Part shown: piece after piece, positions 1 to 64,000 of the stretch | Layout of the letters: the number at the start of each line of letters is the position of its first letter | Numbering within the stretch: position 1 is the stretch's first letter | Assembly: GCF_003350005.1 (NCBI RefSeq) | Contig: NZ_QLKS01000001.1 | Coordinates: forward strand, 415,946 to 479,945 | Direction: 5' to 3' | Length of the DNA stretch: 64,000 bases | Source of the DNA: Psychrobacter proteolyticus | GTDB lineage: Bacteria; Pseudomonadota; Gammaproteobacteria; Pseudomonadales; Moraxellaceae | Translations under genes and position numbers: made by a program | Notes under the pieces: generated by a model | Seen by the model: the letters and a program-made list of their open reading frames with translations, nothing else | Databases searched by the model: none | What the model was told of the DNA's origin: nothing

Positions 1-645
1 GCAAAAAAACCTTTACAAATAGACATCGTGTCAGACGTTGTATGCCCTTGGTGCGCTATCGGTTATAGCCAATTAGCCGAGGCACTAAAACAAACCAACA
101 CGCCGCATGAGATTCATTGGCACCCATTTGAATTAAATCCTAATACGCCGCACGAAGGAAGAAACTATCGTGAGCATATTATGGAGAAGTACGGTACAAC
201 TGCTGAGGACGTTAAAGAGAACCGAGCTAGAATGACAGCAGCAGGTGCAGAAGCTGGATTTAACTTTCAGTTTACCGATGAGTTTCGAACCTACAATACT
301 TTTAATGCGCATCAATTGCTGCATTGGGCTGATCAGCAAGGACGTATGCACGACCTAAAACAAGCATTGTTCGTTGCGCATTTCGTTAATAATAAAAACG
401 TGGCTGACAGTACCGTACTGGCAGATGTCGCAGCAGATATCGGACTAGATCGTTTTGAGGCGCTTGCCGTTATCGCAGATCAACGCTTTGCCAATGTGAT
501 ACGTGAAGCCGTACAGCATTCAAAGCAGCAAGGTGTTCAAAGCGTACCATCCGTTATCTTTAATGGTCGTCATCTGGTGAGCGGCGCACAAGGTATAGAA
601 AACTACAAAAGCATCTTAAAGCAACTAGCAGACATGCCAGAATAA
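1..645 (+). CDS. FrnE-like DsbA-family oxidoreductase (5' end cut by window)
   Basis: A thioredoxin-fold protein of the DsbA/FrnE (2-hydroxychromene-2-carboxylate isomerase-like) family, probably a cytoplasmic thiol-disulfide oxidoreductase. The frame is open from base 1, reading AKKPLQIDIVSDVVCPWCAIG, and FrnE proteins usually begin with about this many residues before the active site. The GTG at 28 is therefore an internal Val codon and the true ATG most likely lies just left of the window. The CPWC redox motif is in the first 20 residues, and the C-terminal QGVQSVPSVIFNGR contains the cis-Pro loop typical of the fold. No signal peptide is visible in the part seen. The family is clear; the physiological substrate is unknown. 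The next gene is yghU, another glutathione/thiol enzyme. Confidence 0.88.
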   Translation, partial: AKKPLQIDIVSDVVCPWCAIGYSQLAEALKQTNTPHEIHWHPFELNPNTPHEGRNYREHIMEKYGTTAEDVKENRARMTAAGAEAGFNFQFTDEFRTYNTFNAHQLLHWADQQGRMHDLKQALFVAHFVNNKNVADSTVLADVAADIGLDRFEALAVIADQRFANVIREAVQHSKQQGVQSVPSVIFNGRHLVSGAQGIENYKSILKQLADMPE

Positions 646-715
646 AAACAATAAACTGGATCTGATTTACCAATTACACCCTACTGAGCACAGTATATAA
701 AAAGGTATCATCATT

Positions 716-1603
716 ATGTCAAACTCTAATCATTACGAGCCACCTAGCGTCTGGACATGGGATGCAGAAAGCGGCGGTAAGTGGGCAAGTGTCAACCGCC
801 CTATCGCTGGCCCAACGCATGAAGCAGAACTACCTCGCGGCAAACATCCGTTGCAAATCTACTCAATGGGTACCCCTAACGGCCAAAAAGTCACCATTAT
901 GGTCGAAGAATTATTGGCATTAGGTGTGACAGAAGCTGAGTACGACGCGCACCTTATTCAGATTGGTGAAGGTGGACAGTTCTCATCAGGTTTCGTTGAG
1001 CTAAATCCAAACTCAAAAATTCCTGTGCTTTTGGATACAGAGACTGGTAGCCGTGTGTTTGAGAGTGGCGCTATTTTATTTTATCTGGCCGAAAAATTCG
1101 GAAAACTGCTGCCTAAAGATGCAGCAGCACGTACTGAAGTGATGAATTGGCTCTTCTGGTTACAAGGCTCTGCCCCTTACTTGGGCGGCGGTTTTGGACA
1201 TTTTTACTTTTATGCACCAGAAAAGTTTGAATACCCTATCAATCGATTCACGATGGAAGTAAAACGCCAATTAGATGTACTAGAACGTGAGCTTGCAGAA
1301 AATCGCTATCTAGGTGGCAATGAGTATACGATTGCAGATATCGCCACTTGGCCTTGGTATGGCAATCTAATACTAGGCGAAGCATACAATGCAGGAGAGT
1401 TCCTGCAAGTTGAGAGCTATCCCAATGTGCGTCGCTGGGCAACTGAGATTTTAGAGCGTCCTGCTGTGCAACGTGGGCGCAAGGTAAACCGCACTTGGGG
1501 TGAACCTGCTGAGCAATTACACGAACGTCATGATGCCTCAGATTTTGAGCTAAAAACTCAAGATAAACTAGATGCTCAGACAACTGAAGAAGCAAAAAAA
1601 TAG
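716..1603 (+). CDS. yghU: YghU-type glutathione S-transferase / disulfide-bond reductase
   Basis: A 295-residue glutathione transferase of the YghU (nu-class-like) type, a cytoplasmic enzyme that in E. coli binds two glutathiones and reduces disulfides and peroxides. The N-terminal extension with VWTWD, the SMGTPNGQKVTIMVEELLALG segment that opens the thioredoxin fold, NPNSKIPVL and ESGAILFYLAEKFG all match YghU closely, as does the helical domain ending in QLHERHDASDFE. Length agrees with the family (about 290). An AAAGG ribosome site lies about 10 bases before the ATG. The C-terminal tail after DASDFE is longer and Lys/Glu-rich compared with E. coli. It sits about 70 bp behind the FrnE-like gene in the same direction, so the two thiol enzymes may be cotranscribed. 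Confidence 0.93.
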   Translation: MSNSNHYEPPSVWTWDAESGGKWASVNRPIAGPTHEAELPRGKHPLQIYSMGTPNGQKVTIMVEELLALGVTEAEYDAHLIQIGEGGQFSSGFVELNPNSKIPVLLDTETGSRVFESGAILFYLAEKFGKLLPKDAAARTEVMNWLFWLQGSAPYLGGGFGHFYFYAPEKFEYPINRFTMEVKRQLDVLERELAENRYLGGNEYTIADIATWPWYGNLILGEAYNAGEFLQVESYPNVRRWATEILERPAVQRGRKVNRTWGEPAEQLHERHDASDFELKTQDKLDAQTTEEAKK

Positions 1604-1790
1604 ACGCTTTGTCTATGACTTACTAGCTTACTTAAGTAGTCTTATTGGTCGATTTTAAAAGTAATGTTAATTTTTCCTGTTACTACTTGGGACGACTGTA
1701 AACATCCAACACTTTTGCACTTAAGACTGCTAATGTAAGGCTGTTAAATACCAACTAACCATAAAAATACTATTAAAAAGGATAAGAACT

Positions 1791-2333
1791 ATGTCAACAG
1801 ATTATGCTCAAAAAATTCAAGCCGGTACTACGTTTCCTGAAATGGAAGTACAAGTATTAAACGGTGAAATGACTTCATTAGGCAAACCTGAAAATGGTCA
1901 TGACTGGAAAATGGTCGTTGTCTATCGTGGTAAGCATTGCCCAATTTGCACAAAGTATCTAAATACCTTAGAGACAGTAAAACAATCTTTCTATGACGTC
2001 GGTGTCGATATCATCGCAGTATCTGCAGACAGTAAAGAGCAGTTAGAAGGTCATCTAGATCAGATAGATGTTAGCTTCCCTATGGCTTATGGTCTGACTA
2101 TCGAGCAGATGAACACGCTAGGTCTATACATCTCTGACCCACGTTCAGAAAAAGAAACTGATCATCCTTTCGCTGAGCCTGCTGTGTTCGTTATCAACGC
2201 TGAAGGAAAAGTACATATCGTTGATATCTCAAATGCACCGTTCTCTAGACCAGATCTTGAAGCCTTGGCAAATGGTTTGGCTTTTGTTAGAAACCCAGAA
2301 AACAACTACCCTATCCGTGGTATGCACGGCTAA
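1791..2333 (+). CDS. Peroxiredoxin-like AhpC/TSA-family protein
   Basis: A 180-residue thioredoxin-fold protein of the AhpC/TSA (redoxin) superfamily. Residues 42-58 read VVVYRGKHCPICTKYLN, with Cys50 and Cys53 at the place of the peroxidatic site. FAEPAVFVINAEGKVHIVDISNAPFSRPD in the C-terminal half is the usual cis-Pro strand and helix region. The CPIC arrangement, with two cysteines, differs from the single peroxidatic Cys in PxxxTxxC of classic 2-Cys peroxiredoxins, so this is the peroxiredoxin-like branch, probably reducing hydroperoxides or acting as a thiol reductase. No signal peptide is seen. An AAAGGA site precedes the ATG, and a strong terminator follows at 2416. Family assignment is firm; the substrate is not. 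Confidence 0.85.
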   Translation: MSTDYAQKIQAGTTFPEMEVQVLNGEMTSLGKPENGHDWKMVVVYRGKHCPICTKYLNTLETVKQSFYDVGVDIIAVSADSKEQLEGHLDQIDVSFPMAYGLTIEQMNTLGLYISDPRSEKETDHPFAEPAVFVINAEGKVHIVDISNAPFSRPDLEALANGLAFVRNPENNYPIRGMHG

Positions 2334-2875
2334 TTGATATAGTAAATATAGAGTGTTGATTCACTCGATTATTTGGCTGATTACTATCTAATCAGTATCT
2401 AACCAGTTAAATTGCAAAGGGCGTATCGAGATAATTCTTGATACGCCCTTTTTTTATTTATTGATAACCTATCTGCTATCAAACGTAGTCGCTTCATATC
2501 TAATTTCATTAATCTTTGCTCAGTACTAATGTGTGAGTAGCACTGTGAATCTATAAAAAGAGGTTCTAGAAGAAACTCGTAGACTAGCCAGCATATAAGG
2601 GCTATATTTGAACTCAAAATATCATCTACAAACATGTTACCTTTGAGCAAGCTATATTTCTTTTTTCATCGGTTAGTTTTTATAAATAAAACAGGCTGTC
2701 TTTATGGTCTGGTTCGTATTTCGCTTTGGCAAAATCTTGATATAATTGTACGTTCTAATTCACCAATGCTGTTTATTATTTGTTGTTAACACTCGTACAC
2801 TGAGATTAATTTCTGCTAAAATTATATAGCGACATTATCAATATCTCATCATAAATATGAGTAAAAGGATTCAAT
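2334..2875. other. Intergenic region with terminator and promoter of the acyltransferase
   Basis: Apart from the terminator at 2416-2455 no gene is supported here. The right part is AT-rich and must hold the promoter of the acyltransferase gene. TATAAT-like hexamers occur near 2737 and 2825, but neither has a convincing -35 partner. A minus-strand reading frame (2399-2650) exists but runs through the terminator and shows no recognisable protein. Confidence 0.5.
2416..2455 (+). terminator. Strong intrinsic terminator after the peroxiredoxin-like gene
   Basis: The arms AAAGGGCGTATC (2416-2427) and GATACGCCCTTT (2440-2451) pair perfectly over 12 bp around a 12-base loop and are followed by an unbroken T run. 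This closes the transcript of the gene ending at 2333. Confidence 0.9.
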
Positions 2876-3898
2876 ATGCGATTGAAATCAATCGTTCAAA
2901 AACTACATGAACGCGCTCCAAAATTGGGCAAAGCTGCTTCATTAACGACGGCAACTAGCGTTATCACTTTTAATAGCATGTTAGCTGGGCTACCTATCTG
3001 GGTAATGGGTGCTACCAAGGCTATCACTGGTGCTGCCATCGCTGACAAAGCCGTTATCGATGTGACAAACTATTGGATCAATAGCAACAATGCATTGATC
3101 GATAACGTATTACCACGTAAAGACTGGCGCATTAACTTACCTGATGATGTGCATACAAACGGTAAGTATCTACTGGTTAGCAATCATCAGTCTTGGGTTG
3201 ATACCAGTATCGTGCAATATATCAGCGAAAAACGCTTGCCATTGACGCGCTTTTTTACCAAGTTTGAGCTCATATATATCCCTGTCATTGGTCAAGCTTT
3301 CTACTTTCTCGACTTTCCTATGATGCGTCGACATTCCAAAGAAGCCATAGCCAAAAACCCTGCTCTAAAGGGTAAGGATATCGAAGAAGCGAAACGAGCG
3401 TGTGCGTTGCTCAAGGACAAGCCTTTTACGCTATTGAACTATCTAGAAGGAACTCGCTTCACTCCTAGCAAACATGATAAGCAAGAATCCCCTTATACGC
3501 ATTTACTTAAGCCACGCGCTGGCGGGTTATCACTGGCTATGAGTGCATTAGGGGAAGAGATTGATGGGATTTTAGACATGACGATTGTCTACCCTGACGG
3601 TGTGCCCACTTATAGCGATCTATGGAAAGGCAATATCAAACGTTTAGGCGTCGATGTGCGACATATTGAGATACCCAAAGACCTGTTTACTGCGATCAAG
3701 AACGGCGGCTATGAAACAGATGAAGCGATAAAAGCACAGATGTTTGATTGGGTAGAGCAAATATGGCATCAAAAGGATCAACTTATCACAGAGATGCTAG
3801 CTGACTTTGAGAGCAGTGACTTTGAAACCAATGAGTTTGAGAACAATGACTCTGGAAATAAAGACTCTGAAATCAAAGACAATACTGAACAGGCTTAG
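2876..3898 (+). CDS. YihG-like lysophospholipid acyltransferase
   Basis: A 340-residue acyltransferase of the PlsC/1-acyl-glycerol-3-phosphate family, closest in pattern to E. coli YihG: it should transfer an acyl chain to lysophosphatidic acid at the inner membrane. Block I is NHQSWVD with His104 and Asp109 (H-x4-D). Block II has FFTKFELIYIPVIGQ and DFPMMRRHS. Block III is LEGTR with Glu191 and Arg194. A hydrophobic segment near residues 25-55 probably anchors it. The last 25 residues form an acidic tail of short repeats with the pattern Phe-Glu-x-Asn/Ser-Asp, absent from YihG. AAAGGA precedes the ATG at a good distance. Activity is well supported by the motifs; acyl chain preference cannot be told. 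Confidence 0.88.
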   Translation: MRLKSIVQKLHERAPKLGKAASLTTATSVITFNSMLAGLPIWVMGATKAITGAAIADKAVIDVTNYWINSNNALIDNVLPRKDWRINLPDDVHTNGKYLLVSNHQSWVDTSIVQYISEKRLPLTRFFTKFELIYIPVIGQAFYFLDFPMMRRHSKEAIAKNPALKGKDIEEAKRACALLKDKPFTLLNYLEGTRFTPSKHDKQESPYTHLLKPRAGGLSLAMSALGEEIDGILDMTIVYPDGVPTYSDLWKGNIKRLGVDVRHIEIPKDLFTAIKNGGYETDEAIKAQMFDWVEQIWHQKDQLITEMLADFESSDFETNEFENNDSGNKDSEIKDNTEQA

Positions 3899-3985
3899 CC
3901 TATTCTCTTTACCAACAATCCCAATTATTTGATAACCTCAAGGTGTGTCACACGTGTACTAAGATGATAGAGGTAAAGCCATATA

Positions 3986-4720
3986 ATGATGAAGTTCCGC
4001 GAAAAATGGTTTTGGGCGTTGTGCCTTGCAGTATTAGTACATGTTGGGGTTTTCTTTATTTTCTATCTCAACACTCATCAGACGGATTCGGTAGAAGTAG
4101 CTGATAGCCAAACGAACACGACTGAACCTGCTGCTATCAACAATGTAGATATACCTGAAAAGGTCTATACCACTACTGTCACCAGCACTAAGACATCTAA
4201 TGACACTAACGACAATGTAGAAGACACGGTCAATAAAAAATCTGAGATTGGTGATAAGTCTGAGGCATCTCAGCTAGCAAGTAATAATGGACAAACAGCC
4301 AACGTGGAAAGCAGAAAAGCGCCCTCTTCTTCAGCTGCCAATAACGTCGATAATAAACCTAAAAAACCCACTTCTACATCGATAGAATCAGTTCAAACAA
4401 ACAAAACTCCTGCGCAAGAGGAAAAAGCGCTAAATGTTCAAACAGATAGCAATACCCAATCTATAGTTGCGAGTACTGATGATAAATTAGAAGAGATTAG
4501 AAACAATGCAAGCTTGCTGGATATAGACGTCCCTGCTCAAAAAAGTAACGTCAAAATAGATAAAGACTATCTTTCAGCAAAAACTGAAGTGGAAACAATA
4601 AATAATCAATTAAGTGCCGCTATTAACGAAGTCAAAAAGCGTAATCAGCAGAAAATTGATGAGCAACAACAGTTAAGAAAAGAGACGACTAGCCAAAGAC
4701 TTCCTGAAAATTCTAACTAA
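3986..4720 (+). CDS. Single-pass membrane protein of unknown function, TolA/TonB-like layout
   Basis: A 244-residue protein I do not recognise. Residues about 8-28 (WFWALCLAVLVHVGVFFIFYL) form one inner-membrane helix carrying a His, like the anchors of TolA and TonB. Then follow about 140 residues of low-complexity Asn/Thr/Ser/Lys-rich sequence and, from about residue 190, a charged stretch (VETINNQLSAAINEVKKRNQQ) likely to form a coiled coil. No TonB C-terminal domain or SPOR domain is visible. It is probably an anchored periplasmic protein. Two ATGs lie side by side at the start behind a GAGG. It lies 87 bp after the acyltransferase in the same direction and ends before the terminator at 4777, so the two may form one transcript. 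Function is open. Confidence 0.7.
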   Translation: MMKFREKWFWALCLAVLVHVGVFFIFYLNTHQTDSVEVADSQTNTTEPAAINNVDIPEKVYTTTVTSTKTSNDTNDNVEDTVNKKSEIGDKSEASQLASNNGQTANVESRKAPSSSAANNVDNKPKKPTSTSIESVQTNKTPAQEEKALNVQTDSNTQSIVASTDDKLEEIRNNASLLDIDVPAQKSNVKIDKDYLSAKTEVETINNQLSAAINEVKKRNQQKIDEQQQLRKETTSQRLPENSN

Positions 4721-4776
4721 GAATATAAGAGTGATAAGCAGTAGCACAATTAGACTCAATACCTCTATATACAAAC

Positions 4777-4804
4777 AACCCCAGCAATTAACTGGGGTTT
4801 TTTA
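4777..4804 (+). terminator. Intrinsic terminator after the TolA-like gene
   Basis: AACCCCAG (4777-4784) pairs with CTGGGGTT (4792-4799) and is followed by T residues. It ends the plus-strand transcript and stands between two convergent genes; on the minus strand the following sequence is less T-rich. Confidence 0.82.
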
Positions 4805-4835
4805 ATCTCGTCAATAAATACTCAATATTAAGCTG

Positions 4836-6005
4836 TTAGCGCTCACCCAAACCTTCTGATAAAGTTTTGGTAATTGGCTTAGTTAAATAAGACAATACCG
4901 TACGTTCCATCGCTTTAATATCGACAGAAGCTGTCATACCAGGTTTAATGACAATCTCATCACCGCGCCCCTTAAACTCAGCACCATTAATCACAATTAA
5001 TACACGGTAGTAAGGCTCTTCGCCTTTAGGTGTTTGCTCCATTAGCGTGTCTGGACTGATATAGTTAACTGTCCCTTTCATGGCTCCAAAGATAGAGTAA
5101 TCATAAGCATCGAGCTTAACCGTCGCTTCTTGACCTTCTTTGACATAAGCAATATCAGCGGGATTGACCTTGGCATCTATAACCAAGTCACTACTGGTCG
5201 GTAGAATCTGCATGATAACTTCACCAGGCTTGACGACACCGCCAATAGTGGTCACATTGATGTTTTTAATTTTACCTTCTGTAGGAGCCATCAAGCGCTT
5301 CTCTTCAAGTACTTGTGCCCGATCTCGCAATTGCTCAAGCTCTGTATCTAGCTCTTCTTGAGCCTTCGTCATTTCAGCCTGTGCTTCTTCGAAGTACTTA
5401 TTGCGCTTGTTATTAATCTGCGCTTCGATATCAGCAACTTGACGACTGAGCTTGATGACATCAGCTTGGCTCACATCGCCATACTTTAATAAAGGCTCAT
5501 TCATGCGTAATTCTTGACGTGCCAGCACTAGCATTTTTTCAAGGGAAGAGACTTCCTCGTTGATAGCTTGACGACGTCTGTTGTATAGTGCCCTTTGGTT
5601 TTGTACGTACTCAGGATAGTCCTGTACCCCTTTAGGAAATACCAACGGTTTTTCAAAAATCTCAGCATTTAGTCTTGCTAACTTAGCAGTTAGCGCAGCT
5701 GTCTTAGAAGCAGAATTATCAACAGCTGCTTTAGCACGCTCTTCCTCCAACACTACCAATAACTGACCAGCCTTAACCTCTTCACCTTCTGTGACAGCCA
5801 ACTGAGTCAATACGCCGCCTTCTGACGCTTGGATTTCTTGCGTTCGAGCACTGGCGATTACCGTTGCTTGCGCACGGGTCACTTGGTCAATCTTGGCAAA
5901 TGAGGCCCAGACAATTAAAGTGACGATCCCGATTAATGCTATCCAAATACTCAACCTGGAACGATTAACCTGGGGTTTAGTGGGTGTGTACTTATACTCT
6001 GACAT
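4836..6005 (-). CDS. Type I secretion membrane fusion protein (HlyD family)
   Basis: A 389-residue periplasmic adaptor that joins the inner-membrane ABC exporter to the TolC-like outer-membrane channel. Residues about 19-36 form the single membrane helix. A half-lipoyl segment (ASEGGVLTQLAVTEGEEVKAGQLLVVL) follows at about 58-86. About 95-235 is a long charged helical hairpin (KAQEELDTELEQLRDRAQ). The second lipoyl half and beta-barrel carry LMAPTEGKIKNINV, and the C-terminal HlyD signature region is GDEIVIKPGMTASVDI. Length agrees with LapC/HlyD proteins. It starts 2 bp behind the stop of the exporter gene, so the two are translated from one message. By position it serves the adhesin encoded at 10306-14016. 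Confidence 0.93.
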   Translation of the reverse strand: MSEYKYTPTKPQVNRSRLSIWIALIGIVTLIVWASFAKIDQVTRAQATVIASARTQEIQASEGGVLTQLAVTEGEEVKAGQLLVVLEEERAKAAVDNSASKTAALTAKLARLNAEIFEKPLVFPKGVQDYPEYVQNQRALYNRRRQAINEEVSSLEKMLVLARQELRMNEPLLKYGDVSQADVIKLSRQVADIEAQINNKRNKYFEEAQAEMTKAQEELDTELEQLRDRAQVLEEKRLMAPTEGKIKNINVTTIGGVVKPGEVIMQILPTSSDLVIDAKVNPADIAYVKEGQEATVKLDAYDYSIFGAMKGTVNYISPDTLMEQTPKGEEPYYRVLIVINGAEFKGRGDEIVIKPGMTASVDIKAMERTVLSYLTKPITKTLSEGLGER

Positions 6006-6007
6006 GC

Positions 6008-8332
6008 CTACTTCCCTTGATCGTCTGTTGACTGTTTAGCATTGATGGGTTTTACGCTGATGTTTCTTACTCTGGATGTAGCAGGCTTATTTTCGTCTGC
6101 ACCTTCTTTTGACGGTTGATTGGTTTTATCAACGATTCTATCTTTTTGCTGTACGGTGGTTTTATTTTTTGCTTGATCGTTTTTTCTGAGCTCATCAAGT
6201 ACAGCTTGTTTTGGACCATCGATAATAATACGTTGGTTATCCATAATGATCAGCCGATCTACCAAGTCGAGCAATGCTGTCTTGTGGGTAGACACAATAA
6301 ACGTTTGCCCTTTCGTCAACTCCTGACGTAGCACTTGTAGGCAGCGCTGCTCTTGTCGGTTGTCCATAGAAGCCGTCGGCTCGTCTAACAAGAACACATC
6401 AGGTTTGGTCAATAATAAACGGGTAAATGCCACCAGTTGCTTTTGTCCACCTGATAGACCTTTGCCGCCTTCACTGATCGGTAGGTCAAGACCGCTTGAA
6501 TGACTGGATACTAAGTTGATTAGCCCTGTCCTGTTTAAAGTCTCTTGAAGGACATCGTCATTGGGCGCTGCCATACCGATTAATAGGTTCTCACGCAGCG
6601 TTCCTTGGAACAATCGATGGTCTTGCTGCAGATAACCCAAGCGCTCACTAAGTGTCTCACGGCTGATCTGATGTATATCAAGTCCGTCTAACAACACGCG
6701 TCCTTCCGTTGGTGCATACAGTCCTGCCAGCACCTTAAGCAAGGTAGATTTACCTGAACCAATAGGCCCAAGTATCGCTATACGCTCTCCTGGTTTAATC
6801 GATAGTTGCGGAACCGTAATGGCTGGTCGATCGTTGCCTTGGTAATTGAACGTCAATCCATCGCACTGATACGCGCCTTTTATATGCGTAGGCGATAATG
6901 GATACGCAACGCCTTGGTTGTCTTGCTCTAGTGCAAACAGACTTTCAATATTCATTTTGGCCGCTTTGGCATGAGCGTACTGTACTAGCAGATTGGGTAT
7001 CGCCATAACAGGCGCTAACACTCTACCACCAAGTATCGAGCAGGCAATCAGTCCGCCCATTGTCATGTCACCTTGCATGACGACAAACGACCCGACTATC
7101 ACGATACCAACGTAGCTTACTTGCTGTAGCATCTGCGTAAAATACGTTAAGTTGTCATTGGCATGCTTCATATCCAAATCGTTTTTGATAGTGACATCCA
7201 TCACATCTAGCCAACGCGAGAGAAACTTCCAGCTGCCTGCCCCGGCTTTTATTGTCTCGACGCCTTCCACAGCTTCTACTAACAGACCTGTCTTATAATA
7301 AGAAGCAGTCGCGCCCTCTGATGCAATAGCATCGATACGTTTGCGTGCAATCAGTCCCATCGTAATTGCGATGACCGCCGCTATCACTGGTACAACAGCG
7401 ACTAATGGCGAGCCAATAAAAGCTATTAAGCTGATAAAAATAATGGTCATGGGCAAATCGACTAAACCAAAAAGCGTGCTCGCCGTAAAAAAGCTACGTA
7501 CTTGCTCATAACCACGTAGCTGTGCTGCCATAGAGCCAACTGACCCCGGCATTTGGTCGATACGTACTTTGAGTAGACGTTGGAACACTTCTCGAGATAG
7601 GTACTGGTCTAGACCGACGACGACCTTATCCATGATTCTTGAGCGAGAAAACTTCATAAACGCTTCAAACATAATCACTAAGAAGACGCCACTGGCTAAA
7701 ATGATCAGCGTGTATTCACTACGCGTTGGTATGACACGGTCATAAACCTGCATAGAAAATAGAGAAACAGCTAATGCCAACATATTAATTAGAAAAGTGG
7801 CAATAACGGCTTCAGCTAAAATGCCTTTATAATTACCCAAATCAGACTTTAACAGATCAGAAAATGAGGCCTTTCGCCGCTTAATATGATCTTCTTTCAA
7901 ACGAATACGCATAACCAAAGTCAATTCTTCGGCACGCGTATGTACCTGCTGGTTCGCTTGTCTAAAGTTCCAGCTTTTTTGCGGCGTTTGGCTGTCAATC
8001 ACGCCCCAACCTAAATCCGTTCGATACGCCAATAATGGCAAAAAAGCGGCATCAGGCTGCTCTAATATTTCTGGTGTATCTGTTATGCCAATGCCTTGTA
8101 ATACTGCAATGACACCGCCTAACTCATGAATGCTATGACCTTGCCTGTCCGATTGCTCACTATGACGTTTGACAACATCATGGAGCCGTATATTGTCTAC
8201 TGGATAGCCTTGCTGTCCGAGTAAATGCTTAATCGCATCAGTCAACGTTTCGGTCAGATCGACCTGCTCTGAGTATTGCAGCTCATGATGGTCAACAGAC
8301 TGAGACGGTGTCTTTTGTAATTGTGCACTCAT
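6008..8332 (-). CDS. Type I secretion ABC exporter (LapB/HlyB type)
   Basis: A 774-residue fused permease-ATPase that drives secretion of the neighbouring adhesin. Residues 1 to about 150 form a peptidase-C39-like domain without the catalytic Cys, as in LapB and HlyB, where it binds substrate rather than cutting it. About 170-440 is the six-helix permease. The ATPase has Walker A GPIGSGKST near 525, the signature LSGGQKQL near 627, Walker B VFLLDEPT near 650 and the switch His in STHKT. After the ATPase there is an unusual polar tail of about 60 residues rich in Lys, Asn, Asp and Thr, which most exporters lack. It lies between the tolC-like gene (74 bp upstream) and the adaptor gene (2 bp downstream). 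Confidence 0.94.
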   Translation of the reverse strand: MSAQLQKTPSQSVDHHELQYSEQVDLTETLTDAIKHLLGQQGYPVDNIRLHDVVKRHSEQSDRQGHSIHELGGVIAVLQGIGITDTPEILEQPDAAFLPLLAYRTDLGWGVIDSQTPQKSWNFRQANQQVHTRAEELTLVMRIRLKEDHIKRRKASFSDLLKSDLGNYKGILAEAVIATFLINMLALAVSLFSMQVYDRVIPTRSEYTLIILASGVFLVIMFEAFMKFSRSRIMDKVVVGLDQYLSREVFQRLLKVRIDQMPGSVGSMAAQLRGYEQVRSFFTASTLFGLVDLPMTIIFISLIAFIGSPLVAVVPVIAAVIAITMGLIARKRIDAIASEGATASYYKTGLLVEAVEGVETIKAGAGSWKFLSRWLDVMDVTIKNDLDMKHANDNLTYFTQMLQQVSYVGIVIVGSFVVMQGDMTMGGLIACSILGGRVLAPVMAIPNLLVQYAHAKAAKMNIESLFALEQDNQGVAYPLSPTHIKGAYQCDGLTFNYQGNDRPAITVPQLSIKPGERIAILGPIGSGKSTLLKVLAGLYAPTEGRVLLDGLDIHQISRETLSERLGYLQQDHRLFQGTLRENLLIGMAAPNDDVLQETLNRTGLINLVSSHSSGLDLPISEGGKGLSGGQKQLVAFTRLLLTKPDVFLLDEPTASMDNRQEQRCLQVLRQELTKGQTFIVSTHKTALLDLVDRLIIMDNQRIIIDGPKQAVLDELRKNDQAKNKTTVQQKDRIVDKTNQPSKEGADENKPATSRVRNISVKPINAKQSTDDQGK

Positions 8333-8406
8333 ATTGATCGCTTATTTAATATTTTAGATGGTTGCGTATGTAGGATAATTTACGTCTACTTATATGACTT
8401 TGTTAT

Positions 8407-9945
8407 TTACTTATTTGTCATATTCTCTTGATCAGTTATCGGCGTGATACTGTAATCATCATTTAACATGAGATACTCACCATTGTTCAAGCTTTGCTCT
8501 GCCGTCGCGGGCAGCTTAATATCGATATATTCTTCTGCTGCGTTGTCTCCATAACCGAAATGACTACTAGCGCTGTTTTTGTCTTGCTTACTAAGCCATT
8601 GCTTAACAGAGTTTGCTGGGCTAAACAAAGTCACTGGGTCACGATTATGAGAAAACTGCTGCCACTGCATGATGCCAAAATCTACTTGTAGTCTATAAAA
8701 TGCACCTAGCATTTCTGCACGAGTTTGTACCAGCTGGACTTGATAATCGTTATGCTCACGGACAGCGTTCAGGACTTCAAGCCAAGACTTGCGTCCTGCA
8801 ATGAATTGCCGGCGGTAAGAGCTGACTACAATCTGTGCCCCTGCCACAGCAGCAACCAACGAGGTTTCTCTATCTTTGGCACTGACAAACTGCTGATACT
8901 GTACTTGAATATTCTCGATGACATTACGGCGTGCGGCTTCTTGGTTTTGTACTAGGCTTTTGACCTCTGCCTGTGAGGCTCGTGCTAGCGCAAAATTCGA
9001 AAATCCAGCACCTGGTGCATAGCTCAATCCTACTGAGAACTTACCATCGTTTTCGTTATCCTCATGATAGTAAGCATGCTCATATTGGGCATAAATGGTT
9101 GGGTAACGAGCTGCCTGTTGTGCTTCGACACCTTGCTTAGCGGATTCAATTTGGAAATGTTCTTTTACAACGGTAGGATTGTAAAAGCCAGCTCTATCGA
9201 ACGCCATTCTTTCAAAGTCAACGGATTGCTGCTTAGCTTGATTTACCAACACCTTAAGGTTCGGTATGCTCGTGACACTCATCTGAGACAGTGGTTGACC
9301 AATGATTTGTTCTAGCCTAGCAGCGGCGATACGTTGCTGCTCAACTGCCGCTTGATAAGATGTTTGCTCTTGCAGGATACGGTTGGTTACCAAATCAAGT
9401 TCAATACGAGCTGATACGCCTTGACCAACGCGCCGCTGCATCATGGCTTCAAAATCATTCAGCTCTTTCAAATTCTCCACATGGACACTTTGTTTGGCGA
9501 CAGCTTGTAGATAGCTCTGCCAAGCATCAATCGTCGTTTTGGCCACTAGGTTTTGCTGCTCATATATATACTCTACAGCGGCTTTATCATCGAATATGGC
9601 TTGATTGACATCTGCGGTGAGCTTACCACCTGTCCATAGGGGCTGGCGGATGGTCAGCTCTGAGACAAAGTCATTGTCTCTATCGTAACCTGAGCTTACG
9701 CTTGGCGTTGGTAGAAGGTTTAATTTGGCTGCATTAATTCCTTCAGTTGTTGCTTGTTGACTCGCTCGAGCCGACCCTACTAAAGGATGCGTTTGAATTG
9801 CCTGCGCCACTAGGCTATTTATTTGAAAATCTTCTACTGCTGCGTGTGAAGTCACTGTAAAACATATACCAGTCGCCAAAGCAATCATAAAATGGCGCAC
9901 TGAAATACTACAAGGTAACTGCTTACGATTTGACGAATTTTTCAT
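8407..9945 (-). CDS. TolC-family outer-membrane channel of the type I system
   Basis: A 512-residue outer-membrane efflux protein (OEP/TolC family, LapE-like). A signal peptide is visible: basic start, hydrophobic FMIALATGICFTV, likely cut after SHA. The mature protein begins with QINSLVAQAIQTHPLVGSARA, the usual first helix. Two repeats typical of TolC protomers follow, with DRDNDFVSELTIRQPLWTGG in the first and YPTIYAQYEHAYYHEDNE in the second. The C-terminal 80 residues beyond the second helical pair are polar and longer than in TolC. It is the first gene of the tolC-exporter-adaptor group and lies about 360 bp behind the adhesin gene, which has its own terminator, so it probably has its own promoter. 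Confidence 0.92.
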   Translation of the reverse strand: MKNSSNRKQLPCSISVRHFMIALATGICFTVTSHAAVEDFQINSLVAQAIQTHPLVGSARASQQATTEGINAAKLNLLPTPSVSSGYDRDNDFVSELTIRQPLWTGGKLTADVNQAIFDDKAAVEYIYEQQNLVAKTTIDAWQSYLQAVAKQSVHVENLKELNDFEAMMQRRVGQGVSARIELDLVTNRILQEQTSYQAAVEQQRIAAARLEQIIGQPLSQMSVTSIPNLKVLVNQAKQQSVDFERMAFDRAGFYNPTVVKEHFQIESAKQGVEAQQAARYPTIYAQYEHAYYHEDNENDGKFSVGLSYAPGAGFSNFALARASQAEVKSLVQNQEAARRNVIENIQVQYQQFVSAKDRETSLVAAVAGAQIVVSSYRRQFIAGRKSWLEVLNAVREHNDYQVQLVQTRAEMLGAFYRLQVDFGIMQWQQFSHNRDPVTLFSPANSVKQWLSKQDKNSASSHFGYGDNAAEEYIDIKLPATAEQSLNNGEYLMLNDDYSITPITDQENMTNK

Positions 9946-10305
9946 ATTAGTTTTCAGTGATCAGCTCTATGAGTGTTTTTTGAATAAATGTTGATCTTTT
10001 GTGCATTAAACCTTACTAAAACTCACCTTATAAGGCAATAAGATAATATCTGAAATGACGTCTAATGTATAAAATGGAGTAAAATTTCAGTAACGTAAGT
10101 TTATTTAGTCATCGTCATTGGCATAACACTGAATAAAAAACTTCTTGAGTAAACTGCTACCCTAAAAGGACGGGCAACTCACGATAGAAACGCCCATAAA
10201 ATCAATTTTGTCATTGATATTATATTTAAAATTAATTAAATGAATAGTGCGAAAAACGCCTCCGTTTTGGAAGCGTTTTCTACATTAAAAGATAACCAGA
10301 CAATA
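9946..10305. other. Intergenic region between adhesin and exporter operon
   Basis: No gene is supported. It holds the adhesin terminator (10252-10279) at one side and must hold the promoter of the tolC-like gene at the other. The sequence is AT-rich and I could not settle on one -35/-10 pair. Confidence 0.5.
10252..10279 (-). terminator. Intrinsic terminator after the adhesin gene
   Basis: On the minus strand AAAACGC-x-TCC pairs with GGA-x-GCGTTTT (10253-10263 with 10269-10279, one mismatch) around a 5-base loop, followed by a run of five T. It lies 27 bp behind the adhesin stop codon and separates the adhesin from its exporter operon. Confidence 0.85.
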
Positions 10306-13300
10306 TTAGATAACAGTGATATCAGTATCGATATAAACTTGCGTAGCAGCATTATTATCTAATTGCCACACGTTATATACTTGACCATTAGTATCTGTGA
10401 CATCAGTTCCTGCGTCTACCCAAACTGAAGGACTGTTAGCGCCATCTGTGTCGCTAAGATCAGCACCGACACCACCTAAATCTACTGTGTCATCGCTATC
10501 TCCTTTCACGTAAATAGGATCAGAGGTTCCTGAGTTGGTAATATCCGCTGCCTGAAGAGTCAGTGTATTGGCACCTGTACCGCTAATATCAACCACTTCC
10601 GTTTGGAAAATATCAGATAGACTTAACGTCTGACCTGCTCCAGTTAGATTGATAGTATCAAAACCTTCACCACCTATAATATTCACACTTAAAGATGAGT
10701 CGATATTGATAGTATTTGCATTATCATCCAATCCATCCAACGACGATTGAAGAACATTGTCTGTAATATTAACAATATCATCACCAGCTGCCATATCAAT
10801 CGTGTAAGTCAAATCAATCACTAACTCTGCCGTATCACTAGCACCAGTGACATCATCGAAAATAGTATAGGTAAATACATCTGACTGGCCTGAAGAAGCA
10901 TAGTCACCGTTAGCTCTATATTCGTATTTACCATATTCATCAATAATCAGCACACCGTACTCACCGTTGATAGAGAATGCATTGACACCATCAAGCTGAG
11001 TAGAAGTGGCTATGCCATTAGCGCCTATTATATTAGTCAAAACAGTATTAGCAGTGACTATATCTTCGCCTATTTCACCAATTGAATTTAGATCAGGATC
11101 GATAACATTACCTGAAACTACAGTGTTATTATCGAAACTGTATTCAGTCAGTGTTGCCGTGACCTCCGTTGTTTCAAGTAACGCCAGAGTATTGCTCAGA
11201 ACTTCAGCAGCGACGGCATCTAGCAAAGGATCAATTGGTGCACCTGCAGCAATTAAAATCGGCTGGGCTATACTGAGGAACTCACCAACGCCTAGGTCTG
11301 TTGTTAAGTTTAGAGCCATCTCAAGAGTTGCTCTGACTGTAGAACCCAAAGGAAAACCTAACCCAGTTTCCACTGCATCTAAAATAGCATCTTGATTATC
11401 AGTCCCTAATACCACACCCGCTTCACCCAGCTCTGATACTGTAAGATCATTTATTAGGGTTTCTAAGGTACTACTATCCTTACTTACCACTATCTTATAA
11501 TTACCCGGCTCTAAACCAGATAACGTTGCTGTCAAGCTACCATTATTATTTGTTAAACCCAATACTTCTAAACCAGCAACATTCCCTACCAATGGATTAT
11601 TTACATTAGCCGCAATGTACACAAGCTCATTATCACTATTGTAGACCTCTAGGCTGATCGCGTCGGCTACTTGTACTAATGCACTTTCTGTAAGCTCAAT
11701 ATTGACGGTACCACTTGTATTGTCATTTACTGTAAAACTTAAATTACTTTCCGTTCCATTGTTTGTCTCAAGTGCTTCAAGTATTGTAGACTCTTCTTCA
11801 CTTATTGCGACCAATGTGGTGACTTGTAATGCCAGATCAAGATTAGCAGTATCGTCTTGAGCAATAATAGTTACGTCTACCGTGAAGCCCACTGCATCAC
11901 TTACAGCACTACTATTACCAGCTGCATCGGTCACCACCGCTGTCACACTATAGTCACCATCGGCAGTTATGCCACCAATTGTATTATTTGGAATGGTCAC
12001 TTCAGCTATGCCATCGCCACTAAGATCCTCTGCAGTCACAACATAATCAACAGTAATCGGAGCTCCACCATCAGGGGTGACTGTAAGTGTTACGATATCA
12101 CCTGCTATCGTGCCCGTTGGTAAGGTGACTTGGGTTTGAACGCCGTTTTGGAATTCGGTTGCATTGACACCGTCCGCTGCTTCAGCAATGGCCACTACTG
12201 GCGCCACTTGTGTCGCATCTGTGCCACCACCAGGCGCGATAGTATCTACGCCCACAGTAATAGATGCGGTCTCGGTGGAAATGTTACCTACTGCATCTTC
12301 AGCCTGCACTGTTAAGGTTTCTGCACCCTGCCCCATTTCATCAACGTCATCTTCATCAACTGGAATAATCCATTTGTTGTTTGCATCAACTATAGCCGTA
12401 CCAATGATGTTACCTGATTCACTGAATAAGGTAATGGTATCACCAGCTGTGCCTGTGCCTCTCACATCAAAGCCTTCAGCCGCTTCATCTGCGTTAATAA
12501 CATTGTCACCAGCAATTGGTGAGCTAATAGACACTGTCGTGGCAGAAACCACAGTGATGTCAGCAGTCGCGACAGCAGCATTACCAGCAGCATCTTTAGC
12601 GGTCGCCGTTAAGCTTTCTGCGCCTTCACCCATAGCATTGATCTGTACTGAATTTACGTTGATAATCCATTGACCATTATCACTCACTACACCACTACCA
12701 ATAACGGTACCTAATCCATTGGTTAGGGTTACGGTATCACCAGCTGTGCCTGTGCCTCTCACATTAAAGCCTTCAGCCGCTTCATCTCCGTTGATAACAT
12801 TGTCACCAGCAATTGGTTCAATAATGGTGATTGAAGTGGTGGTATCTACGATCACTGTTACTACAGGTGCATTGCCACTTACGTTACCAGCTGCATCCTT
12901 GATGTTGTAGCTTACGTCATACTCGCCATCTAGTAGAGGGTCAGTCGGCGTCAAGCTCACACTACCATCGGTATTGGTCTCAGCGATTGAGGCAACCACC
13001 ACCCCATCGATGACCAGTTGCGGAGTACCGTTAGCCAGTTGATCAGCAGGAACCACGACGCTTGGGGTGCTGTCATTAGTCAGGCCATCAGCGCCAATAA
13101 TTTCTGCTGGGTCCAGTACGTCACCACTGCCGTCATTGGCTACATTATCGCTAATCTCTGGGGCTGCGGCTGGTGTGTCAGGCGCGATAGTGTCTACTAC
13201 GCCTACTGTTGTGTCCAGCGCATCTGACTCGTTACCAGCTTCATCTCTAAGAGTTGCACTAACGTTAAACAACTCACCTTCTGCTGGAGCATTGACCTGA

Positions 13301-14016
13301 ACTATGACATTACCATTCAGAATATCGTCTTCAGACAGGTTCTGTTCAGTACCATTGACAATAACAACATCACCTGAAACCGCATTACTTGGTAGACCAA
13401 CAACGACACTAACCTGACCATCAGTAATTTCATCAGCAGTGATAAAGGCATCACCATTACCAACATTAATACTTGTTGGCGCATCTGGAGCCATGGTGTC
13501 CACTGGTGAATTACTACTGCTGTCGCTTCCTCCTAATGACCCTGCCGCGATACCTACTCCTGCTAAACCAAACAGCCAAGGCAAGGCACTTAGCCCTTCT
13601 GCTTCTGTGGCACCTATCCACCAAGGGGTTGCATAGGAGTTTCCGCCTAATGATTGACTTTGTACTTCTCCCATCTGTAGCTCGGTAACGTAATCTGTCA
13701 TCTCACCTGTATCAGGAACATAATAATAGTAGCTTCCATCATCGGCGACACCTATCAGAGCGCTATCGATATTGTCATAAAACCCTTCAATAATTAGGTC
13801 AGTATTTTGAATGTCATTTTCAAAAGAAACATGAAGATCTTTATCCACTCTTTTAGTAATAATATCTTTTGGTGCTCGACCCTCTACTGTATCGAAAATC
13901 TCATAATTGGTTTTATCCGTAGCTTTTATCACTGTCGGCGTATTCGTCTGAGTAACTACAGTATGTTCAGTAACTGTCCCGACTTGATTATTGGCTTTAA
14001 CAGTTATAGTTTTCAT
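10306..14016 (-). CDS. Large Bap-type surface adhesin with Ig-like repeats, type I secreted
   Basis: A 1236-residue adhesin. Residues 1-130 match the BapA-prefix-like N-terminal domain found in type I secreted biofilm proteins. A short hydrophobic stretch (LPWLFGLAGVGIAAGSLGG, about 145-163) and a Ser/Asp/Asn linker follow. About 173-680 are tandem bacterial Ig-like modules, each with a DTxAPDxP-type opening and DAAGN near the end; two of them repeat at a 99-residue spacing. About 700-1080 resembles the C-terminal part of Bap/VCBS proteins (YGKYEYRANGDY). The end (VYNVWQLDNN, DTDITVI) looks like an uncleaved type I signal. No GGxGxD calcium repeats occur. The start has a clean AAGGAAG. At 1236 residues it is short for the family, and loss of repeats is possible. 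Its exporter lies just downstream. Confidence 0.88.
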   Translation of the reverse strand: MKTITVKANNQVGTVTEHTVVTQTNTPTVIKATDKTNYEIFDTVEGRAPKDIITKRVDKDLHVSFENDIQNTDLIIEGFYDNIDSALIGVADDGSYYYYVPDTGEMTDYVTELQMGEVQSQSLGGNSYATPWWIGATEAEGLSALPWLFGLAGVGIAAGSLGGSDSSSNSPVDTMAPDAPTSINVGNGDAFITADEITDGQVSVVVGLPSNAVSGDVVIVNGTEQNLSEDDILNGNVIVQVNAPAEGELFNVSATLRDEAGNESDALDTTVGVVDTIAPDTPAAAPEISDNVANDGSGDVLDPAEIIGADGLTNDSTPSVVVPADQLANGTPQLVIDGVVVASIAETNTDGSVSLTPTDPLLDGEYDVSYNIKDAAGNVSGNAPVVTVIVDTTTSITIIEPIAGDNVINGDEAAEGFNVRGTGTAGDTVTLTNGLGTVIGSGVVSDNGQWIINVNSVQINAMGEGAESLTATAKDAAGNAAVATADITVVSATTVSISSPIAGDNVINADEAAEGFDVRGTGTAGDTITLFSESGNIIGTAIVDANNKWIIPVDEDDVDEMGQGAETLTVQAEDAVGNISTETASITVGVDTIAPGGGTDATQVAPVVAIAEAADGVNATEFQNGVQTQVTLPTGTIAGDIVTLTVTPDGGAPITVDYVVTAEDLSGDGIAEVTIPNNTIGGITADGDYSVTAVVTDAAGNSSAVSDAVGFTVDVTIIAQDDTANLDLALQVTTLVAISEEESTILEALETNNGTESNLSFTVNDNTSGTVNIELTESALVQVADAISLEVYNSDNELVYIAANVNNPLVGNVAGLEVLGLTNNNGSLTATLSGLEPGNYKIVVSKDSSTLETLINDLTVSELGEAGVVLGTDNQDAILDAVETGLGFPLGSTVRATLEMALNLTTDLGVGEFLSIAQPILIAAGAPIDPLLDAVAAEVLSNTLALLETTEVTATLTEYSFDNNTVVSGNVIDPDLNSIGEIGEDIVTANTVLTNIIGANGIATSTQLDGVNAFSINGEYGVLIIDEYGKYEYRANGDYASSGQSDVFTYTIFDDVTGASDTAELVIDLTYTIDMAAGDDIVNITDNVLQSSLDGLDDNANTINIDSSLSVNIIGGEGFDTINLTGAGQTLSLSDIFQTEVVDISGTGANTLTLQAADITNSGTSDPIYVKGDSDDTVDLGGVGADLSDTDGANSPSVWVDAGTDVTDTNGQVYNVWQLDNNAATQVYIDTDITVI
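12436..12817 (-). repeat. 85-bp direct repeat, 297 bp apart, inside the adhesin gene
   Basis: 12436-12520 and 12733-12817 are nearly identical (only a few differences, such as catcaa/cattaa and tgcgttaat/tccgttgat). The spacing of 297 bp equals one 99-residue Ig-like module, and the repeat encodes the end of one module's linker (IAGDNVIN, EAAEGF, VRGTGTAGDT). Such near-identical DNA makes module gain or loss by recombination likely. Confidence 0.9.
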
Positions 14017-14193
14017 AAAATCTTCCTTGATTAGTTAATTACGAGTTAAGTTTTTGTCTATATTTATAACCTTTATATTTATAAATTATTTTATGGATAT
14101 GCTCATTTTTTGATAATAGTGACTGGGTAAACACCTTAATATGTTTTTTATAGTTTGCTGCTAAAAAACTAAAACCTATTCTGATACAAAAAT

Positions 14194-14586
14194 TTATTCG
14201 AGGGAACTCTTATGAAAATGAGAAAAATGTAGTTTGTGGTTCGTACGTGTCTTGATGTATAGACAAATATTAAGAACAGGAGTTAAATCACAGCTAGTGT
14301 GACTACCCCTATTGACAGAGCATAAGAGCCATGGTTTCTGAATCAAAGTTGTTTGTAGAATAGTAAGTCGCTTTACTTTAGATAAGCATAGACGTAAGAG
14401 AGTTCTTACATGGAAAACAAATAGATATTTTTTAGCACAGAAAGGAATGTTAGCAACTATCTGGTTAGTAGCTGAACTCTTTGGAATTATAGTTTGACGA
14501 GCAGGCCCTATCCGTTTAGCCATTGAGACTTGGCAACCTACTAAATTGGCTTTTTTAGCCGTCAATAGTCCGGTTGAACTAAACAT
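14194..14586 (-). CDS. Doubtful small protein, unrecognised
   Basis: A 130-residue reading frame with no family I recognise. In its favour: GGAGG stands 9 bases before the ATG at 14586, and it fills an otherwise empty 811-bp region. Against it: the composition is odd, with many Cys, His, Leu and Lys spread without domain pattern, and the second half (from about residue 75) looks random. It could be a real short peptide whose frame is broken downstream, or chance. If it is false, the region 14017-14827 holds only the adhesin promoter and AT-rich sequence without any other visible feature. Confidence 0.25.
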   Translation of the reverse strand: MFSSTGLLTAKKANLVGCQVSMAKRIGPARQTIIPKSSATNQIVANIPFCAKKYLFVFHVRTLLRLCLSKVKRLTILQTTLIQKPWLLCSVNRGSHTSCDLTPVLNICLYIKTRTNHKLHFSHFHKSSLE

Positions 14587-14827
14587 AATAATTGACCTCC
14601 TATCAATTTGAAAACTATTTATTCCTCTTTATCATATCCTTTATTATTTATAGTACAACGTTATTATCTTTATCAAATTGTAAATAAGACTTTGTCTGCT
14701 GATAGCAATTAAACAGTTTTTTATTAAACTTTATATAGCTCATCCTTAGATAAAGATAACTACAGAACATCTATATATTTAAATTATACATAAGTGCGCA
14801 CATATTTTTTCTTTATTATCATTCACA

Positions 14828-15511
14828 TCAAGCCTGATCATTTTTCAAGCCAATGATTTGAACAACATGTCCAGTTTTTAGATATATTGTTGCACCCTCT
14901 ACCCCTGCTTTTATTTGTACGCTTGCATCTATTGGTAGGCGTATCCAACTATCCTGCTGATATACCTGTTCACCCTCTATTAGCTCACCTGCTACCACTA
15001 ATATTTCTGCACCGCCATGAACTGTTTCAGTGAATAGCAACTCGCCTGCATCGATACGCTGTAGACTAACGTGCTCTACCCCATCGGAAAAAAGCGGGCA
15101 GACAGTACGATTACCTTGTTGTTGCCAATTAGCATCATTATAAGTGTCAATAGCCACGTGCTGCGTTTCGTCAGACGACATTTGCCGTAACTTGACGAAA
15201 ATAACAGCACCTTCATCACTATAAGGCCGATGACCTGAAGACGGTGGATTACGTAGATACCAACCTGCTGGATAATGAGTGTCATCTGCAGAAAAAGTGC
15301 CTGACAATACCAATATCTCTTCGCCGCCTGGATGCAAATGATGTGGGAAGTAAGAGTTTGGCGCATAATGCACAAGACTGGTAGCGCGAGCCTTCTCCGC
15401 GCCCACACGATCAAGCATGACACGCTCCACACCATTTTGTGGTGACTTAATCCATTGATGTGCTTCGGGGGCCAGTGAAGCACGTTGTGAAAAATCTGCG
15501 TTGATAAGCAT
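14828..15511 (-). CDS. Double-cupin ChrR-like protein
   Basis: A 227-residue protein with two cupin barrels of the ChrR type. The first has YFPHHLHPGGEEILVLSGTF, whose two His, a Glu and a later His form the usual metal site. The second has ETVHGGAEILVVAGEL, keeping one His and the Glu. In ChrR such domains bind zinc and act as anti-sigma factors, but the N-terminal zinc-binding anti-sigma part is missing here, so this is a stand-alone cupin that may act as a metalloenzyme or oxidative-stress sensor. I start it at the ATG at 15511 (MLINADFSQRASL). The frame runs 14 residues further up, but those look non-conserved. It follows the universal stress gene by about 90 bp in the same direction. Confidence 0.8.
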   Translation of the reverse strand: MLINADFSQRASLAPEAHQWIKSPQNGVERVMLDRVGAEKARATSLVHYAPNSYFPHHLHPGGEEILVLSGTFSADDTHYPAGWYLRNPPSSGHRPYSDEGAVIFVKLRQMSSDETQHVAIDTYNDANWQQQGNRTVCPLFSDGVEHVSLQRIDAGELLFTETVHGGAEILVVAGELIEGEQVYQQDSWIRLPIDASVQIKAGVEGATIYLKTGHVVQIIGLKNDQA

Positions 15512-15603
15512 AAAGTATTCCAAAGGTATTAAATGATTAGGGCGGACCCACAATATGAAACTGAGGACACGCCCTAGACGATAAACACAAATATATGACG
15601 TTA

Positions 15604-16467
15604 TTACCGCACTAGAATGACTGGTGATAACGTGCTAGCAATAATTTCTGTCGTTGTACTACCGAGAAACAGTTGTTGCCATTTCGAATGTCCGTACGCA
15701 CCCACCACCATAATGTCGACATTGTTCTCTACCTGAAACTTTAACAACCCATCTACCGCATCAGAAGCAGATAAGTGATGTGCTTCAACGACAAACCCTG
15801 TATCTTCTAACTGTGCAGCGGCGGCGCTCATACTTTGCTTGGCGGCGTCATTCTGATTACCTACCATCACGATATGGCCTTTTAGACCTTTTAATAATGG
15901 ACTTTTTGACACCATTCGTGCCGCTTTGATAGAGGTTTTACTACCATCAAAGGCAATCATATAGGAGCTTGGCTCTTCAAATTTCTCTGAGCAAATCAAT
16001 ATGGGAATATCTGACCCACGAGCGACCGTCTCAATCTGACTACCAATATTGATCCGACTGTTCTTATGATCTTCTCCGCGTCGTCCCATTACAATCGCAC
16101 GATTTTCTTCTTTGAAATGCTCAATACTAGGAAGCAGTTTGCCGTGGCGTTGATAAACTCGAACACTGACATCAGCGAAACTGCTTTGAATATGACTTTT
16201 GGCATCTTGTACCAACGCATTGCTATAGCTGTTGACGACTTTTGCTCTTTGCTCATCCAATTGGGACAACTCTTCTAATAAAAACTGACGACTATTGATG
16301 CCTATCGCGCCTGACAAGTCACGCCTAACTGAAGCAGGCACGTCACTGACATGTAATAACCCAACAGGTACATTTAATTTACTGGCATACCATGCTGCAT
16401 AGTCACAAACCGATTCAGTCACTGCCGAGCCGTCAATACAGGCTAAAATGTGCTGTGATGTTGTCAT
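15604..16467 (-). CDS. Tandem universal stress protein (UspE-like)
   Basis: A 287-residue cytoplasmic protein made of two UspA domains. Domain 1 starts with ILACIDGSAVTESVCDYAAWYA and ends with GRRGEDHKNSRINIGSQIETVARGSDIPILI. Domain 2 starts with YMIAFDGSKTSIKAARM and ends with VGAYGHSKWQQLFLGSTTTEIIASTLSPVILVR. The G-x2-G-x9-G(S/T) ATP-binding pattern is clean in domain 2 (GAYGHSKWQQLFLGS) and altered in domain 1, so probably only one half binds nucleotide. The layout is that of UspE. It is probably cotranscribed with the cupin gene behind it. The specific stress is unknown. Confidence 0.9.
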   Translation of the reverse strand: MTTSQHILACIDGSAVTESVCDYAAWYASKLNVPVGLLHVSDVPASVRRDLSGAIGINSRQFLLEELSQLDEQRAKVVNSYSNALVQDAKSHIQSSFADVSVRVYQRHGKLLPSIEHFKEENRAIVMGRRGEDHKNSRINIGSQIETVARGSDIPILICSEKFEEPSSYMIAFDGSKTSIKAARMVSKSPLLKGLKGHIVMVGNQNDAAKQSMSAAAAQLEDTGFVVEAHHLSASDAVDGLLKFQVENNVDIMVVGAYGHSKWQQLFLGSTTTEIIASTLSPVILVR

Positions 16468-16830
16468 AATCTGTCCTTAAATTTAATTATTTAATCCTAT
16501 ACAGCTTGTTAGTTCTGACCAAGCTATGCTCTCTGGGTAGGGTATATTTTACTTACTTCACAACAGTTACCTTGCAGAAATCCTCTTATAAAGCAAATTT
16601 GCCCCTTCATTTGATAATAACCAATTTACACGGCTTCATCCAGCGATGTGTGCGACCCTTTTGCAATAATTGCAATTTGTTACTGACAGCATCGTGCACG
16701 GCTCACCGCAGACTGACACCTAGCTATATATAAAGTCTTATCATCGTCTGACCACATGCGCTAGCAAAGTTTGCTACAATGTATTTTTTAGCATTTATGA
16801 TTTCGGTATCGTTATTTAGGTGATTGGATT
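16468..16830. other. Divergent promoter region between usp and yaiL
   Basis: No gene is seen in these 363 bp. They carry the promoters of the divergent usp-cupin and yaiL units. A TACAAT hexamer near 16775 is the best -10 candidate for yaiL, with a poor -35. Confidence 0.45.
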
Positions 16831-17364
16831 ATGGCAAAAAATGCCCTACAGGCTCAATTATTAAAGGCTGGCTTGGTTGATAGCAAAAAGGCCAAAAAAA
16901 TCAGCAAGCAAACGCAACATGCCAAGCGTACTGGTGACTCAGAAAGCGTCGAAGCAAAAAAAGCGTTGGCAGAGGCGCAAGCTCAAAAGCTAGAAAAGGA
17001 TCAAAAGCTTAATCAAGAAAAACAGCGCGTATTGGAAGAGAAAGCATTAAAGGCCAATATCGTCCAAATGATTAAGCAGCATCAAATTACTGAGACAGAA
17101 GGTGAGATCAGCTATCAGTTTGTCGATGAGTCCAAGGTAAAGAAAATCGCTATCACTCAGAAACTCTACGATCAAATAGTGGCTGGTCACGTGGTTATCG
17201 CACGCTTGGAAGAAAGCTACGCGCTATTACCTCGTCCATTGGCTGATCGTATTGATTCAAAAATGGAAGGCTTTATGGTTGTGTCCAACGATACTGCCGA
17301 AGAAGCATTGGCAGAAGACGATCCGTATGCCGCTTATGTGATTCCAGATGATTTGATGTGGTAG
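16831..17364 (+). CDS. yaiL: YaiL/DUF2058 family protein
   Basis: A 177-residue protein of the DUF2058 family (E. coli YaiL). The N-terminus MAKNALQAQLLKAGLVDSKKAKK is characteristic. A highly charged Lys/Gln-rich helix (about 30-90) follows, then the conserved compact half: ITETEGEISYQFVD, VKKIAITQKLYDQIVAGHVVIARLEESYALLPRPLADRI, ending in DDPYAAYVIPDDLMW. Family members have been linked to nucleoid or ribosome association, but the role is not settled. It is monocistronic: intergenic sequence lies on both sides and a perfect terminator stands at 17419. Confidence 0.92.
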   Translation: MAKNALQAQLLKAGLVDSKKAKKISKQTQHAKRTGDSESVEAKKALAEAQAQKLEKDQKLNQEKQRVLEEKALKANIVQMIKQHQITETEGEISYQFVDESKVKKIAITQKLYDQIVAGHVVIARLEESYALLPRPLADRIDSKMEGFMVVSNDTAEEALAEDDPYAAYVIPDDLMW

Positions 17365-17819
17365 AGAGTTGTTTTACTGCTGTTAGCTTTACTATAGTGT
17401 TATAAGCCTTCAATCAAGAGCCCTTTATAGAATTTGCGTTCTATAAAGGGCTTTTTGCATCTATACAGATTAGACAAATCCTTACAGCATGGGATAAGCG
17501 TTAAATGTGTCGACAGACTCAATCAAACGTACACAAATCGGGCTTCTTTAACCTAACATTGCTGGTTTAGTTAAAGAAAGTAACCCAGCTCCATAATTGC
17601 CAGAACATAGATACAACCAACTTGAACAGTTATTCAATAACTACTACAATGCATTTTCAGCACATATGGTGGTAATACTTTGTTTATTTTTGAGTAATCA
17701 CTCAATATTATTCATACTTTACCTGTGTTTATTACCTGATAGTTCGGTGCCATCGTGCCCATTTTATTTGCTTAATTTGTTCCAATTCACTTTTACTTTT
17801 TCTCAAAAAGAGATAATTC
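17365..17819. other. Intergenic region before the DoxX-like gene
   Basis: Besides the yaiL terminator I see no gene. A plus-strand frame from 17597 overlaps the DoxX-like gene in another register and looks like chance sequence rich in Leu, Phe and Ser. Confidence 0.5.
17419..17456 (+). terminator. Strong intrinsic terminator after yaiL
   Basis: AGCCCTTTATAGAA (17419-17432) pairs perfectly over 14 bp with TTCTATAAAGGGCT (17439-17452) around TTTGCG, followed by T residues. The symmetric AT pairs give it some activity in both directions. Confidence 0.93.
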
Positions 17820-18224
17820 ATGCCAAAACACTTGCCACTCTCACTATTATTTCTTCGCCTTGGTGTTTTCATCGTATTTTTCTTTTGGACAGTCGACAAA
17901 TTTGTAAATCCTGAGCATGCCGCCAATGTGTTTGCTAAATTCTATGCATTGGAAAACTTGGGCATTACTATTGTTTACGTTATTGGTAGCTTACAAATAA
18001 TTCTTATCTTCTCGTTTGTCATGGGTTTATTCAAAAAATGGACCTACGGCATCATTTTATTACTACACGCCGCCTCTACGTTTGCATCCTTTGGTCTTTA
18101 TTTAACGCCTTTTAATAACTTGTTATTTTTTGCCGCATGGCCGATGTTGGCAGCCTGTTTGTCGCTATACCTAATGAGAGACTATGACACCCTAACATTG
18201 GGTAAAAATACGTCTCCAGTATAA
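17820..18224 (+). CDS. DoxX-like four-helix membrane protein
   Basis: A 134-residue inner-membrane protein with four hydrophobic segments (about 6-26, 48-70, 73-95 and 100-120). The first, LPLSLLFLRLGVFIVFFFWTVDKFVNPEHA, has the Arg in helix 1 and the Lys after it that are common in DoxX/DoxD-type proteins, followed by the conserved F..FY region. The family is loosely tied to thiosulfate/quinone chemistry and redox stress, but the function here is not known. Translation starts at the first ATG. It is followed after about 230 bp by a membrane-anchored flavoprotein, which may be a functional partner. Confidence 0.72.
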   Translation: MPKHLPLSLLFLRLGVFIVFFFWTVDKFVNPEHAANVFAKFYALENLGITIVYVIGSLQIILIFSFVMGLFKKWTYGIILLLHAASTFASFGLYLTPFNNLLFFAAWPMLAACLSLYLMRDYDTLTLGKNTSPV

Positions 18225-18453
18225 CTGTTGGCAGCAGTGCTTATTGCTTCAGTCGTATAAATGTCAGACAACAAGACATAATGTATATACTATCAAGACT
18301 GCCGAATTCATTTTTTTATCGTAGTTAAGCGATTCAGACAATTCGATTTGATCGCCACCATTACTTAAACAGGATTGCTCAGGGATGAGTATTCTACAGT
18401 TTAAGCAATAACTACGATTTTAGCCTTCGCTCCCTTATTTGGCCGGATTTTTC

Positions 18454-20607
18454 ATGATTAAAAGAATATTTTTAATACTATTAATATTGATATTAGCGGC
18501 AAGCTTTTTTCATTTTGACCTAAATCAATTATTGACGCTTGATGGCTTAAAAGGGTCGATGGCGCAATTTAATGAATACAAAGCGCAGTCACCGCTGTTG
18601 ATTATCGGTGGGTTTTTCTTACTATATGTCGTCGTCACTGCCCTCTCCTTACCAGGCGCTGCGATTTTGACGCTAGCCGCGGGTGCACTATTTGGATTGG
18701 TTCAGGGCTTACTCGTTGCCTCATTTGCATCGAGTATTGGTGCTACCATTGCCTTCTTGGCATCGCGATATCTACTGCGTGACACTATCAAACAACGCTT
18801 TCCTGAGCGGTTGGCAGCTATTGATGCAGGCGTCGAAAAAGAAGGTGGATTTTATTTATTTACCTTACGTCTGGTACCCATATTTCCATTCTTTTTAATT
18901 AACCTATTGATGGGTGTAACGTCTATTAAAACATGGACTTATTACTGGGTCAGTCAAATCGGTATGCTGGCTGGAACGTTTGTCTTTGTCAATGCAGGGA
19001 CACAGCTGGCACAGATAGACAGCTTATCGGGTATTTTATCTTTCAACTTAATTGTCTCGTTTGCGTTATTAGGTTTCTTCCCATTAATAGCAAAAGGAGT
19101 GTTGAACATGTTTAAAAAACGCCGTGTTTATAAAAACCACACCAAACCTAAAAAGTTCGATCGCAATATGATTGTGATTGGCGCAGGCGCTGGTGGATTG
19201 GTTACAAGCTACATTGCCGCAGCAGTAAAGGCGAAAGTCACACTGATTGAAGCAGGTGAGATGGGCGGTGATTGTCTCAATTATGGCTGTGTACCTAGTA
19301 AGGCCATCATTAAGAGCGCAAAAATCGCTGACCAAATTCGCCATGGGGAAAACTATGGTCTAGAGAACACTGTACCGCAGTTTTCGTTCAAAAAAGTGAT
19401 GGCACGCGTACAGCAAGTAGTGGCTGATATCGCACCGCACGATAGTGTTGAGCGTTATACCAATCTGGGCGTCGATGTGGTCAAAGGCTATGCCAAATTA
19501 GTTGACCCGTGGACAGTAGAAATCCAGCTAAATGACGGCGGCATGCAAACCCTAACAGCACGTACTATCGTTATCGCCACTGGCGCTCGCCCATTTGTAC
19601 CGCCTCTACCAGGTATAGAAGAAACAGGTTACGTGACCAGTGACACGCTATGGACTAAGTTTGCCGAGCTAGAAGAAGCCCCGAAGAAGCTAGTAGTACT
19701 GGGCGGTGGACCAATTGGTAGCGAACTTGCGCAAAGCTTTGCTCGACTGGGTTCTAATGTGACGCAAATTGAAATGAGTGATCGCATTATGGGCAAAGAA
19801 GACCTTGAAGTGTCTACTTTTGCTCACCAGTCGCTTACTGAAAGTGGCATCAATATTTTGACCTCACATCAAGCGATACGCTGCGAGATGCGTGATGGCA
19901 AAAAATACATTATCGTCAAACACAATGAAACAGAAATCGATATCGAGTATGATGAGCTACTTTGTGCCGTTGGTCGTAGCGCACGCCTTGAAGGTTATGG
20001 TTTAGAAGCGCTAGGTATCGAAACCAATCGTACTATCGTGACCAATGAATATTTAGAGACGTTATATCCTAATATTTTTGCTGCCGGTGATATTGTCGGT
20101 CCATACCAGTTTACTCATGTCGCTGCCCATCAGGGTTGGTACGCCGCAGTGAATGGTTTATTTGGTAATTTTAAAAAGTTTAAAGTGGATTATCGCGTGA
20201 TTCCTTGGGTTACGTTTATCGACCCAGAAGTCGCTCGTGTCGGTATTAACGAGCAAGAAGCCATTGATAAAGGCATCGATTACGAGATTACTCGTTTTGA
20301 GTTTGAAGAGCTGGATCGCGCCATTACGGATAGCGCGGCTAAAGGCTTTATCAAAGTCATTACGCCAAAAGGTAAAGACAAAATACTGGGTGTTACGGTA
20401 GTGTCTGAACATGCAGGCGACCTAATCGCTGAATTTGTACTGGCCATGAAACACGGTCTAGGTCTCAACAAAATATTGGGCACCATTCATAGCTACCCTA
20501 CTTGGGCAGAAGGTAACAAATACGCCGCTGGTGAGTGGAAACGTGCTCATGCGCCTGAGACCGTATTAAGTTGGTTAGAAAAATACCATACTTGGCGTCG
20601 CGGTTAG
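18454..20607 (+). CDS. Fusion of TVP38/DedA-type membrane domain and disulfide oxidoreductase
   Basis: A 717-residue fusion. Residues 1 to about 225 are a TVP38/TMEM64 (SNARE-associated, DedA superfamily) membrane domain with LTLAAGALFGLVQGLL and TLRLVPIFPFFLINLLMG. From about 238 a class I pyridine nucleotide-disulfide oxidoreductase follows: FAD site VIGAGAGGLVTSYIAA, redox disulfide GGDCLNYGCVPSK, NAD(P) site VVLGGGPIGSELAQ, second FAD motif NIFAAGDIVG, and the dimer domain with AEFVLAMKHGLGLNKILGTIHSYPTW, which keeps the HxYPTxxE-like active-site region. It is close to mercuric reductase/lipoamide dehydrogenase-like enzymes without the N-terminal metal domain. I start at the ATG at 18454; an in-frame TTG lies 15 bp earlier. 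Fused proteins of this kind are known; the substrate is not. Confidence 0.88.
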   Translation: MIKRIFLILLILILAASFFHFDLNQLLTLDGLKGSMAQFNEYKAQSPLLIIGGFFLLYVVVTALSLPGAAILTLAAGALFGLVQGLLVASFASSIGATIAFLASRYLLRDTIKQRFPERLAAIDAGVEKEGGFYLFTLRLVPIFPFFLINLLMGVTSIKTWTYYWVSQIGMLAGTFVFVNAGTQLAQIDSLSGILSFNLIVSFALLGFFPLIAKGVLNMFKKRRVYKNHTKPKKFDRNMIVIGAGAGGLVTSYIAAAVKAKVTLIEAGEMGGDCLNYGCVPSKAIIKSAKIADQIRHGENYGLENTVPQFSFKKVMARVQQVVADIAPHDSVERYTNLGVDVVKGYAKLVDPWTVEIQLNDGGMQTLTARTIVIATGARPFVPPLPGIEETGYVTSDTLWTKFAELEEAPKKLVVLGGGPIGSELAQSFARLGSNVTQIEMSDRIMGKEDLEVSTFAHQSLTESGINILTSHQAIRCEMRDGKKYIIVKHNETEIDIEYDELLCAVGRSARLEGYGLEALGIETNRTIVTNEYLETLYPNIFAAGDIVGPYQFTHVAAHQGWYAAVNGLFGNFKKFKVDYRVIPWVTFIDPEVARVGINEQEAIDKGIDYEITRFEFEELDRAITDSAAKGFIKVITPKGKDKILGVTVVSEHAGDLIAEFVLAMKHGLGLNKILGTIHSYPTWAEGNKYAAGEWKRAHAPETVLSWLEKYHTWRRG

Positions 20608-20691
20608 TTAATAGCAGTTAATTAATAGCAGTTTGCTGGTAGGCATCGTTAAATGATGCGACTGGTAGGAAAACTCTAAAAAAAGCTGAAC

Positions 20692-20760
20692 AAAGCTGGT
20701 TTAGATTTCGTAGTATCTGTTTGATTTGACATGGCAGACTATGAAATCTTTACCAGCTTT
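20692..20760. repeat. Long imperfect inverted repeat (23-bp arms) in the ynjB leader
   Basis: 20692-20714 and 20738-20760 are complementary at 20 of 23 positions, from AAAGCTGGT at one end to ACCAGCTTT at the other, around a 23-base centre. It ends 30 bp before the ynjB ATG. It may be a leader RNA hairpin controlling the importer, a terminator of the upstream gene with poor T tail, or a small mobile repeat. The TPP riboswitch consensus (CTGAGA core) is not seen in it. Confidence 0.75.
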
Positions 20761-20790
20761 ACTAACATTTAAATCATAACGGAAACTTAA

Positions 20791-22089
20791 ATGCGCGTTA
20801 TTACCGCTTTACCGATGCTCAAACGTCTTACGCGCTATAGCACCTACGCTATGGCGATGAGCATTTGTATTGGTATATCAGCAAGCACGGCATCACCTAC
20901 TACTGCCAGCGTTAACCAAGACTTGTCACCTTGGCAGCAGATAGAAGCCCAAGGTAGCAATCAAGACGTCTACTTTTATGCGTGGGGCGGTGATCCACAG
21001 ATTAATGCTTATCTACAGTGGGTCGGCGATCAAGTCGATGACAAATATAACATCAACTTAGTGCATGTTAAATTGAGCGATACCAGTGAAGCGGTCAGTC
21101 GGGTACTCGCAGAAAAATCCGCTCATAATGACGATCAAGGCAGTGTTGATTTGGTCTGGATCAATGGTGCTAACTTTGCCACCATGAGTGAGAACTCATT
21201 GTTACTCAAACAATGGGCAAACAAACTGCCGAATTTTTCACTGACTGACCCAGAGAATAATCCAACCGTAAACTTCGATTTTGGTGTACCAACCGATGGT
21301 ATGGAAGCACCCTGGGGACAAGCCTCTCTGACGTTTTATTACGACAGCTTATCAACCAGTAAACCGCCAACGACTCTAAATGAGTTGACCGCTTGGACAG
21401 CACAAAACCCTGGCCGCTTTAGCTACCCCAAACCGCCTGATTTTTTGGGTATGAGCTTCTTAAAGTACATTCTAGTCATGCTACATGAACAACAAGATGC
21501 TCAAACGGGTAAGAATATTAGCGCACAACTCAACTTGCCTGCCACCGAAGAAAACACCGCGCTCGTATTAGATCCGCTATGGGCGTTTTTGGATGACTTT
21601 CATCCAACTCTATGGCGTAATGGTGAGCAGTTCGTGCAGACAGGTGCGCAGATGCGGCGCTTGGTCGATGATACTGAGCTGAGTCTCGCCTTTACCTTTT
21701 CGGCACCAGAGGTTCCTGCGGCCGTACAGCGTTATGACTTACCCCAGAGCATTCGCAGCTATGCGATGAGTGACGGCAGTTTAAGCAATACTCATTTTAT
21801 TGCCATTCCTTATAACGCTAGCCATCCTCAAGCGGCGCAATTGGTAGCCAACTTTTTGATGAGCCCAGAAGCCCAAGCAAAAAAACAAACCCCTTCAGTA
21901 TGGGGTGACAAAAGCGTACTGGTTCAATCTACGCTTAGCCCTGCACAACAAGCATTATTCAAAACCAAACAACCCCATCTAAGCGCCCTGCCCTTTGACA
22001 GTGTCAAACGCACGGTAAGCGAGCCGCATCCAAGTTGGGTAGAGGCCATCCATCAAGGCTGGCAAGCACGTTATGGGGTGAGTCCATGA
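20791..22089 (+). CDS. ynjB: YnjB-like ABC importer substrate-binding protein
   Basis: A 432-residue periplasmic binding protein of the YnjB type. An N-terminal signal is visible (basic LKRLTRYS, then AMAMSICIGISASTASP, cleavage probably near residue 35). The mature part has VYFYAWGGDPQINAYLQWVG, then GSVDLVWINGANFATMSEN and FGVPTDGMEAPWGQASLTFYYD, all typical of YnjB, and ends with a helical segment ending in HQGWQARYG. The ligand of YnjBCD is not established in the literature I can recall, although thiamine or a related molecule has been proposed from context. The stop codon overlaps the permease start (ATGA). The leader contains the 23-bp-arm hairpin. No SD better than GGAAA is visible before the ATG. 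Confidence 0.9.
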   Translation: MRVITALPMLKRLTRYSTYAMAMSICIGISASTASPTTASVNQDLSPWQQIEAQGSNQDVYFYAWGGDPQINAYLQWVGDQVDDKYNINLVHVKLSDTSEAVSRVLAEKSAHNDDQGSVDLVWINGANFATMSENSLLLKQWANKLPNFSLTDPENNPTVNFDFGVPTDGMEAPWGQASLTFYYDSLSTSKPPTTLNELTAWTAQNPGRFSYPKPPDFLGMSFLKYILVMLHEQQDAQTGKNISAQLNLPATEENTALVLDPLWAFLDDFHPTLWRNGEQFVQTGAQMRRLVDDTELSLAFTFSAPEVPAAVQRYDLPQSIRSYAMSDGSLSNTHFIAIPYNASHPQAAQLVANFLMSPEAQAKKQTPSVWGDKSVLVQSTLSPAQQALFKTKQPHLSALPFDSVKRTVSEPHPSWVEAIHQGWQARYGVSP

Positions 22090-23849
22090 GCCAAGGTTTT
22101 GATAAAATAACGAAAAAAGGTGATAGCCCTAGACCTATTACGCTTGAGAAAAAAGACCTGTTTACGTGTATCGTGTCTTTTAGTCCCAAACTCTTAATTC
22201 TCATATTAATACTACCCGTACTCTGTGGCCTCATCTGTGTACTGTTGCCCGCCCTAAGCTGGGTTCCTGCCCTAGAAAAAACAACCTTGAACCTGCAAGG
22301 ATTTATAGACCTGTGGCAAACGCCGGGCATCACGCAGATGGCTGCATTAAGTCTGGCTACGGGGCTTATCAGCACCCTACTCGCTTTTATCATTGCCCTG
22401 ATGATATTGGCCGCGTTTTTTAACAGTGTTTGGTTGCAGCGTATTGAGCATTTATTAAGTCCTATCTTGGTCATTCCTCATGCAGCTGCAGCCATTGCCG
22501 TTGGGTTTTTGATTGCGCCATCAGGTATGTTTGCAAGGCTCATCTCTCCTTGGCTAACTGGTTGGGAGATGGCACCCGATGGTATGTTTCCACATGATCC
22601 ATACGGTATCAGTATCATCTTGGGTTTAACCTTAAAGGAGCTGCCGTTTTTATTGTTAATGGCACTGGGCGCACTTGCTCAGCCTGAGCTTGGCAAAAAA
22701 CTGCGCCAACAATATACCGTTGCGCTCAATTTAGGTTATTACCCAATTACTGCTTTTTTTAAGGCGGTCTTGCCCCTGTTATATCCTTTTCTACGTTTAC
22801 CGATTTTGGCCGTATTGGCCTATGCCAGTGCGAGTGTCGAGATGCCGTTGATATTGGGTCCTAACACACCGCCAACGCTTGCTGTCTCTATCATACAATG
22901 GTTCAACGATGTTGACCTAACATTACGTATCAAGGCATCAGCAGGCGCATTATTACAGCTCGCATTGACAGCAAGTTTAGTCGCCTTTTGGCTGGGCGGC
23001 GAAAAAACGATCAAAGCAGTCTTTAATGTTTCGTCAGTCAATGGCAAACGTCATTATGCAGATGCTATTTGGCAAAAAGTCACCGCTATACTTACCGTAG
23101 GCGTGATTGGTTTTATGCTACTGTCACTCTCTGGCCTTGTGTTATGGGCATTTGCAGGGTTTTGGCGGTTTCCGGCGATGCTACCAGAGCAATTCGTGCT
23201 ACTACACTTTCAAAGTGCCTTTACCCAAATGAGCACACCATTGGTCAATACGCTTAGCATTGGGGCTGTCAGTACTGCCTTTGCTGTTTTTCTAACTTTG
23301 CTATGCTTGGAAGCTGAGCAACTGAGTGCTAAACCACTGTCACACTTCACCAGTTTTATTATTTACTTACCGCTCTTGGTGCCAAGTATTGCGTTTCTAT
23401 TCGGCTTAGTATGGTTACAGCAGTTAGCCAATCATCAATCGGAATTTTTTAATGTGGCATTTGCCCATCTTTTATTCGTGCTACCGTACGTGTTTTTATC
23501 ATTGGCCAGTAGCTATCGACGCTTAGACTCACGTTTCGCTCATGTAGCTGCCAGCCTTGGCGCTGCACCCATCAAAGTATTTTTTCAGATAAAGCTGCCG
23601 CAGCTATTTGCTCCTATTTTGATTGCCATTGCTCTCGGTCTAGCAATCAGCTTTGGTCAGTATTTGCCAACTTTATTGGCGGGCGGCGGACGTATTGCTA
23701 CTATTACGACAGAAGCGGTGACACTGGCGAATGGTGCCAGTAGGCGCACCAGTGCTGTCTATGCCATTATGCAAATGGCGCTACCGCTCATCGGTTTTAT
23801 ATTGGCTTGGATGCTACCCAAATACTTTTTTAGAAGTGGCGCTCGGTAG
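22086..23849 (+). CDS. ynjC: YnjC-like ABC importer permease (two fused halves)
   Basis: A 587-residue inner-membrane permease with two binding-protein-dependent transport domains in one chain. Each half has about six helices and an EAA-type loop: LNLGYYPITAFFKAVLPLLYPF in the first, and AASLGAAPIKVFFQIKLPQLFAP in the second (consensus EAA---G-------I-LP). I place the start at the ATG at 22086, which overlaps the ynjB stop by four bases. The frame extends 17 codons upstream inside ynjB, but that reading has no membrane or family logic. Length agrees with a fused YnjC. It works with YnjB and the YnjD ATPase encoded 139 bp downstream. Confidence 0.92.
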   Translation: MSQGFDKITKKGDSPRPITLEKKDLFTCIVSFSPKLLILILILPVLCGLICVLLPALSWVPALEKTTLNLQGFIDLWQTPGITQMAALSLATGLISTLLAFIIALMILAAFFNSVWLQRIEHLLSPILVIPHAAAAIAVGFLIAPSGMFARLISPWLTGWEMAPDGMFPHDPYGISIILGLTLKELPFLLLMALGALAQPELGKKLRQQYTVALNLGYYPITAFFKAVLPLLYPFLRLPILAVLAYASASVEMPLILGPNTPPTLAVSIIQWFNDVDLTLRIKASAGALLQLALTASLVAFWLGGEKTIKAVFNVSSVNGKRHYADAIWQKVTAILTVGVIGFMLLSLSGLVLWAFAGFWRFPAMLPEQFVLLHFQSAFTQMSTPLVNTLSIGAVSTAFAVFLTLLCLEAEQLSAKPLSHFTSFIIYLPLLVPSIAFLFGLVWLQQLANHQSEFFNVAFAHLLFVLPYVFLSLASSYRRLDSRFAHVAASLGAAPIKVFFQIKLPQLFAPILIAIALGLAISFGQYLPTLLAGGGRIATITTEAVTLANGASRRTSAVYAIMQMALPLIGFILAWMLPKYFFRSGAR

Positions 23850-23988
23850 CAGGTTGACCACGAATAAGAACAGTTTTGAGAAGCATCAGCTATCGAAAAC
23901 AGCCGTTATGAAAAAACTAGCTGCTAGAAATACGAAATACGAAATACTAAAATAATTAGTTGTAAAAAACGCAAATAAAGGGTTCCTG

Positions 23989-24621
23989 ATGCCATCATCT
24001 CTACAGATAAAAGACTTACAGCTATTTCGTCAAAACGAGCAGTTATTGAGTATCAATGAGCACATCGCTGGTGGCGACATCCTAACCGTGATGGGCCCTT
24101 CTGGTAGTGGCAAGTCCAGCTTACTGAACTGGCTAACAGGCACTTTGGCGAGTGATTTTACCGCGATGGGTACTGTCTGGTTAAACGATGAGAACGTAAC
24201 TTACCTGCCAGCCCATTTGCGCCGTATTGGTGTGCTGTATCAAGACGCACTGCTGTTTTCGCATCTATCCGTCGCGGGCAATATTGCTTTTGCCATGCCA
24301 AAAGGAAACAAAAAACAGCGAGTTGAAAAAATAGCGCAGTCTTTAGCGCAAGTTGGCTTAGAAGGGATGGGAGATCGTCACCCTGATAACCTATCAGGTG
24401 GTCAACAAGCGCGTGTCGCTCTGCTACGCACGCTGTTGAGTGAGCCTAAAGCGATACTACTTGATGAGCCGTTTAGCAAACTTGATACTCAATTGAGAAT
24501 GGATACGCGGCAATTAGTATTTGATCAGATTCGTACTCACAAGCTGCCTGCCATCATGGTCACGCACGACCAAAGCGACGCCGAAGCAGCTAACGGTAAG
24601 GTTATTTATGTAGGGCGATAA
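23989..24621 (+). CDS. ynjD: YnjD-like ABC importer ATPase
   Basis: A 210-residue ABC ATPase that powers the YnjBC importer from the cytoplasmic side. Walker A GPSGSGKSS lies near residue 35, the Q-loop at VLYQDALLF, the signature NLSGGQQARVALLR near 143, Walker B AILLDEPFSKLD near 160 and the switch His in MVTHDQSDAEA. It is shorter than most importer ATPases because the C-terminal regulatory domain is missing, as in YnjD. Between ynjC and this gene 139 bp contain a tiny in-frame ATG peptide and a short tandem of ATACGAA, with no recognised gene. Confidence 0.92.
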   Translation: MPSSLQIKDLQLFRQNEQLLSINEHIAGGDILTVMGPSGSGKSSLLNWLTGTLASDFTAMGTVWLNDENVTYLPAHLRRIGVLYQDALLFSHLSVAGNIAFAMPKGNKKQRVEKIAQSLAQVGLEGMGDRHPDNLSGGQQARVALLRTLLSEPKAILLDEPFSKLDTQLRMDTRQLVFDQIRTHKLPAIMVTHDQSDAEAANGKVIYVGR

Positions 24622-24701
24622 TTTTAGATATCAGAGTCAAATATCAACGCTAAATACCCAAACAAAGTATCAAACCAAGCAAAATACAAAAGGCAGCTCG
24701 C

Positions 24702-25328
24702 ATGTTAGACAAGTTTATTACGCCCGTCATCAAACCGCTGCTGACCCCAATAGTAGCGACATTGCATAAGCTCGGTATTACGGCTGATCAGCTTACGGTA
24801 GCTGGATTCTTGGTTGGTATGTTGGCATTACCACTACTTGCGTTTGAGCTATGGTATGGCGCACTGGCAGCGATAATATTGAATCGTATCTTTGATGGGC
24901 TGGATGGCGCAATGGCACGCTACGCAAAACAAAGCTCAAGCGCAGGCGGCTACTTAGATATCACCCTCGATTTTTTGTTTTATGCCGCTGTGCCACTTGG
25001 GTTTATTTTGGCCAATCCTGCACAAAACGCTATTGCAGGTGCCTTGTTATTAGCAGCATTTATCGGGACAGGTTCGAGCTTTTTAGCTTTTGCGATTTCT
25101 GCGGAAAAGTTTCAATTAGACAAACCGCAGTTTAAATATAAGAGCTTTTATTATCTTAATGGTCTCACCGAGGGCACCGAGACCATTGCTCTTTTCATTG
25201 CTCTCTGTATTTGGCCGCAGCATTTTGTGCTACTTGCTGGTATCTTTGCTACTGCCTGCGCTGTTACTATTTTTACTCGTATACATGGTGGGTATCATAC
25301 CCTCAAGCAGTTCAAATCCACCAAGTAA
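24702..25328 (+). CDS. ynjF: YnjF-like CDP-alcohol phosphatidyltransferase
   Basis: A 208-residue membrane enzyme with the CDP-alcohol phosphatidyltransferase motif D-x2-D-G-x2-A-R-x8/9-G-x3-D-x3-D at about residues 66-92 (DGLDGAMARYAKQSS, then GGYLDITLDF). About five or six membrane helices surround it. The family swaps CMP for an alcohol head group on a diacylglycerol; the alcohol used by YnjF is unknown. In E. coli ynjF is also in the ynj cluster, so the linkage to an importer is conserved and the imported compound might be related to its substrate (inference). Confidence 0.88.
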   Translation: MLDKFITPVIKPLLTPIVATLHKLGITADQLTVAGFLVGMLALPLLAFELWYGALAAIILNRIFDGLDGAMARYAKQSSSAGGYLDITLDFLFYAAVPLGFILANPAQNAIAGALLLAAFIGTGSSFLAFAISAEKFQLDKPQFKYKSFYYLNGLTEGTETIALFIALCIWPQHFVLLAGIFATACAVTIFTRIHGGYHTLKQFKSTK

Positions 25329-25371
25329 GCGTCTGAAGATATACACCGTATCAAAACCCAGCAATGAACCT

Positions 25372-25983
25372 CTAAGCATTGACTGAATCATCGAGTCGCA
25401 GTGCTTCTATAGATAAAGCCATATCTTCAGCAAGGGCGTGTACCGTCGAACTCTCTATGTCACGCTGTGCAAAGGCACGCAGTCCCATAACTTCTGCCTG
25501 TAGACGGCGTCCAAGTCTAACCGGATCAAGCTCACTATCTATCTCACCGACATTCTGCGCTTCCTTAAAGCATTCTATAAATCGCGTCTCCATACCTGCC
25601 AGTAGCATCTCCACCTTGGTTAACGCTGTCTGCTCACGTGCGCCCAGCTCTAGTAAGCTTTTGACCAGCATACAGGCTCGGCTCGGTAACGCTTTATCAC
25701 GAATCCCGCCAAGCTGACGTATATAAGCGGCCAGTCCTAATAAAGGCGTTTCATGATGGCTCAACACTCGCTCAAGCTCAGTCAATCCTAAACGCGCATA
25801 GTATTCTAGCGCTTCTTGAAACAGGCCTTCTTTATTACCGAAAGCAGCATAGATACTACCTGGGCGCATATCGAGCGCTTGCTCGATGTCTTTTAGAGAC
25901 GTGGCATGAAAACCCTTTTGCCAAAAAAGCTGTAGCGCACGCTCCAAGGCGTCATGACGGTTGTAAAGTGCGGTGCGTGACAT
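25372..25983 (-). CDS. TetR/AcrR-family transcriptional repressor
   Basis: A 203-residue TetR-type regulator. Its N-terminal helix-turn-helix region reads ALERALQLFWQKGFHATSLKDIEQAL followed by RPGSIYAAFGNKEGLFQEAL, a near-perfect TetR/AcrR signature. The C-terminal ligand domain contains RACMLVKSLLELG, as in regulators of the NemR/YxaF type that sense electrophiles through Cys. I choose the ATG at 25983 with GGGG 6 bases upstream; a second ATG lies four codons earlier. It is convergent to ynjF and separated from the aldehyde dehydrogenase by a hairpin. Its target is not evident: it has no divergent partner in the window. Confidence 0.87.
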   Translation of the reverse strand: MSRTALYNRHDALERALQLFWQKGFHATSLKDIEQALDMRPGSIYAAFGNKEGLFQEALEYYARLGLTELERVLSHHETPLLGLAAYIRQLGGIRDKALPSRACMLVKSLLELGAREQTALTKVEMLLAGMETRFIECFKEAQNVGEIDSELDPVRLGRRLQAEVMGLRAFAQRDIESSTVHALAEDMALSIEALRLDDSVNA

Positions 25984-26190
25984 AATGTGCCCCATTTAAA
26001 AAGCCGTGACCTCATATAAAAATGGGCACGGCTATAAAACTTGAATGATTGCTCAATTTTATCCTGAATGGGTGCGACAGTAAAGTTAATATAAGAAACG
26101 GTCTGGTAAACAAACGTAATGCTAGAGCGCGACTTAGCTATCAACAATAATTCCACAATAATTCAACAGTCATGTTGATAGCTAGGAAAT

Positions 26191-26208
26191 AGCCACTCTA
26201 TAGTGGCT
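26191..26208 (-). terminator. Weak hairpin terminator behind the aldehyde dehydrogenase
   Basis: AGCCACT (26191-26197) pairs with AGTGGCT (26202-26208). On the minus strand it is followed by ATTTCC, a poor T tail. It is the only candidate end for the long operon that runs from 37013 to 26234. Confidence 0.45.
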
Positions 26209-26233
26209 AATGACAATCTATTTAGAAATCCAA

Positions 26234-27745
26234 TTAATCGGTCAACAATACATGTTTACTCTTCTGATAAGCGGACAAACCATCACCGCCCAACTCACGG
26301 CCGATACCGCTTTGCTTAAATCCGCCCCAGCCTGCTTCTGGCAATACGATTTGTTGCTCGTTAATCCAGATATGTCCGGCTTTTATTTGTAGCGCCATCT
26401 CGAGTGCGGCAGTTTCATCGGGGCTCACGATGGTTGCTGCTAGAGCAAACTTGCTATCATTAGCTAGACGGATAGCCTCTGCGTCGTCAGTAAAGGTTGC
26501 ACAGACTAATACAGGCCCAAACACTTCCTCCATCCATAATTGACTGGTCGTTGGCACATTCGTATAGACAGTTGGCGTTACAAAATAGCCAGATGCTTCT
26601 AACAACTGACCGCCAGTTAAGCAATTTAGATTTTCAGCTGTCGCAATATCAAAGAATTTCTTAACTTGGTTCAATTGCTGCTCGCTCACCAATGGACCCA
26701 TTTGCGTTTCTGTCGCAAAACCGTCACCAATTTGCAGACTTTCCGTTTTGACTTTTAATGTGTCAAACAGCTGTTTAGCGATATCTTGATGTACAACCAA
26801 ACGCGACGTGGCCGAGCATATCTGACCTGCATTGGTAAATATACCACCAATGATTAAATCGCAAGCGTAGTCAATATCCGCATCTGCGCAGACCACGATG
26901 GCAGATTTACCGCCTAGCTCTAGGCTAATGTCTTTGATACCTTTTGCTGCTTGAACCATCACCTTTTCACCGACTATATTACTGCCAGTAAACGATACTT
27001 TGTCAATCAGCGGATGACTGGTCATAGCAGTGCCCACTTCCGCAGCACCCGGTAAAATATTAACCACTCCTTTTGGTACGCCAATCTCCGATAGGATATT
27101 ACCTAGCATAAGCTCTGGTAATAATGTCACCTCAGACGGTTTTAATAGCACGGTACACCCTGCCGCTAGCGCAGGTGCCAGCTTCCAAGAAGTCGTCACC
27201 ATTGGGAAATTCCAAGGGGTAATCAGCGCACAAATACCCACTGGCGAGTATGTTTTTAACAAACGAATACCTGATTCAAGCGTTGAGACCTTAGACCATG
27301 TTGCCTGCTCTGTGATGAGATTGGCATAGTAGCGATAGCAAGCAATGGCGTCCCCTACGTCTATCTTTGCTTCTTCAATTGGCTTGCCGTTATTTAGTAC
27401 AGACAATCCAACCAACTTGTCAAATTGCTGCTCCATAGACTCCGCAATCGCATTTAGATAGCGGGCACGCTCACTTACACTAATCTGTGACCAGCTAGCA
27501 AAGGCTTCATCAGCCGCTGCAATTGCCTGCTCTACATGGGTACTGGTACATAAGCGCGTCGTTGCAATCACCTCGCCTGAATTTGGATCATACAACGCTT
27601 GGATATTTGAATGATCAGGATCGGTCACGAGCGCTTCAATCGTAACCCAATCACCATTGATATAAGCGGCATTTAATATAACTTCGTTTTGAGCCGTTTG
27701 TATGGCAGTTTCTCTGGTTAAATCTGTAGAGTTCAGCATTTCCAT
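26234..27745 (-). CDS. Aldehyde dehydrogenase, probably 4-guanidinobutyraldehyde dehydrogenase (KauB-like)
   Basis: A 503-residue NAD(P)-dependent aldehyde dehydrogenase. It has the cofactor region ITPWNFPMVTTSWKLAPALAAGCTVLLKPSE, VSFTGSNIVGE, the general-base motif ISLELGGKS, the catalytic Cys in NAGQICSATSR, and the C-terminal EVFGPVL and FKQSGIGRELG. The family is broad; betaine/aminobutyraldehyde dehydrogenases look nearest. The operon context, with an AruI-like decarboxylase and a guanidinobutyrase, points to oxidation of 4-guanidinobutyraldehyde to 4-guanidinobutyrate, as KauB does in Pseudomonas (inference). I start at the ATG at 27745 with AAGG 10 bases upstream, rather than the one 30 bp earlier. 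It is last in the operon, about 146 bp behind yjiH. Confidence 0.9.
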   Translation of the reverse strand: MEMLNSTDLTRETAIQTAQNEVILNAAYINGDWVTIEALVTDPDHSNIQALYDPNSGEVIATTRLCTSTHVEQAIAAADEAFASWSQISVSERARYLNAIAESMEQQFDKLVGLSVLNNGKPIEEAKIDVGDAIACYRYYANLITEQATWSKVSTLESGIRLLKTYSPVGICALITPWNFPMVTTSWKLAPALAAGCTVLLKPSEVTLLPELMLGNILSEIGVPKGVVNILPGAAEVGTAMTSHPLIDKVSFTGSNIVGEKVMVQAAKGIKDISLELGGKSAIVVCADADIDYACDLIIGGIFTNAGQICSATSRLVVHQDIAKQLFDTLKVKTESLQIGDGFATETQMGPLVSEQQLNQVKKFFDIATAENLNCLTGGQLLEASGYFVTPTVYTNVPTTSQLWMEEVFGPVLVCATFTDDAEAIRLANDSKFALAATIVSPDETAALEMALQIKAGHIWINEQQIVLPEAGWGGFKQSGIGRELGGDGLSAYQKSKHVLLTD

Positions 27746-27891
27746 AATGGTCAATCGCCTTATATTTTTGATCAAATTGTTTTTATATGCATAACGTCAT
27801 TGGCTAAATGGTCGGTTTAACTGACTACAGAAAAACCGACCATTTGCATATTATCGTCAGGCTAGATGCCTTGTGAATACTAGGCGCGTCA

Positions 27892-29298
27892 CTAATACAG
27901 CAGGTGCGCCACTGATGTGATGACTACCAAACTGATAAGTGTACGAAGTATGAAGATTAAAAATAGCTCTAACACATTTAGCTTAATATTTGATTTCAAA
28001 ATCAACGCACCTACTTCAGACATATAGATAATCTGAGTAATTGAGGCCGCACCAACGATGAAACGTGTCATCTCACTTTCAATGCTTTTGCCGACTAGTG
28101 CTGGCAAGTACATATCTGCAAAGCCCATAATCATGGCAGGTGCAGCCTTTGCCGCCTCTGGAATCTGCAACCATTCAAGTAATGGCACAAGTGGTGTCGC
28201 AAGCCAATTAAAGACTGGCGTGTATTCTGCTAAACCAAGACCAATGGTACCAATCGCAAAGATAACAGGAATCAGTCCAAAGTAGATGTCGAACAGATTG
28301 TTTAAGCTACGTTTGAACACTTGACCCAAGCTAGGCATAGAGTGCGCGCGAGTAACTGCACGATTGACTGCCCACTGATAAGTGGTGTACTCAGCAGGAA
28401 TACCTTCGTCTAGCATGCTTTTGCCAGAGTGATAAGTATCAGGCTTGAGTGATAATGGCGGTATACGCGGCATAATAATCGCAGCGATAAAACCTGTCAG
28501 AGCAATGGTCAAATAAAAGTATACAAAGTTATTGTCCACGCCGATGGTTTTGGCGACCACATATGTGAAAGCGATAGAAGTTACCGAAAAGGTGGTCGCA
28601 ATAATTGCCGCTTCGCGCTGGCTGTAAAAACTCTTATCATACTCTTGCATGGTGACCAGCAAGCCAATAGACGCTGCCCCAAACCAAGAGGACATCGCAT
28701 CGACAGCCGAACGACCTGGTAGTTTAAATAGTTTGATAAATATCTTACTGGATAATGTACCCAAAAACTCCATCAAACCAAAATCAGTCAGAAATGGTAG
28801 CGATAAAATAGCAAAGAAAAACAACGGAATCAGAATAGGAATCAAATCCTCGAAAATGACGCCACCCGTATTACGATTGATAATAAACTCAGGGCCGACC
28901 TGTAGATAAATCATCCAAACAAACAACATGCCTAAAAAACGTGTAGTCAGCCAAAACCAGTCAACATCAAAGAGCTTCTTTACCAGTGAATCTTCATGCA
29001 AATTGGGTTTTAACGCTTTGACTGCTAGTGCACCAAGAGCGGAGATAGTCACTATCGCCATAGCAATATAGACCACAAGTCCGCCTAACACGGCTTGCAA
29101 AGTATCAGTCAATACGCCCAATAAAATCGTGACCTTACCATCCCATTGAAATGGTATGATAAAAAGTGCAATACCCAATGCTGAAAACAACAAAAATTTC
29201 CACATAGCCGCACGCCACTGTGCTGCTTGCGGTGTTGCTGGATCGACAGTATTGTTTCCTAAAATCGGCTGCTGCGATTTATCAATAGAATTCGTCAT
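27892..29298 (-). CDS. yjiH: YjiH-family inner-membrane transporter-like protein
   Basis: A 468-residue polytopic membrane protein of the YjiH group, carrying two nucleoside-recognition (Gate) segments, with about ten helices. AVDAMSSWFGAASIGLLVTMQEYDKSFYSQREAAIIATTFSVTSIAFTYVV and APAMIMGFADMYLPALVGKSI are the characteristic parts. The family is related to SpmA/FeoB-gate and concentrative nucleoside transporters, and the substrate is unknown. It starts with AAGGAG 7 bases upstream and overlaps the end of dld by 17 bp, so the two are translationally linked. In a guanidino-compound operon it may export or import an intermediate such as GABA or the 2-keto or 2-hydroxy acid (inference). Confidence 0.85.
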   Translation of the reverse strand: MTNSIDKSQQPILGNNTVDPATPQAAQWRAAMWKFLLFSALGIALFIIPFQWDGKVTILLGVLTDTLQAVLGGLVVYIAMAIVTISALGALAVKALKPNLHEDSLVKKLFDVDWFWLTTRFLGMLFVWMIYLQVGPEFIINRNTGGVIFEDLIPILIPLFFFAILSLPFLTDFGLMEFLGTLSSKIFIKLFKLPGRSAVDAMSSWFGAASIGLLVTMQEYDKSFYSQREAAIIATTFSVTSIAFTYVVAKTIGVDNNFVYFYLTIALTGFIAAIIMPRIPPLSLKPDTYHSGKSMLDEGIPAEYTTYQWAVNRAVTRAHSMPSLGQVFKRSLNNLFDIYFGLIPVIFAIGTIGLGLAEYTPVFNWLATPLVPLLEWLQIPEAAKAAPAMIMGFADMYLPALVGKSIESEMTRFIVGAASITQIIYMSEVGALILKSNIKLNVLELFLIFILRTLISLVVITSVAHLLY

Positions 29299-31102
29299 TT
29301 AACTTCTCCTTAATGGGCGATGATCGCCAGTTTTTCCATTTTTCTGTCTGACCAATACCTGGGTTTAGTGAATTGGTTGGATCCAGTTTTTTATAAAAAT
29401 GATGTAGCTCAGCCTTAGCGGGATACATGTGCCCCACATTATGTTCAGCAGGATACTCAATATGACGTTGGTCATAAAATGCCAGCAGATCTTCCTTGAA
29501 TTGCTTTGCATTGGTAGTCGGTTTTAACAAATAGTCTTGGTGCAAGACATGACAGAAAAAATGCCCCAAATAAAAGGTTTTGCTGACTTGTCTTTTTAAG
29601 TAATTAGGTAACGCTTCATCCCAATCTACGGCATTTCTAGGTAAGGCAATATCCGTCGATAGCAGCTCACCAAACTTATCTTGATTTAAATTGTGATAAC
29701 GAGACATGGCAGCGGTCGCGGCACTGCGAAATACCAATAATGCTTGCGATTCAAGCTCTGTACATATATGCAACGCACCTTGATACTGCTGCATATGGTT
29801 TTGCAAAAATGCCTGCACCGCGGCGATATTGTTGTCATCATTTTTATCAGAATCTTTATTAATGCCATTATCAAAGTCGCTATCAAAACCATCTGCGACT
29901 TTAATAATCAAATGGTAGTTATATGAGAGTGCCTGCGTAGTCAAAGTGGCTGGTAATGACGGTGGCATAAACCTAGATGATAGTTGCAGTATTCGATCTG
30001 GCAGTGTCTTTGGGAGATGCCATGTATCCAGATAGTAGCCAATTTTCGCTTGCAGTCGATATAGCGTCCCTATTTTACTGGCAGGGAGCTTACGCATACT
30101 CAGACAAGTGTCTCGACCATAGTGCATCGTGATATCGTTATAGTCTTTGTGCATATACTCTGCCAACACGGGCAATTTCAACTCGCTTTTTAGCCATTGT
30201 TGCCTGAGTGTGGTGAAGGTATCAGCGTCGTTGGTCGAGATATAAAACGTTTGCTCTCGCTTAGGCTTGGCGAAGGTCGCCACTCTTACCGCAAATACAA
30301 TGACCTTGCCAGCTGAACCAGACGCTTCGTACAGAGCATTAGGATCATTGTTAAATCGAGCAGGTGTCTCTGCCTCACAATCACGTACTTTGTGCTGATA
30401 ATGCTGATTGGTGCAAACTTTACTGTTCGTACTATTCAGATTTTCATTGAACGTGCCAGCTTCTAGGTTATCTAGCATTTCCTCTGGCTGTGTGCCCAAA
30501 TCCAGTCCCAGATGATTGATTAACTCAAACGCTCCTGAGGCATTGCGTCTGGCAAATAAAGCCATCTCAGTATAGGCAGGTCCACGCTGCACCAACATAC
30601 CGCCTGAGCTATTGCAGATGCCGCCTATCACTGAGGCGCCAACACAACTAGAGCCTAGTACTGAATGCGGCTCACGTCCTAGTGGCGCAAGGGTAGACTC
30701 TAATTGCTGCAAAGTAGCGGCTGGCAAAGCAATCAGCTCTGCTGCATCGTTGAGTAAATGCACGCCGCCCAATAACTGCATAGAGATCACGACTAGTGGT
30801 CGATCATAATCTCCATTCGGAGTTGAGCCACCTGTCAGACCTGTATTGGCCGCTTGAGCAATGATAATCACATCAAAAGCGGCACAGATATTAATGACGC
30901 GCCATAGTGCCACAAGAGAGTGCGGTATCACAACTGCGACGGTAGCGTCTGTGATAGCCTCAATCGCACCTTGCATATAAGACTGCTGTTGGCTAGGTTT
31001 TGTCAATACATTGGTCGTACCAACGACAATAGCAAGCGCCGTCAACAAACGCGGTATTTGCTCATGCCTACTTTCTGACATTTCTCTAGCATTGGGCGTC
31101 AT
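29282..31102 (-). CDS. dld: Quinone-dependent D-lactate dehydrogenase (Dld-type FAD enzyme)
   Basis: A 606-residue peripheral membrane flavoenzyme very like E. coli Dld. The FAD-binding region has IIIAQAANTGLTGGSTPNGDYDRPLV, then LGREPHSVLGSSCVGASVIGGICNSSGG and QRGPAYTEMALFAR, and the C-terminal part has YPAEHNVGHMYPAKAELHHFYKKLDPTNSLNPGIGQT. Dld oxidises D-lactate to pyruvate and feeds electrons to quinone. The start has AAGGAAG 7-8 bases upstream. Compared with E. coli there is an extra Asp/Asn-rich stretch (DSDFDNGINKDSDKNDD) near residue 400. Its place inside a putative 2-ketoarginine operon raises the possibility that it oxidises another D-2-hydroxy acid, for instance argininic acid (inference). 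Confidence 0.92.
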   Translation of the reverse strand: MTPNAREMSESRHEQIPRLLTALAIVVGTTNVLTKPSQQQSYMQGAIEAITDATVAVVIPHSLVALWRVINICAAFDVIIIAQAANTGLTGGSTPNGDYDRPLVVISMQLLGGVHLLNDAAELIALPAATLQQLESTLAPLGREPHSVLGSSCVGASVIGGICNSSGGMLVQRGPAYTEMALFARRNASGAFELINHLGLDLGTQPEEMLDNLEAGTFNENLNSTNSKVCTNQHYQHKVRDCEAETPARFNNDPNALYEASGSAGKVIVFAVRVATFAKPKREQTFYISTNDADTFTTLRQQWLKSELKLPVLAEYMHKDYNDITMHYGRDTCLSMRKLPASKIGTLYRLQAKIGYYLDTWHLPKTLPDRILQLSSRFMPPSLPATLTTQALSYNYHLIIKVADGFDSDFDNGINKDSDKNDDNNIAAVQAFLQNHMQQYQGALHICTELESQALLVFRSAATAAMSRYHNLNQDKFGELLSTDIALPRNAVDWDEALPNYLKRQVSKTFYLGHFFCHVLHQDYLLKPTTNAKQFKEDLLAFYDQRHIEYPAEHNVGHMYPAKAELHHFYKKLDPTNSLNPGIGQTEKWKNWRSSPIKEKLNDEFY

Positions 31103-31207
31103 GAAGGTGCTTCCTTGCGTAACCAGCGTTTGTCATTTTTTTGTCGTTTTTTAGAACTGTGACTATCGGTCTCGTGATTATCCGTAGCATTAGAGCCAGT
31201 ATTACTA

Positions 31208-32929
31208 TTAACTAAAATAAGTCACTGTCTCAGCCATTTCTTTTAGAAAGTCGTCTGCTTCATCAATCTCATAAATGATTGGTTGTTTACCCTTTATGTC
31301 TGCCTTTAATGCGTCTAGCAGTTGCTGCTTATCGGTTATTCTACGATAGCCAGCGCCAAATCCTGCTGCTAGTGGCTCAAAATTTGGCGTTTTGATATTG
31401 ACACCAATCAGTGGTAAACCGCCCTCTTCCATGTAACGACGAATCTCACCGTAGCCTTGGTTGTTCCATAGTAAGACGATCAATGGTAGCTCAAGCTCGG
31501 CTGCGCAGATAAGCTCGGCAATCGTAAATTGAATACCGCCATCACCCATTAGACTGACGACAGGTAGGTTTGAGCCAACCATGGCCCCGATAGCAGCAGG
31601 CAAACCATAGCCTAACGTGCCAAAACCCGTCGATGAATTAAACCATTTACGCGTTGCCAAGGCTTCAAGACCAAGGTTGCCGCTATAGACAGGCTGCGTT
31701 GAATCACCAACGAAAATGACGTCTTCCACTTCATCTCTGATCAGTTTTAGTAATGCATTTTGACCCGCAAAGTCTGTCGTTACATCCTTCAAGATGGCTT
31801 GTTTTGCCTCATTGACACGTGACAGTGCTTGATGATCGAATGTCTGACCTTCTAAGCGACTACATAAACCACTAATCGCCATCTGCGCGTCGGACAGTAC
31901 CGCGATATCTGCTCTAAATGGACGCTGCAATTGCTGGGCATCACAGTCGATACGTACCAGCGTGCCGTTGATTTTGAAACCACCATTAAAGAACACATCA
32001 TAGTCAGTTTCACCAAGCTCAGTACCAATCGCTAACACCCAGTCGGCCTCGGTAATCACGGCTCGGCCTGCGTCTAATGACTGGTTGCTACCCAAACTTA
32101 ATGGATGACCAGGTGGCAGCAAACCTTTGGCATTAATTGTCAAAAACGTTGGCGCATCTATCAGCTCTGCCAATCGCTGTGCATCTTGATCGACATCAAC
32201 ACAGCCGCCCCCATAAAGTATTACAGGATTTTTGGCTGTTTTTAATGACTGTACGATTAGGTCTAATTGCGTAGGATTCGGCAGTGGCCTTGTGACCTGT
32301 GGTAGGCTCAAGCTATTTGTACTAGCTTCGCTATTTGCTACAGCATCTAACTTAGGCGGCTTAGCAACATGACTAGCATCAGCAGTGATAATATCGATAG
32401 GCAGCTGAATATGTACTGGCCCAGGACGTGCGCCGTGAAATAATGCAAAAGCTTCTGCAATGACTTTCGGTAGCGATTCAGGTTGCCAAATAGTCTTACT
32501 CGTCAATGTTACTTTACTAATCATGCCTTGCTGATCATGCAACTCATGCAAATGCCCTTCGCCACTACCCGTGTCTTTGACTTTATTGACACTAGAAATC
32601 ACTAACATCGGTATCGAATCAGCCAGTGCTTGCGCCATCGCCGTCATAATATTGGTCATACCAGGGCCAGTAATAATAAAACACACGCCAACCTTGCCAG
32701 AGGCACGGTAGTAGCCATCTGCCATAAACCCAGCACCCTGCTCGTGACGCGGTGTCACATGACGGATATTGGTATTTGGCAGACCGCGATATAGCTCTAC
32801 CGTATGTACACCAGGGATACCAAAAACGGTCTCTACACCATAATATTCTAGCCACTGCACCAATAGCTCACCGCAGGTCAATGATGATGTGTCAGACAAA
32901 GAAGAAGGCGTTTGCGTCAATTGGGTCAT
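31208..32929 (-). CDS. aruI: Thiamine-diphosphate enzyme, AruI-like 5-guanidino-2-oxopentanoate decarboxylase
   Basis: A 573-residue enzyme of the acetolactate-synthase-like TPP family, closest in sequence pattern to AruI, which decarboxylates 2-ketoarginine to 4-guanidinobutyraldehyde. The N-terminal domain has YGVETVFGIPGVHTVELYRGLP, then TPRHEQGAGFMADGY with the catalytic Glu63, then GPGMTNIMTAMAQALADSIPMLVISS. The central domain binds the cofactor edge (ILYGGG, WVLAIGTELGETDYD). The C-terminal domain has the TPP/Mg motif GDGGIQFTIAELICAAELELP ending WNNQGYGEIR. Being in an operon with a guanidinobutyrase and an aldehyde dehydrogenase supports the AruI reading. Another 2-oxoacid decarboxylase or a synthase cannot be excluded without biochemistry. 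It lies 92 bp behind the metallo-beta-lactamase-fold gene. Confidence 0.85.
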   Translation of the reverse strand: MTQLTQTPSSLSDTSSLTCGELLVQWLEYYGVETVFGIPGVHTVELYRGLPNTNIRHVTPRHEQGAGFMADGYYRASGKVGVCFIITGPGMTNIMTAMAQALADSIPMLVISSVNKVKDTGSGEGHLHELHDQQGMISKVTLTSKTIWQPESLPKVIAEAFALFHGARPGPVHIQLPIDIITADASHVAKPPKLDAVANSEASTNSLSLPQVTRPLPNPTQLDLIVQSLKTAKNPVILYGGGCVDVDQDAQRLAELIDAPTFLTINAKGLLPPGHPLSLGSNQSLDAGRAVITEADWVLAIGTELGETDYDVFFNGGFKINGTLVRIDCDAQQLQRPFRADIAVLSDAQMAISGLCSRLEGQTFDHQALSRVNEAKQAILKDVTTDFAGQNALLKLIRDEVEDVIFVGDSTQPVYSGNLGLEALATRKWFNSSTGFGTLGYGLPAAIGAMVGSNLPVVSLMGDGGIQFTIAELICAAELELPLIVLLWNNQGYGEIRRYMEEGGLPLIGVNIKTPNFEPLAAGFGAGYRRITDKQQLLDALKADIKGKQPIIYEIDEADDFLKEMAETVTYFS

Positions 32930-33021
32930 GGGTCAGTCATCCTAAAAAATATAATTAGTATTAAGTTAAAATTTTTATATTGGCTAATAATTTATTTTTA
33001 ATCGTTATTAAGTGCTATTTA

Positions 33022-33765
33022 TTACAAGTCATGGTGCCGTAACCAATCATCAATCATGATGTTTAAGCGTTTACCTGAAAAGCTAGGGAAATGACCACCA
33101 TGAACGACACGCACCGGCAGTGCATTTAAACGGCGCATACTCTTAGCGTAGTCAGACATATTGCTGTGCCACGTATCTTCAATTAATGGGCCATCATAGA
33201 TAAGGTCACCAGAAATCAGCGTTTCGCTAGCAGCTTCCCACAAGGCAATACCACCTGGAGAATGACCCGGCGTATGAATCACTTCAAATTGACGATTGCC
33301 CAGATCAATCACGTCACCATCTTCAAGCTGCATAATTTTCGCTGGTGCCGCAATTTTATAGCCGCAATGGGCATAAGGTTCAGGCGGTAGCGCGTCAAAC
33401 ATCTCATCGTTAACAAACATATCTGCCAAAGTACGAGCATTATCTGGTTCAGCTAAGATGTGTGCTTCAGCAGAATGGACATGACAGCAGTCAAATTCAT
33501 TTGCCGCGCCAATATGGTCAAAATGAGTGTGACTGGCAACACCAACGATATCGCGATCAGCGAGCAAAGCGACATGGCGGCGCAATGGTACAGCACCTAA
33601 CCCAAAATCTACTAATAAATCGCGTTTGCTACCCCGTACGTGCCACAAATTACAGCGGAAAAACGGCTTAATCCATGGCTCATCAATAAGTGTGATTCCG
33701 TCACTGAGCGTAGTGGTTCGATACCAGTTTTCTGGCTTGATTCGAGGTAATGACTGCTCACTCAT
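33022..33765 (-). CDS. Metallo-beta-lactamase-fold hydrolase
   Basis: A 247-residue MBL-fold protein. The metal motif ASHTHFDHIGA contains His79, His81, Asp83 and His84; the later ligands are in VIHTPGHSPGGIALWE, LISGDLIYDGPL and VVHGGHFPSF. The set is that of a two-metal hydrolase of the glyoxalase II/lactonase type. No signal peptide is present. The start codon overlaps the stop of the amidase gene by four bases (ATGA), so both are made from one message. Its substrate is unknown; a lactone, a thioester or a cyclic guanidino derivative would fit the operon (inference). Confidence 0.87.
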   Translation of the reverse strand: MSEQSLPRIKPENWYRTTTLSDGITLIDEPWIKPFFRCNLWHVRGSKRDLLVDFGLGAVPLRRHVALLADRDIVGVASHTHFDHIGAANEFDCCHVHSAEAHILAEPDNARTLADMFVNDEMFDALPPEPYAHCGYKIAAPAKIMQLEDGDVIDLGNRQFEVIHTPGHSPGGIALWEAASETLISGDLIYDGPLIEDTWHSNMSDYAKSMRRLNALPVRVVHGGHFPSFSGKRLNIMIDDWLRHHDL

Positions 33766-34562
33766 AAGTCAGCTCCATTAACGACATGAGTATCTTTAAG
33801 AGCACGCAGATCCTTAAGATAATTTTGGTGCGTGCGACTCTCGTCGATGCACGTAAGATCAATATCTATTATCATCGTGCCATCAGTCAAACCAAGCCTT
33901 CCGATTACCTCGCCATCGGGACCAGCGACGATGCTATTGCCACAGTAATGAAGAGTGTCTTCTATGCCTGAGCGGTTGATACAAGCAACAAAGCATTGAT
34001 TGTCCATGGCACGAGCGCGAATTTGGAGGACTTGACGTTCTGCATTTGGCAACATATTTGCTGTTGGTGACAGTATGACCTCCGCCCCCGCTTGTGCCAG
34101 TTCTCTTGCCACTTCTGGGAACTCATTATCGTAGCAAATCATTAAACCCAATTTGCCAAATCGAGTGTCAACCACGCAGGATTTTTTACCTGCTGTAAAG
34201 AACTCGTTTTCACGATCCCATAAATGACGCTTGTTATAAGTCGCAAGGTGTTGCCCATTGTCATCTAGCAGTATGGCAGAGTTGCTTAACTCACCATTAG
34301 GCTGTCGTTCAGCGAGACCAAACAGTAGATGCAAGTTATATTTATCAGCAAGCCTAGCTGCTTCAGTGACAATTGGACCATCGATAGTTTGCGCTAAGCG
34401 ATCAAGACGCTCAAAGATGTTGTAGCCTGTGAATGCAAGCTCTGGCAATGCGAGCAGATCTACTTTTGCCTCTGCTGCTAGGCGACAAAGCGACTCTAAA
34501 GCTTCTAGATTGGCCGTCGCTTCAGCCAATAAAGGACTAGTTTGAGCAATCATCAATTTCAT
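33762..34562 (-). CDS. Carbon-nitrogen hydrolase (nitrilase superfamily amidase)
   Basis: A 266-residue amidase with the full Glu-Lys-Cys triad: Glu41 in LLALPELAFTGYN, Lys111 in YNKRHLWDRE, and Cys143 in GLMICYDNEFPE. Length and motifs fit the omega-amidase / N-carbamoylputrescine amidase branch of the superfamily. It hydrolyses a C-N amide bond of a small cytoplasmic compound. It sits between an NCS1 permease and an MBL-fold protein with four-base overlaps on both sides, so its substrate is likely what the permease brings in or what the guanidino pathway produces. Exact substrate unknown. Confidence 0.88.
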   Translation of the reverse strand: MKLMIAQTSPLLAEATANLEALESLCRLAAEAKVDLLALPELAFTGYNIFERLDRLAQTIDGPIVTEAARLADKYNLHLLFGLAERQPNGELSNSAILLDDNGQHLATYNKRHLWDRENEFFTAGKKSCVVDTRFGKLGLMICYDNEFPEVARELAQAGAEVILSPTANMLPNAERQVLQIRARAMDNQCFVACINRSGIEDTLHYCGNSIVAGPDGEVIGRLGLTDGTMIIDIDLTCIDESRTHQNYLKDLRALKDTHVVNGADL

Positions 34563-35905
34563 AATGATGGCTCCTTTTGAGCTGAAGTGACATCGCTATT
34601 AGGGCGAGTGAACAGAGTTGCACCTAACCAGTAAAGTCCACCAGTAATAATGAAGACAGGTAATGAAGCACCAAAAGATGGAGGCGCTATCAAAGTCCAG
34701 TATGCGGCGAGCGCTGCACCAATTAGATATGCTGCGATAGCAATCTTTGCAGTAGGACGGCCCAATTGGTGTGTCGCATCAAGCAGTTTTGCCGTATAGC
34801 CTTCTTTGCTGACGAGGTAATAATCGACAATCATAACTGAAAATGCAGGGATGAATAGCGCGCCTACGACTAACAGGAAGTTTTGGAATTGATCCAAAAT
34901 ACCCGGAATCAGTGCCCCAAAGATGGTGACCAGACCAATGATTAGCGCAGGTTTCCAAAAGCTCATATTGGGTTTGATGTTCATGCAGGATAGCGTGGCG
35001 CTATAGACTGCCATTACATTGGTTGTCATAACTGAAAAGAAGATAACTAGAGCAGCTGGCAAACCAAAACCAAAGTCAGCGAGCAAACGCGTCGGATCAT
35101 AAGTCTGCTCCATGCCATACATGATAGACAATCCTGAAATGGTAGCACCTAGACCCATCGCAACGATGGCTGCCACAATGTAGCCAAAATAAGTACCCCA
35201 TATGGCAACTTTTGGGGATTTGCAATTGCGATTATAATCAGCGGCCGAAGACATCCACGAAAACGCAGTAGCGATGACAATATCAAAGGCGATACCTAAG
35301 GTGATGCCATTACGCGATTCAACAGGCATCTCAAATAGTGTCGATACATCATAATGTTGGTTTAGCTGATACAGCACTATAACGGTAAGCGCGGCCATTG
35401 CCAATGCGGCCCAGCGCTCAACAAGCTCAATCCCGAGGTGACCGCGTAGCACGATCAGCACCACGACGGTCTCGCACAAGATCACAAACAGCGGCAGATT
35501 GCTATAGCCCGTGGTCGCTTCAATCGCATAGTCGAGACTCATACCAGCCAGCAGCGCCTGAATACAGCTCCACGCAATCAGCACACCCATATTCACTAAC
35601 GAGATCAACTGACTACCAACTGGTCCATAAGCACGGCGCGTCAACGCCATCGAAGGCAACCCTGTGCGCTGCCCCATCAAACCAACTAAAAGCAGCGGGA
35701 TTGCCCCTATCAACGAGCCAATGAGTACGGTTGTGATAGCTGTGGTAAACCGTAGGTCAGGTACTAATAACATTCCCGTTAAAATAGTCGTCACCACGAT
35801 ATTGGCACCAAACCATAGTGCAAACGTACCAATCGAACCTAGACTATGCCCAACCTCATTTGGAGAGAGCGTGTCTTGACCAAAAAATGAAGAGGATTTA
35901 CTCAT
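34559..35905 (-). CDS. NCS1-type permease (cytosine/purine/hydantoin family)
   Basis: A 448-residue permease with about twelve membrane helices. The N-terminal half has LGSIGTFALWFGANIVVTTILTGML, then LVGLMGQRTGLPSMALTRRAYGPVGSQLISLVN, the typical NCS1 substrate-gate region; the second half has NVMAVYSATLSCMNIKP and IPAFSVMIVDYYLVSKEGY. NCS1 members carry nucleobases, hydantoins, thiamine or allantoin with Na+ or H+. Close context with guanidinobutyrase suggests a guanidino compound or amide as cargo (inference). I start at the ATG at 35905, with AAGGAAG 6 bases upstream, rather than 10 codons earlier. Its stop overlaps the amidase start. Confidence 0.9.
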   Translation of the reverse strand: MSKSSSFFGQDTLSPNEVGHSLGSIGTFALWFGANIVVTTILTGMLLVPDLRFTTAITTVLIGSLIGAIPLLLVGLMGQRTGLPSMALTRRAYGPVGSQLISLVNMGVLIAWSCIQALLAGMSLDYAIEATTGYSNLPLFVILCETVVVLIVLRGHLGIELVERWAALAMAALTVIVLYQLNQHYDVSTLFEMPVESRNGITLGIAFDIVIATAFSWMSSAADYNRNCKSPKVAIWGTYFGYIVAAIVAMGLGATISGLSIMYGMEQTYDPTRLLADFGFGLPAALVIFFSVMTTNVMAVYSATLSCMNIKPNMSFWKPALIIGLVTIFGALIPGILDQFQNFLLVVGALFIPAFSVMIVDYYLVSKEGYTAKLLDATHQLGRPTAKIAIAAYLIGAALAAYWTLIAPPSFGASLPVFIITGGLYWLGATLFTRPNSDVTSAQKEPSL

Positions 35906-36044
35906 TGGGGTCTTCCTTAACCGAATTATATTCATACCAGCAACTCAATACACTGGTCACTATCTTCATCAGGCTGCTATCCCCTGATGTACCGCATTGG
36001 AATAACTGTTCTATGCGCCAACTCTAGCCAATAATTGGCTGCGA

Positions 36045-37013
36045 TTAGTAAACCGCTTTGACCTTATCGTCATAGCGCACACCTGGTAAAATACATAGCA
36101 TCTCAAACAATAAGTTCGCCGCCAATACCGAGGTGTTACCAAATGGATCATACGGTGGTGATACTTCAACTAAGTCCCCACCTACCACGTCCAGACCGCG
36201 CATACCACGAATGATTTCGATACCTTGAGTAGAGGTCAGGCCACCGATTTCAGCAGTACCCGTACCTGGGGCAAAGGCAGGATCAATACCATCGATATCG
36301 AAGCTCAAATAGACAGGACCATCACCTAGCTTTTCGCGTACTTCAGCCATAAGCGGTGTTAGCGACTTGTACCAGCACTCCTCAGCAGGTACCACGCGGA
36401 ATCCTTGCTGGGTTGACCAGTCAAACTCTTCTGCGCTATAGCCTGTACCACGTAGACCAATCTGTACCACACGATTACCATCGATGAGGTTTTCTTCGAC
36501 AGCGCGGCGGAAAGGTGTGCCATGAGCGATTTTTTCGCCAAACATATCATCATTGATATCAGCATGAGCATCGATATGTACCATACCGACAGGGCCATGT
36601 TTTTTGGCAAGTGCGCGCAGGATAGGCAATGCGATAGTATGATCGCCGCCTAGTGTTAGAGGAATCGCGCCGTGTTTGACGATTTTATCGGTATAGAATT
36701 TTTCGATGATATCAACGCTTTTTAGCAGGTTGAATGTGTTGATAGGCACATCACCGATATCAGCGACTTGTAATGATTCAAAAGGCGCAGCACGAGTGGC
36801 CACATTGTAAGGACGAATCATTCTTGACTCATCACGAATCTGTCTAGGACCCAATCTAGCCCCGCTACGGTTGGATGCACCGATATCTAAAGGGACACCA
36901 ACAAATGCCACATCTAACCCTTCAGCATCAGCTTGAGTCGGCAAGCGCATCATAGAAGCGAAGCCACCAAATCTTGGCATGTCGTTGCCGCTTAATGGTT
37001 GATTAAATGTCAT
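36045..37013 (-). CDS. gbuA: Guanidinobutyrase (agmatinase/ureohydrolase family)
   Basis: A 322-residue ureohydrolase that splits a guanidino compound into urea and an amine. The two-manganese site is complete: His125 in GGDHTIALPI, then Asp148, His150 and Asp152 in HIDAHADIND, and SFDIDGIDPAFAPGTGT. The N-terminus (NDMPRFGGFASMMRLP), EKIAHGTPFRRAVEE and LVEVSPPYDPFGNTS are much closer to Pseudomonas GbuA than to E. coli SpeB. The likely product pair is therefore GABA plus urea from 4-guanidinobutyrate; agmatine is the alternative. It is first in the operon, with AAGGAAG upstream of the ATG. No urease gene is seen in the window. Confidence 0.9.
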   Translation of the reverse strand: MTFNQPLSGNDMPRFGGFASMMRLPTQADAEGLDVAFVGVPLDIGASNRSGARLGPRQIRDESRMIRPYNVATRAAPFESLQVADIGDVPINTFNLLKSVDIIEKFYTDKIVKHGAIPLTLGGDHTIALPILRALAKKHGPVGMVHIDAHADINDDMFGEKIAHGTPFRRAVEENLIDGNRVVQIGLRGTGYSAEEFDWSTQQGFRVVPAEECWYKSLTPLMAEVREKLGDGPVYLSFDIDGIDPAFAPGTGTAEIGGLTSTQGIEIIRGMRGLDVVGGDLVEVSPPYDPFGNTSVLAANLLFEMLCILPGVRYDDKVKAVY

Positions 37014-37105
37014 AGGTTACTTCCTTGCTTATTTGGTTTAAGTACACAATTTGCTACATGTCATTGACAATACATAAATATAAGAGAAGGAACCATGGTA
37101 AAATT

Positions 37106-37121
37106 TAGAAGTAAACTTCTA
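37106..37121. promoter_or_regulatory. Palindrome, probable operator of the divergent LysR regulator
   Basis: TAGAAGT-AA-ACTTCTA is a perfect 7-bp inverted repeat with a 2-bp centre in the 212-bp space between gbuA and the lysR gene. A further AGAAGTTTA half-like copy lies about 40 bp on, near 37158. Palindromes in such a place often bind the divergent LysR protein, but the T-N11-A spacing is not obvious here. Confidence 0.6.
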
Positions 37122-37225
37122 TTTTTTCGTAGTAAAATGCGCTTATAAGTTATTATCAGAAGTTTAGGAAACGCAATGTCGATTGAAAAAGAGATAATGT
37201 TGATTGAGTAAATAAGGAGCCACTT

Positions 37226-38128
37226 TTGATATTGGATGAATTGATAAAAATAGACATCAAAACGCTACGCAGCTTTATGGCTATTGTAGAGTGTCAAGGC
37301 GTAACTGCTGCCCAGTCGCGTTTAAATGTCACAACCTCTGTCATTAGTGGGCATTTAACCCACTTAGAAGACCGCTTAGGGATGACACTATGTCACCGTG
37401 GTCGAGCAGGATTTAAACTGACAGAAGATGGTGCTGCTGTTTACGAGGCTTGTTTGGGCTTTACCGAATCGGTCGCCAGCTTTCAACATCAGCTGCATTA
37501 TATTAGACAACTAGACTCAGTCCACGGCGGGCACATTAGGCTTTGCTTGATTGATCAGATGCCCAAGTTTTTTTATGACGCGCTTAGACAGCGTCTCGCT
37601 AACAGCTACCGCAATAACCCGCTAATACACTTCTCTATCGACGTACAAAGCCCTGAGAGCATGTTAGAAAAGCTCTTAAGTAATGAGAGTGACATTGGTG
37701 TGGGTTATTTTGGCAGCTTTCCACCTTTACTGACTTTTAAGCCAGCATTTGTTGAAAAACAAGTGGTCTGCTGTGGACGCGAGCATGGGCTGTTTTATAA
37801 CTCGGAAGGATTAACTTTTGAAGACCTAGAACAGAACTATCCGTGGATAAAAAGGGGCTATGTGGTCGAGCATCATATCAATCATATTCGCCCCAAAACG
37901 TTAAGTGCCACTACTTATCATATGGAAGCGACGGCACAGCTTATCCTTGCAGGCCACCATGTTGGCTACTTGCCGCGTGATTTAGCGAAGCGTTATGAAG
38001 GTATGGGACTGATGAAAATACTACTGCCTGATGAAGCAAGCTATGATGTCGAGCACCATTGGGCATATCGGGAAAATCAGCCTAAACAAGCGGCTGACTT
38101 TTTGAATAAGATGATGAACTTGCTATAG
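37226..38128 (+). CDS. LysR-family regulator of the guanidino operon (TTG start)
   Basis: A 300-residue LysR-type regulator. The DNA-binding domain covers about residues 10-70 (LRSFMAIVECQGVTAAQSRLNVTTSVISGHLTHLEDRLGMTLCHR). The effector domain follows from about 95, with RLCLIDQMPKFFYDALRQRL and DIGVGYFGSFPPLL. I use TTG at 37226 because AGGAG stands 6 bases before it and the next in-frame ATG would remove half of the first helix. It is divergent to gbuA, the usual arrangement for a regulator of the neighbouring operon, with the effector probably being a guanidino compound or keto acid (inference). The gene is convergent with and 16 bp from the antiporter gene. Confidence 0.9.
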   Translation: MILDELIKIDIKTLRSFMAIVECQGVTAAQSRLNVTTSVISGHLTHLEDRLGMTLCHRGRAGFKLTEDGAAVYEACLGFTESVASFQHQLHYIRQLDSVHGGHIRLCLIDQMPKFFYDALRQRLANSYRNNPLIHFSIDVQSPESMLEKLLSNESDIGVGYFGSFPPLLTFKPAFVEKQVVCCGREHGLFYNSEGLTFEDLEQNYPWIKRGYVVEHHINHIRPKTLSATTYHMEATAQLILAGHHVGYLPRDLAKRYEGMGLMKILLPDEASYDVEHHWAYRENQPKQAADFLNKMMNLL

Positions 38129-38144
38129 GATACCACTAGATTTA

Positions 38145-39935
38145 TTACACTACTACAGACGGTTGTTGGTACTTTAGACCGATAGTTCTTAGCTTCCCTT
38201 TGTCATCGACTTCCTTAATGACCAACGACCATTCATCACTTATTACAACGGTATCGCCTGACACTGGCGCTGTACCTAAATGTGATTTCACGTACTCAGC
38301 CACCGTCTGCTCCCACATATTTTTTACGCTGTCTTCATCGGACGTTTTGAGTGTTTTTACCAATGTCTCAGACGCCATAATTCCTGTAAAAAACGGCAAG
38401 TCTCCAAGCTTAACACTCGGTGATAGCAACCAATCGCCATAGAAATCATCGATAGCTTTGCGATCTAATGTCGTGTCGTTAAAAATCTTAGCGATTTTGC
38501 TAGCGTGATTACCTCTCATCGCATACCAGACACTATCGCCGAATTTTAGCTTTGTATGCTCATCGACTACTACGGTTTGCTGATTACGGACTAGCGCAAA
38601 GACACTGATTTCATCTGGGTTGATGCCTTTGGATATACCCATAGGATGACGCCCAATGGCAAATGCGCCTGATTTTGCCTCAAACTCATATAGCGTGATA
38701 CTGGCCTTATCCGACACCCAAACCTCATGCTCTTCTTTCGGGTCTTTATTGGTTGGAATACGTACCTTAAATAGATTGGCCATCGTAGGGATGGTTGTGC
38801 CTTGCAAAATCAACGACAGAACCACGACACCAAAGGCAATATCAAACAGCATAAAAGCGTTATCTATACCAGCCATGACGGGTAAAATTGCCAAGGTAAT
38901 AGGCACTGCACCGCGCAAACCAACCCAAGAGATAAACCCAATCTCTCTGTCTTTGAATTTGAATGGTTTTACGCTGGTATAGACGGCAATAGGACGCGCG
39001 ACAAAGATCATAAAGAGCGCGATCGCAACCGAATAATGCCAGACATTGAGGACGTTTGATGGAGTGACCAGCAGTCCTAATACCACAAACAGCACTGCCT
39101 GAGATAGCCAAGCAAAGCTGTCCATCACTCGCATAACATGCTCTGTTGAACGTACCTTGTGGTTACCGATTAGCACACCAGTGAGGTATACCGCCAAAAA
39201 ACCACTGCCGCCAATGAGATTGGTCGCAGCGAACACGGCCAAACCAGCAGAGAGGATTAAAATGGCGTACATGCCTTCTGCTAAATGTACCTTGGGCAAT
39301 AATCGGGATAGAAAATAACCGAACAATAAGCCCATTCCTAGCCCAAAGCTCAGTTGCTGTAGTAATAAAACTAGAAATCCAAACACTGTCTGACCAGCAG
39401 GATCAACATTTAGGGCAATCAAACCAGTGACTAATAAAATAGCCAAAGGATCGTTGGCACCAGACTCAAGTTCAAGCGTGGCTTGTACACGGTCGTTAAG
39501 CTTGACACCGCCATTACGTAATAGAGAAAATACGGCAGCGGCATCGGTAGAGCCGACAATCGCAGCCATCAGCAAACCAAATCGCCAATCGACATCGAGC
39601 AGCCAAGTGACAAATACCCCTAGCACCATGACCGTGACTAACACGCCCCATGTAGCCAGCGTAATCGCAGGTTTTAGGCCCACTCGAAACGATTTAAAGG
39701 ACGTACGTAAACCACCATCTAGCAAGATACAGGCTAAGGCTGCCTGCCCAACGAAATTGGCTAGCGCATATTGAGAGAACTCAATACCCAAGATACCCTG
39801 CTCGCCTGCCAACATACCCACTATCAAAAACAGCAACAACAATGGTACGCCTAAGCGCGCTGATAATGTACTCGCCATGATACTGGCGAAAATTAATAAT
39901 GCGCCTACGAGATACAGGATATTTAAGGTATCCAT
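38145..39935 (-). CDS. nhaP2: Potassium/proton antiporter, CvrA (NhaP2) type
   Basis: A 596-residue monovalent cation:proton antiporter of the CPA1 family. About 12 membrane helices fill residues 1-385: RLGVPLLLLFLIVGMLAGEQG, AALACILLDGGLRTS, and the core SGANDPLAILLVTG with the conserved Asp. A cytoplasmic TrkA-C-like domain (AKSGAFAIGRHPMGISKGINPDEISVFALVRNQQ) and a C-terminal region typical of CvrA follow. The protein exports K+ (or Na+) for H+ in osmotic and pH control. The long cytoplasmic tail is the mark of this subfamily. The first ATG is used, with no clear SD beyond AAAA-rich sequence. It is separate from its neighbours. Confidence 0.92.
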   Translation of the reverse strand: MDTLNILYLVGALLIFASIMASTLSARLGVPLLLLFLIVGMLAGEQGILGIEFSQYALANFVGQAALACILLDGGLRTSFKSFRVGLKPAITLATWGVLVTVMVLGVFVTWLLDVDWRFGLLMAAIVGSTDAAAVFSLLRNGGVKLNDRVQATLELESGANDPLAILLVTGLIALNVDPAGQTVFGFLVLLLQQLSFGLGMGLLFGYFLSRLLPKVHLAEGMYAILILSAGLAVFAATNLIGGSGFLAVYLTGVLIGNHKVRSTEHVMRVMDSFAWLSQAVLFVVLGLLVTPSNVLNVWHYSVAIALFMIFVARPIAVYTSVKPFKFKDREIGFISWVGLRGAVPITLAILPVMAGIDNAFMLFDIAFGVVVLSLILQGTTIPTMANLFKVRIPTNKDPKEEHEVWVSDKASITLYEFEAKSGAFAIGRHPMGISKGINPDEISVFALVRNQQTVVVDEHTKLKFGDSVWYAMRGNHASKIAKIFNDTTLDRKAIDDFYGDWLLSPSVKLGDLPFFTGIMASETLVKTLKTSDEDSVKNMWEQTVAEYVKSHLGTAPVSGDTVVISDEWSLVIKEVDDKGKLRTIGLKYQQPSVVV

Positions 39936-40213
39936 TTTTTTTGAGCCCTATTTTTTATTATTAAGAATAGTAATTGATTGCGATGGGGTTTTCGTTATCT
40001 TGCTGTTAGTAGATATTACACCAGTGAGCCTATCATAAGCGGCCGTTATTCAAAATATGAATGACAATTATTTATGATGATATTAGCATCACCATCAGAA
40101 CTAGCAGCCAATACTAATTCAACAAAAATACTTCAAAAGAAAACGCTCAAATATTAAAGTGAAGCCCACAAAATACCATTGCTGTGCTAAAAGAGTTTAC
40201 GTCTTAATATTAC

Positions 40214-40549
40214 TTAACCTTGAATGTATTGCCATGTCAGTACCAGGATCGCAGCCGCAACCGTCCAAGCGATCACACCTAGCATTAGTGCTTTGTATAA
40301 GCTCATATAACTGATGCTAAAAAACACCACAAAGGTATAAATCAAATGCGGTATGACGCCAAGCATACTGAATATCAACGCGACCTTTAAATCAGCGGGA
40401 CTGCGCTCAGTACCAACGATAAAGTGACTGATTAACGTAAAAGTGGGGAATAGTGGCGCAAGTGCGGCCAAATAGAAAAATCGGGTTTGGGCGAACATTT
40501 GAATCGCCAGTACCATCAATGCGCCGATAAGCATTTTTAACCAAATCAC
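40214..40549 (-). CDS. glpM: GlpM-family membrane protein
   Basis: A 111-residue inner-membrane protein with four helices, of the GlpM family. MIWLKMLIGALMVLAIQMFAQTRFFYLAALAPLFPTFTLISHFIVG is the characteristic N-terminal half. In Pseudomonas glpM lies by the glycerol genes and has been linked to alginate formation, but the function remains unclear. The neighbours here (an antiporter and a 2-oxoacid decarboxylase) do not help. The first ATG has a GGAGAT about 8 bases before it. Transcription is probably from its own promoter, since a terminator at 40673-40708 closes the upstream gene. Confidence 0.85.
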   Translation of the reverse strand: MIWLKMLIGALMVLAIQMFAQTRFFYLAALAPLFPTFTLISHFIVGTERSPADLKVALIFSMLGVIPHLIYTFVVFFSISYMSLYKALMLGVIAWTVAAAILVLTWQYIQG

Positions 40550-40672
40550 GACGGGTCCATCTCCTGTTTACTATAAAGGCTGAACGTAGCCCAATCCGCC
40601 ATGATACTAAAGTCTGCAAACTGACATAAGAGCAATCGCTGATTAATTAATCCGTATGGTAAAAAAATGCAA

Positions 40673-40708
40673 AAAACCCCATCTAGCTATTTTGCTAAAT
40701 GGGGTTTT
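40673..40708 (-). terminator. Intrinsic terminator behind the IPDC-type gene
   Basis: AAAACCCCAT-x-TAGC (40673-40687) pairs with GCTA-x-ATGGGGTTTT (40694-40708). On the minus strand the stem is followed by a run of T, so it closes the gene ending at 40741; the T run on the other strand allows some activity in both directions. Confidence 0.88.
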
Positions 40709-40740
40709 CTACTTCTATTGAGCGAGCTTCTGCGAATGAC

Positions 40741-42411
40741 TTAATCCTTTTTTGGTTTCAGTGCGGCGCTGATATCTGCTAGCAATGGCGGAATATCATG
40801 CTTGTCTGCAATTACCTCGATCATCACAAGCTTATCGGTAGTCGCAGCAGCTTTGTCGAGAGCAGATTTTAGCTCGCCTGCTGACTCTGCTTTGAGTAAT
40901 AGGCTATTCGCTTCTGTCGCGCCAAACGCTCGCGGCATGATTTGCCAATCGCATTTAGGAATATCATTATAGTATTGGTTTTCACCATGAATCGCGCGCT
41001 CTACCGTATAGCCATCATTGTTGATTAAGACGATCACAGGATTGATGCGTTCTTGAATCATGACCGCTAGCTCTTGGATCGTTAGCAATGCTGAACCGTC
41101 ACCAATTAATAACACGCTGCGCTTATCTGGCGATGCGATTGCGGCGCCCAAGCTGGCAGGTAACGTGTAGCCAATTGACCCCCACATCGGCTGCCCATAT
41201 GACGTCACCCCTTCTGGCAGACGCACATCACTGATACCAAAATAGGCCGTCCCTTGTTCAGAAAACACCAAGTTATTGTGATCTAAACGTTCAGCGATAA
41301 TATGCCATAAGTCATCTTGGCGGATAGCCTCACTGTCTTTACCTTTTTGTTCGTGCGGCTTAACTTCTTCACAGAAAGGTTTTGGTACGATGTTAATGCC
41401 AGAGGTCATCACTTCATGTAGGGCTTGCAGCGCATCTTTTAGCGCAATCGGTGCAAAGTTTTTACCACTGATAGAAGCACGCTCATAATGCAAGTCTACG
41501 ACCACATCTTCATTAATATCTTGGCTAAACCCTGCGGTAGTGGTATCAGTGTATTGCACCCCTACTTTGATGAGGCATTCGCAGTTTTCTACCGCATCTT
41601 TCACAATTGGACGCGAAGCAACACCCGCATAAGTACCTGCCCAACGATCACTATTTTCATCAAGTAGCGTCTTGCCCCAAGATAGCGTGGTATAAGGAAT
41701 ATCGGTATCAGCGATCAGTGCTTTGAGCTGTGACTGCAATCCTAAGCGATGCACCATCAAATCCGCCATTAGGGTCGTGGTCTTATTTGGCAAAAACTCT
41801 GTTAGTGCTTGCTTGAAATCTGATAATGCCGCTTGGCTAGTAATGTCTTCTTGACTATCGATCAGCTTGGTCGTTGGTGGATAGATAGGCTGGCGCGCAA
41901 CGTCTGGTGATAATAGTAAGTAACCTGGGCGATGCTTTTTGAGAATCAAGCGAATTACTCTATCAATTTCTGAGGCAGCATTTTCAGGAGTAAGCTGCGC
42001 ACGGGCCACCGTCACTGGCTCGACCATCTTAATAAAATGATTGAATACGCCATCGCCAAGCGAATGATGAATACGGCGCTTTGAATCTTGTAGAGCCGTG
42101 CTTGGTGCACCTACGATATGCAATACAGGTGCGTACTCAGCAAAAGAACCTGCAGTTGCGTTAATCGCTGACAGCTCGCCTACACCAAAGGTCGTCACCA
42201 TAGCGGCAAACCCACGCTCGCGTGCATAGCCATCGGCAGCATAGCCAGCATTTAGCTCATTGGTATTACCTACCCAGCGTAGCTTGTCAGAGGCGAGAAC
42301 GTTATCCAAAAAAGTTAAATTGAAATCACCAGGTACGCCAAATATCTCAGATGCACCCGCTTCTGCGACACGATCAAACAAATAATCAGCGATGGTATAT
42401 TGTTGACTCAT
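40741..42411 (-). CDS. Indolepyruvate/2-oxoacid decarboxylase (TPP-dependent)
   Basis: A 556-residue decarboxylase of the pyruvate/indolepyruvate type. The catalytic Glu52 is in NTNELNAGYAADGYAR, the His pair 115-116 in RRIHHSLGDG, and the TPP/Mg motif is GDGSALLTIQELAVMI ending NNDGYTVERAIHG, with the second conserved Glu in YTVERA. The HH pair separates it from acetolactate-synthase-like enzymes such as the AruI-like gene of this window. Length and motifs fit indolepyruvate, phenylpyruvate or branched 2-oxoacid decarboxylases; which substrate it prefers cannot be seen. It makes aldehydes from 2-oxo acids in the cytoplasm, for example indole-3-acetaldehyde. It is monocistronic. Confidence 0.9.
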   Translation of the reverse strand: MSQQYTIADYLFDRVAEAGASEIFGVPGDFNLTFLDNVLASDKLRWVGNTNELNAGYAADGYARERGFAAMVTTFGVGELSAINATAGSFAEYAPVLHIVGAPSTALQDSKRRIHHSLGDGVFNHFIKMVEPVTVARAQLTPENAASEIDRVIRLILKKHRPGYLLLSPDVARQPIYPPTTKLIDSQEDITSQAALSDFKQALTEFLPNKTTTLMADLMVHRLGLQSQLKALIADTDIPYTTLSWGKTLLDENSDRWAGTYAGVASRPIVKDAVENCECLIKVGVQYTDTTTAGFSQDINEDVVVDLHYERASISGKNFAPIALKDALQALHEVMTSGINIVPKPFCEEVKPHEQKGKDSEAIRQDDLWHIIAERLDHNNLVFSEQGTAYFGISDVRLPEGVTSYGQPMWGSIGYTLPASLGAAIASPDKRSVLLIGDGSALLTIQELAVMIQERINPVIVLINNDGYTVERAIHGENQYYNDIPKCDWQIMPRAFGATEANSLLLKAESAGELKSALDKAAATTDKLVMIEVIADKHDIPPLLADISAALKPKKD

Positions 42412-42606
42412 TTTTTATCCTTATGACTTATCTTTGTAAGTATTGATAATTGTGAATGTGATTACGATTAAATTATAAAGTGCGTCCCAGCTTATTTATG
42501 TACTACAAAGCTTTTGGAATACATATTATAATAAACCGTTATAACATATATCTATGGCCAGAAGACACGCCTATTTTAATAACTTTAATTTTTTTCGTCA
42601 TAGGTG

Positions 42607-42634
42607 TTGACACCTAAAAAAAACTGCGTATAAT
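42607..42634 (+). promoter_or_regulatory. Sigma-70 promoter of tRNA-Gly
   Basis: TTGACA (42607-42612) and TATAAT (42629-42634) with a 16-bp spacer are both perfect hexamers. A GC-rich ACGCC follows the -10, as in promoters of stable RNA genes under stringent control. The tRNA begins 38 bp after the -10. Confidence 0.92.
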
Positions 42635-42671
42635 ACGCCTTCATCAACTGACGATAGTTAATTGATAATTA

Positions 42672-42746
42672 GCGGGAATAGCTCAGTGGTAGAGCATAAC
42701 CTTGCCAAGGTTGGGGTCGAGAGTTCGAATCTCTTTTCCCGCTCCA
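42672..42746 (+). tRNA. tRNA-Gly (anticodon GCC)
   Basis: The acceptor arms GCGGGAA and TTCCCGC pair perfectly. The D-arm GCTCAGTGGTAGAGC, the anticodon loop TTGCCAA (anticodon GCC) and the T-arm with GTTCGAAT are all present. The CCA end is encoded (42744-42746). It is a single gene with its own promoter and terminator. Confidence 0.98.
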
Positions 42747-42768
42747 AATATGGCTTGAAAAAGCACTA

Positions 42769-42807
42769 AAAGCCTCACTCCTTAAATAGGTAGTGAGGCT
42801 TTTTTTT
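42769..42807 (+). terminator. Intrinsic terminator of tRNA-Gly
   Basis: AAGCCTCACT and AGTGAGGCTT form a stem closing at 42769-42779 with 42792-42802, followed by a long T run. It lies about 25 bp after the CCA end. Confidence 0.93.
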
Positions 42808-43166
42808 GTCTAATTTTCAGGGGCTACAGCGTTTTTACATCTCATTGACCAATCAAACTATAATTAAAAAGCACCTGTTGTTTGTAGAGGTAGAAGACGA
42901 CTACCCCTTCATATAGTCAGCCATTCAAGCCCTAACTTCTAAGATTGGCTACATGCCTGAGAACCTGCAATCGAAGGATACAAGGTACACAGATCAAGGC
43001 ATTCCTACCTTCATACAAGCAAAAAGCAATGGAGGTATCGATTTTCTGAAAACACCTCCGGCATGGTTATAGTCTATTTCGCTCTGCTAATGATAGGAGA
43101 GCTATTATTTGATAACTCTACATGGGTAAAAGCAACCCACATAGGGGGTTTGCTACATGCTGCTTA
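42808..43166. other. Region between tRNA-Gly and the sugar dehydrogenase
   Basis: No gene is firmly supported. A 39-codon plus-strand frame (42953-43072; it begins MPENLQSKD and ends KTPPAWL) continues upstream in the same frame across a TAG at 42914, so it may be a remnant of a longer gene that I do not recognise. GGAGGT (43031-43036) and ACCTCC (43054-43059) form a weak hairpin that might end the minus-strand dehydrogenase transcript. Space behind a tRNA gene is a common landing site for mobile DNA, but no attachment repeat of the tRNA 3' end is seen. Confidence 0.4.
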
Positions 43167-44462
43167 TCAATTTGGGGTCACCCGCCAAATGGTATTAGAC
43201 AGATCATCGGCAACGATGAGTGCCCCTTTTGGATCCACTGTCACGCCTACTGGTCGACCAAAGGTCTTACCATTTTCGCCCTGGAATCCAGTGACAAAGT
43301 TAATTGGGTCTCCGGCTGGCTTGCCGTTGCTGAAAGGGACAAACACTACGTCGTAGCCCGCTGGGTCTGAGCGGTTCCAGCTGCCATGCTCACCGATGAA
43401 TGCGCCTTCGCTGAACTTGCTGCCCATGGTTGTCGTTGAGAACGCTATACCTAAAGGAGCTTTGTGCGACCCAAGGCTGTAGTCTGGAGCAATCGCGGCG
43501 GCTACCATATCAGGTTGCTCTGGCTTGACCCGCGGATCAACATTTTGTCCCCAGTAGCTGTAAGGCCAACCATAAAACTTACCCTCTTGAACTGAGGTCA
43601 AGTAATCAGGTACCAATCGTGGACCGAGCTCATCACGTTCGTTGATCACGGCCCATAACTGGTTAGTACCAGGCAGGATAGCTAACGCCGTTGGATTACG
43701 CAGACCGGTTGCATAAGGTCGGTGAGCACCGCTTTTGGCATCGATTTCCCAGACCATGGCACGATCCGCCTCTACATCCAGTCCGTTTTCAGTAATATTG
43801 CTGTTGGAACCAATGCCCACGTACAGGAATTGCCCATCCGGACTGGCCGTCATCGCCTTGGTCCAGTGATGATTGACCATGCTAGGCAGGTCGGTGAGTT
43901 TGCGTGGCGGTCCACTAGCGGTGGTCTGTCCGGGCTGATAATCGAATTGCACTACCGCATCTTGATTGGCAACGTACAGTTGGTCTTCGATTAGTGCAAG
44001 ACCATAAGGCGCATTCAGATTCTCGGCGAATACAGTACGTGTCTCGTAAGTGCCGTCGTCATTACTGTCGCGCAGAAGAGTCAGACGGTTGCCTCCTTTA
44101 ACGGATGTAGTACCTTTAGCCTTGAAATAAGTAGCAATAATGTCCTTAGGACGTAGCTTGGGTGCACCACCACCCTTGCCCTCAGCAATCAGTATGTCAC
44201 CATTGGGCAAAACTAGCGTCTGCCGTGGAATCTGAAGGTCAGTGGCAATGGCTGTGATTTTATAACCTGACGGCACTATAGGTCGGTTATCACCCCAACC
44301 TGCTGGCTCAGCTATTTTTAAAGTAGGTAATAAGCCGCGTTGAGCTTCAGGCAAGGTTGGATTAGCACCTAACTGTTCTGCATCGTTTACATTATTTTCG
44401 CCACATGCGCTTAAGAGAGCAGCGACTAAAAAAGATATCGATAAGATATTGAGTGATTTCAT
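43167..44462 (-). CDS. PQQ-type sugar dehydrogenase lipoprotein (sorbosone dehydrogenase-like)
   Basis: A 431-residue lipoprotein with a beta-propeller of the soluble quinoprotein glucose/L-sorbosone dehydrogenase family, which oxidises sugars with PQQ. The start at 44462 gives a classic lipoprotein signal (KSLNILSISFLVAALLSAC) with the acylated Cys at about residue 20, and GGAGG 6 bases upstream; the frame runs 35 codons further up but without sense. Propeller motifs include ITAIATDLQIPRQTLVLPNGDILIAEG, NAPYGLALIEDQLYVAN, TGLRNPTALAILPGTNQLWAVINERDELGP, FYGWPYSYWG and GEHGSWNRSDPAGYD. Its ATG overlaps the DUF2231 stop (ATGA). pqqA lies divergently nearby, although the rest of the PQQ operon is broken here. 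Confidence 0.9.
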   Translation of the reverse strand: MKSLNILSISFLVAALLSACGENNVNDAEQLGANPTLPEAQRGLLPTLKIAEPAGWGDNRPIVPSGYKITAIATDLQIPRQTLVLPNGDILIAEGKGGGAPKLRPKDIIATYFKAKGTTSVKGGNRLTLLRDSNDDGTYETRTVFAENLNAPYGLALIEDQLYVANQDAVVQFDYQPGQTTASGPPRKLTDLPSMVNHHWTKAMTASPDGQFLYVGIGSNSNITENGLDVEADRAMVWEIDAKSGAHRPYATGLRNPTALAILPGTNQLWAVINERDELGPRLVPDYLTSVQEGKFYGWPYSYWGQNVDPRVKPEQPDMVAAAIAPDYSLGSHKAPLGIAFSTTTMGSKFSEGAFIGEHGSWNRSDPAGYDVVFVPFSNGKPAGDPINFVTGFQGENGKTFGRPVGVTVDPKGALIVADDLSNTIWRVTPN

Positions 44463-44887
44463 CTTGCACCTCCAATGCGCCAGCTTGTGAGGCCAATCCA
44501 GGTTGCAATGCAGGCCAGAATGACAGTGATAACAGATAGAATAAGCCCGGTCGGCATACTGGCCCAAACGTCTTTTGCATGAATGAACGAATTGATTAAA
44601 CCCAGTACAAAGGTGGCCAGCAGCAACAGAAAATAGGCTACTGGTGTGCCCATGCGCTTATCGGCTCGGACTAGAGATAAAACGGAGCCTAGCAAGGCCA
44701 AACCATTAAATATCAGAGCACCTATAAGCATCCAGGAAGCGAAGTTCTTCCATTGCAGCTCGTAGCTAGACCAATAGGCATAATCGTTAAGTAAAACTCC
44801 GATAAACAGAGGCACTATCCCGGCCAAAAAAAACGCATGCAGCGGGTGTAGCGGGGTGCCGGAGTGTCGGGCAACATCACTAGTCAT
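44459..44887 (-). CDS. DUF2231-type membrane protein, partner of the sugar dehydrogenase
   Basis: A 142-residue inner-membrane protein with four helices. It starts with the HSGTPLHPLHAFFLAGIVPLFIGVLLNDYAYW segment typical of DUF2231, then three more hydrophobic segments (about 53-72, 84-102, 112-135). Genes for DUF2231 proteins often stand next to PQQ sugar dehydrogenases of the sorbosone type, so it may be the membrane partner that passes electrons to quinone or haem (inference; no haem motif is visible besides two His). AAGGAAA precedes the ATG, and the stop overlaps the dehydrogenase start. Confidence 0.83.
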   Translation of the reverse strand: MTSDVARHSGTPLHPLHAFFLAGIVPLFIGVLLNDYAYWSSYELQWKNFASWMLIGALIFNGLALLGSVLSLVRADKRMGTPVAYFLLLLATFVLGLINSFIHAKDVWASMPTGLILSVITVILACIATWIGLTSWRIGGAR

Positions 44888-45342
44888 AGCGGTTTCCTTA
44901 TTAATGGTAAACGAGGATTCGATTGACCGTACTGATTGTACCGGCCCGAACTACGCATGATGGAATTCAATTTCTACGAAATGAAAACATGGCTTGAAAC
45001 ATACCAAAGCCAAAAGAATTGTTCAATCCTTTTTTAGTTATTTAATGAACATAAGCTGGCTTTTATTTCTTTAATAAGTACTAGCCATAGTCTTTCCTAA
45101 CTCACAAAACCTGAAGTCCAACAATTAGCATGCTCCATCAATAATCTTCAAATACTCACTTCACAATAAGTGATTACATAAATCAACATAAGTATGTTTT
45201 ATTATTATCGCCAGGTGGCGTAATTAAAATTTACCAAGTTAACATCTAACAAATTGACAGCGGAGGGCAGATTGTAATAGCATGAGGCATTCCCTTTGTT
45301 CATCTTGCCTATCAACCAGTAACATCATTCAGGAGCAATCTC
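44888..45342. other. Divergent control region between the dehydrogenase pair and pqqA
   Basis: No gene is seen. The region is AT-rich. CGCCA-GG-TGGCG at 45209-45220 is a short perfect palindrome and a possible operator. TTGACA at 45254 is the best -35 for pqqA, but the -10 (TAATAG or TAGCAT near 45275-45283) is poor. AGGAG stands 7 bases before the pqqA ATG. Confidence 0.5.
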
Positions 45343-45417
45343 ATGCAGTGGACCAAACCAGCTTTTCAAGATATCCGTATTGGTTTCGAAGTTACTATGT
45401 ATTTCGAAGCCCGTTAA
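45343..45417 (+). CDS. pqqA: PqqA, precursor peptide of pyrroloquinoline quinone
   Basis: An intact gene for a 24-residue peptide that begins MQWTKPAF and ends [12 protein letters not shown]. It is a near-perfect match to PqqA, the ribosomally made peptide whose Glu and Tyr are cross-linked by PqqE and turned into PQQ. Here they are Glu16 and Tyr20 in the invariant E-V-T-M-Y spacing. An AGGAG ribosome site precedes the ATG, and a terminator follows 27 bp after the stop, as expected for the abundant short transcript. The next sequence is a wrecked pqqB. pqqC, pqqD and pqqE are not in the window. The peptide may be a relic or may serve PQQ genes elsewhere in the genome. Confidence 0.95.
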
Positions 45418-45443
45418 AATTTACTAAACTTACATCCATTAAA

Positions 45444-45472
45444 AAAACCCTAGATCACTAGGGCTTTTTTTT
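45444..45472 (+). terminator. Terminator/attenuator between pqqA and the pqqB remnant
   Basis: CCCTAG (45448-45453) pairs with CTAGGG (45458-45463) around ATCA, with flanking A and T runs, then eight T. In other bacteria a leaky hairpin here makes pqqA far more abundant than pqqB. Confidence 0.85.
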
Positions 45473-45480
45473 GGAAATAC

Positions 45481-46182
45481 TGATTTATTTTTACTTATGC
45501 TTTAGATTCTGCTGCTGATATTCTTTTCCGACCCAGAGTTGCAATTGCCATAACTATTATGGTGTTCGGCTAGGAGCCATACAATAAAAGGCCTGCATTT
45601 AATCTTCATTATCCATATCAGAAAATACCATAGATTGGATTTCATTCAATACATTAGTTGACATTAGTCAGTAATTATTCGGATTTAAGTCTTTGTAGCC
45701 AGCGCATCGATTGAGAAATACCGGCATCACCAATGTGGTCGTGATAGACAGTCAGCTTGACCATGCAACAGGGCTATTAACCCTGCGTGAAGGTTGTCCA
45801 ATTCTTGTTTGGCACACTAACATGGTCTATCAAGATCTAACGACAAGACTCCTTTTATTAACATGTTTAAACACTAGCACGACGATTTGCAATGCCGTCG
45901 AATTGGTCCAAAAAAAGCTTTTAAGATTGAAGAGTTTAACAATTTAAAATTGATGCCTCTGGTGATTAGAGACTATGCATCACCCTACTCTGCTCACCAT
46001 AATGATCCATATAATGGATGTTTATATCGCTAAAGAGCACAATACATTGCAAAGCCTATTAGCCAAGTATGTCAATTACCTCAGCCAAAGATTCAATAGA
46101 TAGCTTTATAAAGCACGCTAATTCACTTAGAATTTCTTTACGAAGATGAAGCTATATCACGCGCTTTGTACTTGATATGATA
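45481..46182 (+). pseudogene. pqqB: pqqB pseudogene (multiple nonsense codons and frameshifts)
   Basis: The remains of pqqB are readable in frame from about 45525. CNCHNYYGVRLGAIQ is the Cys-rich start region. SISENTIDW and [20 protein letters not shown] follow, then [18 protein letters not shown], the metal-site region of PqqB. Stops stand at 45585, 45600, 45672 and 45696; most replace Gln codons by a C-to-T change. A one-base loss near 45846-45850 shifts the frame; it then continues with FINMFKH-stop-HDDLQ (stop at 45875, a former Trp), [22 protein letters not shown] and a stop at 46031, with traces to about 46180 (EDEAISR). The GSAAGGG region (about 45505-45528) is in yet another frame. 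PqqB is an MBL-fold hydroxylase of PQQ synthesis. No pqqC-E follow. Confidence 0.88.
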
Positions 46183-46399
46183 AATCAGTCCTTTGTTTTG
46201 TGGATTCTATCCATTTGGCTTCTGGTATTTTTTGATTTAATTGATGACAAGTCGTAATTGATATTAGAAGAGTACAGAGTACTATTAAAGTTGACTATCA
46301 CCACAGGTCATTCTAATTAATGACATAGGTTGCGCAATATTTATATCGTTAGTATCATTTCAGTTTTGAAATGACTCAATTACAATTAGGAAAAACCTT
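46183..46399. other. Relic region between the pqqB remnant and DUF1244
   Basis: AT-rich sequence with no reading frame I recognise. If the pqqB tail or parts of pqqC-E ever stood here, they are no longer legible to me. Confidence 0.4.
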
Positions 46400-46711
46400 A
46401 TGGCAAAATTAGAATCAAACATCGAATTAGAAGCCGCGGCATTTCGTCGCTTATTGGCTCATTTAGACGAGCGTAAAGATGTACAAAACATCGAGCTGAT
46501 GAACCTTGCCGACTTTTGTCGTAACTGCTTATCTAAATGGTACAAAGCGGCTGGTGAAGAACGTGGTATTGAAATCGAATACGAGGATGCGCGCGAGCTT
46601 GTTTATGGTATGCCTTATGCTGAATGGAAAGAGAAGTATCAACAAAAAGCAACGCCAGAGCAGTTAGCGCGTTTTAACGAGATTGAAGCTGCTAAGAATA
46701 AAACGGATTAA
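46400..46711 (+). CDS. DUF1244 family protein
   Basis: A 103-residue cytoplasmic protein of the DUF1244 family (a small, widely conserved helical protein of proteobacteria). The conserved core is AAAFRRLLAHLDERKDVQNIELMNLADFCRNCLSKWYKAAGEE, with a Cys pair, followed by DARELVYGMPYAEWKEKYQ. GGAAAAACC stands before the ATG. The function is unknown. It is convergent with the SRPBCC gene and not obviously linked to the PQQ remnants. Confidence 0.9.
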   Translation: MAKLESNIELEAAAFRRLLAHLDERKDVQNIELMNLADFCRNCLSKWYKAAGEERGIEIEYEDARELVYGMPYAEWKEKYQQKATPEQLARFNEIEAAKNKTD

Positions 46712-46786
46712 AACTGATAGCTATAGCTCAAATAAAATAAGCCACCACTAGAGAGTAATATCAAAAAATCCAACATTGCCGCTAGA

Positions 46787-47230
46787 TTAGCGACTTTCTA
46801 TAGATTTGAGTATGCTACTAAAACCTATAGTTCCTTGTTTCTGCATTTGACGGTCAAACAGGCGACCGACTAATGGCAATGGTACCGTCAATCGACCCTC
46901 AGATACCCAAGTCACGTGTGTGGTGCCATCGCCCAAGTCTTTTAAATCAATGACTCCTTTATCATGTCGCATCTTTATAGGTTTAGATTTCTCGATTTGG
47001 TATTGCATATGAGTAGGGCGCTCAAACGCCGTAATCCGCTCCCAGAACTTAACGGGTCCCGTTTGAATACTACGTAAAGCCCCAACGCCATTACGCTCCT
47101 CGTCACCTTCATTCACCAACTTAGCAACCCCCACCGCTTTAAATGAGCCATAACTGGCGTGGTCACTCAGTGCCTCAAATACCTCATCAATCGGTTTTTT
47201 GACAATGCGCTCTACTTTTATTTTAAACAT
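46787..47230 (-). CDS. SRPBCC (START-like) ligand-binding protein
   Basis: A 147-residue single-domain protein of the SRPBCC/polyketide-cyclase fold. The N-terminal strand-helix KVERIVKKPIDEVFEALSDHASYGSF and the C-terminal long helix (LFDRQMQKQGTIGFSSILKSI) frame a hydrophobic pocket. THVTWVSEGRL is the usual central strand. Such proteins bind lipids or small hydrophobic compounds. No catalytic motif allows a finer call. It lies 80 bp behind rluF in the same direction, but no functional link is evident. Confidence 0.82.
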   Translation of the reverse strand: MFKIKVERIVKKPIDEVFEALSDHASYGSFKAVGVAKLVNEGDEERNGVGALRSIQTGPVKFWERITAFERPTHMQYQIEKSKPIKMRHDKGVIDLKDLGDGTTHVTWVSEGRLTVPLPLVGRLFDRQMQKQGTIGFSSILKSIESR

Positions 47231-47311
47231 AATATTATCTCATTAAGACTAAATTTATTTAGCTTACTGCTATTTTAGAAATAAATATAGCCGTCACATT
47301 GTGAAAAATTA

Positions 47312-48316
47312 TTACCGTGAAGAGCCGCGTCCCTTTGAAGGACGCCTGCCATTGGTAGCAGGTTTGCCACTGCCTCCGGACTTACCATTACTGCCTGACG
47401 GCTTACCACGACCAGTAGGACGTCCATTTCTACCTTTAGAACCCGCTGGCTTTTTAGCATCGTCTTTGGCGTATTTGTTACGCCCCTTTGCTGCACCTGC
47501 CGATTTTGTAGATGGTTTTGACTTTGACGAAGCATCCGTACGTGGTTTTTTTCGTGGCGCATTCCGAGATTTCTTGCCCGAATGAGTGTCTTGCGAAGAA
47601 GAGTCTTCTACAGATTTAAGCAACACAGACAGCTCTTTTGGGGTTAAGTCTCGCCAGTCACCAATGGGAAGACCCTTGAGACTTACATTCATAATTCGCG
47701 TGCGTTCAAGCTTGACGACTTCATAGCCAAAGTGCTCACACATACGGCGAATTTGACGATTCAGGCCTTGTACGAGCGTGATATTAAAGACATTAGGAGC
47801 TACTTTAGTCACTGGGCATTTTTTGGTCATCTTGCCAAGCATAGGCACACCGCCCGCTAAACCTTCGATAACACTATCAGTTAACGGCTTATTCACTGTC
47901 ACCAAATACTCTTTCTCATGATTATTGCCAGCACGTAGTACCTTATTGACCAAATCACCATTATTAGTCAAAAAAATCAAACCTTGGGAATCTTTGTCCA
48001 AACGGCCAATCGGGAAAATACGCAAACTATGTCGCACAAAATCGACAATATTATTCTTCTCGGAGCTTTCCGTGGTGCTCACAATGCCCACTGGCTTATT
48101 CAATGCAATAAAAATAAAATCATCAGGCTCTCGCGGCTCAATAAGCTGACCGTTGACTTTTACTGCATCTCCAGCAACCACTTGATCACCGACCGAAGCA
48201 CGCTTGCCATTGATGTAGACATTACCTTGTTCAATAAAGCGGTCAGCATCGCGCCTGGAGCAAATACCACTTTCGCTGATGTATTTATTTAAACGAGTCG
48301 AGGAAGCGTTGAACAT
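47312..48316 (-). CDS. rluF: 23S rRNA pseudouridine(2604) synthase RluF
   Basis: A 334-residue pseudouridine synthase. Residues about 7-65 are an S4 RNA-binding domain ([39 protein letters not shown]). The catalytic Asp107 is in [23 protein letters not shown]-type and [33 protein letters not shown] are typical of RluF. The C-terminal 95 residues are a low-complexity Lys/Gly/Ser/Pro-rich basic tail, longer than in E. coli, presumably an RNA-binding extension. It modifies U2604 (and possibly a tRNA Tyr site) in RluF's known role. Promoter upstream of 48316. Confidence 0.95.
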
Positions 48317-48727
48317 AAAGCACCGTTTTACCTGATAAGAAGCGTTTTTTACTAAGAAAAAAGCCTAAATTGAATGAATCAACAATAACGAAATAGCTCA
48401 CATTATATAGGAAACCGACTGATCCTTTGAGGGGAGATGGGTAAAAACCTAGAAATGTATAGCGTCATGTAATTTTGGATGATGTCGAAAGTACTTATTT
48501 ATGAGGTTAAAGCTTTAAAAAGCGGCAATGAAAATTAAGGGTTTAGTTTCTAGAGTGAGTAACAGGCGTGTTATTTTCTTTTATGTAAAGACCAAGAAAA
48601 AGAGACATTTATAAAGCTAACATAAACAAAGCCGTCTAACACTGCTAGACGGCTTGTATGTGCTCACTAGATACTAGATATAGCTTTCATGCATACACTA
48701 ACTATCCATGAAAAATACTATACAACA
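48317..48727. other. Intergenic region between wzi and rluF
   Basis: No gene is supported in 411 bp. It has the hairpin at 48631-48653 next to the end of wzi, and otherwise AT-rich sequence that should carry the rluF promoter. Confidence 0.5.
48631..48653 (-). terminator. Probable terminator behind wzi
   Basis: GCCGTCTA (48631-48638) pairs perfectly with TAGACGGC (48646-48653) around ACACTGC. On the minus strand TTTGTTTA follows, a moderate T-rich tail. It would close the transcript ending with wzi at 48728. Confidence 0.68.
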
Positions 48728-50200
48728 TTAATAAGTCGCCAGTTCAAGTCCAATACCAGCCCCGATATCACTAGAGCGATTATCTGCATCGACCGCCCAT
48801 AGTCTAGTCGTCAATTTTGTCAAAGGCTGTAGTTGGTGTTCCCAAGAGACATCAATAGCAGTAAGCTTATCTGCAATCGGGAATGCTTGATTGTCCGCCT
48901 CTCCCGTACGACGGTCTAACTCTCCTGACTGATTGACTTGAGCATGTTGCAATTTAGCATGGATAAAGTTTCGACCATCTAACCATAACCGACCGCCAAC
49001 AGCGACACTCTCAGCATCACCGCCAAGCGAATACCCTAATGGGTAGCCTTGCTGATAGTAGCCATCGGTATAAGTACTATGATCATAGGAGACACCCCTC
49101 ACTTCACCACTAGTGCGCGTATCGGTATATTCGGCATAGAGCTGATAAGGCTTGCCTTGTAAACTAGAAGCATAATCTATCCCAGCCAAATACATATTTT
49201 TGGCTGGTAAACCTCCTGCTTCATCTTCGCCAACATACTGACCGTATACGCTCGCTGGAACATTAATCAATGAGGCAAGCTGAACCTTGGCGTCAAAGCC
49301 GCCTAATTGATTGGCTGGGTCGCCCTCATCGTTGCCGCCATTATCCTTCGTTCCCAAAATAGCATCACCAAATGAGCTGATACTCTCTGGACGACCTTCT
49401 CCGCCCCACATAAAAGTACGTGATGCGCCGACCTCTAACCAAGGCAATGGATTGGCTGTTAGACGCGCACCAAATAGCTTGGTATCTGGAATAGCTTCAT
49501 AGTCATCCAACTGTCCCGCAAATAGCTGATACTGCCAAGGACCAACCCAGTTTAAGTATTTGTAATCTGGTGCGGTTTGCGTATCACGCTGCATCGTAAA
49601 GCCTGTAACTGGAATACTGGCATCACCGCGTATCAAGCTCCCATCATAACCCGGACCCCACCACGCCGGAACCTTACCAGCGATCAGCCATTGATTGGCT
49701 GCCATACCGGCAATATAAGAGCCCTCAAAGCTGACATCTGAGTCATCATCGATCAACTCATCATTCTTTAGGGTAGCTTGTAGATTAAACTCCCAATTGG
49801 CTTCGCTCAACCCGACCGAGCCACTAACTTGCTGCCCTGCCAGCTGATCATCACCAAAGGTCTGCGGTAAGGATTGACGATCAGTCTGTAGCGTGATCTC
49901 GCCAGTAGCTTTGACCAAAGAGTCGCGGTCTTGACTAAGCCGCGTCTGTATCGACTGCACGACTTGCTGCTGTACAGTATTAGTCAGTTGAGCATCTTGT
50001 AATCCTCGCTCAATCTCATTGGCGCTTAGTGGCCAAGTGCTGGTACTGATCTGAGTGACACCTTGGGTATTTAACCAATCAATATCAGCCTTCAGGCGTA
50101 AGTCATTCATGTAGAGATTCTGCGCCGATGCAGTCGTGGCTAGCATCGAAGCTATAGATACGATACTGGCGCTCAGGGTGGTGGCTAACTTTTTATTCAT
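48728..50200 (-). CDS. wzi: Capsule assembly outer-membrane protein Wzi
   Basis: A 490-residue beta-barrel outer-membrane protein of the Wzi family. It has a signal peptide (NKKLATTLSASIVSIASMLATTASA, cut before QNLY). The mature start YMNDLRLKADIDWLNTQGV and SANEIERGLQDAQL are typical. The barrel part has GKVPAWWGPGYDGSLIRGDAS, the best-conserved Wzi segment, and many strands with alternating aromatic residues. In Wzx/Wzy-type capsules Wzi holds the polymer on the surface. Here it lies at the end of the minus-strand polysaccharide cluster, 63 bp behind the aminotransferase gene, which supports the view that the cluster makes a capsule or an exported polymer. Confidence 0.92.
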   Translation of the reverse strand: MNKKLATTLSASIVSIASMLATTASAQNLYMNDLRLKADIDWLNTQGVTQISTSTWPLSANEIERGLQDAQLTNTVQQQVVQSIQTRLSQDRDSLVKATGEITLQTDRQSLPQTFGDDQLAGQQVSGSVGLSEANWEFNLQATLKNDELIDDDSDVSFEGSYIAGMAANQWLIAGKVPAWWGPGYDGSLIRGDASIPVTGFTMQRDTQTAPDYKYLNWVGPWQYQLFAGQLDDYEAIPDTKLFGARLTANPLPWLEVGASRTFMWGGEGRPESISSFGDAILGTKDNGGNDEGDPANQLGGFDAKVQLASLINVPASVYGQYVGEDEAGGLPAKNMYLAGIDYASSLQGKPYQLYAEYTDTRTSGEVRGVSYDHSTYTDGYYQQGYPLGYSLGGDAESVAVGGRLWLDGRNFIHAKLQHAQVNQSGELDRRTGEADNQAFPIADKLTAIDVSWEHQLQPLTKLTTRLWAVDADNRSSDIGAGIGLELATY

Positions 50201-50263
50201 AAGGGTCTGCTTTTATCTCGAAGTATGGTAAGTAGGCGTATATATAATATAAGCTAATTAAGC

Positions 50264-51469
50264 TCAATTAACATCAGCCATTTGAGTAAATACAGCGTCA
50301 ATTGCCTGAATGGTCTGCTCAATCTCAGCAGCAGTCAAAGTAGGATGAACCAAGAACATCAGACTAGTCTCCCCCAATTGCTTGGCTGTTGGTAACGGTG
50401 ACTTTGGACGCAATCCAGTATTATCAAAGGCTTTTTCTAAATAAACCTCAGAAGCAGAACCTGAAAAACACGGTACATTCAATGCACTAATCTCAGCGAT
50501 AAGGCGATCGCGCGACCACCCTTCAGGTAAGTTATCTGGCTGCACATAGACATAGAGCTTATAATACCCGTGAGTACAGTCAGCAAATTCAGGCGTGTCT
50601 TCTAATCTAGGCACAGAGAGATAGCCCTTTTGAACCCAATTATCACAGGTATCAAGGATAGCGTGAGCATTAGCCTTACGCTTAGTGGTCCAATCGTCCA
50701 TACGCTGTAGCTGCATACGCCCAATCACCGCTTGCATCTCGGTCATTCGCCAATTTGTACCAAAGCTCTCGTGTAACCAGCGATAGCCGGGTGGGTGCTC
50801 TGTCTCATAGACAGCAGCATAGCTTTTGCCATGATCTTTATACGCCCACATTTTACGCCACAGCTGCTCGTCATTGGTCGTGACCATACCGCCCTCACCA
50901 CCAGTGGTCATGATCTTGTCCTGACAAAAGCTCCAAGCGCCAACATGACCGATGCTACCGACGCTACGACCTTTATACTGAGTACCATGCGCCTGAGCGC
51001 AGTCCTCTATCACGTATAAGTCATGCTTAGCAGCTAAAGCCATAATGCCGTCCATGTCGCAAGGCCAACCAGCGAGATGCACGCAAACGATAGCTTTGGT
51101 TCGCTCAGACACTACCGCCGAGATAGTCTCAGGGGTAATATTACCGCTAGCAGCATCAACGTCAGCGAAAATAGGAGTCGCCCCAGCATTGACGACAGAG
51201 GAGATACTAGCGATAAAGGTACGCGGGGTAACGATTACTTCATCACCTGTACCAATCTCTAACGCTTGTAAGGCGACATCTAAGGCTAGCGTGCCGTTAC
51301 CCATGGCAATCGCATAGTTACTATCTGCCCACTCGGCAAATTCGCGCTCAAACTGACGACCTTCTTGTCCAGTCCAATAATTGACTTTGTTAGATAACAA
51401 GACTTGGCTGACGGCATCAGCTTCGGCTTGGGTAAAGCTGGGCCACGGTGAAAATGGAGTGTTTAGCAT
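50264..51469 (-). CDS. DegT/DnrJ/EryC1-family sugar aminotransferase
   Basis: A 401-residue PLP-dependent nucleotide-sugar aminotransferase. It has MGNGTLALDVALQAL (phosphate/PLP clamp), VIEDCAQAHG (Asp that holds the PLP ring) and SFCQDKIMTTGGEGGMVTT with the catalytic Lys. SFGTNWRMTEMQAVIGRMQL is the family's substrate loop. It adds an amino group to a keto-sugar nucleotide, with glutamate as donor. It belongs to the general sugar-aminotransferase group (as WbpE/PglE), and the exact sugar is not visible. It lies between wzi and the MaoC-fold gene and is probably cotranscribed. Confidence 0.88.
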   Translation of the reverse strand: MLNTPFSPWPSFTQAEADAVSQVLLSNKVNYWTGQEGRQFEREFAEWADSNYAIAMGNGTLALDVALQALEIGTGDEVIVTPRTFIASISSVVNAGATPIFADVDAASGNITPETISAVVSERTKAIVCVHLAGWPCDMDGIMALAAKHDLYVIEDCAQAHGTQYKGRSVGSIGHVGAWSFCQDKIMTTGGEGGMVTTNDEQLWRKMWAYKDHGKSYAAVYETEHPPGYRWLHESFGTNWRMTEMQAVIGRMQLQRMDDWTTKRKANAHAILDTCDNWVQKGYLSVPRLEDTPEFADCTHGYYKLYVYVQPDNLPEGWSRDRLIAEISALNVPCFSGSASEVYLEKAFDNTGLRPKSPLPTAKQLGETSLMFLVHPTLTAAEIEQTIQAIDAVFTQMADVN

Positions 51470-51574
51470 AGGGATCTCAATGGTGCTTATTTAAAATTGA
51501 TTATCTTTTGAATAATTTTTAATTAATTTGAAAGATAGAGTTGAGTTACAATAATGGTGAAAACCTGTAAGATC

Positions 51575-51988
51575 TTAGGGTATATAAATCTCAGCCTTAC
51601 CGCTTAACACCACAGCACCTTTTACAAAACAAGTCGTATTAAAGTAAACTCTTTTTCTTTCTATATCTATGTCCATAACTTCAATTTCAACAAGGACTGT
51701 ATCATCTAAAAAAACTGGCTTTTTAAATTGAGTATTTTGAGACACATAAATAGATCCTGCTCCAGGTAGCTCCATCGCGAATAACGCAGAGAAAAAGCTT
51801 GCAACCATAGCGCCATGAGCTATACGTCTGCCAAATTTACTATTTTTTGCATACTTTTCATCTAAATGGATTGGGTTCCAATCTTCTGATATTGTAGCAA
51901 ACGCTCTAATTTTTTCATCTGTAATCAGATGAAAAGCGCTAGCCTTCATTCCAACAGAAATATCACTTATACTTTTATATTGTGACAT
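51575..51988 (-). CDS. MaoC-like hot-dog hydratase/dehydratase
   Basis: A 137-residue single hot-dog domain of the MaoC/(R)-specific enoyl-CoA hydratase type. The hydratase motif is ISEDWNPIHLDEKYA, with the Asp and His catalytic pair, followed by RRIAHGAMVASFFSALFAMELPG, the usual second helix. It should act on an enoyl or 3-hydroxyacyl thioester (CoA or ACP). It is an unusual member of a polysaccharide cluster. It is sandwiched between an aminotransferase gene and an acetyltransferase gene (16 bp), so it may supply an acyl group such as 3-hydroxybutyryl for the amino sugar (inference). Confidence 0.87.
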   Translation of the reverse strand: MSQYKSISDISVGMKASAFHLITDEKIRAFATISEDWNPIHLDEKYAKNSKFGRRIAHGAMVASFFSALFAMELPGAGSIYVSQNTQFKKPVFLDDTVLVEIEVMDIDIERKRVYFNTTCFVKGAVVLSGKAEIYIP

Positions 51989-52004
51989 AGTAATTTAACC
52001 TTTA

Positions 52005-52541
52005 TTATTTCTGAGCAGACTCTAGATCAAGTCCCAAATCTTTTAATAACCGCTTTTCTAAGGCTAAAATTTTGGTAGAAGGTCGAGCTTTTATTGGCTT
52101 ACAATCTATGCCTACGTAGACTGTCCAAGGTTCTAAATCCTTACGTACTAAAGCACCTGCACCAACTGCTGCTCCCTCTCCAATTGTTACACCCGGTAAA
52201 ACCGTTACATTTGTACCTAAAATGACATGCTTACCAATTCTTACTGTAGATGTTTTTACATTAGTGTATTTTTTTGGAACCGTTGGATTAGTAAGACCAC
52301 CACCTAGAAAATCATCGCTTCCTGTAATAATTCTACAACCAGCACTTAAGCCAGAAAAATCACCCATATACAGCTTACCCCCACCAATAATACTGCAAAA
52401 TGCAGCAATATGAACGAAACTGCCTAAAATACTTTCTTCACCACAATTAAAAAACACAAAATCATCAATTTGCGAATTAAAACCTATTGTTAAATTATCT
52501 TTATTAATTATCTTAGCACCATCATATATCTTATAATTCAT
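52005..52541 (-). CDS. Left-handed beta-helix acetyltransferase (hexapeptide repeat)
   Basis: A 178-residue acyltransferase of the hexapeptide-repeat group. Repeats such as SILGSFVHIAAFCSIIGGGK, TVRIGKHVILGTNVTVLPGVTIGEGAAVGAGALVRKDLEPW build the left-handed beta-helix, ending with a C-terminal helix. It acetylates (or acylates) a hydroxyl or amino group of the sugar, with acetyl-CoA as donor. I use the ATG at 52541, with AGAGG 8 bases upstream; it overlaps the end of the initiating-transferase gene by 11 bp. It is similar in design to the acetyltransferase at 59918-60490 but with a different N-terminus. Position next to PglC-like and aminotransferase genes suggests an N-acetylated amino sugar. 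Confidence 0.85.
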   Translation of the reverse strand: MNYKIYDGAKIINKDNLTIGFNSQIDDFVFFNCGEESILGSFVHIAAFCSIIGGGKLYMGDFSGLSAGCRIITGSDDFLGGGLTNPTVPKKYTNVKTSTVRIGKHVILGTNVTVLPGVTIGEGAAVGAGALVRKDLEPWTVYVGIDCKPIKARPSTKILALEKRLLKDLGLDLESAQK

Positions 52542-53133
52542 GATTGTTTCCTCTAAAGGCAGTTGCAGTTGCTTGACCAGCCTCATTAATGTCATGACGA
52601 GCCACTACTTTACCAACAGTTTTGAGTAATATCTTGATATCTAACCACAATGATTGGTTGTCTACATACCAAGTATCAAATGCAAACTTTTTGTCCCAGT
52701 CAATGGCATTACGACCATTGACTTGCGCATAGCCAGTAATACCAGGACGTAGCTGATGACGACGCGACTGCTCCTCACTATATAGGGGCAGATACTCCAT
52801 CAACAGCGGTCGGGGTCCGACCAAGCTCATATCACCTTTGAGCACATTCCATAGCTCGGGCAATTCATCGAGGCTAGTATTGCGTAAAGTCTGACCAAAA
52901 GGGGTTAAACGCTCACTGTCTGGTAGTAGATGGCCATCACTATCTGTCGCATCTTTCATGGTACGAAACTTAATCATCTCAAAAGGCTTGCCATGTAGTC
53001 CGGGGCGTGTCTGACGAAATAGCACTGGTAAGCCTAGATTTTGTTTGACCTTATAAGCAGTTATCGCATATACCGGAGAGAGTACGACCAAGGCGGCACT
53101 CGCGGCAGTGATGTCAAAAAGGCGTTTTATCAT
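52531..53133 (-). CDS. Initiating sugar-phosphate transferase (PglC-like)
   Basis: A 200-residue monotopic phosphoglycosyl transferase that starts a surface polysaccharide by putting a sugar phosphate on undecaprenyl phosphate. A membrane re-entrant helix lies near residues 1-25 (MIKRLFDITAASAALVVLSPVYAI). PFEMIKFRTM contains the conserved Lys/Arg, and SLDELPELWNVLKGDMSLVGPRPLLMEYLP is the signature with the Asp-Glu pair of the catalytic centre. The short form without extra N-terminal helices is like PglC (UDP-diNAcBac or GlcNAc-type donors). Its ATG overlaps the glycosyltransferase stop by four bases. The C-terminal 30 residues are variable. Confidence 0.92.
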   Translation of the reverse strand: MIKRLFDITAASAALVVLSPVYAITAYKVKQNLGLPVLFRQTRPGLHGKPFEMIKFRTMKDATDSDGHLLPDSERLTPFGQTLRNTSLDELPELWNVLKGDMSLVGPRPLLMEYLPLYSEEQSRRHQLRPGITGYAQVNGRNAIDWDKKFAFDTWYVDNQSLWLDIKILLKTVGKVVARHDINEAGQATATAFRGNNHEL

Positions 53134-54272
53134 AAAATATCCATCTCATTAAGCATTGTTCGGTTGACGGCATGCACATCGAACTTCTTTTCTACTAATT
53201 GGCGCGAAGCCTTGCCCATTTGTGAAATAAGCTCTGGACTCACAATAAACCGTTCCATAGCAGCAGCTAACTCGTCAACCTCTTTAACAGGCACTAAATA
53301 GCCGTTATAGCTATTAATCACGGTCTCACGGCAGCCTGGCGCATCAGTGGTAATAATGGGTCGCCCCATTGCCATGGCTTCTAGCACAGTTCGCGGAGTG
53401 CCTTCACGATAAGAAGGCAATACATAAACTGAGCTGGCTGCAATAGCAGGCTTTACGTCGCTCAGCTTACCCCAAAAGGTAAATAATCGCTCATTAACCC
53501 AGCTGTCTAACTCTTGCTGCTCAATAGCATCAGGGTTGTCATCTATCCATCCAACCAAATCAAACTGGGCTTGTGGGTATTTGGTCTTGATCAGCCGAGC
53601 TGCATTAGCATACTCTCTTACCCCTTTATCCCCCAGTAGACGCGCTATTAGTAGAAATTTAAACAATGGCTTGTCATCAGCAATAGGAAAGGGTTGTAAG
53701 CTATATTCTGATACATCCACCCCTGACCCATTCACAACCTTGGTCGCTGCAGTAGACTTTAAGATACCCATAGATTTAAATAATGCTTCGTCATCAGGGT
53801 TTTGAAAAAATACTTTATGAGTCGAGGCTAGCGCTACTGAATAAAGCTTATGCATTAGTTTTTGCAGATTAGATTTTTTATAATCTGCTCCATCCGCTCC
53901 TTGAAAGGCATAACCCAAACCTGTAATCAGCGCAAAACGATGTGGAACACCAGCCAGTTTAGCCGCTATTGACCCATATATCACTGGTTTAATAGTGTAA
54001 GCCAGCATATAGTCAGGCTTGATCTCTCTCATTAAGCTATACAAAGCTAATAAAGTCTTGGCGTCTGCAGCCGGATTGGTACCTGTACGCTGCATGGGTA
54101 TGTCATGCACAACATAGCCCAAACTTGTTAAACTATCACGCTCCTCTGGATAGTCGTCAAAGTCAGGGGCTGCGATATGGATCTCGAAATCAGCTTGTTG
54201 AATAGCAGCTATAAGATCACCACGGAATTTTAGAATAGAGGCTGGATAGCTGGCTATGATTAAGAATTTCAT
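53130..54272 (-). CDS. Glycosyltransferase family 4 (PglA-like)
   Basis: A 380-residue GT-B glycosyltransferase of family GT4. It has NPAADAKTLLALYSLMREIKPDYMLAYTIKPVIYGSIAAKLAG in the N-terminal domain and, in the C-terminal domain, the E-x7-E element in YREGTPRTVLEAMAMGRPIITTDAPGCRE. It probably adds the second sugar to the lipid-linked unit, as PglA does after PglC, given the overlapping genes. The nucleotide sugar used is not visible. No membrane segment is present, so it should be a peripheral cytoplasmic enzyme. Confidence 0.9.
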   Translation of the reverse strand: MKFLIIASYPASILKFRGDLIAAIQQADFEIHIAAPDFDDYPEERDSLTSLGYVVHDIPMQRTGTNPAADAKTLLALYSLMREIKPDYMLAYTIKPVIYGSIAAKLAGVPHRFALITGLGYAFQGADGADYKKSNLQKLMHKLYSVALASTHKVFFQNPDDEALFKSMGILKSTAATKVVNGSGVDVSEYSLQPFPIADDKPLFKFLLIARLLGDKGVREYANAARLIKTKYPQAQFDLVGWIDDNPDAIEQQELDSWVNERLFTFWGKLSDVKPAIAASSVYVLPSYREGTPRTVLEAMAMGRPIITTDAPGCRETVINSYNGYLVPVKEVDELAAAMERFIVSPELISQMGKASRQLVEKKFDVHAVNRTMLNEMDIL

Positions 54273-54304
54273 TAGTTATTGTAACCTTAACATCTAAAAT
54301 CGAT

Positions 54305-55441
54305 TTAATATTCCGAATAATTTCTATTTTTACCTACTAGAGAAATTAATAAGAATATAAGTATTGGGGCGAACATCCATTTTTGACGTATTGCTATACC
54401 TAGATTAGCAGTAGTCATAGCTAAAACTATCCATGCTATTATCACGTATACCCACATAAACTTACGATTTTCAGTGAAGCTTTTCCGTTTTTTCTTAATT
54501 AATGCATATGAACCTATGACAAATAAATAGAGCAAAATCAGATTGTCTACTGCTGCTGCTAAAGCAGTTACAGAACGAGCTTCAAAAATGATTGGGCGAA
54601 ACATATAGGTAAATAACTGCATAGGTAAACTCATATTGGCAATATCTACACCACCACCACCATCCATGTTATACGATTGACGATTCTCAACATAAGTTAT
54701 CAGAGACTCAGAGCTACTTAAGTCTGATACTCCAGCATACTCCAAGGCAAAAGGTACCATTACAGCTGCACCAGCAATAGCCACTGCTCCTAAAGAAAAG
54801 CGTTTAAGAGGACTGCTTTTTGTATCAAACATCACTGACATAGCCAATGCTATTATCATCATACCTGCCATATGTGGACGAACAATAAGCATTAAAAATA
54901 CAGCTAACACCATAAGCCATACACGTTTATTAAGCTGCAGAGCTGCCCATAATGCTAAACCCATTGCCAAAAATGAAATGGCGTCTTTACCAATAGCCGA
55001 CGACCAAAAGCTAACTGAAGGCAAGAATATAATTAAGGTTGCCAATTTCTTCAAAAATTTACTTTTGTACTTAGTTGCCTGTTTCAAAGAGCCATCAAAA
55101 GCGAGTAGCCCTATCGAACCTAAGATATTAAAGAATAAGAAGCAACTTACTATCCCAAATCCTAACCCTTGTACCAGTAAACTAGTAATAGAAATTACAA
55201 AAGAAGTGCCAAAACTAAAGTCAAAACGCCCTGTAGTAGCGACATTGTAATACATTAGTGAATCTGCACCATTTGCTTGAGCATAAAAAAAATAAACGAA
55301 GCAGAATACTGTATGCCATATATATATTAACAGGGCGCGCTTATTTTTTAATCCTAGGTAACTACTAATTCTAGCTATGAGTATATAACCTAATAAGAAA
55401 ACTATAAAGGCACTAATTATTGACCATGAGCTTTCGAACAT
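54305..55441 (-). CDS. wzy: Polytopic membrane protein, probable polymerase (Wzy/EpsG type)
   Basis: A 378-residue protein with about ten membrane helices. The best-conserved part is ANGADSLMYYNVA and FLPSVSFWSSAIGKDAISFLAMGL, followed by LMLIVRPHMAGMMIIALAMS, which resembles EpsG-type and O-antigen polymerases with Arg residues in periplasmic loops. In a Wzx-containing cluster this should be the polymerase that joins repeat units. Sequence divergence is the rule in this group, so the call rests on topology, these loops and position. The gene is AT-rich compared with its downstream neighbours. Confidence 0.75.
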   Translation of the reverse strand: MFESSWSIISAFIVFLLGYILIARISSYLGLKNKRALLIYIWHTVFCFVYFFYAQANGADSLMYYNVATTGRFDFSFGTSFVISITSLLVQGLGFGIVSCFLFFNILGSIGLLAFDGSLKQATKYKSKFLKKLATLIIFLPSVSFWSSAIGKDAISFLAMGLALWAALQLNKRVWLMVLAVFLMLIVRPHMAGMMIIALAMSVMFDTKSSPLKRFSLGAVAIAGAAVMVPFALEYAGVSDLSSSESLITYVENRQSYNMDGGGGVDIANMSLPMQLFTYMFRPIIFEARSVTALAAAVDNLILLYLFVIGSYALIKKKRKSFTENRKFMWVYVIIAWIVLAMTTANLGIAIRQKWMFAPILIFLLISLVGKNRNYSEY

Positions 55442-55491
55442 AAATATTCACTTTATAATTACATATTAATAAGGCTAACCGAGGAATACCT

Positions 55492-56328
55492 TTATAGATA
55501 TATTCTCATGTATACCTTCATACGAAGCATAGCCTCTCTAGGTTTTAAAGAAACAAGCGAATAAAGAAAATGTTTGTAAAAAATTGAGAATAAATATTTA
55601 TTCAGAGATTTAGATCTCACAACCTCGTTATTTTTTGAAAAATAAACTAGAGGGAAAGGTACGCTGTTTTTCCTCGAATTCCTAGAGTGGTCTGCTTCTT
55701 GATGTACAATCGACAAATAACTCATATCGCAAGCAACCTCACCTTTTAGTGCCAACCTAATCCAAACGTAAATATCTTCACCTGCAACAACACCTTCTGG
55801 AAATCCATCAAAACTGATTAAAGACTGTTTTTTCACACATACTTTCGAACTATTAGCTATACTACCTTTAGATGATCCTTCAAAGAAGTCTTCAACATAT
55901 CCTCGATGAGAATCAGGCAACCCGTGTTTAGGTTTTATTAATTTCGAACCTTCTTTTTGTGTCATATGCGCTAAAGAATATAAATTTGCATTAGGATAAT
56001 CTTCTATCAGTGCCACCATTTTATTCAAAAAACCAGGCTTCCATTCATCATCAGCATCTAAAAAACAAACATAATCCGATATTGATATTTCAACACCTTT
56101 ATTTCTAGCAACCGATACACCTTGATTAGATTGGTTGATCAATTTAATAATGCCAGAATCGATTTCACTTTGATAAGAATTTTCAATAATGTTTACTGAT
56201 TCATCTATAGAACCATCATTTACTACAATCACCTCATAATTTGTAAAGTCTTGAGATAAAATTGAATCAATACAACGGCATATTGAGTATGATTTATTAT
56301 ATAAAGGCACGACTATAGAAAAGAACAA
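55492..56328 (-). CDS. Glycosyltransferase family 2
   Basis: A 278-residue GT-A fold glycosyltransferase of family 2. It starts with IVVPLYNKSYSICRCIDSILSQDFTNYEVIVVNDGS (UDP-binding), then VCFLDADDEW with the DxD motif, and GEDIYVWIRLALKGEVA with the catalytic acid. The C-terminal 60 residues are basic and may touch the membrane. It adds one sugar to the repeat unit. Base composition is AT-rich. It is one of three probable sugar-adding enzymes of the cluster besides the initiating one. Confidence 0.88.
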   Translation of the reverse strand: MFFSIVVPLYNKSYSICRCIDSILSQDFTNYEVIVVNDGSIDESVNIIENSYQSEIDSGIIKLINQSNQGVSVARNKGVEISISDYVCFLDADDEWKPGFLNKMVALIEDYPNANLYSLAHMTQKEGSKLIKPKHGLPDSHRGYVEDFFEGSSKGSIANSSKVCVKKQSLISFDGFPEGVVAGEDIYVWIRLALKGEVACDMSYLSIVHQEADHSRNSRKNSVPFPLVYFSKNNEVVRSKSLNKYLFSIFYKHFLYSLVSLKPREAMLRMKVYMRIYL

Positions 56329-56369
56329 ACTCTTCTCCCTAATTTAATTAAAACCCTAGAAAAAATCTT

Positions 56370-57224
56370 TCACATACTAAAATAATAATTAATAGCTTCA
56401 TACAACCTGCTATATTCTAGGCTTGTAGATACTTTTGATATACTCTCAGCAGCGACTAAATCAGAGGTTTGTCTGCAGTGATGTACACTTAACTGTGGGT
56501 TGGTCATAACAGAATAGTAATCATTAAACTTAAAGCTACCTCCTTTCACATTATCACTGAAACCTACCCAAGTATTTGGGACATTCATAGCGTCAGAGAA
56601 AATTAATCCATGTAAGGAAGAAGATAGAACTTTGTCACATTTCAGTATCTGCTTACAAACTTCTTTATAATTTTTCTTAATATCGATTATTAAATAATTA
56701 GGATTATTTTTGAGAATTTTATTCACGACCTTTAAGTCTATAAAATGTGGAATCACTCCAATTAAACCTGTATTACTATATTGATCAGACCTTGGTGTTA
56801 TAACTTCCTTTACGAGAAGTCCAGGATCAGCTTTGAACTTAAACTCAATGCTAGTATCATATGCTAGCAAGCTTTGAGCAGTTAGGTCACCTCTTACGCC
56901 AATTACACTATCATAATCAATTTTTTTTAATGACTGCTCTTTAGATATAAATCCAGCTCCTAAAATCACACTGTTCTTATTAGATTTTGCAAGAATACTT
57001 CCACAAAACAAAGCATGTTTTCTTTTACCACCATAATATAGCCTAGTTTTCTTATGGAAAAAATCTTCTATGAAATCACTATTGAAAGAATCTCCTGCAT
57101 TTTTTTCTAGGCAATAATTCAATAAAGGTCCTCTTTGAAAATAACCAAGAAACGCCGTTGAGTAACACTTAGTCTTTATTGAAATGTAATTATTTATTTT
57201 AGAAAAATTATTATAGATGCTCAT
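56370..57224 (-). CDS. Polysaccharide pyruvyl transferase family protein
   Basis: A 284-residue protein of the polysaccharide pyruvyl transferase family (PF04230 type), which adds a ketal-linked pyruvate to a sugar from phosphoenolpyruvate. The family core is seen in GAGFISKEQSL, VIGVRGDLTAQSLL (with the strictly conserved R-x-D) and LSSSLHGLIFSDAMNVPNTWVGFSDN, the SSSLHG motif being the mark of the family. Length fits. It would make the polymer acidic. Very AT-rich. Confidence 0.82.
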   Translation of the reverse strand: MSIYNNFSKINNYISIKTKCYSTAFLGYFQRGPLLNYCLEKNAGDSFNSDFIEDFFHKKTRLYYGGKRKHALFCGSILAKSNKNSVILGAGFISKEQSLKKIDYDSVIGVRGDLTAQSLLAYDTSIEFKFKADPGLLVKEVITPRSDQYSNTGLIGVIPHFIDLKVVNKILKNNPNYLIIDIKKNYKEVCKQILKCDKVLSSSLHGLIFSDAMNVPNTWVGFSDNVKGGSFKFNDYYSVMTNPQLSVHHCRQTSDLVAAESISKVSTSLEYSRLYEAINYYFSM

Positions 57225-57252
57225 ATCAAACCTTAAATAGATGTTTTATACT

Positions 57253-58128
57253 TTAAAGAAAATTTTTTAGTAATTTATATTTTTCTTGGATACTTATTTT
57301 TTCTTTTAAAATGAAACTTAGGGTTTTTCGCGTGAGCGCATAATAAAAGTAAAGTGTTAAGTCTGGAGGAAGGATTTTTCTTAGGGCTCTATTTCTCGTT
57401 AAAAAAGACTCGAAATTTTTTACTCTATGGTCAGTAGATTTTTGATATGCTTCAGACCATGATCCTGAGTGCATTGATCTATATACTGAGTAATAATAAG
57501 GCAAGTAACCTGCTCCCCCTTTATAAGAACCTAGGATCTGGATAGTAGAATGCCATAGGTTTTCTGAAAAGAAGTCGGGATGACTGGTAAAAAAATCTGT
57601 AAAACAGTCTTTTCTTGCCATAATAGAGGCCATTGGCATAAATCCTGAACTAGATTTTATAACACTTTTTGCATCTAGAGTTTCAAATTTTTCACCGTAG
57701 AACCCATAACGTAGATCCTTTAACTGATTGTTAATTAGTGTATAACTAGGATGAAAGCAGATATTAACATTTCTATTTCTTTCTAAATAATCGACTTGCT
57801 CTTGTAGTTTTTTATCAGAAATCCAATAGTCATCACCTTCGCAGAAAGCTATATACTTGCCTTTCGCTTCCAGTATTAAATCAAAAAAAACAGTCTTTCC
57901 TTTAGAGAAAGTATTTTCTTGTGGCAATATTACTTTAATAAGATCAGGGTACTGTAGTTTAAATTTATTGACAATTTGTGTTGTAGAATCAGTGGAACAG
58001 TCATCGAAAATAATGACTTCAAATTTAAAATTGGTTTTCTGATTTATGAAAGAGCTTATTGCTTCTTCAATATATAGTTCATGATTATATGTTAAGCAAC
58101 ATATAGATACCAGAGTTTGCGATTCCAT
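57253..58128 (-). CDS. Glycosyltransferase family 2
   Basis: A 291-residue GT-A enzyme. VSICCLTYNHELYIEEAISSFINQKTNFKFEVIIFDDCSTD is the nucleotide-binding start, and YIAFCEGDDYWISDKKLQEQV has the DD metal site and the acceptor-side element. It belongs to the family 2 branch common in capsule and O-antigen loci, often adding a hexose or deoxysugar. A possible acceptor or donor cannot be told. AT-rich. Behind it 160 bp of spacer precede the flippase. Confidence 0.88.
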   Translation of the reverse strand: MESQTLVSICCLTYNHELYIEEAISSFINQKTNFKFEVIIFDDCSTDSTTQIVNKFKLQYPDLIKVILPQENTFSKGKTVFFDLILEAKGKYIAFCEGDDYWISDKKLQEQVDYLERNRNVNICFHPSYTLINNQLKDLRYGFYGEKFETLDAKSVIKSSSGFMPMASIMARKDCFTDFFTSHPDFFSENLWHSTIQILGSYKGGAGYLPYYYSVYRSMHSGSWSEAYQKSTDHRVKNFESFLTRNRALRKILPPDLTLYFYYALTRKTLSFILKEKISIQEKYKLLKNFL

Positions 58129-58288
58129 ATTTGTTTATTCCTGTATTTATATTTACTTGTAAAAAGAGGTCTCAATAACTATTAGAACCACTTATGTAAT
58201 TCACAATTTTACAGTTATTATGGAATAACGATGTAGATAAGGAAGATTTTCCAGTTGACCCATCTAAAATGTGAAGCGTGAAACATTT

Positions 58289-59818
58289 TTACTTTAACTT
58301 ACTAAGAAGATCTTTTTTATAGATTAATTTTTTTCTCACACCTCTAAAGACATTACGAGAGCTAAATATGGATATCACTATGCTTAATAGACTTAAAATT
58401 GATATTTTAAGTATTATTATGAGTCTTGACTCCTCAAGGGTTAACCAACTTGAGAATAATGCAATAAAAATATAAACTGATATTAAGCTAGGTAAGAAGG
58501 ACTTAAACCATTCAATGTTTATTCTTGGCTCTATCTTAATATGAACATAACTTACCCAAAATACTAAATAAATGGCTTGGGTTATTAACCATACCCAACC
58601 CGCCCCAACACCGCCATAATTAATAGCTGCCCAAATAATCATAGGGATAAGAGTTAAGACAAGAATTATATTTCCTATTAAATGATACTTGAGGTTTCCT
58701 TTAGTATATTGAAGATAATATGGAAAAGCAGATAGTGCTAATAAGGCATTTCCTAAAGCGTATAGTGTCAGAATGGGGGCTGCATTTTTAGCAAGGTCTA
58801 TGTCATTTGTCCAAGCAAATAGAAAGGGCTCTGCTACTCCAGCAAGAACTATTCCTGCCGTAACGACGACCACTGATACAAACTGAGTACTATTTAAGTA
58901 TATTTTTCTAATTTCCTCAAATTTCTTTTCTGCTTGTAATTTTGCCATTCTTGGCATTATTGAACCACTAATAGGTGCACTAATTTGTAATACACCTGCA
59001 GATACTAGAACTGCTAAACTAAAATAGCCATATTCAGAAAGAGTTAGAATGCCTGATAAAACAAACTTATCAAGTTGAGTTATTATAATCCATACCGAGG
59101 ATGTAAAAGCAACAGAGAGAGCAAACCCTATAATAGGTCGAATAGGTTTTAGTGACCAGCCAATATTTTCATTAGTATTAAGTCTAGGCAATAAGCGATA
59201 GCTCTTAAGGCTGTATAAACTGAACTCTAGCAACGCCACAAAAAGCTGATAAACGAAAAAGCTTCTAACAGTAAAACCGAAATAATACATATAGACTAAT
59301 ACTAAAGGGAATCTAAGCGTAGCAATTAAGCTGTTTACAACACTTAACCACACTATCTTTTCGAACCCTGATATTACTCCACGGAATAGTCCCGTCATCC
59401 ATCGTAAACACACGGAGATGGCCATTATTTGTACTGCAAAAAGTACATCACTTGGCGTAAGGTTCTCAATCTTCAACCAATCAGAAACTATTTTTTTGCT
59501 TAAAATAAGAAGTATTAAACCTCCTAGTACAGCAATAAAAATAAAGATTATATTTAAAGCACGAAATAGACGGCGAAAGTCTAGCTTACTTAGACTGCCA
59601 CCATTATACTGCGCAGTTTGTCTACTAATAGTAGGTCTCAACCCAAAATCCAGTAAAGCAAATACACCTTGAAGCATGGCAAAGAACCCTACTAATCCAT
59701 AGGCTTCAGCTCCCATATATTTAATATAAAAAGGCAATATGAATATACTAATAAATATTATATACACTTGACTAATATAGCTAGATAATATATTAATTTT
59801 AAGACTAGGTGTTTTCAT
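58289..59818 (-). CDS. wzx: Oligosaccharide flippase Wzx
   Basis: A 509-residue membrane protein with twelve or more helices, of the polysaccharide-transporter (MOP/MATE-like) superfamily. It opens with LSSYISQVYIIFISIFILPFYIKYMGAEAYGLVGFFAMLQGVFALLDFGLRPTISRQTAQY, the typical Wzx N-terminus, and later has ISAPISGSIMPRMAKL. It moves the undecaprenyl-linked repeat unit across the inner membrane. Together with the polymerase-like gene it defines a Wzx/Wzy-dependent pathway. Strongly AT-rich. Confidence 0.93.
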   Translation of the reverse strand: MKTPSLKINILSSYISQVYIIFISIFILPFYIKYMGAEAYGLVGFFAMLQGVFALLDFGLRPTISRQTAQYNGGSLSKLDFRRLFRALNIIFIFIAVLGGLILLILSKKIVSDWLKIENLTPSDVLFAVQIMAISVCLRWMTGLFRGVISGFEKIVWLSVVNSLIATLRFPLVLVYMYYFGFTVRSFFVYQLFVALLEFSLYSLKSYRLLPRLNTNENIGWSLKPIRPIIGFALSVAFTSSVWIIITQLDKFVLSGILTLSEYGYFSLAVLVSAGVLQISAPISGSIMPRMAKLQAEKKFEEIRKIYLNSTQFVSVVVVTAGIVLAGVAEPFLFAWTNDIDLAKNAAPILTLYALGNALLALSAFPYYLQYTKGNLKYHLIGNIILVLTLIPMIIWAAINYGGVGAGWVWLITQAIYLVFWVSYVHIKIEPRINIEWFKSFLPSLISVYIFIALFSSWLTLEESRLIIILKISILSLLSIVISIFSSRNVFRGVRKKLIYKKDLLSKLK

Positions 59819-59917
59819 AAAACCTTAACATGACTATAATATACATAATAACTATGCTTTTATAACTACTATAAAGTAGTTATAGAAAGATAAAATGTGT
59901 CTTTTTAGCGTAATCCA

Positions 59918-60490
59918 CTAATCTTTTTTAAGAGAAAGGTAATAGCTTTTTTCCAACTCAAGTAAATCTCTTTTTCTTTCTTTTATTTTTTTGGCCGGTG
60001 TACCCATATAGATACCAAACTCATCACAGTCTTTGGTTACTAAACTTAAAGCGCCAATAGCGACACCTTCTTTGATAACAATATTCGGTAATATAACCGT
60101 TCCTGAACCTACTATCGAATGCTTACCAATCGTGACGGGGCCATTTGTTACATTCGTAAATTCAACAGGTATAGTAGGACCTGTCATGAACATGCCACTA
60201 TAATCGTCATTGCTACTATAGACTGAGACTCTTGAAGAAAGTCCCACAAAATCTTCCAGTATTACTTTTCCAGTCCCTATTATACTGACTCCAATTGCAA
60301 TATGTACATGTTGACCTATTTCAATACCACCTTCACCAGCTGATAAAACACAGAAGTCATCAATACGTGTGTTGCTTCCAATACTTATATTTTTACAGTT
60401 ATAATAAGAAGCTTTATCTGAAAGAAGAGTGTTTTCGCCGACAGATCTAAAGCCCATAGATGCTATTTGCTCTTTGCCTAAAAAAGCCAT
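59918..60490 (-). CDS. Acetyltransferase (VioB/FdtC-like), probable Qui4N N-acetyltransferase
   Basis: A 190-residue left-handed beta-helix acetyltransferase. Repeats include NISIGSNTRIDDFCVLSAGEGGIEIGQHVHIAIGVSIIG and GPVTIGKHSIVGSGTVILPNIVIKEGVAIGALSLVTKDC, with the helical C-terminus YMGTPAKKIKERKRDLLELEK. It lies 1 bp behind the VioA/FdtB-like aminotransferase, which itself stands next to rmlA and rmlB, so it most likely acetylates the 4-amino-sugar nucleotide. VioB-like would give dTDP-Qui4NAc, and FdtC-like would need a ketoisomerase FdtA that is not seen. It resembles the other acetyltransferase of the cluster (52005-52541) in plan. Confidence 0.82.
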   Translation of the reverse strand: MAFLGKEQIASMGFRSVGENTLLSDKASYYNCKNISIGSNTRIDDFCVLSAGEGGIEIGQHVHIAIGVSIIGTGKVILEDFVGLSSRVSVYSSNDDYSGMFMTGPTIPVEFTNVTNGPVTIGKHSIVGSGTVILPNIVIKEGVAIGALSLVTKDCDEFGIYMGTPAKKIKERKRDLLELEKSYYLSLKKD

Positions 60491-60491
60491 A

Positions 60492-61562
60492 TTAGTTAGT
60501 CTCCATTATGTTTAATATTTTTTGAACATCATCAAGTTTTAGATTCGGATATATAGGTAAACACAAAATTCGACTAGCTATGTTTCTCGAGTTATTACAA
60601 ATCTGTTTACTATCTAGATAAGGCAACGTATCTAGACTTGGATAAAAATATCTTCTAGGTAATATATCATTTTCTTTAAGCTTGGCTTCAATTTTGAGTA
60701 ACTGCTCTTCGCTATCAAAGAGTATTGGTGCATAAGCGCAGTTATTTTTACCATGTTCACTCCACTGCTGCATTTCGACTATATTGGATAACTTATTGGT
60801 ATAATCTTGCCAAATATCTTCACGTCGCTGTCTAATCGTATCTATTTCATCGAGTACACATAAACCCATGGCAGCCTCAAACTCGTTCATTTTGGCATTG
60901 GTACCCACTGAATCAATAGTTGTGGGACTTTCAATACCAAAATTAATCATCAACCTGATTTTTTTGGCTAGCTCATCATCACTAGTGATAACTGCACCAC
61001 CTTCAATAGTATGAAAGAGTTTAGTGGAGTGAAAGCTAAGTGTACTAATATCACCAAAATTTAGAACACTTTGATTTTTATATTCTGAACCAAAAGCATG
61101 AGCAGCATCATAAATAACCTTAAGATTATGCTTGTCAGCAATAGCCTGTATTTCTTCGATATTGCAAGGATTACCGAATACATGTACCGGTACGATAGCA
61201 CTAGTACTAGGGGTTATCTGTGCTTCTATCTGACCAGGATCTATATTGAAAGTTCGCGGATTGATATCGGCAAAGATAGGCTTCAAACCTTCCCAGGCTA
61301 GCGTGCTGGTTGTTGCAATAAAACTAAAAGGCGTCGTAATTACTTCGCCTTTCAGATCTAAAGCCTTATAAGCAAGCTGCAAAGCAAACGAACCATTAGC
61401 TACAAGGATTATATTTTTAACCCCTAAATATTCTGCCAGCCTACCTTCTAACTCTTGCAATAGACTACCATTATTAGTTAGCCAACCACTTTGAAAGATT
61501 CGGTCAATATAAGACTGATATTTTTCTTTATTGGGTAAATATGCTTTAGTAACAGGTATCAT
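60492..61562 (-). CDS. VioA/FdtB-like dTDP-sugar aminotransferase
   Basis: A 356-residue PLP aminotransferase of the DegT family. It has PVTKAYLPNKEKYQSYIDRIFQSGWLTNNG, VANGSFALQLAYKAL, GNPCNIEEIQAIADKHNLKVIYDAAHAFGSEYKN (Asp of the PLP site) and LSFHSTKLFHTIEGGAVITSDD with the catalytic Lys. NAKMNEFEAAMGLCVLDEIDTIRQRRE is the usual second half. The SFH-T/S-TK-FHT-EGGA signature points to the VioA/FdtB/QdtB group that aminates dTDP-4-keto or 3-keto-6-deoxyglucose. Without a ketoisomerase in the cluster the 4-amino product is more likely (inference). It lies 2 bp after rmlA. Confidence 0.88.
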   Translation of the reverse strand: MIPVTKAYLPNKEKYQSYIDRIFQSGWLTNNGSLLQELEGRLAEYLGVKNIILVANGSFALQLAYKALDLKGEVITTPFSFIATTSTLAWEGLKPIFADINPRTFNIDPGQIEAQITPSTSAIVPVHVFGNPCNIEEIQAIADKHNLKVIYDAAHAFGSEYKNQSVLNFGDISTLSFHSTKLFHTIEGGAVITSDDELAKKIRLMINFGIESPTTIDSVGTNAKMNEFEAAMGLCVLDEIDTIRQRREDIWQDYTNKLSNIVEMQQWSEHGKNNCAYAPILFDSEEQLLKIEAKLKENDILPRRYFYPSLDTLPYLDSKQICNNSRNIASRILCLPIYPNLKLDDVQKILNIMETN

Positions 61563-61564
61563 AA

Positions 61565-62440
61565 TTATGATTCTTTCGTTAAATCTATTAAATACTGACC
61601 ATACGCATTTTTGCTCATCGATTGGCCAATTTCAGCCACCTGCTGTTTGGTCAGCCAACCGTTATTAAGAGCAATTTCTTCTAAGCAAGCCACTTTGTAA
61701 CCTTGACGCTTTTCAATGGTCTCTACAAATTGTGCAGCTTCTAGCAGGCTCTCATGCGTGCCCGTATCTAACCAAGCAAAACCACGACCTAGTAGTTCCA
61801 CACTTAGATCACCACGCTCCATATACATCTGATTGACCGTAGTAATCTCAACTTCACCTCGTTCAGAAGGCTTGACCTTCTTTGCAATCTCTATGACATC
61901 ATTATCATAGAAATATAAACCAGTTACTGCATAATTAGATTTAGGTTTGTTAGGTTTCTCTTCTATCGAAATGGCGCGCTTATTTTCGTCAAATGCCACT
62001 ACACCAAAGCGCTCTGGATCTTTAACTTGGTAGCCGAAGACAGTTGCACCTTTTTGACGATTGACAGCCTGACGAAGTAACGGAGTAAATCCTTGACCAT
62101 AAAATATATTATCACCGAGCACTAAGCAGACATTACTATTACCAATAAACTCTTCACCAATAATAAATGCTTGCGCCAACCCATCTGGGCTTGGTTGAAC
62201 GGCATAACTGATATCAAGGCCAAGCTCGCCACCATCACCGAGTAAGCGTTTAAAACCCTCTATGTCTTCAGGTGTGCTAATGATAAGCACCTCACGGATC
62301 CCAGCGAGCATCAAGACAGATAGCGGATAATAAATCATCGGTTTATCATAAATAGGTAGCAGCTGCTTAGAAACACCCTTTGTAATAGGATAAAGACGTG
62401 TTCCCGAACCACCCGCTAAAATAATGCCTTTTGTATTCAT
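61565..62440 (-). CDS. rmlA: Glucose-1-phosphate thymidylyltransferase RmlA
   Basis: A 291-residue nucleotidyltransferase making dTDP-glucose from glucose-1-phosphate and dTTP. The signature [32 protein letters not shown] is at residues 10-41. [11 protein letters not shown] holds the metal Asp, then [29 protein letters not shown]. The length (291) is that of RmlA. Its ATG overlaps the TAA of rmlB by one base, so the two are translationally coupled. It feeds RmlB. Confidence 0.96.
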
Positions 62441-63498
62441 TATTCACCTGCTCCTAGTCTTTCACGTTGATAGCTGCCATCTTGGACGCGCCTACACCAT
62501 TCTATATTATTTAAGTACCATTCGACCGTTTTTCTAATGCCACTATCAAACGTCTCAATAGGCATCCATTTCAACTCATCAGCAATTTTGCTAGCATCAA
62601 TGGCATAGCGCAAATCATGTCCTGGACGGTCTTTTACAAACGTAATCAATGATTCATACTGCTGACCATTTGCCTGTGGCTTTAACTCATCCAAAATTTG
62701 GCAGATCGTCTTGACTACTTCGATATTCTGTTTTTCGTTGTGCCCGCCGATGTTATAAGTCTCTCCTATTACTCCTTCAGTAACCACTGTATATAAAGCC
62801 CGTGCATGATCTTCTACAAACAACCAATCACGTATTTGATCGCCCTTACCATAAATAGGTAATGCCTTCCCATCTAAAGCATTCAAGATAACTAACGGAA
62901 TCAGCTTTTCAGGGAAATGGTAAGGGCCATAATTATTAGAACAGTTAGTGACTAAAATAGGCAGGCTATAGGTACGATGCCATGCTCGTACTAGATGGTC
63001 TGAGCTAGCTTTAGACGCAGAGTAAGGTGAGCTTGGTGCATAAGGAGTAATTTCAGTAAATAAATCATTTGTCCCTTCTAGATCACCGTAGACCTCATCT
63101 GTAGAGATGTGATGAAACTTGAATTGTTGCTTTCCTATGTCATCAAGACTCTGCCAGTATTGACGTGCCACTTCTAATAGATGATAAGTCCCTACGATAT
63201 TAGTATTAATAAACTCAGCTGGTCCATCAATAGAGCGATCTACATGTGACTCTGCAGCTAAATGCATGACAAGATTAGGCTGAAAACTGTCAAATGCTTG
63301 CTCTAATGCTTCTTTGTTACAGATATCAATCTGTTGAAACTTATATCTAGCACTCTGTTCAATATCTTTGAGGGATTCTAAGTTACCTGCATAGGTTAGC
63401 TTATCGACATTTAAAACTTCATCATCAGTATTATGGATGATATGACGGATAACAGCAGAGCCGATAAACCCTGCGCCACCAGTAACTAATATTTTCAT
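62440..63498 (-). CDS. rmlB: dTDP-glucose 4,6-dehydratase RmlB
   Basis: A 352-residue SDR enzyme converting dTDP-glucose to dTDP-4-keto-6-deoxyglucose. It has the NAD site [31 protein letters not shown], the active-site triple [12 protein letters not shown] and the YxxxK motif in [14 protein letters not shown], then [24 protein letters not shown] and [18 protein letters not shown], all RmlB-specific. Full length. The keto sugar goes to the VioA/FdtB-like aminotransferase; no rmlC or rmlD is seen, so rhamnose is not the product here. Confidence 0.97.
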
Positions 63499-63516
63499 AA
63501 AAATCTACTTATTTTC

Positions 63517-64000
63517 TTAAGTTAAGGACTTAACATACCAAGGCATCGCTTTTTCAATACCTTGAATAATATTAAAATGCGGCGCATAGCCTAACCCATT
63601 CTGTATTTTACTAATGTCAGCCTGACTATGACGCACATCCCCTGCTCTAAAATCTCGATAGACTGGTGCTTGAGTGTAGCTAATGCCATTAGTACTTAAA
63701 TGCTCTTTAAGCGCTGAAAACAGCATATTAAGGGTAGTGCGTCCACCTACTGCCACATTATAAACTTGGTTTTTAGCTTCTTCAGCAGCAGTCGCTGCCA
63801 AAACATTAGCCTGCACAGCATTTTCAATAAAGTTAAAATCGCGACTGGTATCGCCATCACCATTGATAAATACCTCATCACCAGCGATCATGGCAGCCGT
63901 CCATTTTGGTATTACCGCTGCATAGGCACCATCAGGGGTTTGACGCTTACCAAATATATTAAAGTACCGCAAACCAATAGTATTAAAACCATAAGTACGT
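63517..64000 (-). CDS. UDP-GlcNAc C4-epimerase-like SDR (WbpP/TviC type), N-terminus outside window
   Basis: The C-terminal 160 or so residues of an extended SDR enzyme. The frame is open to the right edge ([21 protein letters not shown]), so the start is beyond base 64000; the TTG at 63972 is internal. [38 protein letters not shown] wording (here [18 protein letters not shown], then [25 protein letters not shown]) is very close to WbpP/TviC-type UDP-GlcNAc 4-epimerases, which make UDP-GalNAc or the GalNAcA precursor. The NAD site and catalytic Tyr are outside the window. It stands upstream of rmlB in the same direction. Confidence 0.9.

Follow-up and report, generated by a model that had tools for sequence, protein, structure and literature searches.

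An intact pqqA gene stands at this locus beside the broken 5' half of a pqqB gene. The window, by which we mean the whole 64-kb stretch of DNA that was analysed, corresponds to C1:415946-479945 of the P. proteolyticus genome (G000). The features below are given in window coordinates.

43167..44462, minus strand: GSDH-like (glucose/sorbosone dehydrogenase) gene, a putative PQQ user (PF07995, 41.9 bits)
44459..44887, minus strand: gene for a DUF2231 membrane protein, paired with the GSDH-like gene (PF09990, 37.9 bits); adjoins GSDH in relatives
45254..45283, plus strand: putative promoter, TTGACA-18-TAGCAT (consensus scan, 10/12 matches)
45331-45335, plus strand: ribosome-binding site AGGAG, 7 bases before the pqqA ATG (sequence)
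45343..45417, plus strand: stand-alone pqqA, 24 aa (PF08042, 41.9 bits; TIGR02107, 45.2 bits)
45448..45472, plus strand: hairpin and T run resembling an intrinsic terminator (hairpin 45448-45463, T run to 45472)
about 45487-46017, plus strand: remnant of the 5' half of pqqB, lacking the start codon, with frameshifts and several stops
42837..46277, no strand: segment holding GSDH, DUF2231, pqqA and the pqqB remnant, missing at this site in relatives (flank alignments, 7 loci; gene content)

An intact pqqA next to a degraded pqqB

The pqqA reading frame is undamaged and runs for 24 codons to a TAA stop. In a whole-genome search, it matched PF08042 with an E-value of 5.4e-10, well over the cut-off of 21.1 bits, while none of the 14 control genomes gave a match to this family; the TIGR02107 score likewise exceeded its cut-off of 20. 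A comparison of the peptide with the PDB returned no match at E 1. The radical-SAM enzyme PqqE, together with the chaperone PqqD, acts on PqqA as its substrate. The translated peptide carries Glu16 and Tyr20 with three residues between them (E16-V-T-M-Y20), and these we take to be the two residues that become cross-linked. Joining of a Glu and a Tyr of PqqA by PqqE is described in PMC9851590.

We also analyzed the signals flanking the gene. The consensus scan that gave the putative promoter found 6 sites in the pqqA region, compared to 7.0 in shuffled sequences, and it is conservation across copies alone that argues for the TTGACA element, which does not vary among the 14 stand-alone and operon rows that were aligned. 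The hairpin downstream of the stop codon folded at -11.4 kcal/mol (z -3.4); taken alone, the terminator pattern scan was weak (2 sites in the region vs. 0.9 ± 0.9 in shuffles). A similar hairpin lies between pqqA and pqqB of the intact operon, and the structure is therefore not special to the stand-alone gene. Reading frame, family matches and folded hairpin thus agree with what a sequence-only reading of this DNA had described, namely, an intact 24-codon pqqA with the E-V-T-M-Y motif, an AGGAG ribosome site and a terminator.

The same reading held that pqqB is destroyed and that pqqC, pqqD and pqqE are missing locally, and both statements were borne out. The pqqB remnant reached only 86.8 bits against TIGR02108, under the cut-off and across 4 stops. 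Since matches of this sub-cut-off kind also occurred in 6/14 control genomes, its identity rests on DNA alignment rather than on that score: window positions 45238-46017 aligned with the intact operon from upstream of pqqA into pqqB at 74% identity (587 of 789; blastn). Within the 64-kb window, there was no match at E 1e-8 to pqqC, pqqD, pqqE or the dipeptidase gene of the operon.

A complete pqq operon elsewhere in the genome

A second pqqA gene, at C1:82910-82966, heads a complete pqqABCDE operon (C1 about 79649-82969; locus L003) on the same contig, 378 kb away. All four maturation genes scored over their NCBIfam cut-offs (pqqB 414 bits, pqqC 408, pqqD 133 and pqqE 599), and three further radical-SAM matches in the genome all fell under the PqqE cut-off. 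Because a complete pqqABCDE is present in the same genome, the window pqqA is a duplicate. As an extra intact pqqA outside the operon, accompanied by one complete set elsewhere, it has the arrangement of an orphan pqqA. A second PQQ set elsewhere was among the explanations that the sequence-only reading had offered, with the proviso that such a set, if it had a pqqA of its own, would make the window copy an ordinary duplicate; just such a set is found.

The two PqqA peptides are identical, with 6 nucleotide differences between their genes, and the two loci share the TTGACA element and the similar hairpin after pqqA. The operon, however, is complete and is followed by an M19 dipeptidase gene (L003:4598-5653; G000 C1 about 78597-79652), whereas the window copy lacks everything beyond the 5' half of pqqB. 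PF01011 exceeded its cut-off at one genome site, a membrane-bound dehydrogenase of the glucose/quinate/shikimate type (TIGR03074, 1034 bits) and a likely PQQ user. This organism very probably both makes and uses PQQ, as judged from its gene content.

The genome gave no PqqF match over cut-off; there were two weak matches at C1:300-302 kb, and weak matches of the same kind were also seen in 9/14 control genomes. An M19 dipeptidase match follows pqqE in 42/42 operon loci of the genus, and we would guess that this enzyme may play a part in PqqA processing. The intact operon adjoins nirD/nirB (L003:9086-12160) in this genome only, nirD being found in 1/42 operon loci, some of them shortened by contig ends; the location of the operon thus appears to vary across the genus.

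Distribution of the stand-alone copy in Psychrobacter

Among 105 Psychrobacter genomes, PqqA was found in 42, exactly those in which pqqB scored over cut-off. Six genomes (G000, G058, G063, G065, G069 and G099) carry a second pqqA, always in addition to a full operon elsewhere, leaving 36 of the 42 pqq-bearing genomes without a stand-alone copy; these second-copy counts are lower bounds, as draft assemblies may hide further copies. The resulting 48 pqqA sites fell into two kinds, 42 lying beside pqqB, pqqC, pqqD, pqqE and dipeptidase matches and 6 beside a pqqB remnant with no other operon gene. One of the 42 operons, in an 84%-complete genome (G048), has split reading frames in pqqB, pqqD and pqqE. 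In the tree, a branch with support of 100 separated the six stand-alone copies from all operon copies. Across the order, a sample of 390 genomes contained 89 with pqqA, and 11 of these (P. proteolyticus included) had two or three pqqA matches.

The six pqqB remnants share their damage. In all of them, the start codon is ATT instead of ATG and one base is deleted at pqqB position 370, and each has at least one in-frame stop; they differ from one another by up to 18% (76 of 424). Since the loss of the start and the one-base deletion are common to 6/6 loci, the break in pqqB is older than the split of the six copies.

Probable selection on the stand-alone pqqA

The stand-alone pqqA was intact in 6/6 genomes and thus does not show the disabled coding sequence of a pseudogene. 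Among the six genomes, 7 of 72 columns varied in pqqA, compared to 90 of 337 gap-free columns in the remnant (Fisher p 0.0013), and the sole changed residue was Val17/Ile17, both of which are common in operon copies. When change was simulated at the remnant rate, a mean of 11.9 residues were altered, and the observed number, 1, or fewer was reached in 0/200000 runs. A rate-free test gave a probability of 0.0003-0.0015 that, given 7 changes, one or none would alter the protein. These tests treat columns as independent, let variable columns stand in for changes on the tree and draw on six rows and 72 coding bases.

The tests were also run without G069, because in this genome the stretch holding pqqA and the ribosome site matches operon-type copies almost exactly. 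Its stand-alone pqqA is 1 base from its own operon copy, and the match to operon-type copies, ribosome site included, extends over about 100 bases, with flanks that differ (L045 vs. L046 and L077), a pattern that suggests gene conversion. The remaining five differ from their own operon copies by 5-7 bases, which argues against recent conversion. Without G069, the Fisher p was 0.0012 and the simulation gave a mean of 9.8 with a value of 8.5e-05, but the rate-free test weakened to a borderline 0.02-0.05. That pqqA has changed less than the remnant beside it speaks against neutral drift, and these results, from a small sample, point to purifying selection on the stand-alone PqqA. The label of an ordinary duplicate therefore holds in that the gene is a second copy of an operon gene and fails in that pqqA alone has apparently been kept by selection.

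Neighbouring genes and origin of the remnant

The GSDH-like and DUF2231 genes form a pair that faces the opposite way to pqqA. From its N-terminus, the GSDH-like protein would be a lipoprotein. Against the PDB, it gave weak partial matches to 2g8s and to the PQQ sugar dehydrogenase 6jt5, with E-values similar to those for TRIM-type NHL repeats, and no NCBIfam model scored over cut-off. GSDH was present at 83% identity or more in 9/105 genomes, not counting another 18 rows that matched partially at 25-31%. The stand-alone pqqA lies next to a GSDH-like gene in 4/6 genomes; an exclusive link between the two was considered and is weakened by G063 and G099, where the orphan is retained although GSDH is absent. 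One genome (G088) has the order IPDC-GSDH-DUF2231 without pqqA. Outside Psychrobacter, pqqA matched over its full length in none of 13 loci (L127-L139, 6 kb on each side); those in L127, L131 and L132 were weak and partial and were disregarded. The GSDH-DUF2231 pair itself (43167-44887) is also conserved at loci from Pseudomonas, Oxalicibacterium and Azospirillum.

In 7/7 compared loci, the segment 42837-46277 is absent between the IPDC-type gene and DUF1244. Six of these have 109-135 bp at the junction, three of the six with another insert of ~1.8 kb just to the right, and the seventh (L087) has ~2.4 kb of other DNA at the site. Matches to GSDH, DUF2231, pqqA or pqqB were found at 0/38 other DUF1244 loci, which were fetched from the 45 DUF1244 sites found and some of which were shortened by contig ends. 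The segment may have been inserted here or lost in relatives.

Three genomes bear on the source of the remnant. In G096 (L055), GSDH, DUF2231 and pqqABCDE stand in one row, with the same gene order and orientation left of pqqA as in the window but with full-length pqqB to pqqE, which the window lacks. In G103, the GSDH-DUF2231 pair lies about 4.7 kb from the full operon. In G068, the first 77 bp of the operon contig recur at either end of the contig whose start carries DUF2231-GSDH (L080, L124 and L098), and the far-end flank of the latter contig is 94-95% identical to the operon locus of G070; only one right-hand continuation was found. The 77-bp overlaps are consistent with G068 having two full operons, in which case the 4.5-kb pqq operon would be collapsed from two copies in the assembly. 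Together, these three genomes favour, without proving, a former full operon beside GSDH-DUF2231 that was reduced to pqqA. The tree, whose drawing is arbitrarily rooted at G096, places the stand-alone copies beside the operon copies of G068 and G070 (support 72-81). The upstream region of the stand-alone copies resembles that of G068, while the pqqA region resembles G083, G023 and G069, and the history of the source operon lineage looks mosaic.

Discussion

We consider it probable (roughly 0.78) that the locus is what remains of a second pqq operon and that its orphan pqqA supplies extra precursor in trans to the enzymes of the intact operon. Such an operon would once have lain beside the GSDH-like/DUF2231 pair and would have lost pqqC, pqqD, pqqE and half of pqqB, with the rest of pqqB broken. 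What would have survived is pqqA alone, a gene that is complete in itself and carries an upstream region, a ribosome site and a terminator of its own. Since a hairpin separates pqqA from pqqB in the intact operon as well, pqqA was perhaps already a partly separate transcription unit, for which the loss of distal genes would cost little. The orphan and the intact operon encode one and the same peptide; most likely, therefore, the orphan is translated and its product passes in trans to the PqqD and PqqE of the operon, where the extra peptide would raise the supply of PQQ precursor.

That the orphan now has no function, being just the part of a decaying duplicate that damage has not yet reached, we regard as unlikely. 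Its position in a degrading operon remnant, the 36 of 42 pqq-bearing genomes without such a copy and the weaker selection test without G069 would all suit this explanation, yet pqqA is intact in 6/6 genomes while the adjacent remnant drifted, and its amino-acid changes are fewer than expected under neutrality. Very unlikely, in our view, is the further proposal that selection cut the duplicate operon down to its substrate gene since precursor supply, rather than the enzymes, limits PQQ, with separate regulation of the orphan and perhaps a peptide role outside the common PQQ pool as well.

We rate as highly improbable a use of the orphan PqqA other than for the common PQQ pool, whether as a separately regulated supply for GSDH or in a role of the peptide itself. 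Its own upstream region and terminator, the GSDH-like neighbour in 4/6 genomes and the lanthanide response of pqqA2/pqqA3 reported for M. extorquens (PMC11317620) could be read in this way, but in this genome the peptide is identical to that of the operon, GSDH is missing from 2/6 genomes that keep the orphan and the TTGACA element is common to the operon copies. The other use of the peptide raised by the sequence-only reading is neither needed nor supported. Its further suggestion of a very recent loss, which would leave the strain PQQ-negative, is refuted: the start loss and one-base deletion in pqqB are common to six genomes whose remnants are up to 18% apart, a complete operon lies elsewhere in the genome and nothing in the whole-genome search supported a PQQ-negative strain.

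A pqqA gene that stands alone can function in trans. Free-standing copies of this kind are termed orphan pqqA in PMC11317620. Methylophilaceae are described as having 3-12 pqqA genes, typically alongside a single set of the remaining pqq genes (PMC4109929), and a methylotroph with five pqqA genes, three of them located separately, is reported in PMC9851590. According to Methylovorus work cited in PMC11317620, PqqA supply limits PQQ synthesis. In Methylorubrum extorquens, a pqqA mutant still makes PQQ, for which pqqA homologues are suggested as the reason (PMC6520949), and the orphans pqqA2 and pqqA3 are up-regulated with one lanthanide source compared to another, with a part in lanthanide uptake suggested (PMC11317620). 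The window copy resembles the methylotroph orphans in being an extra pqqA away from the main maturation genes, with a peptide presumed to feed the same pathway, and by analogy it most likely also provides extra precursor for a single pathway. Unlike them, it belongs to an operon remnant in which pqqB is broken, and the PQQ enzyme indicated by the only PF01011 match here is of the glucose/quinate/shikimate type, not a methanol dehydrogenase. In some of the methylotrophs, there is in addition a second pqqDE or pqqADE set.

A search for PQQ and pqqA in Psychrobacter found no reports in the literature covered. Extra pqqA copies are already known; what this locus adds is a remnant that reveals a likely path to the orphan state. 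The locus also calls for caution in annotation, as a 24-codon gene can look orphaned in 64 kb of sequence even though the full pathway is encoded elsewhere in the genome. The six genomes provide a natural example of an operon duplicate decaying to the gene for its substrate peptide, and decay to pqqA fits the idea that PqqA supply can merit keeping alone.
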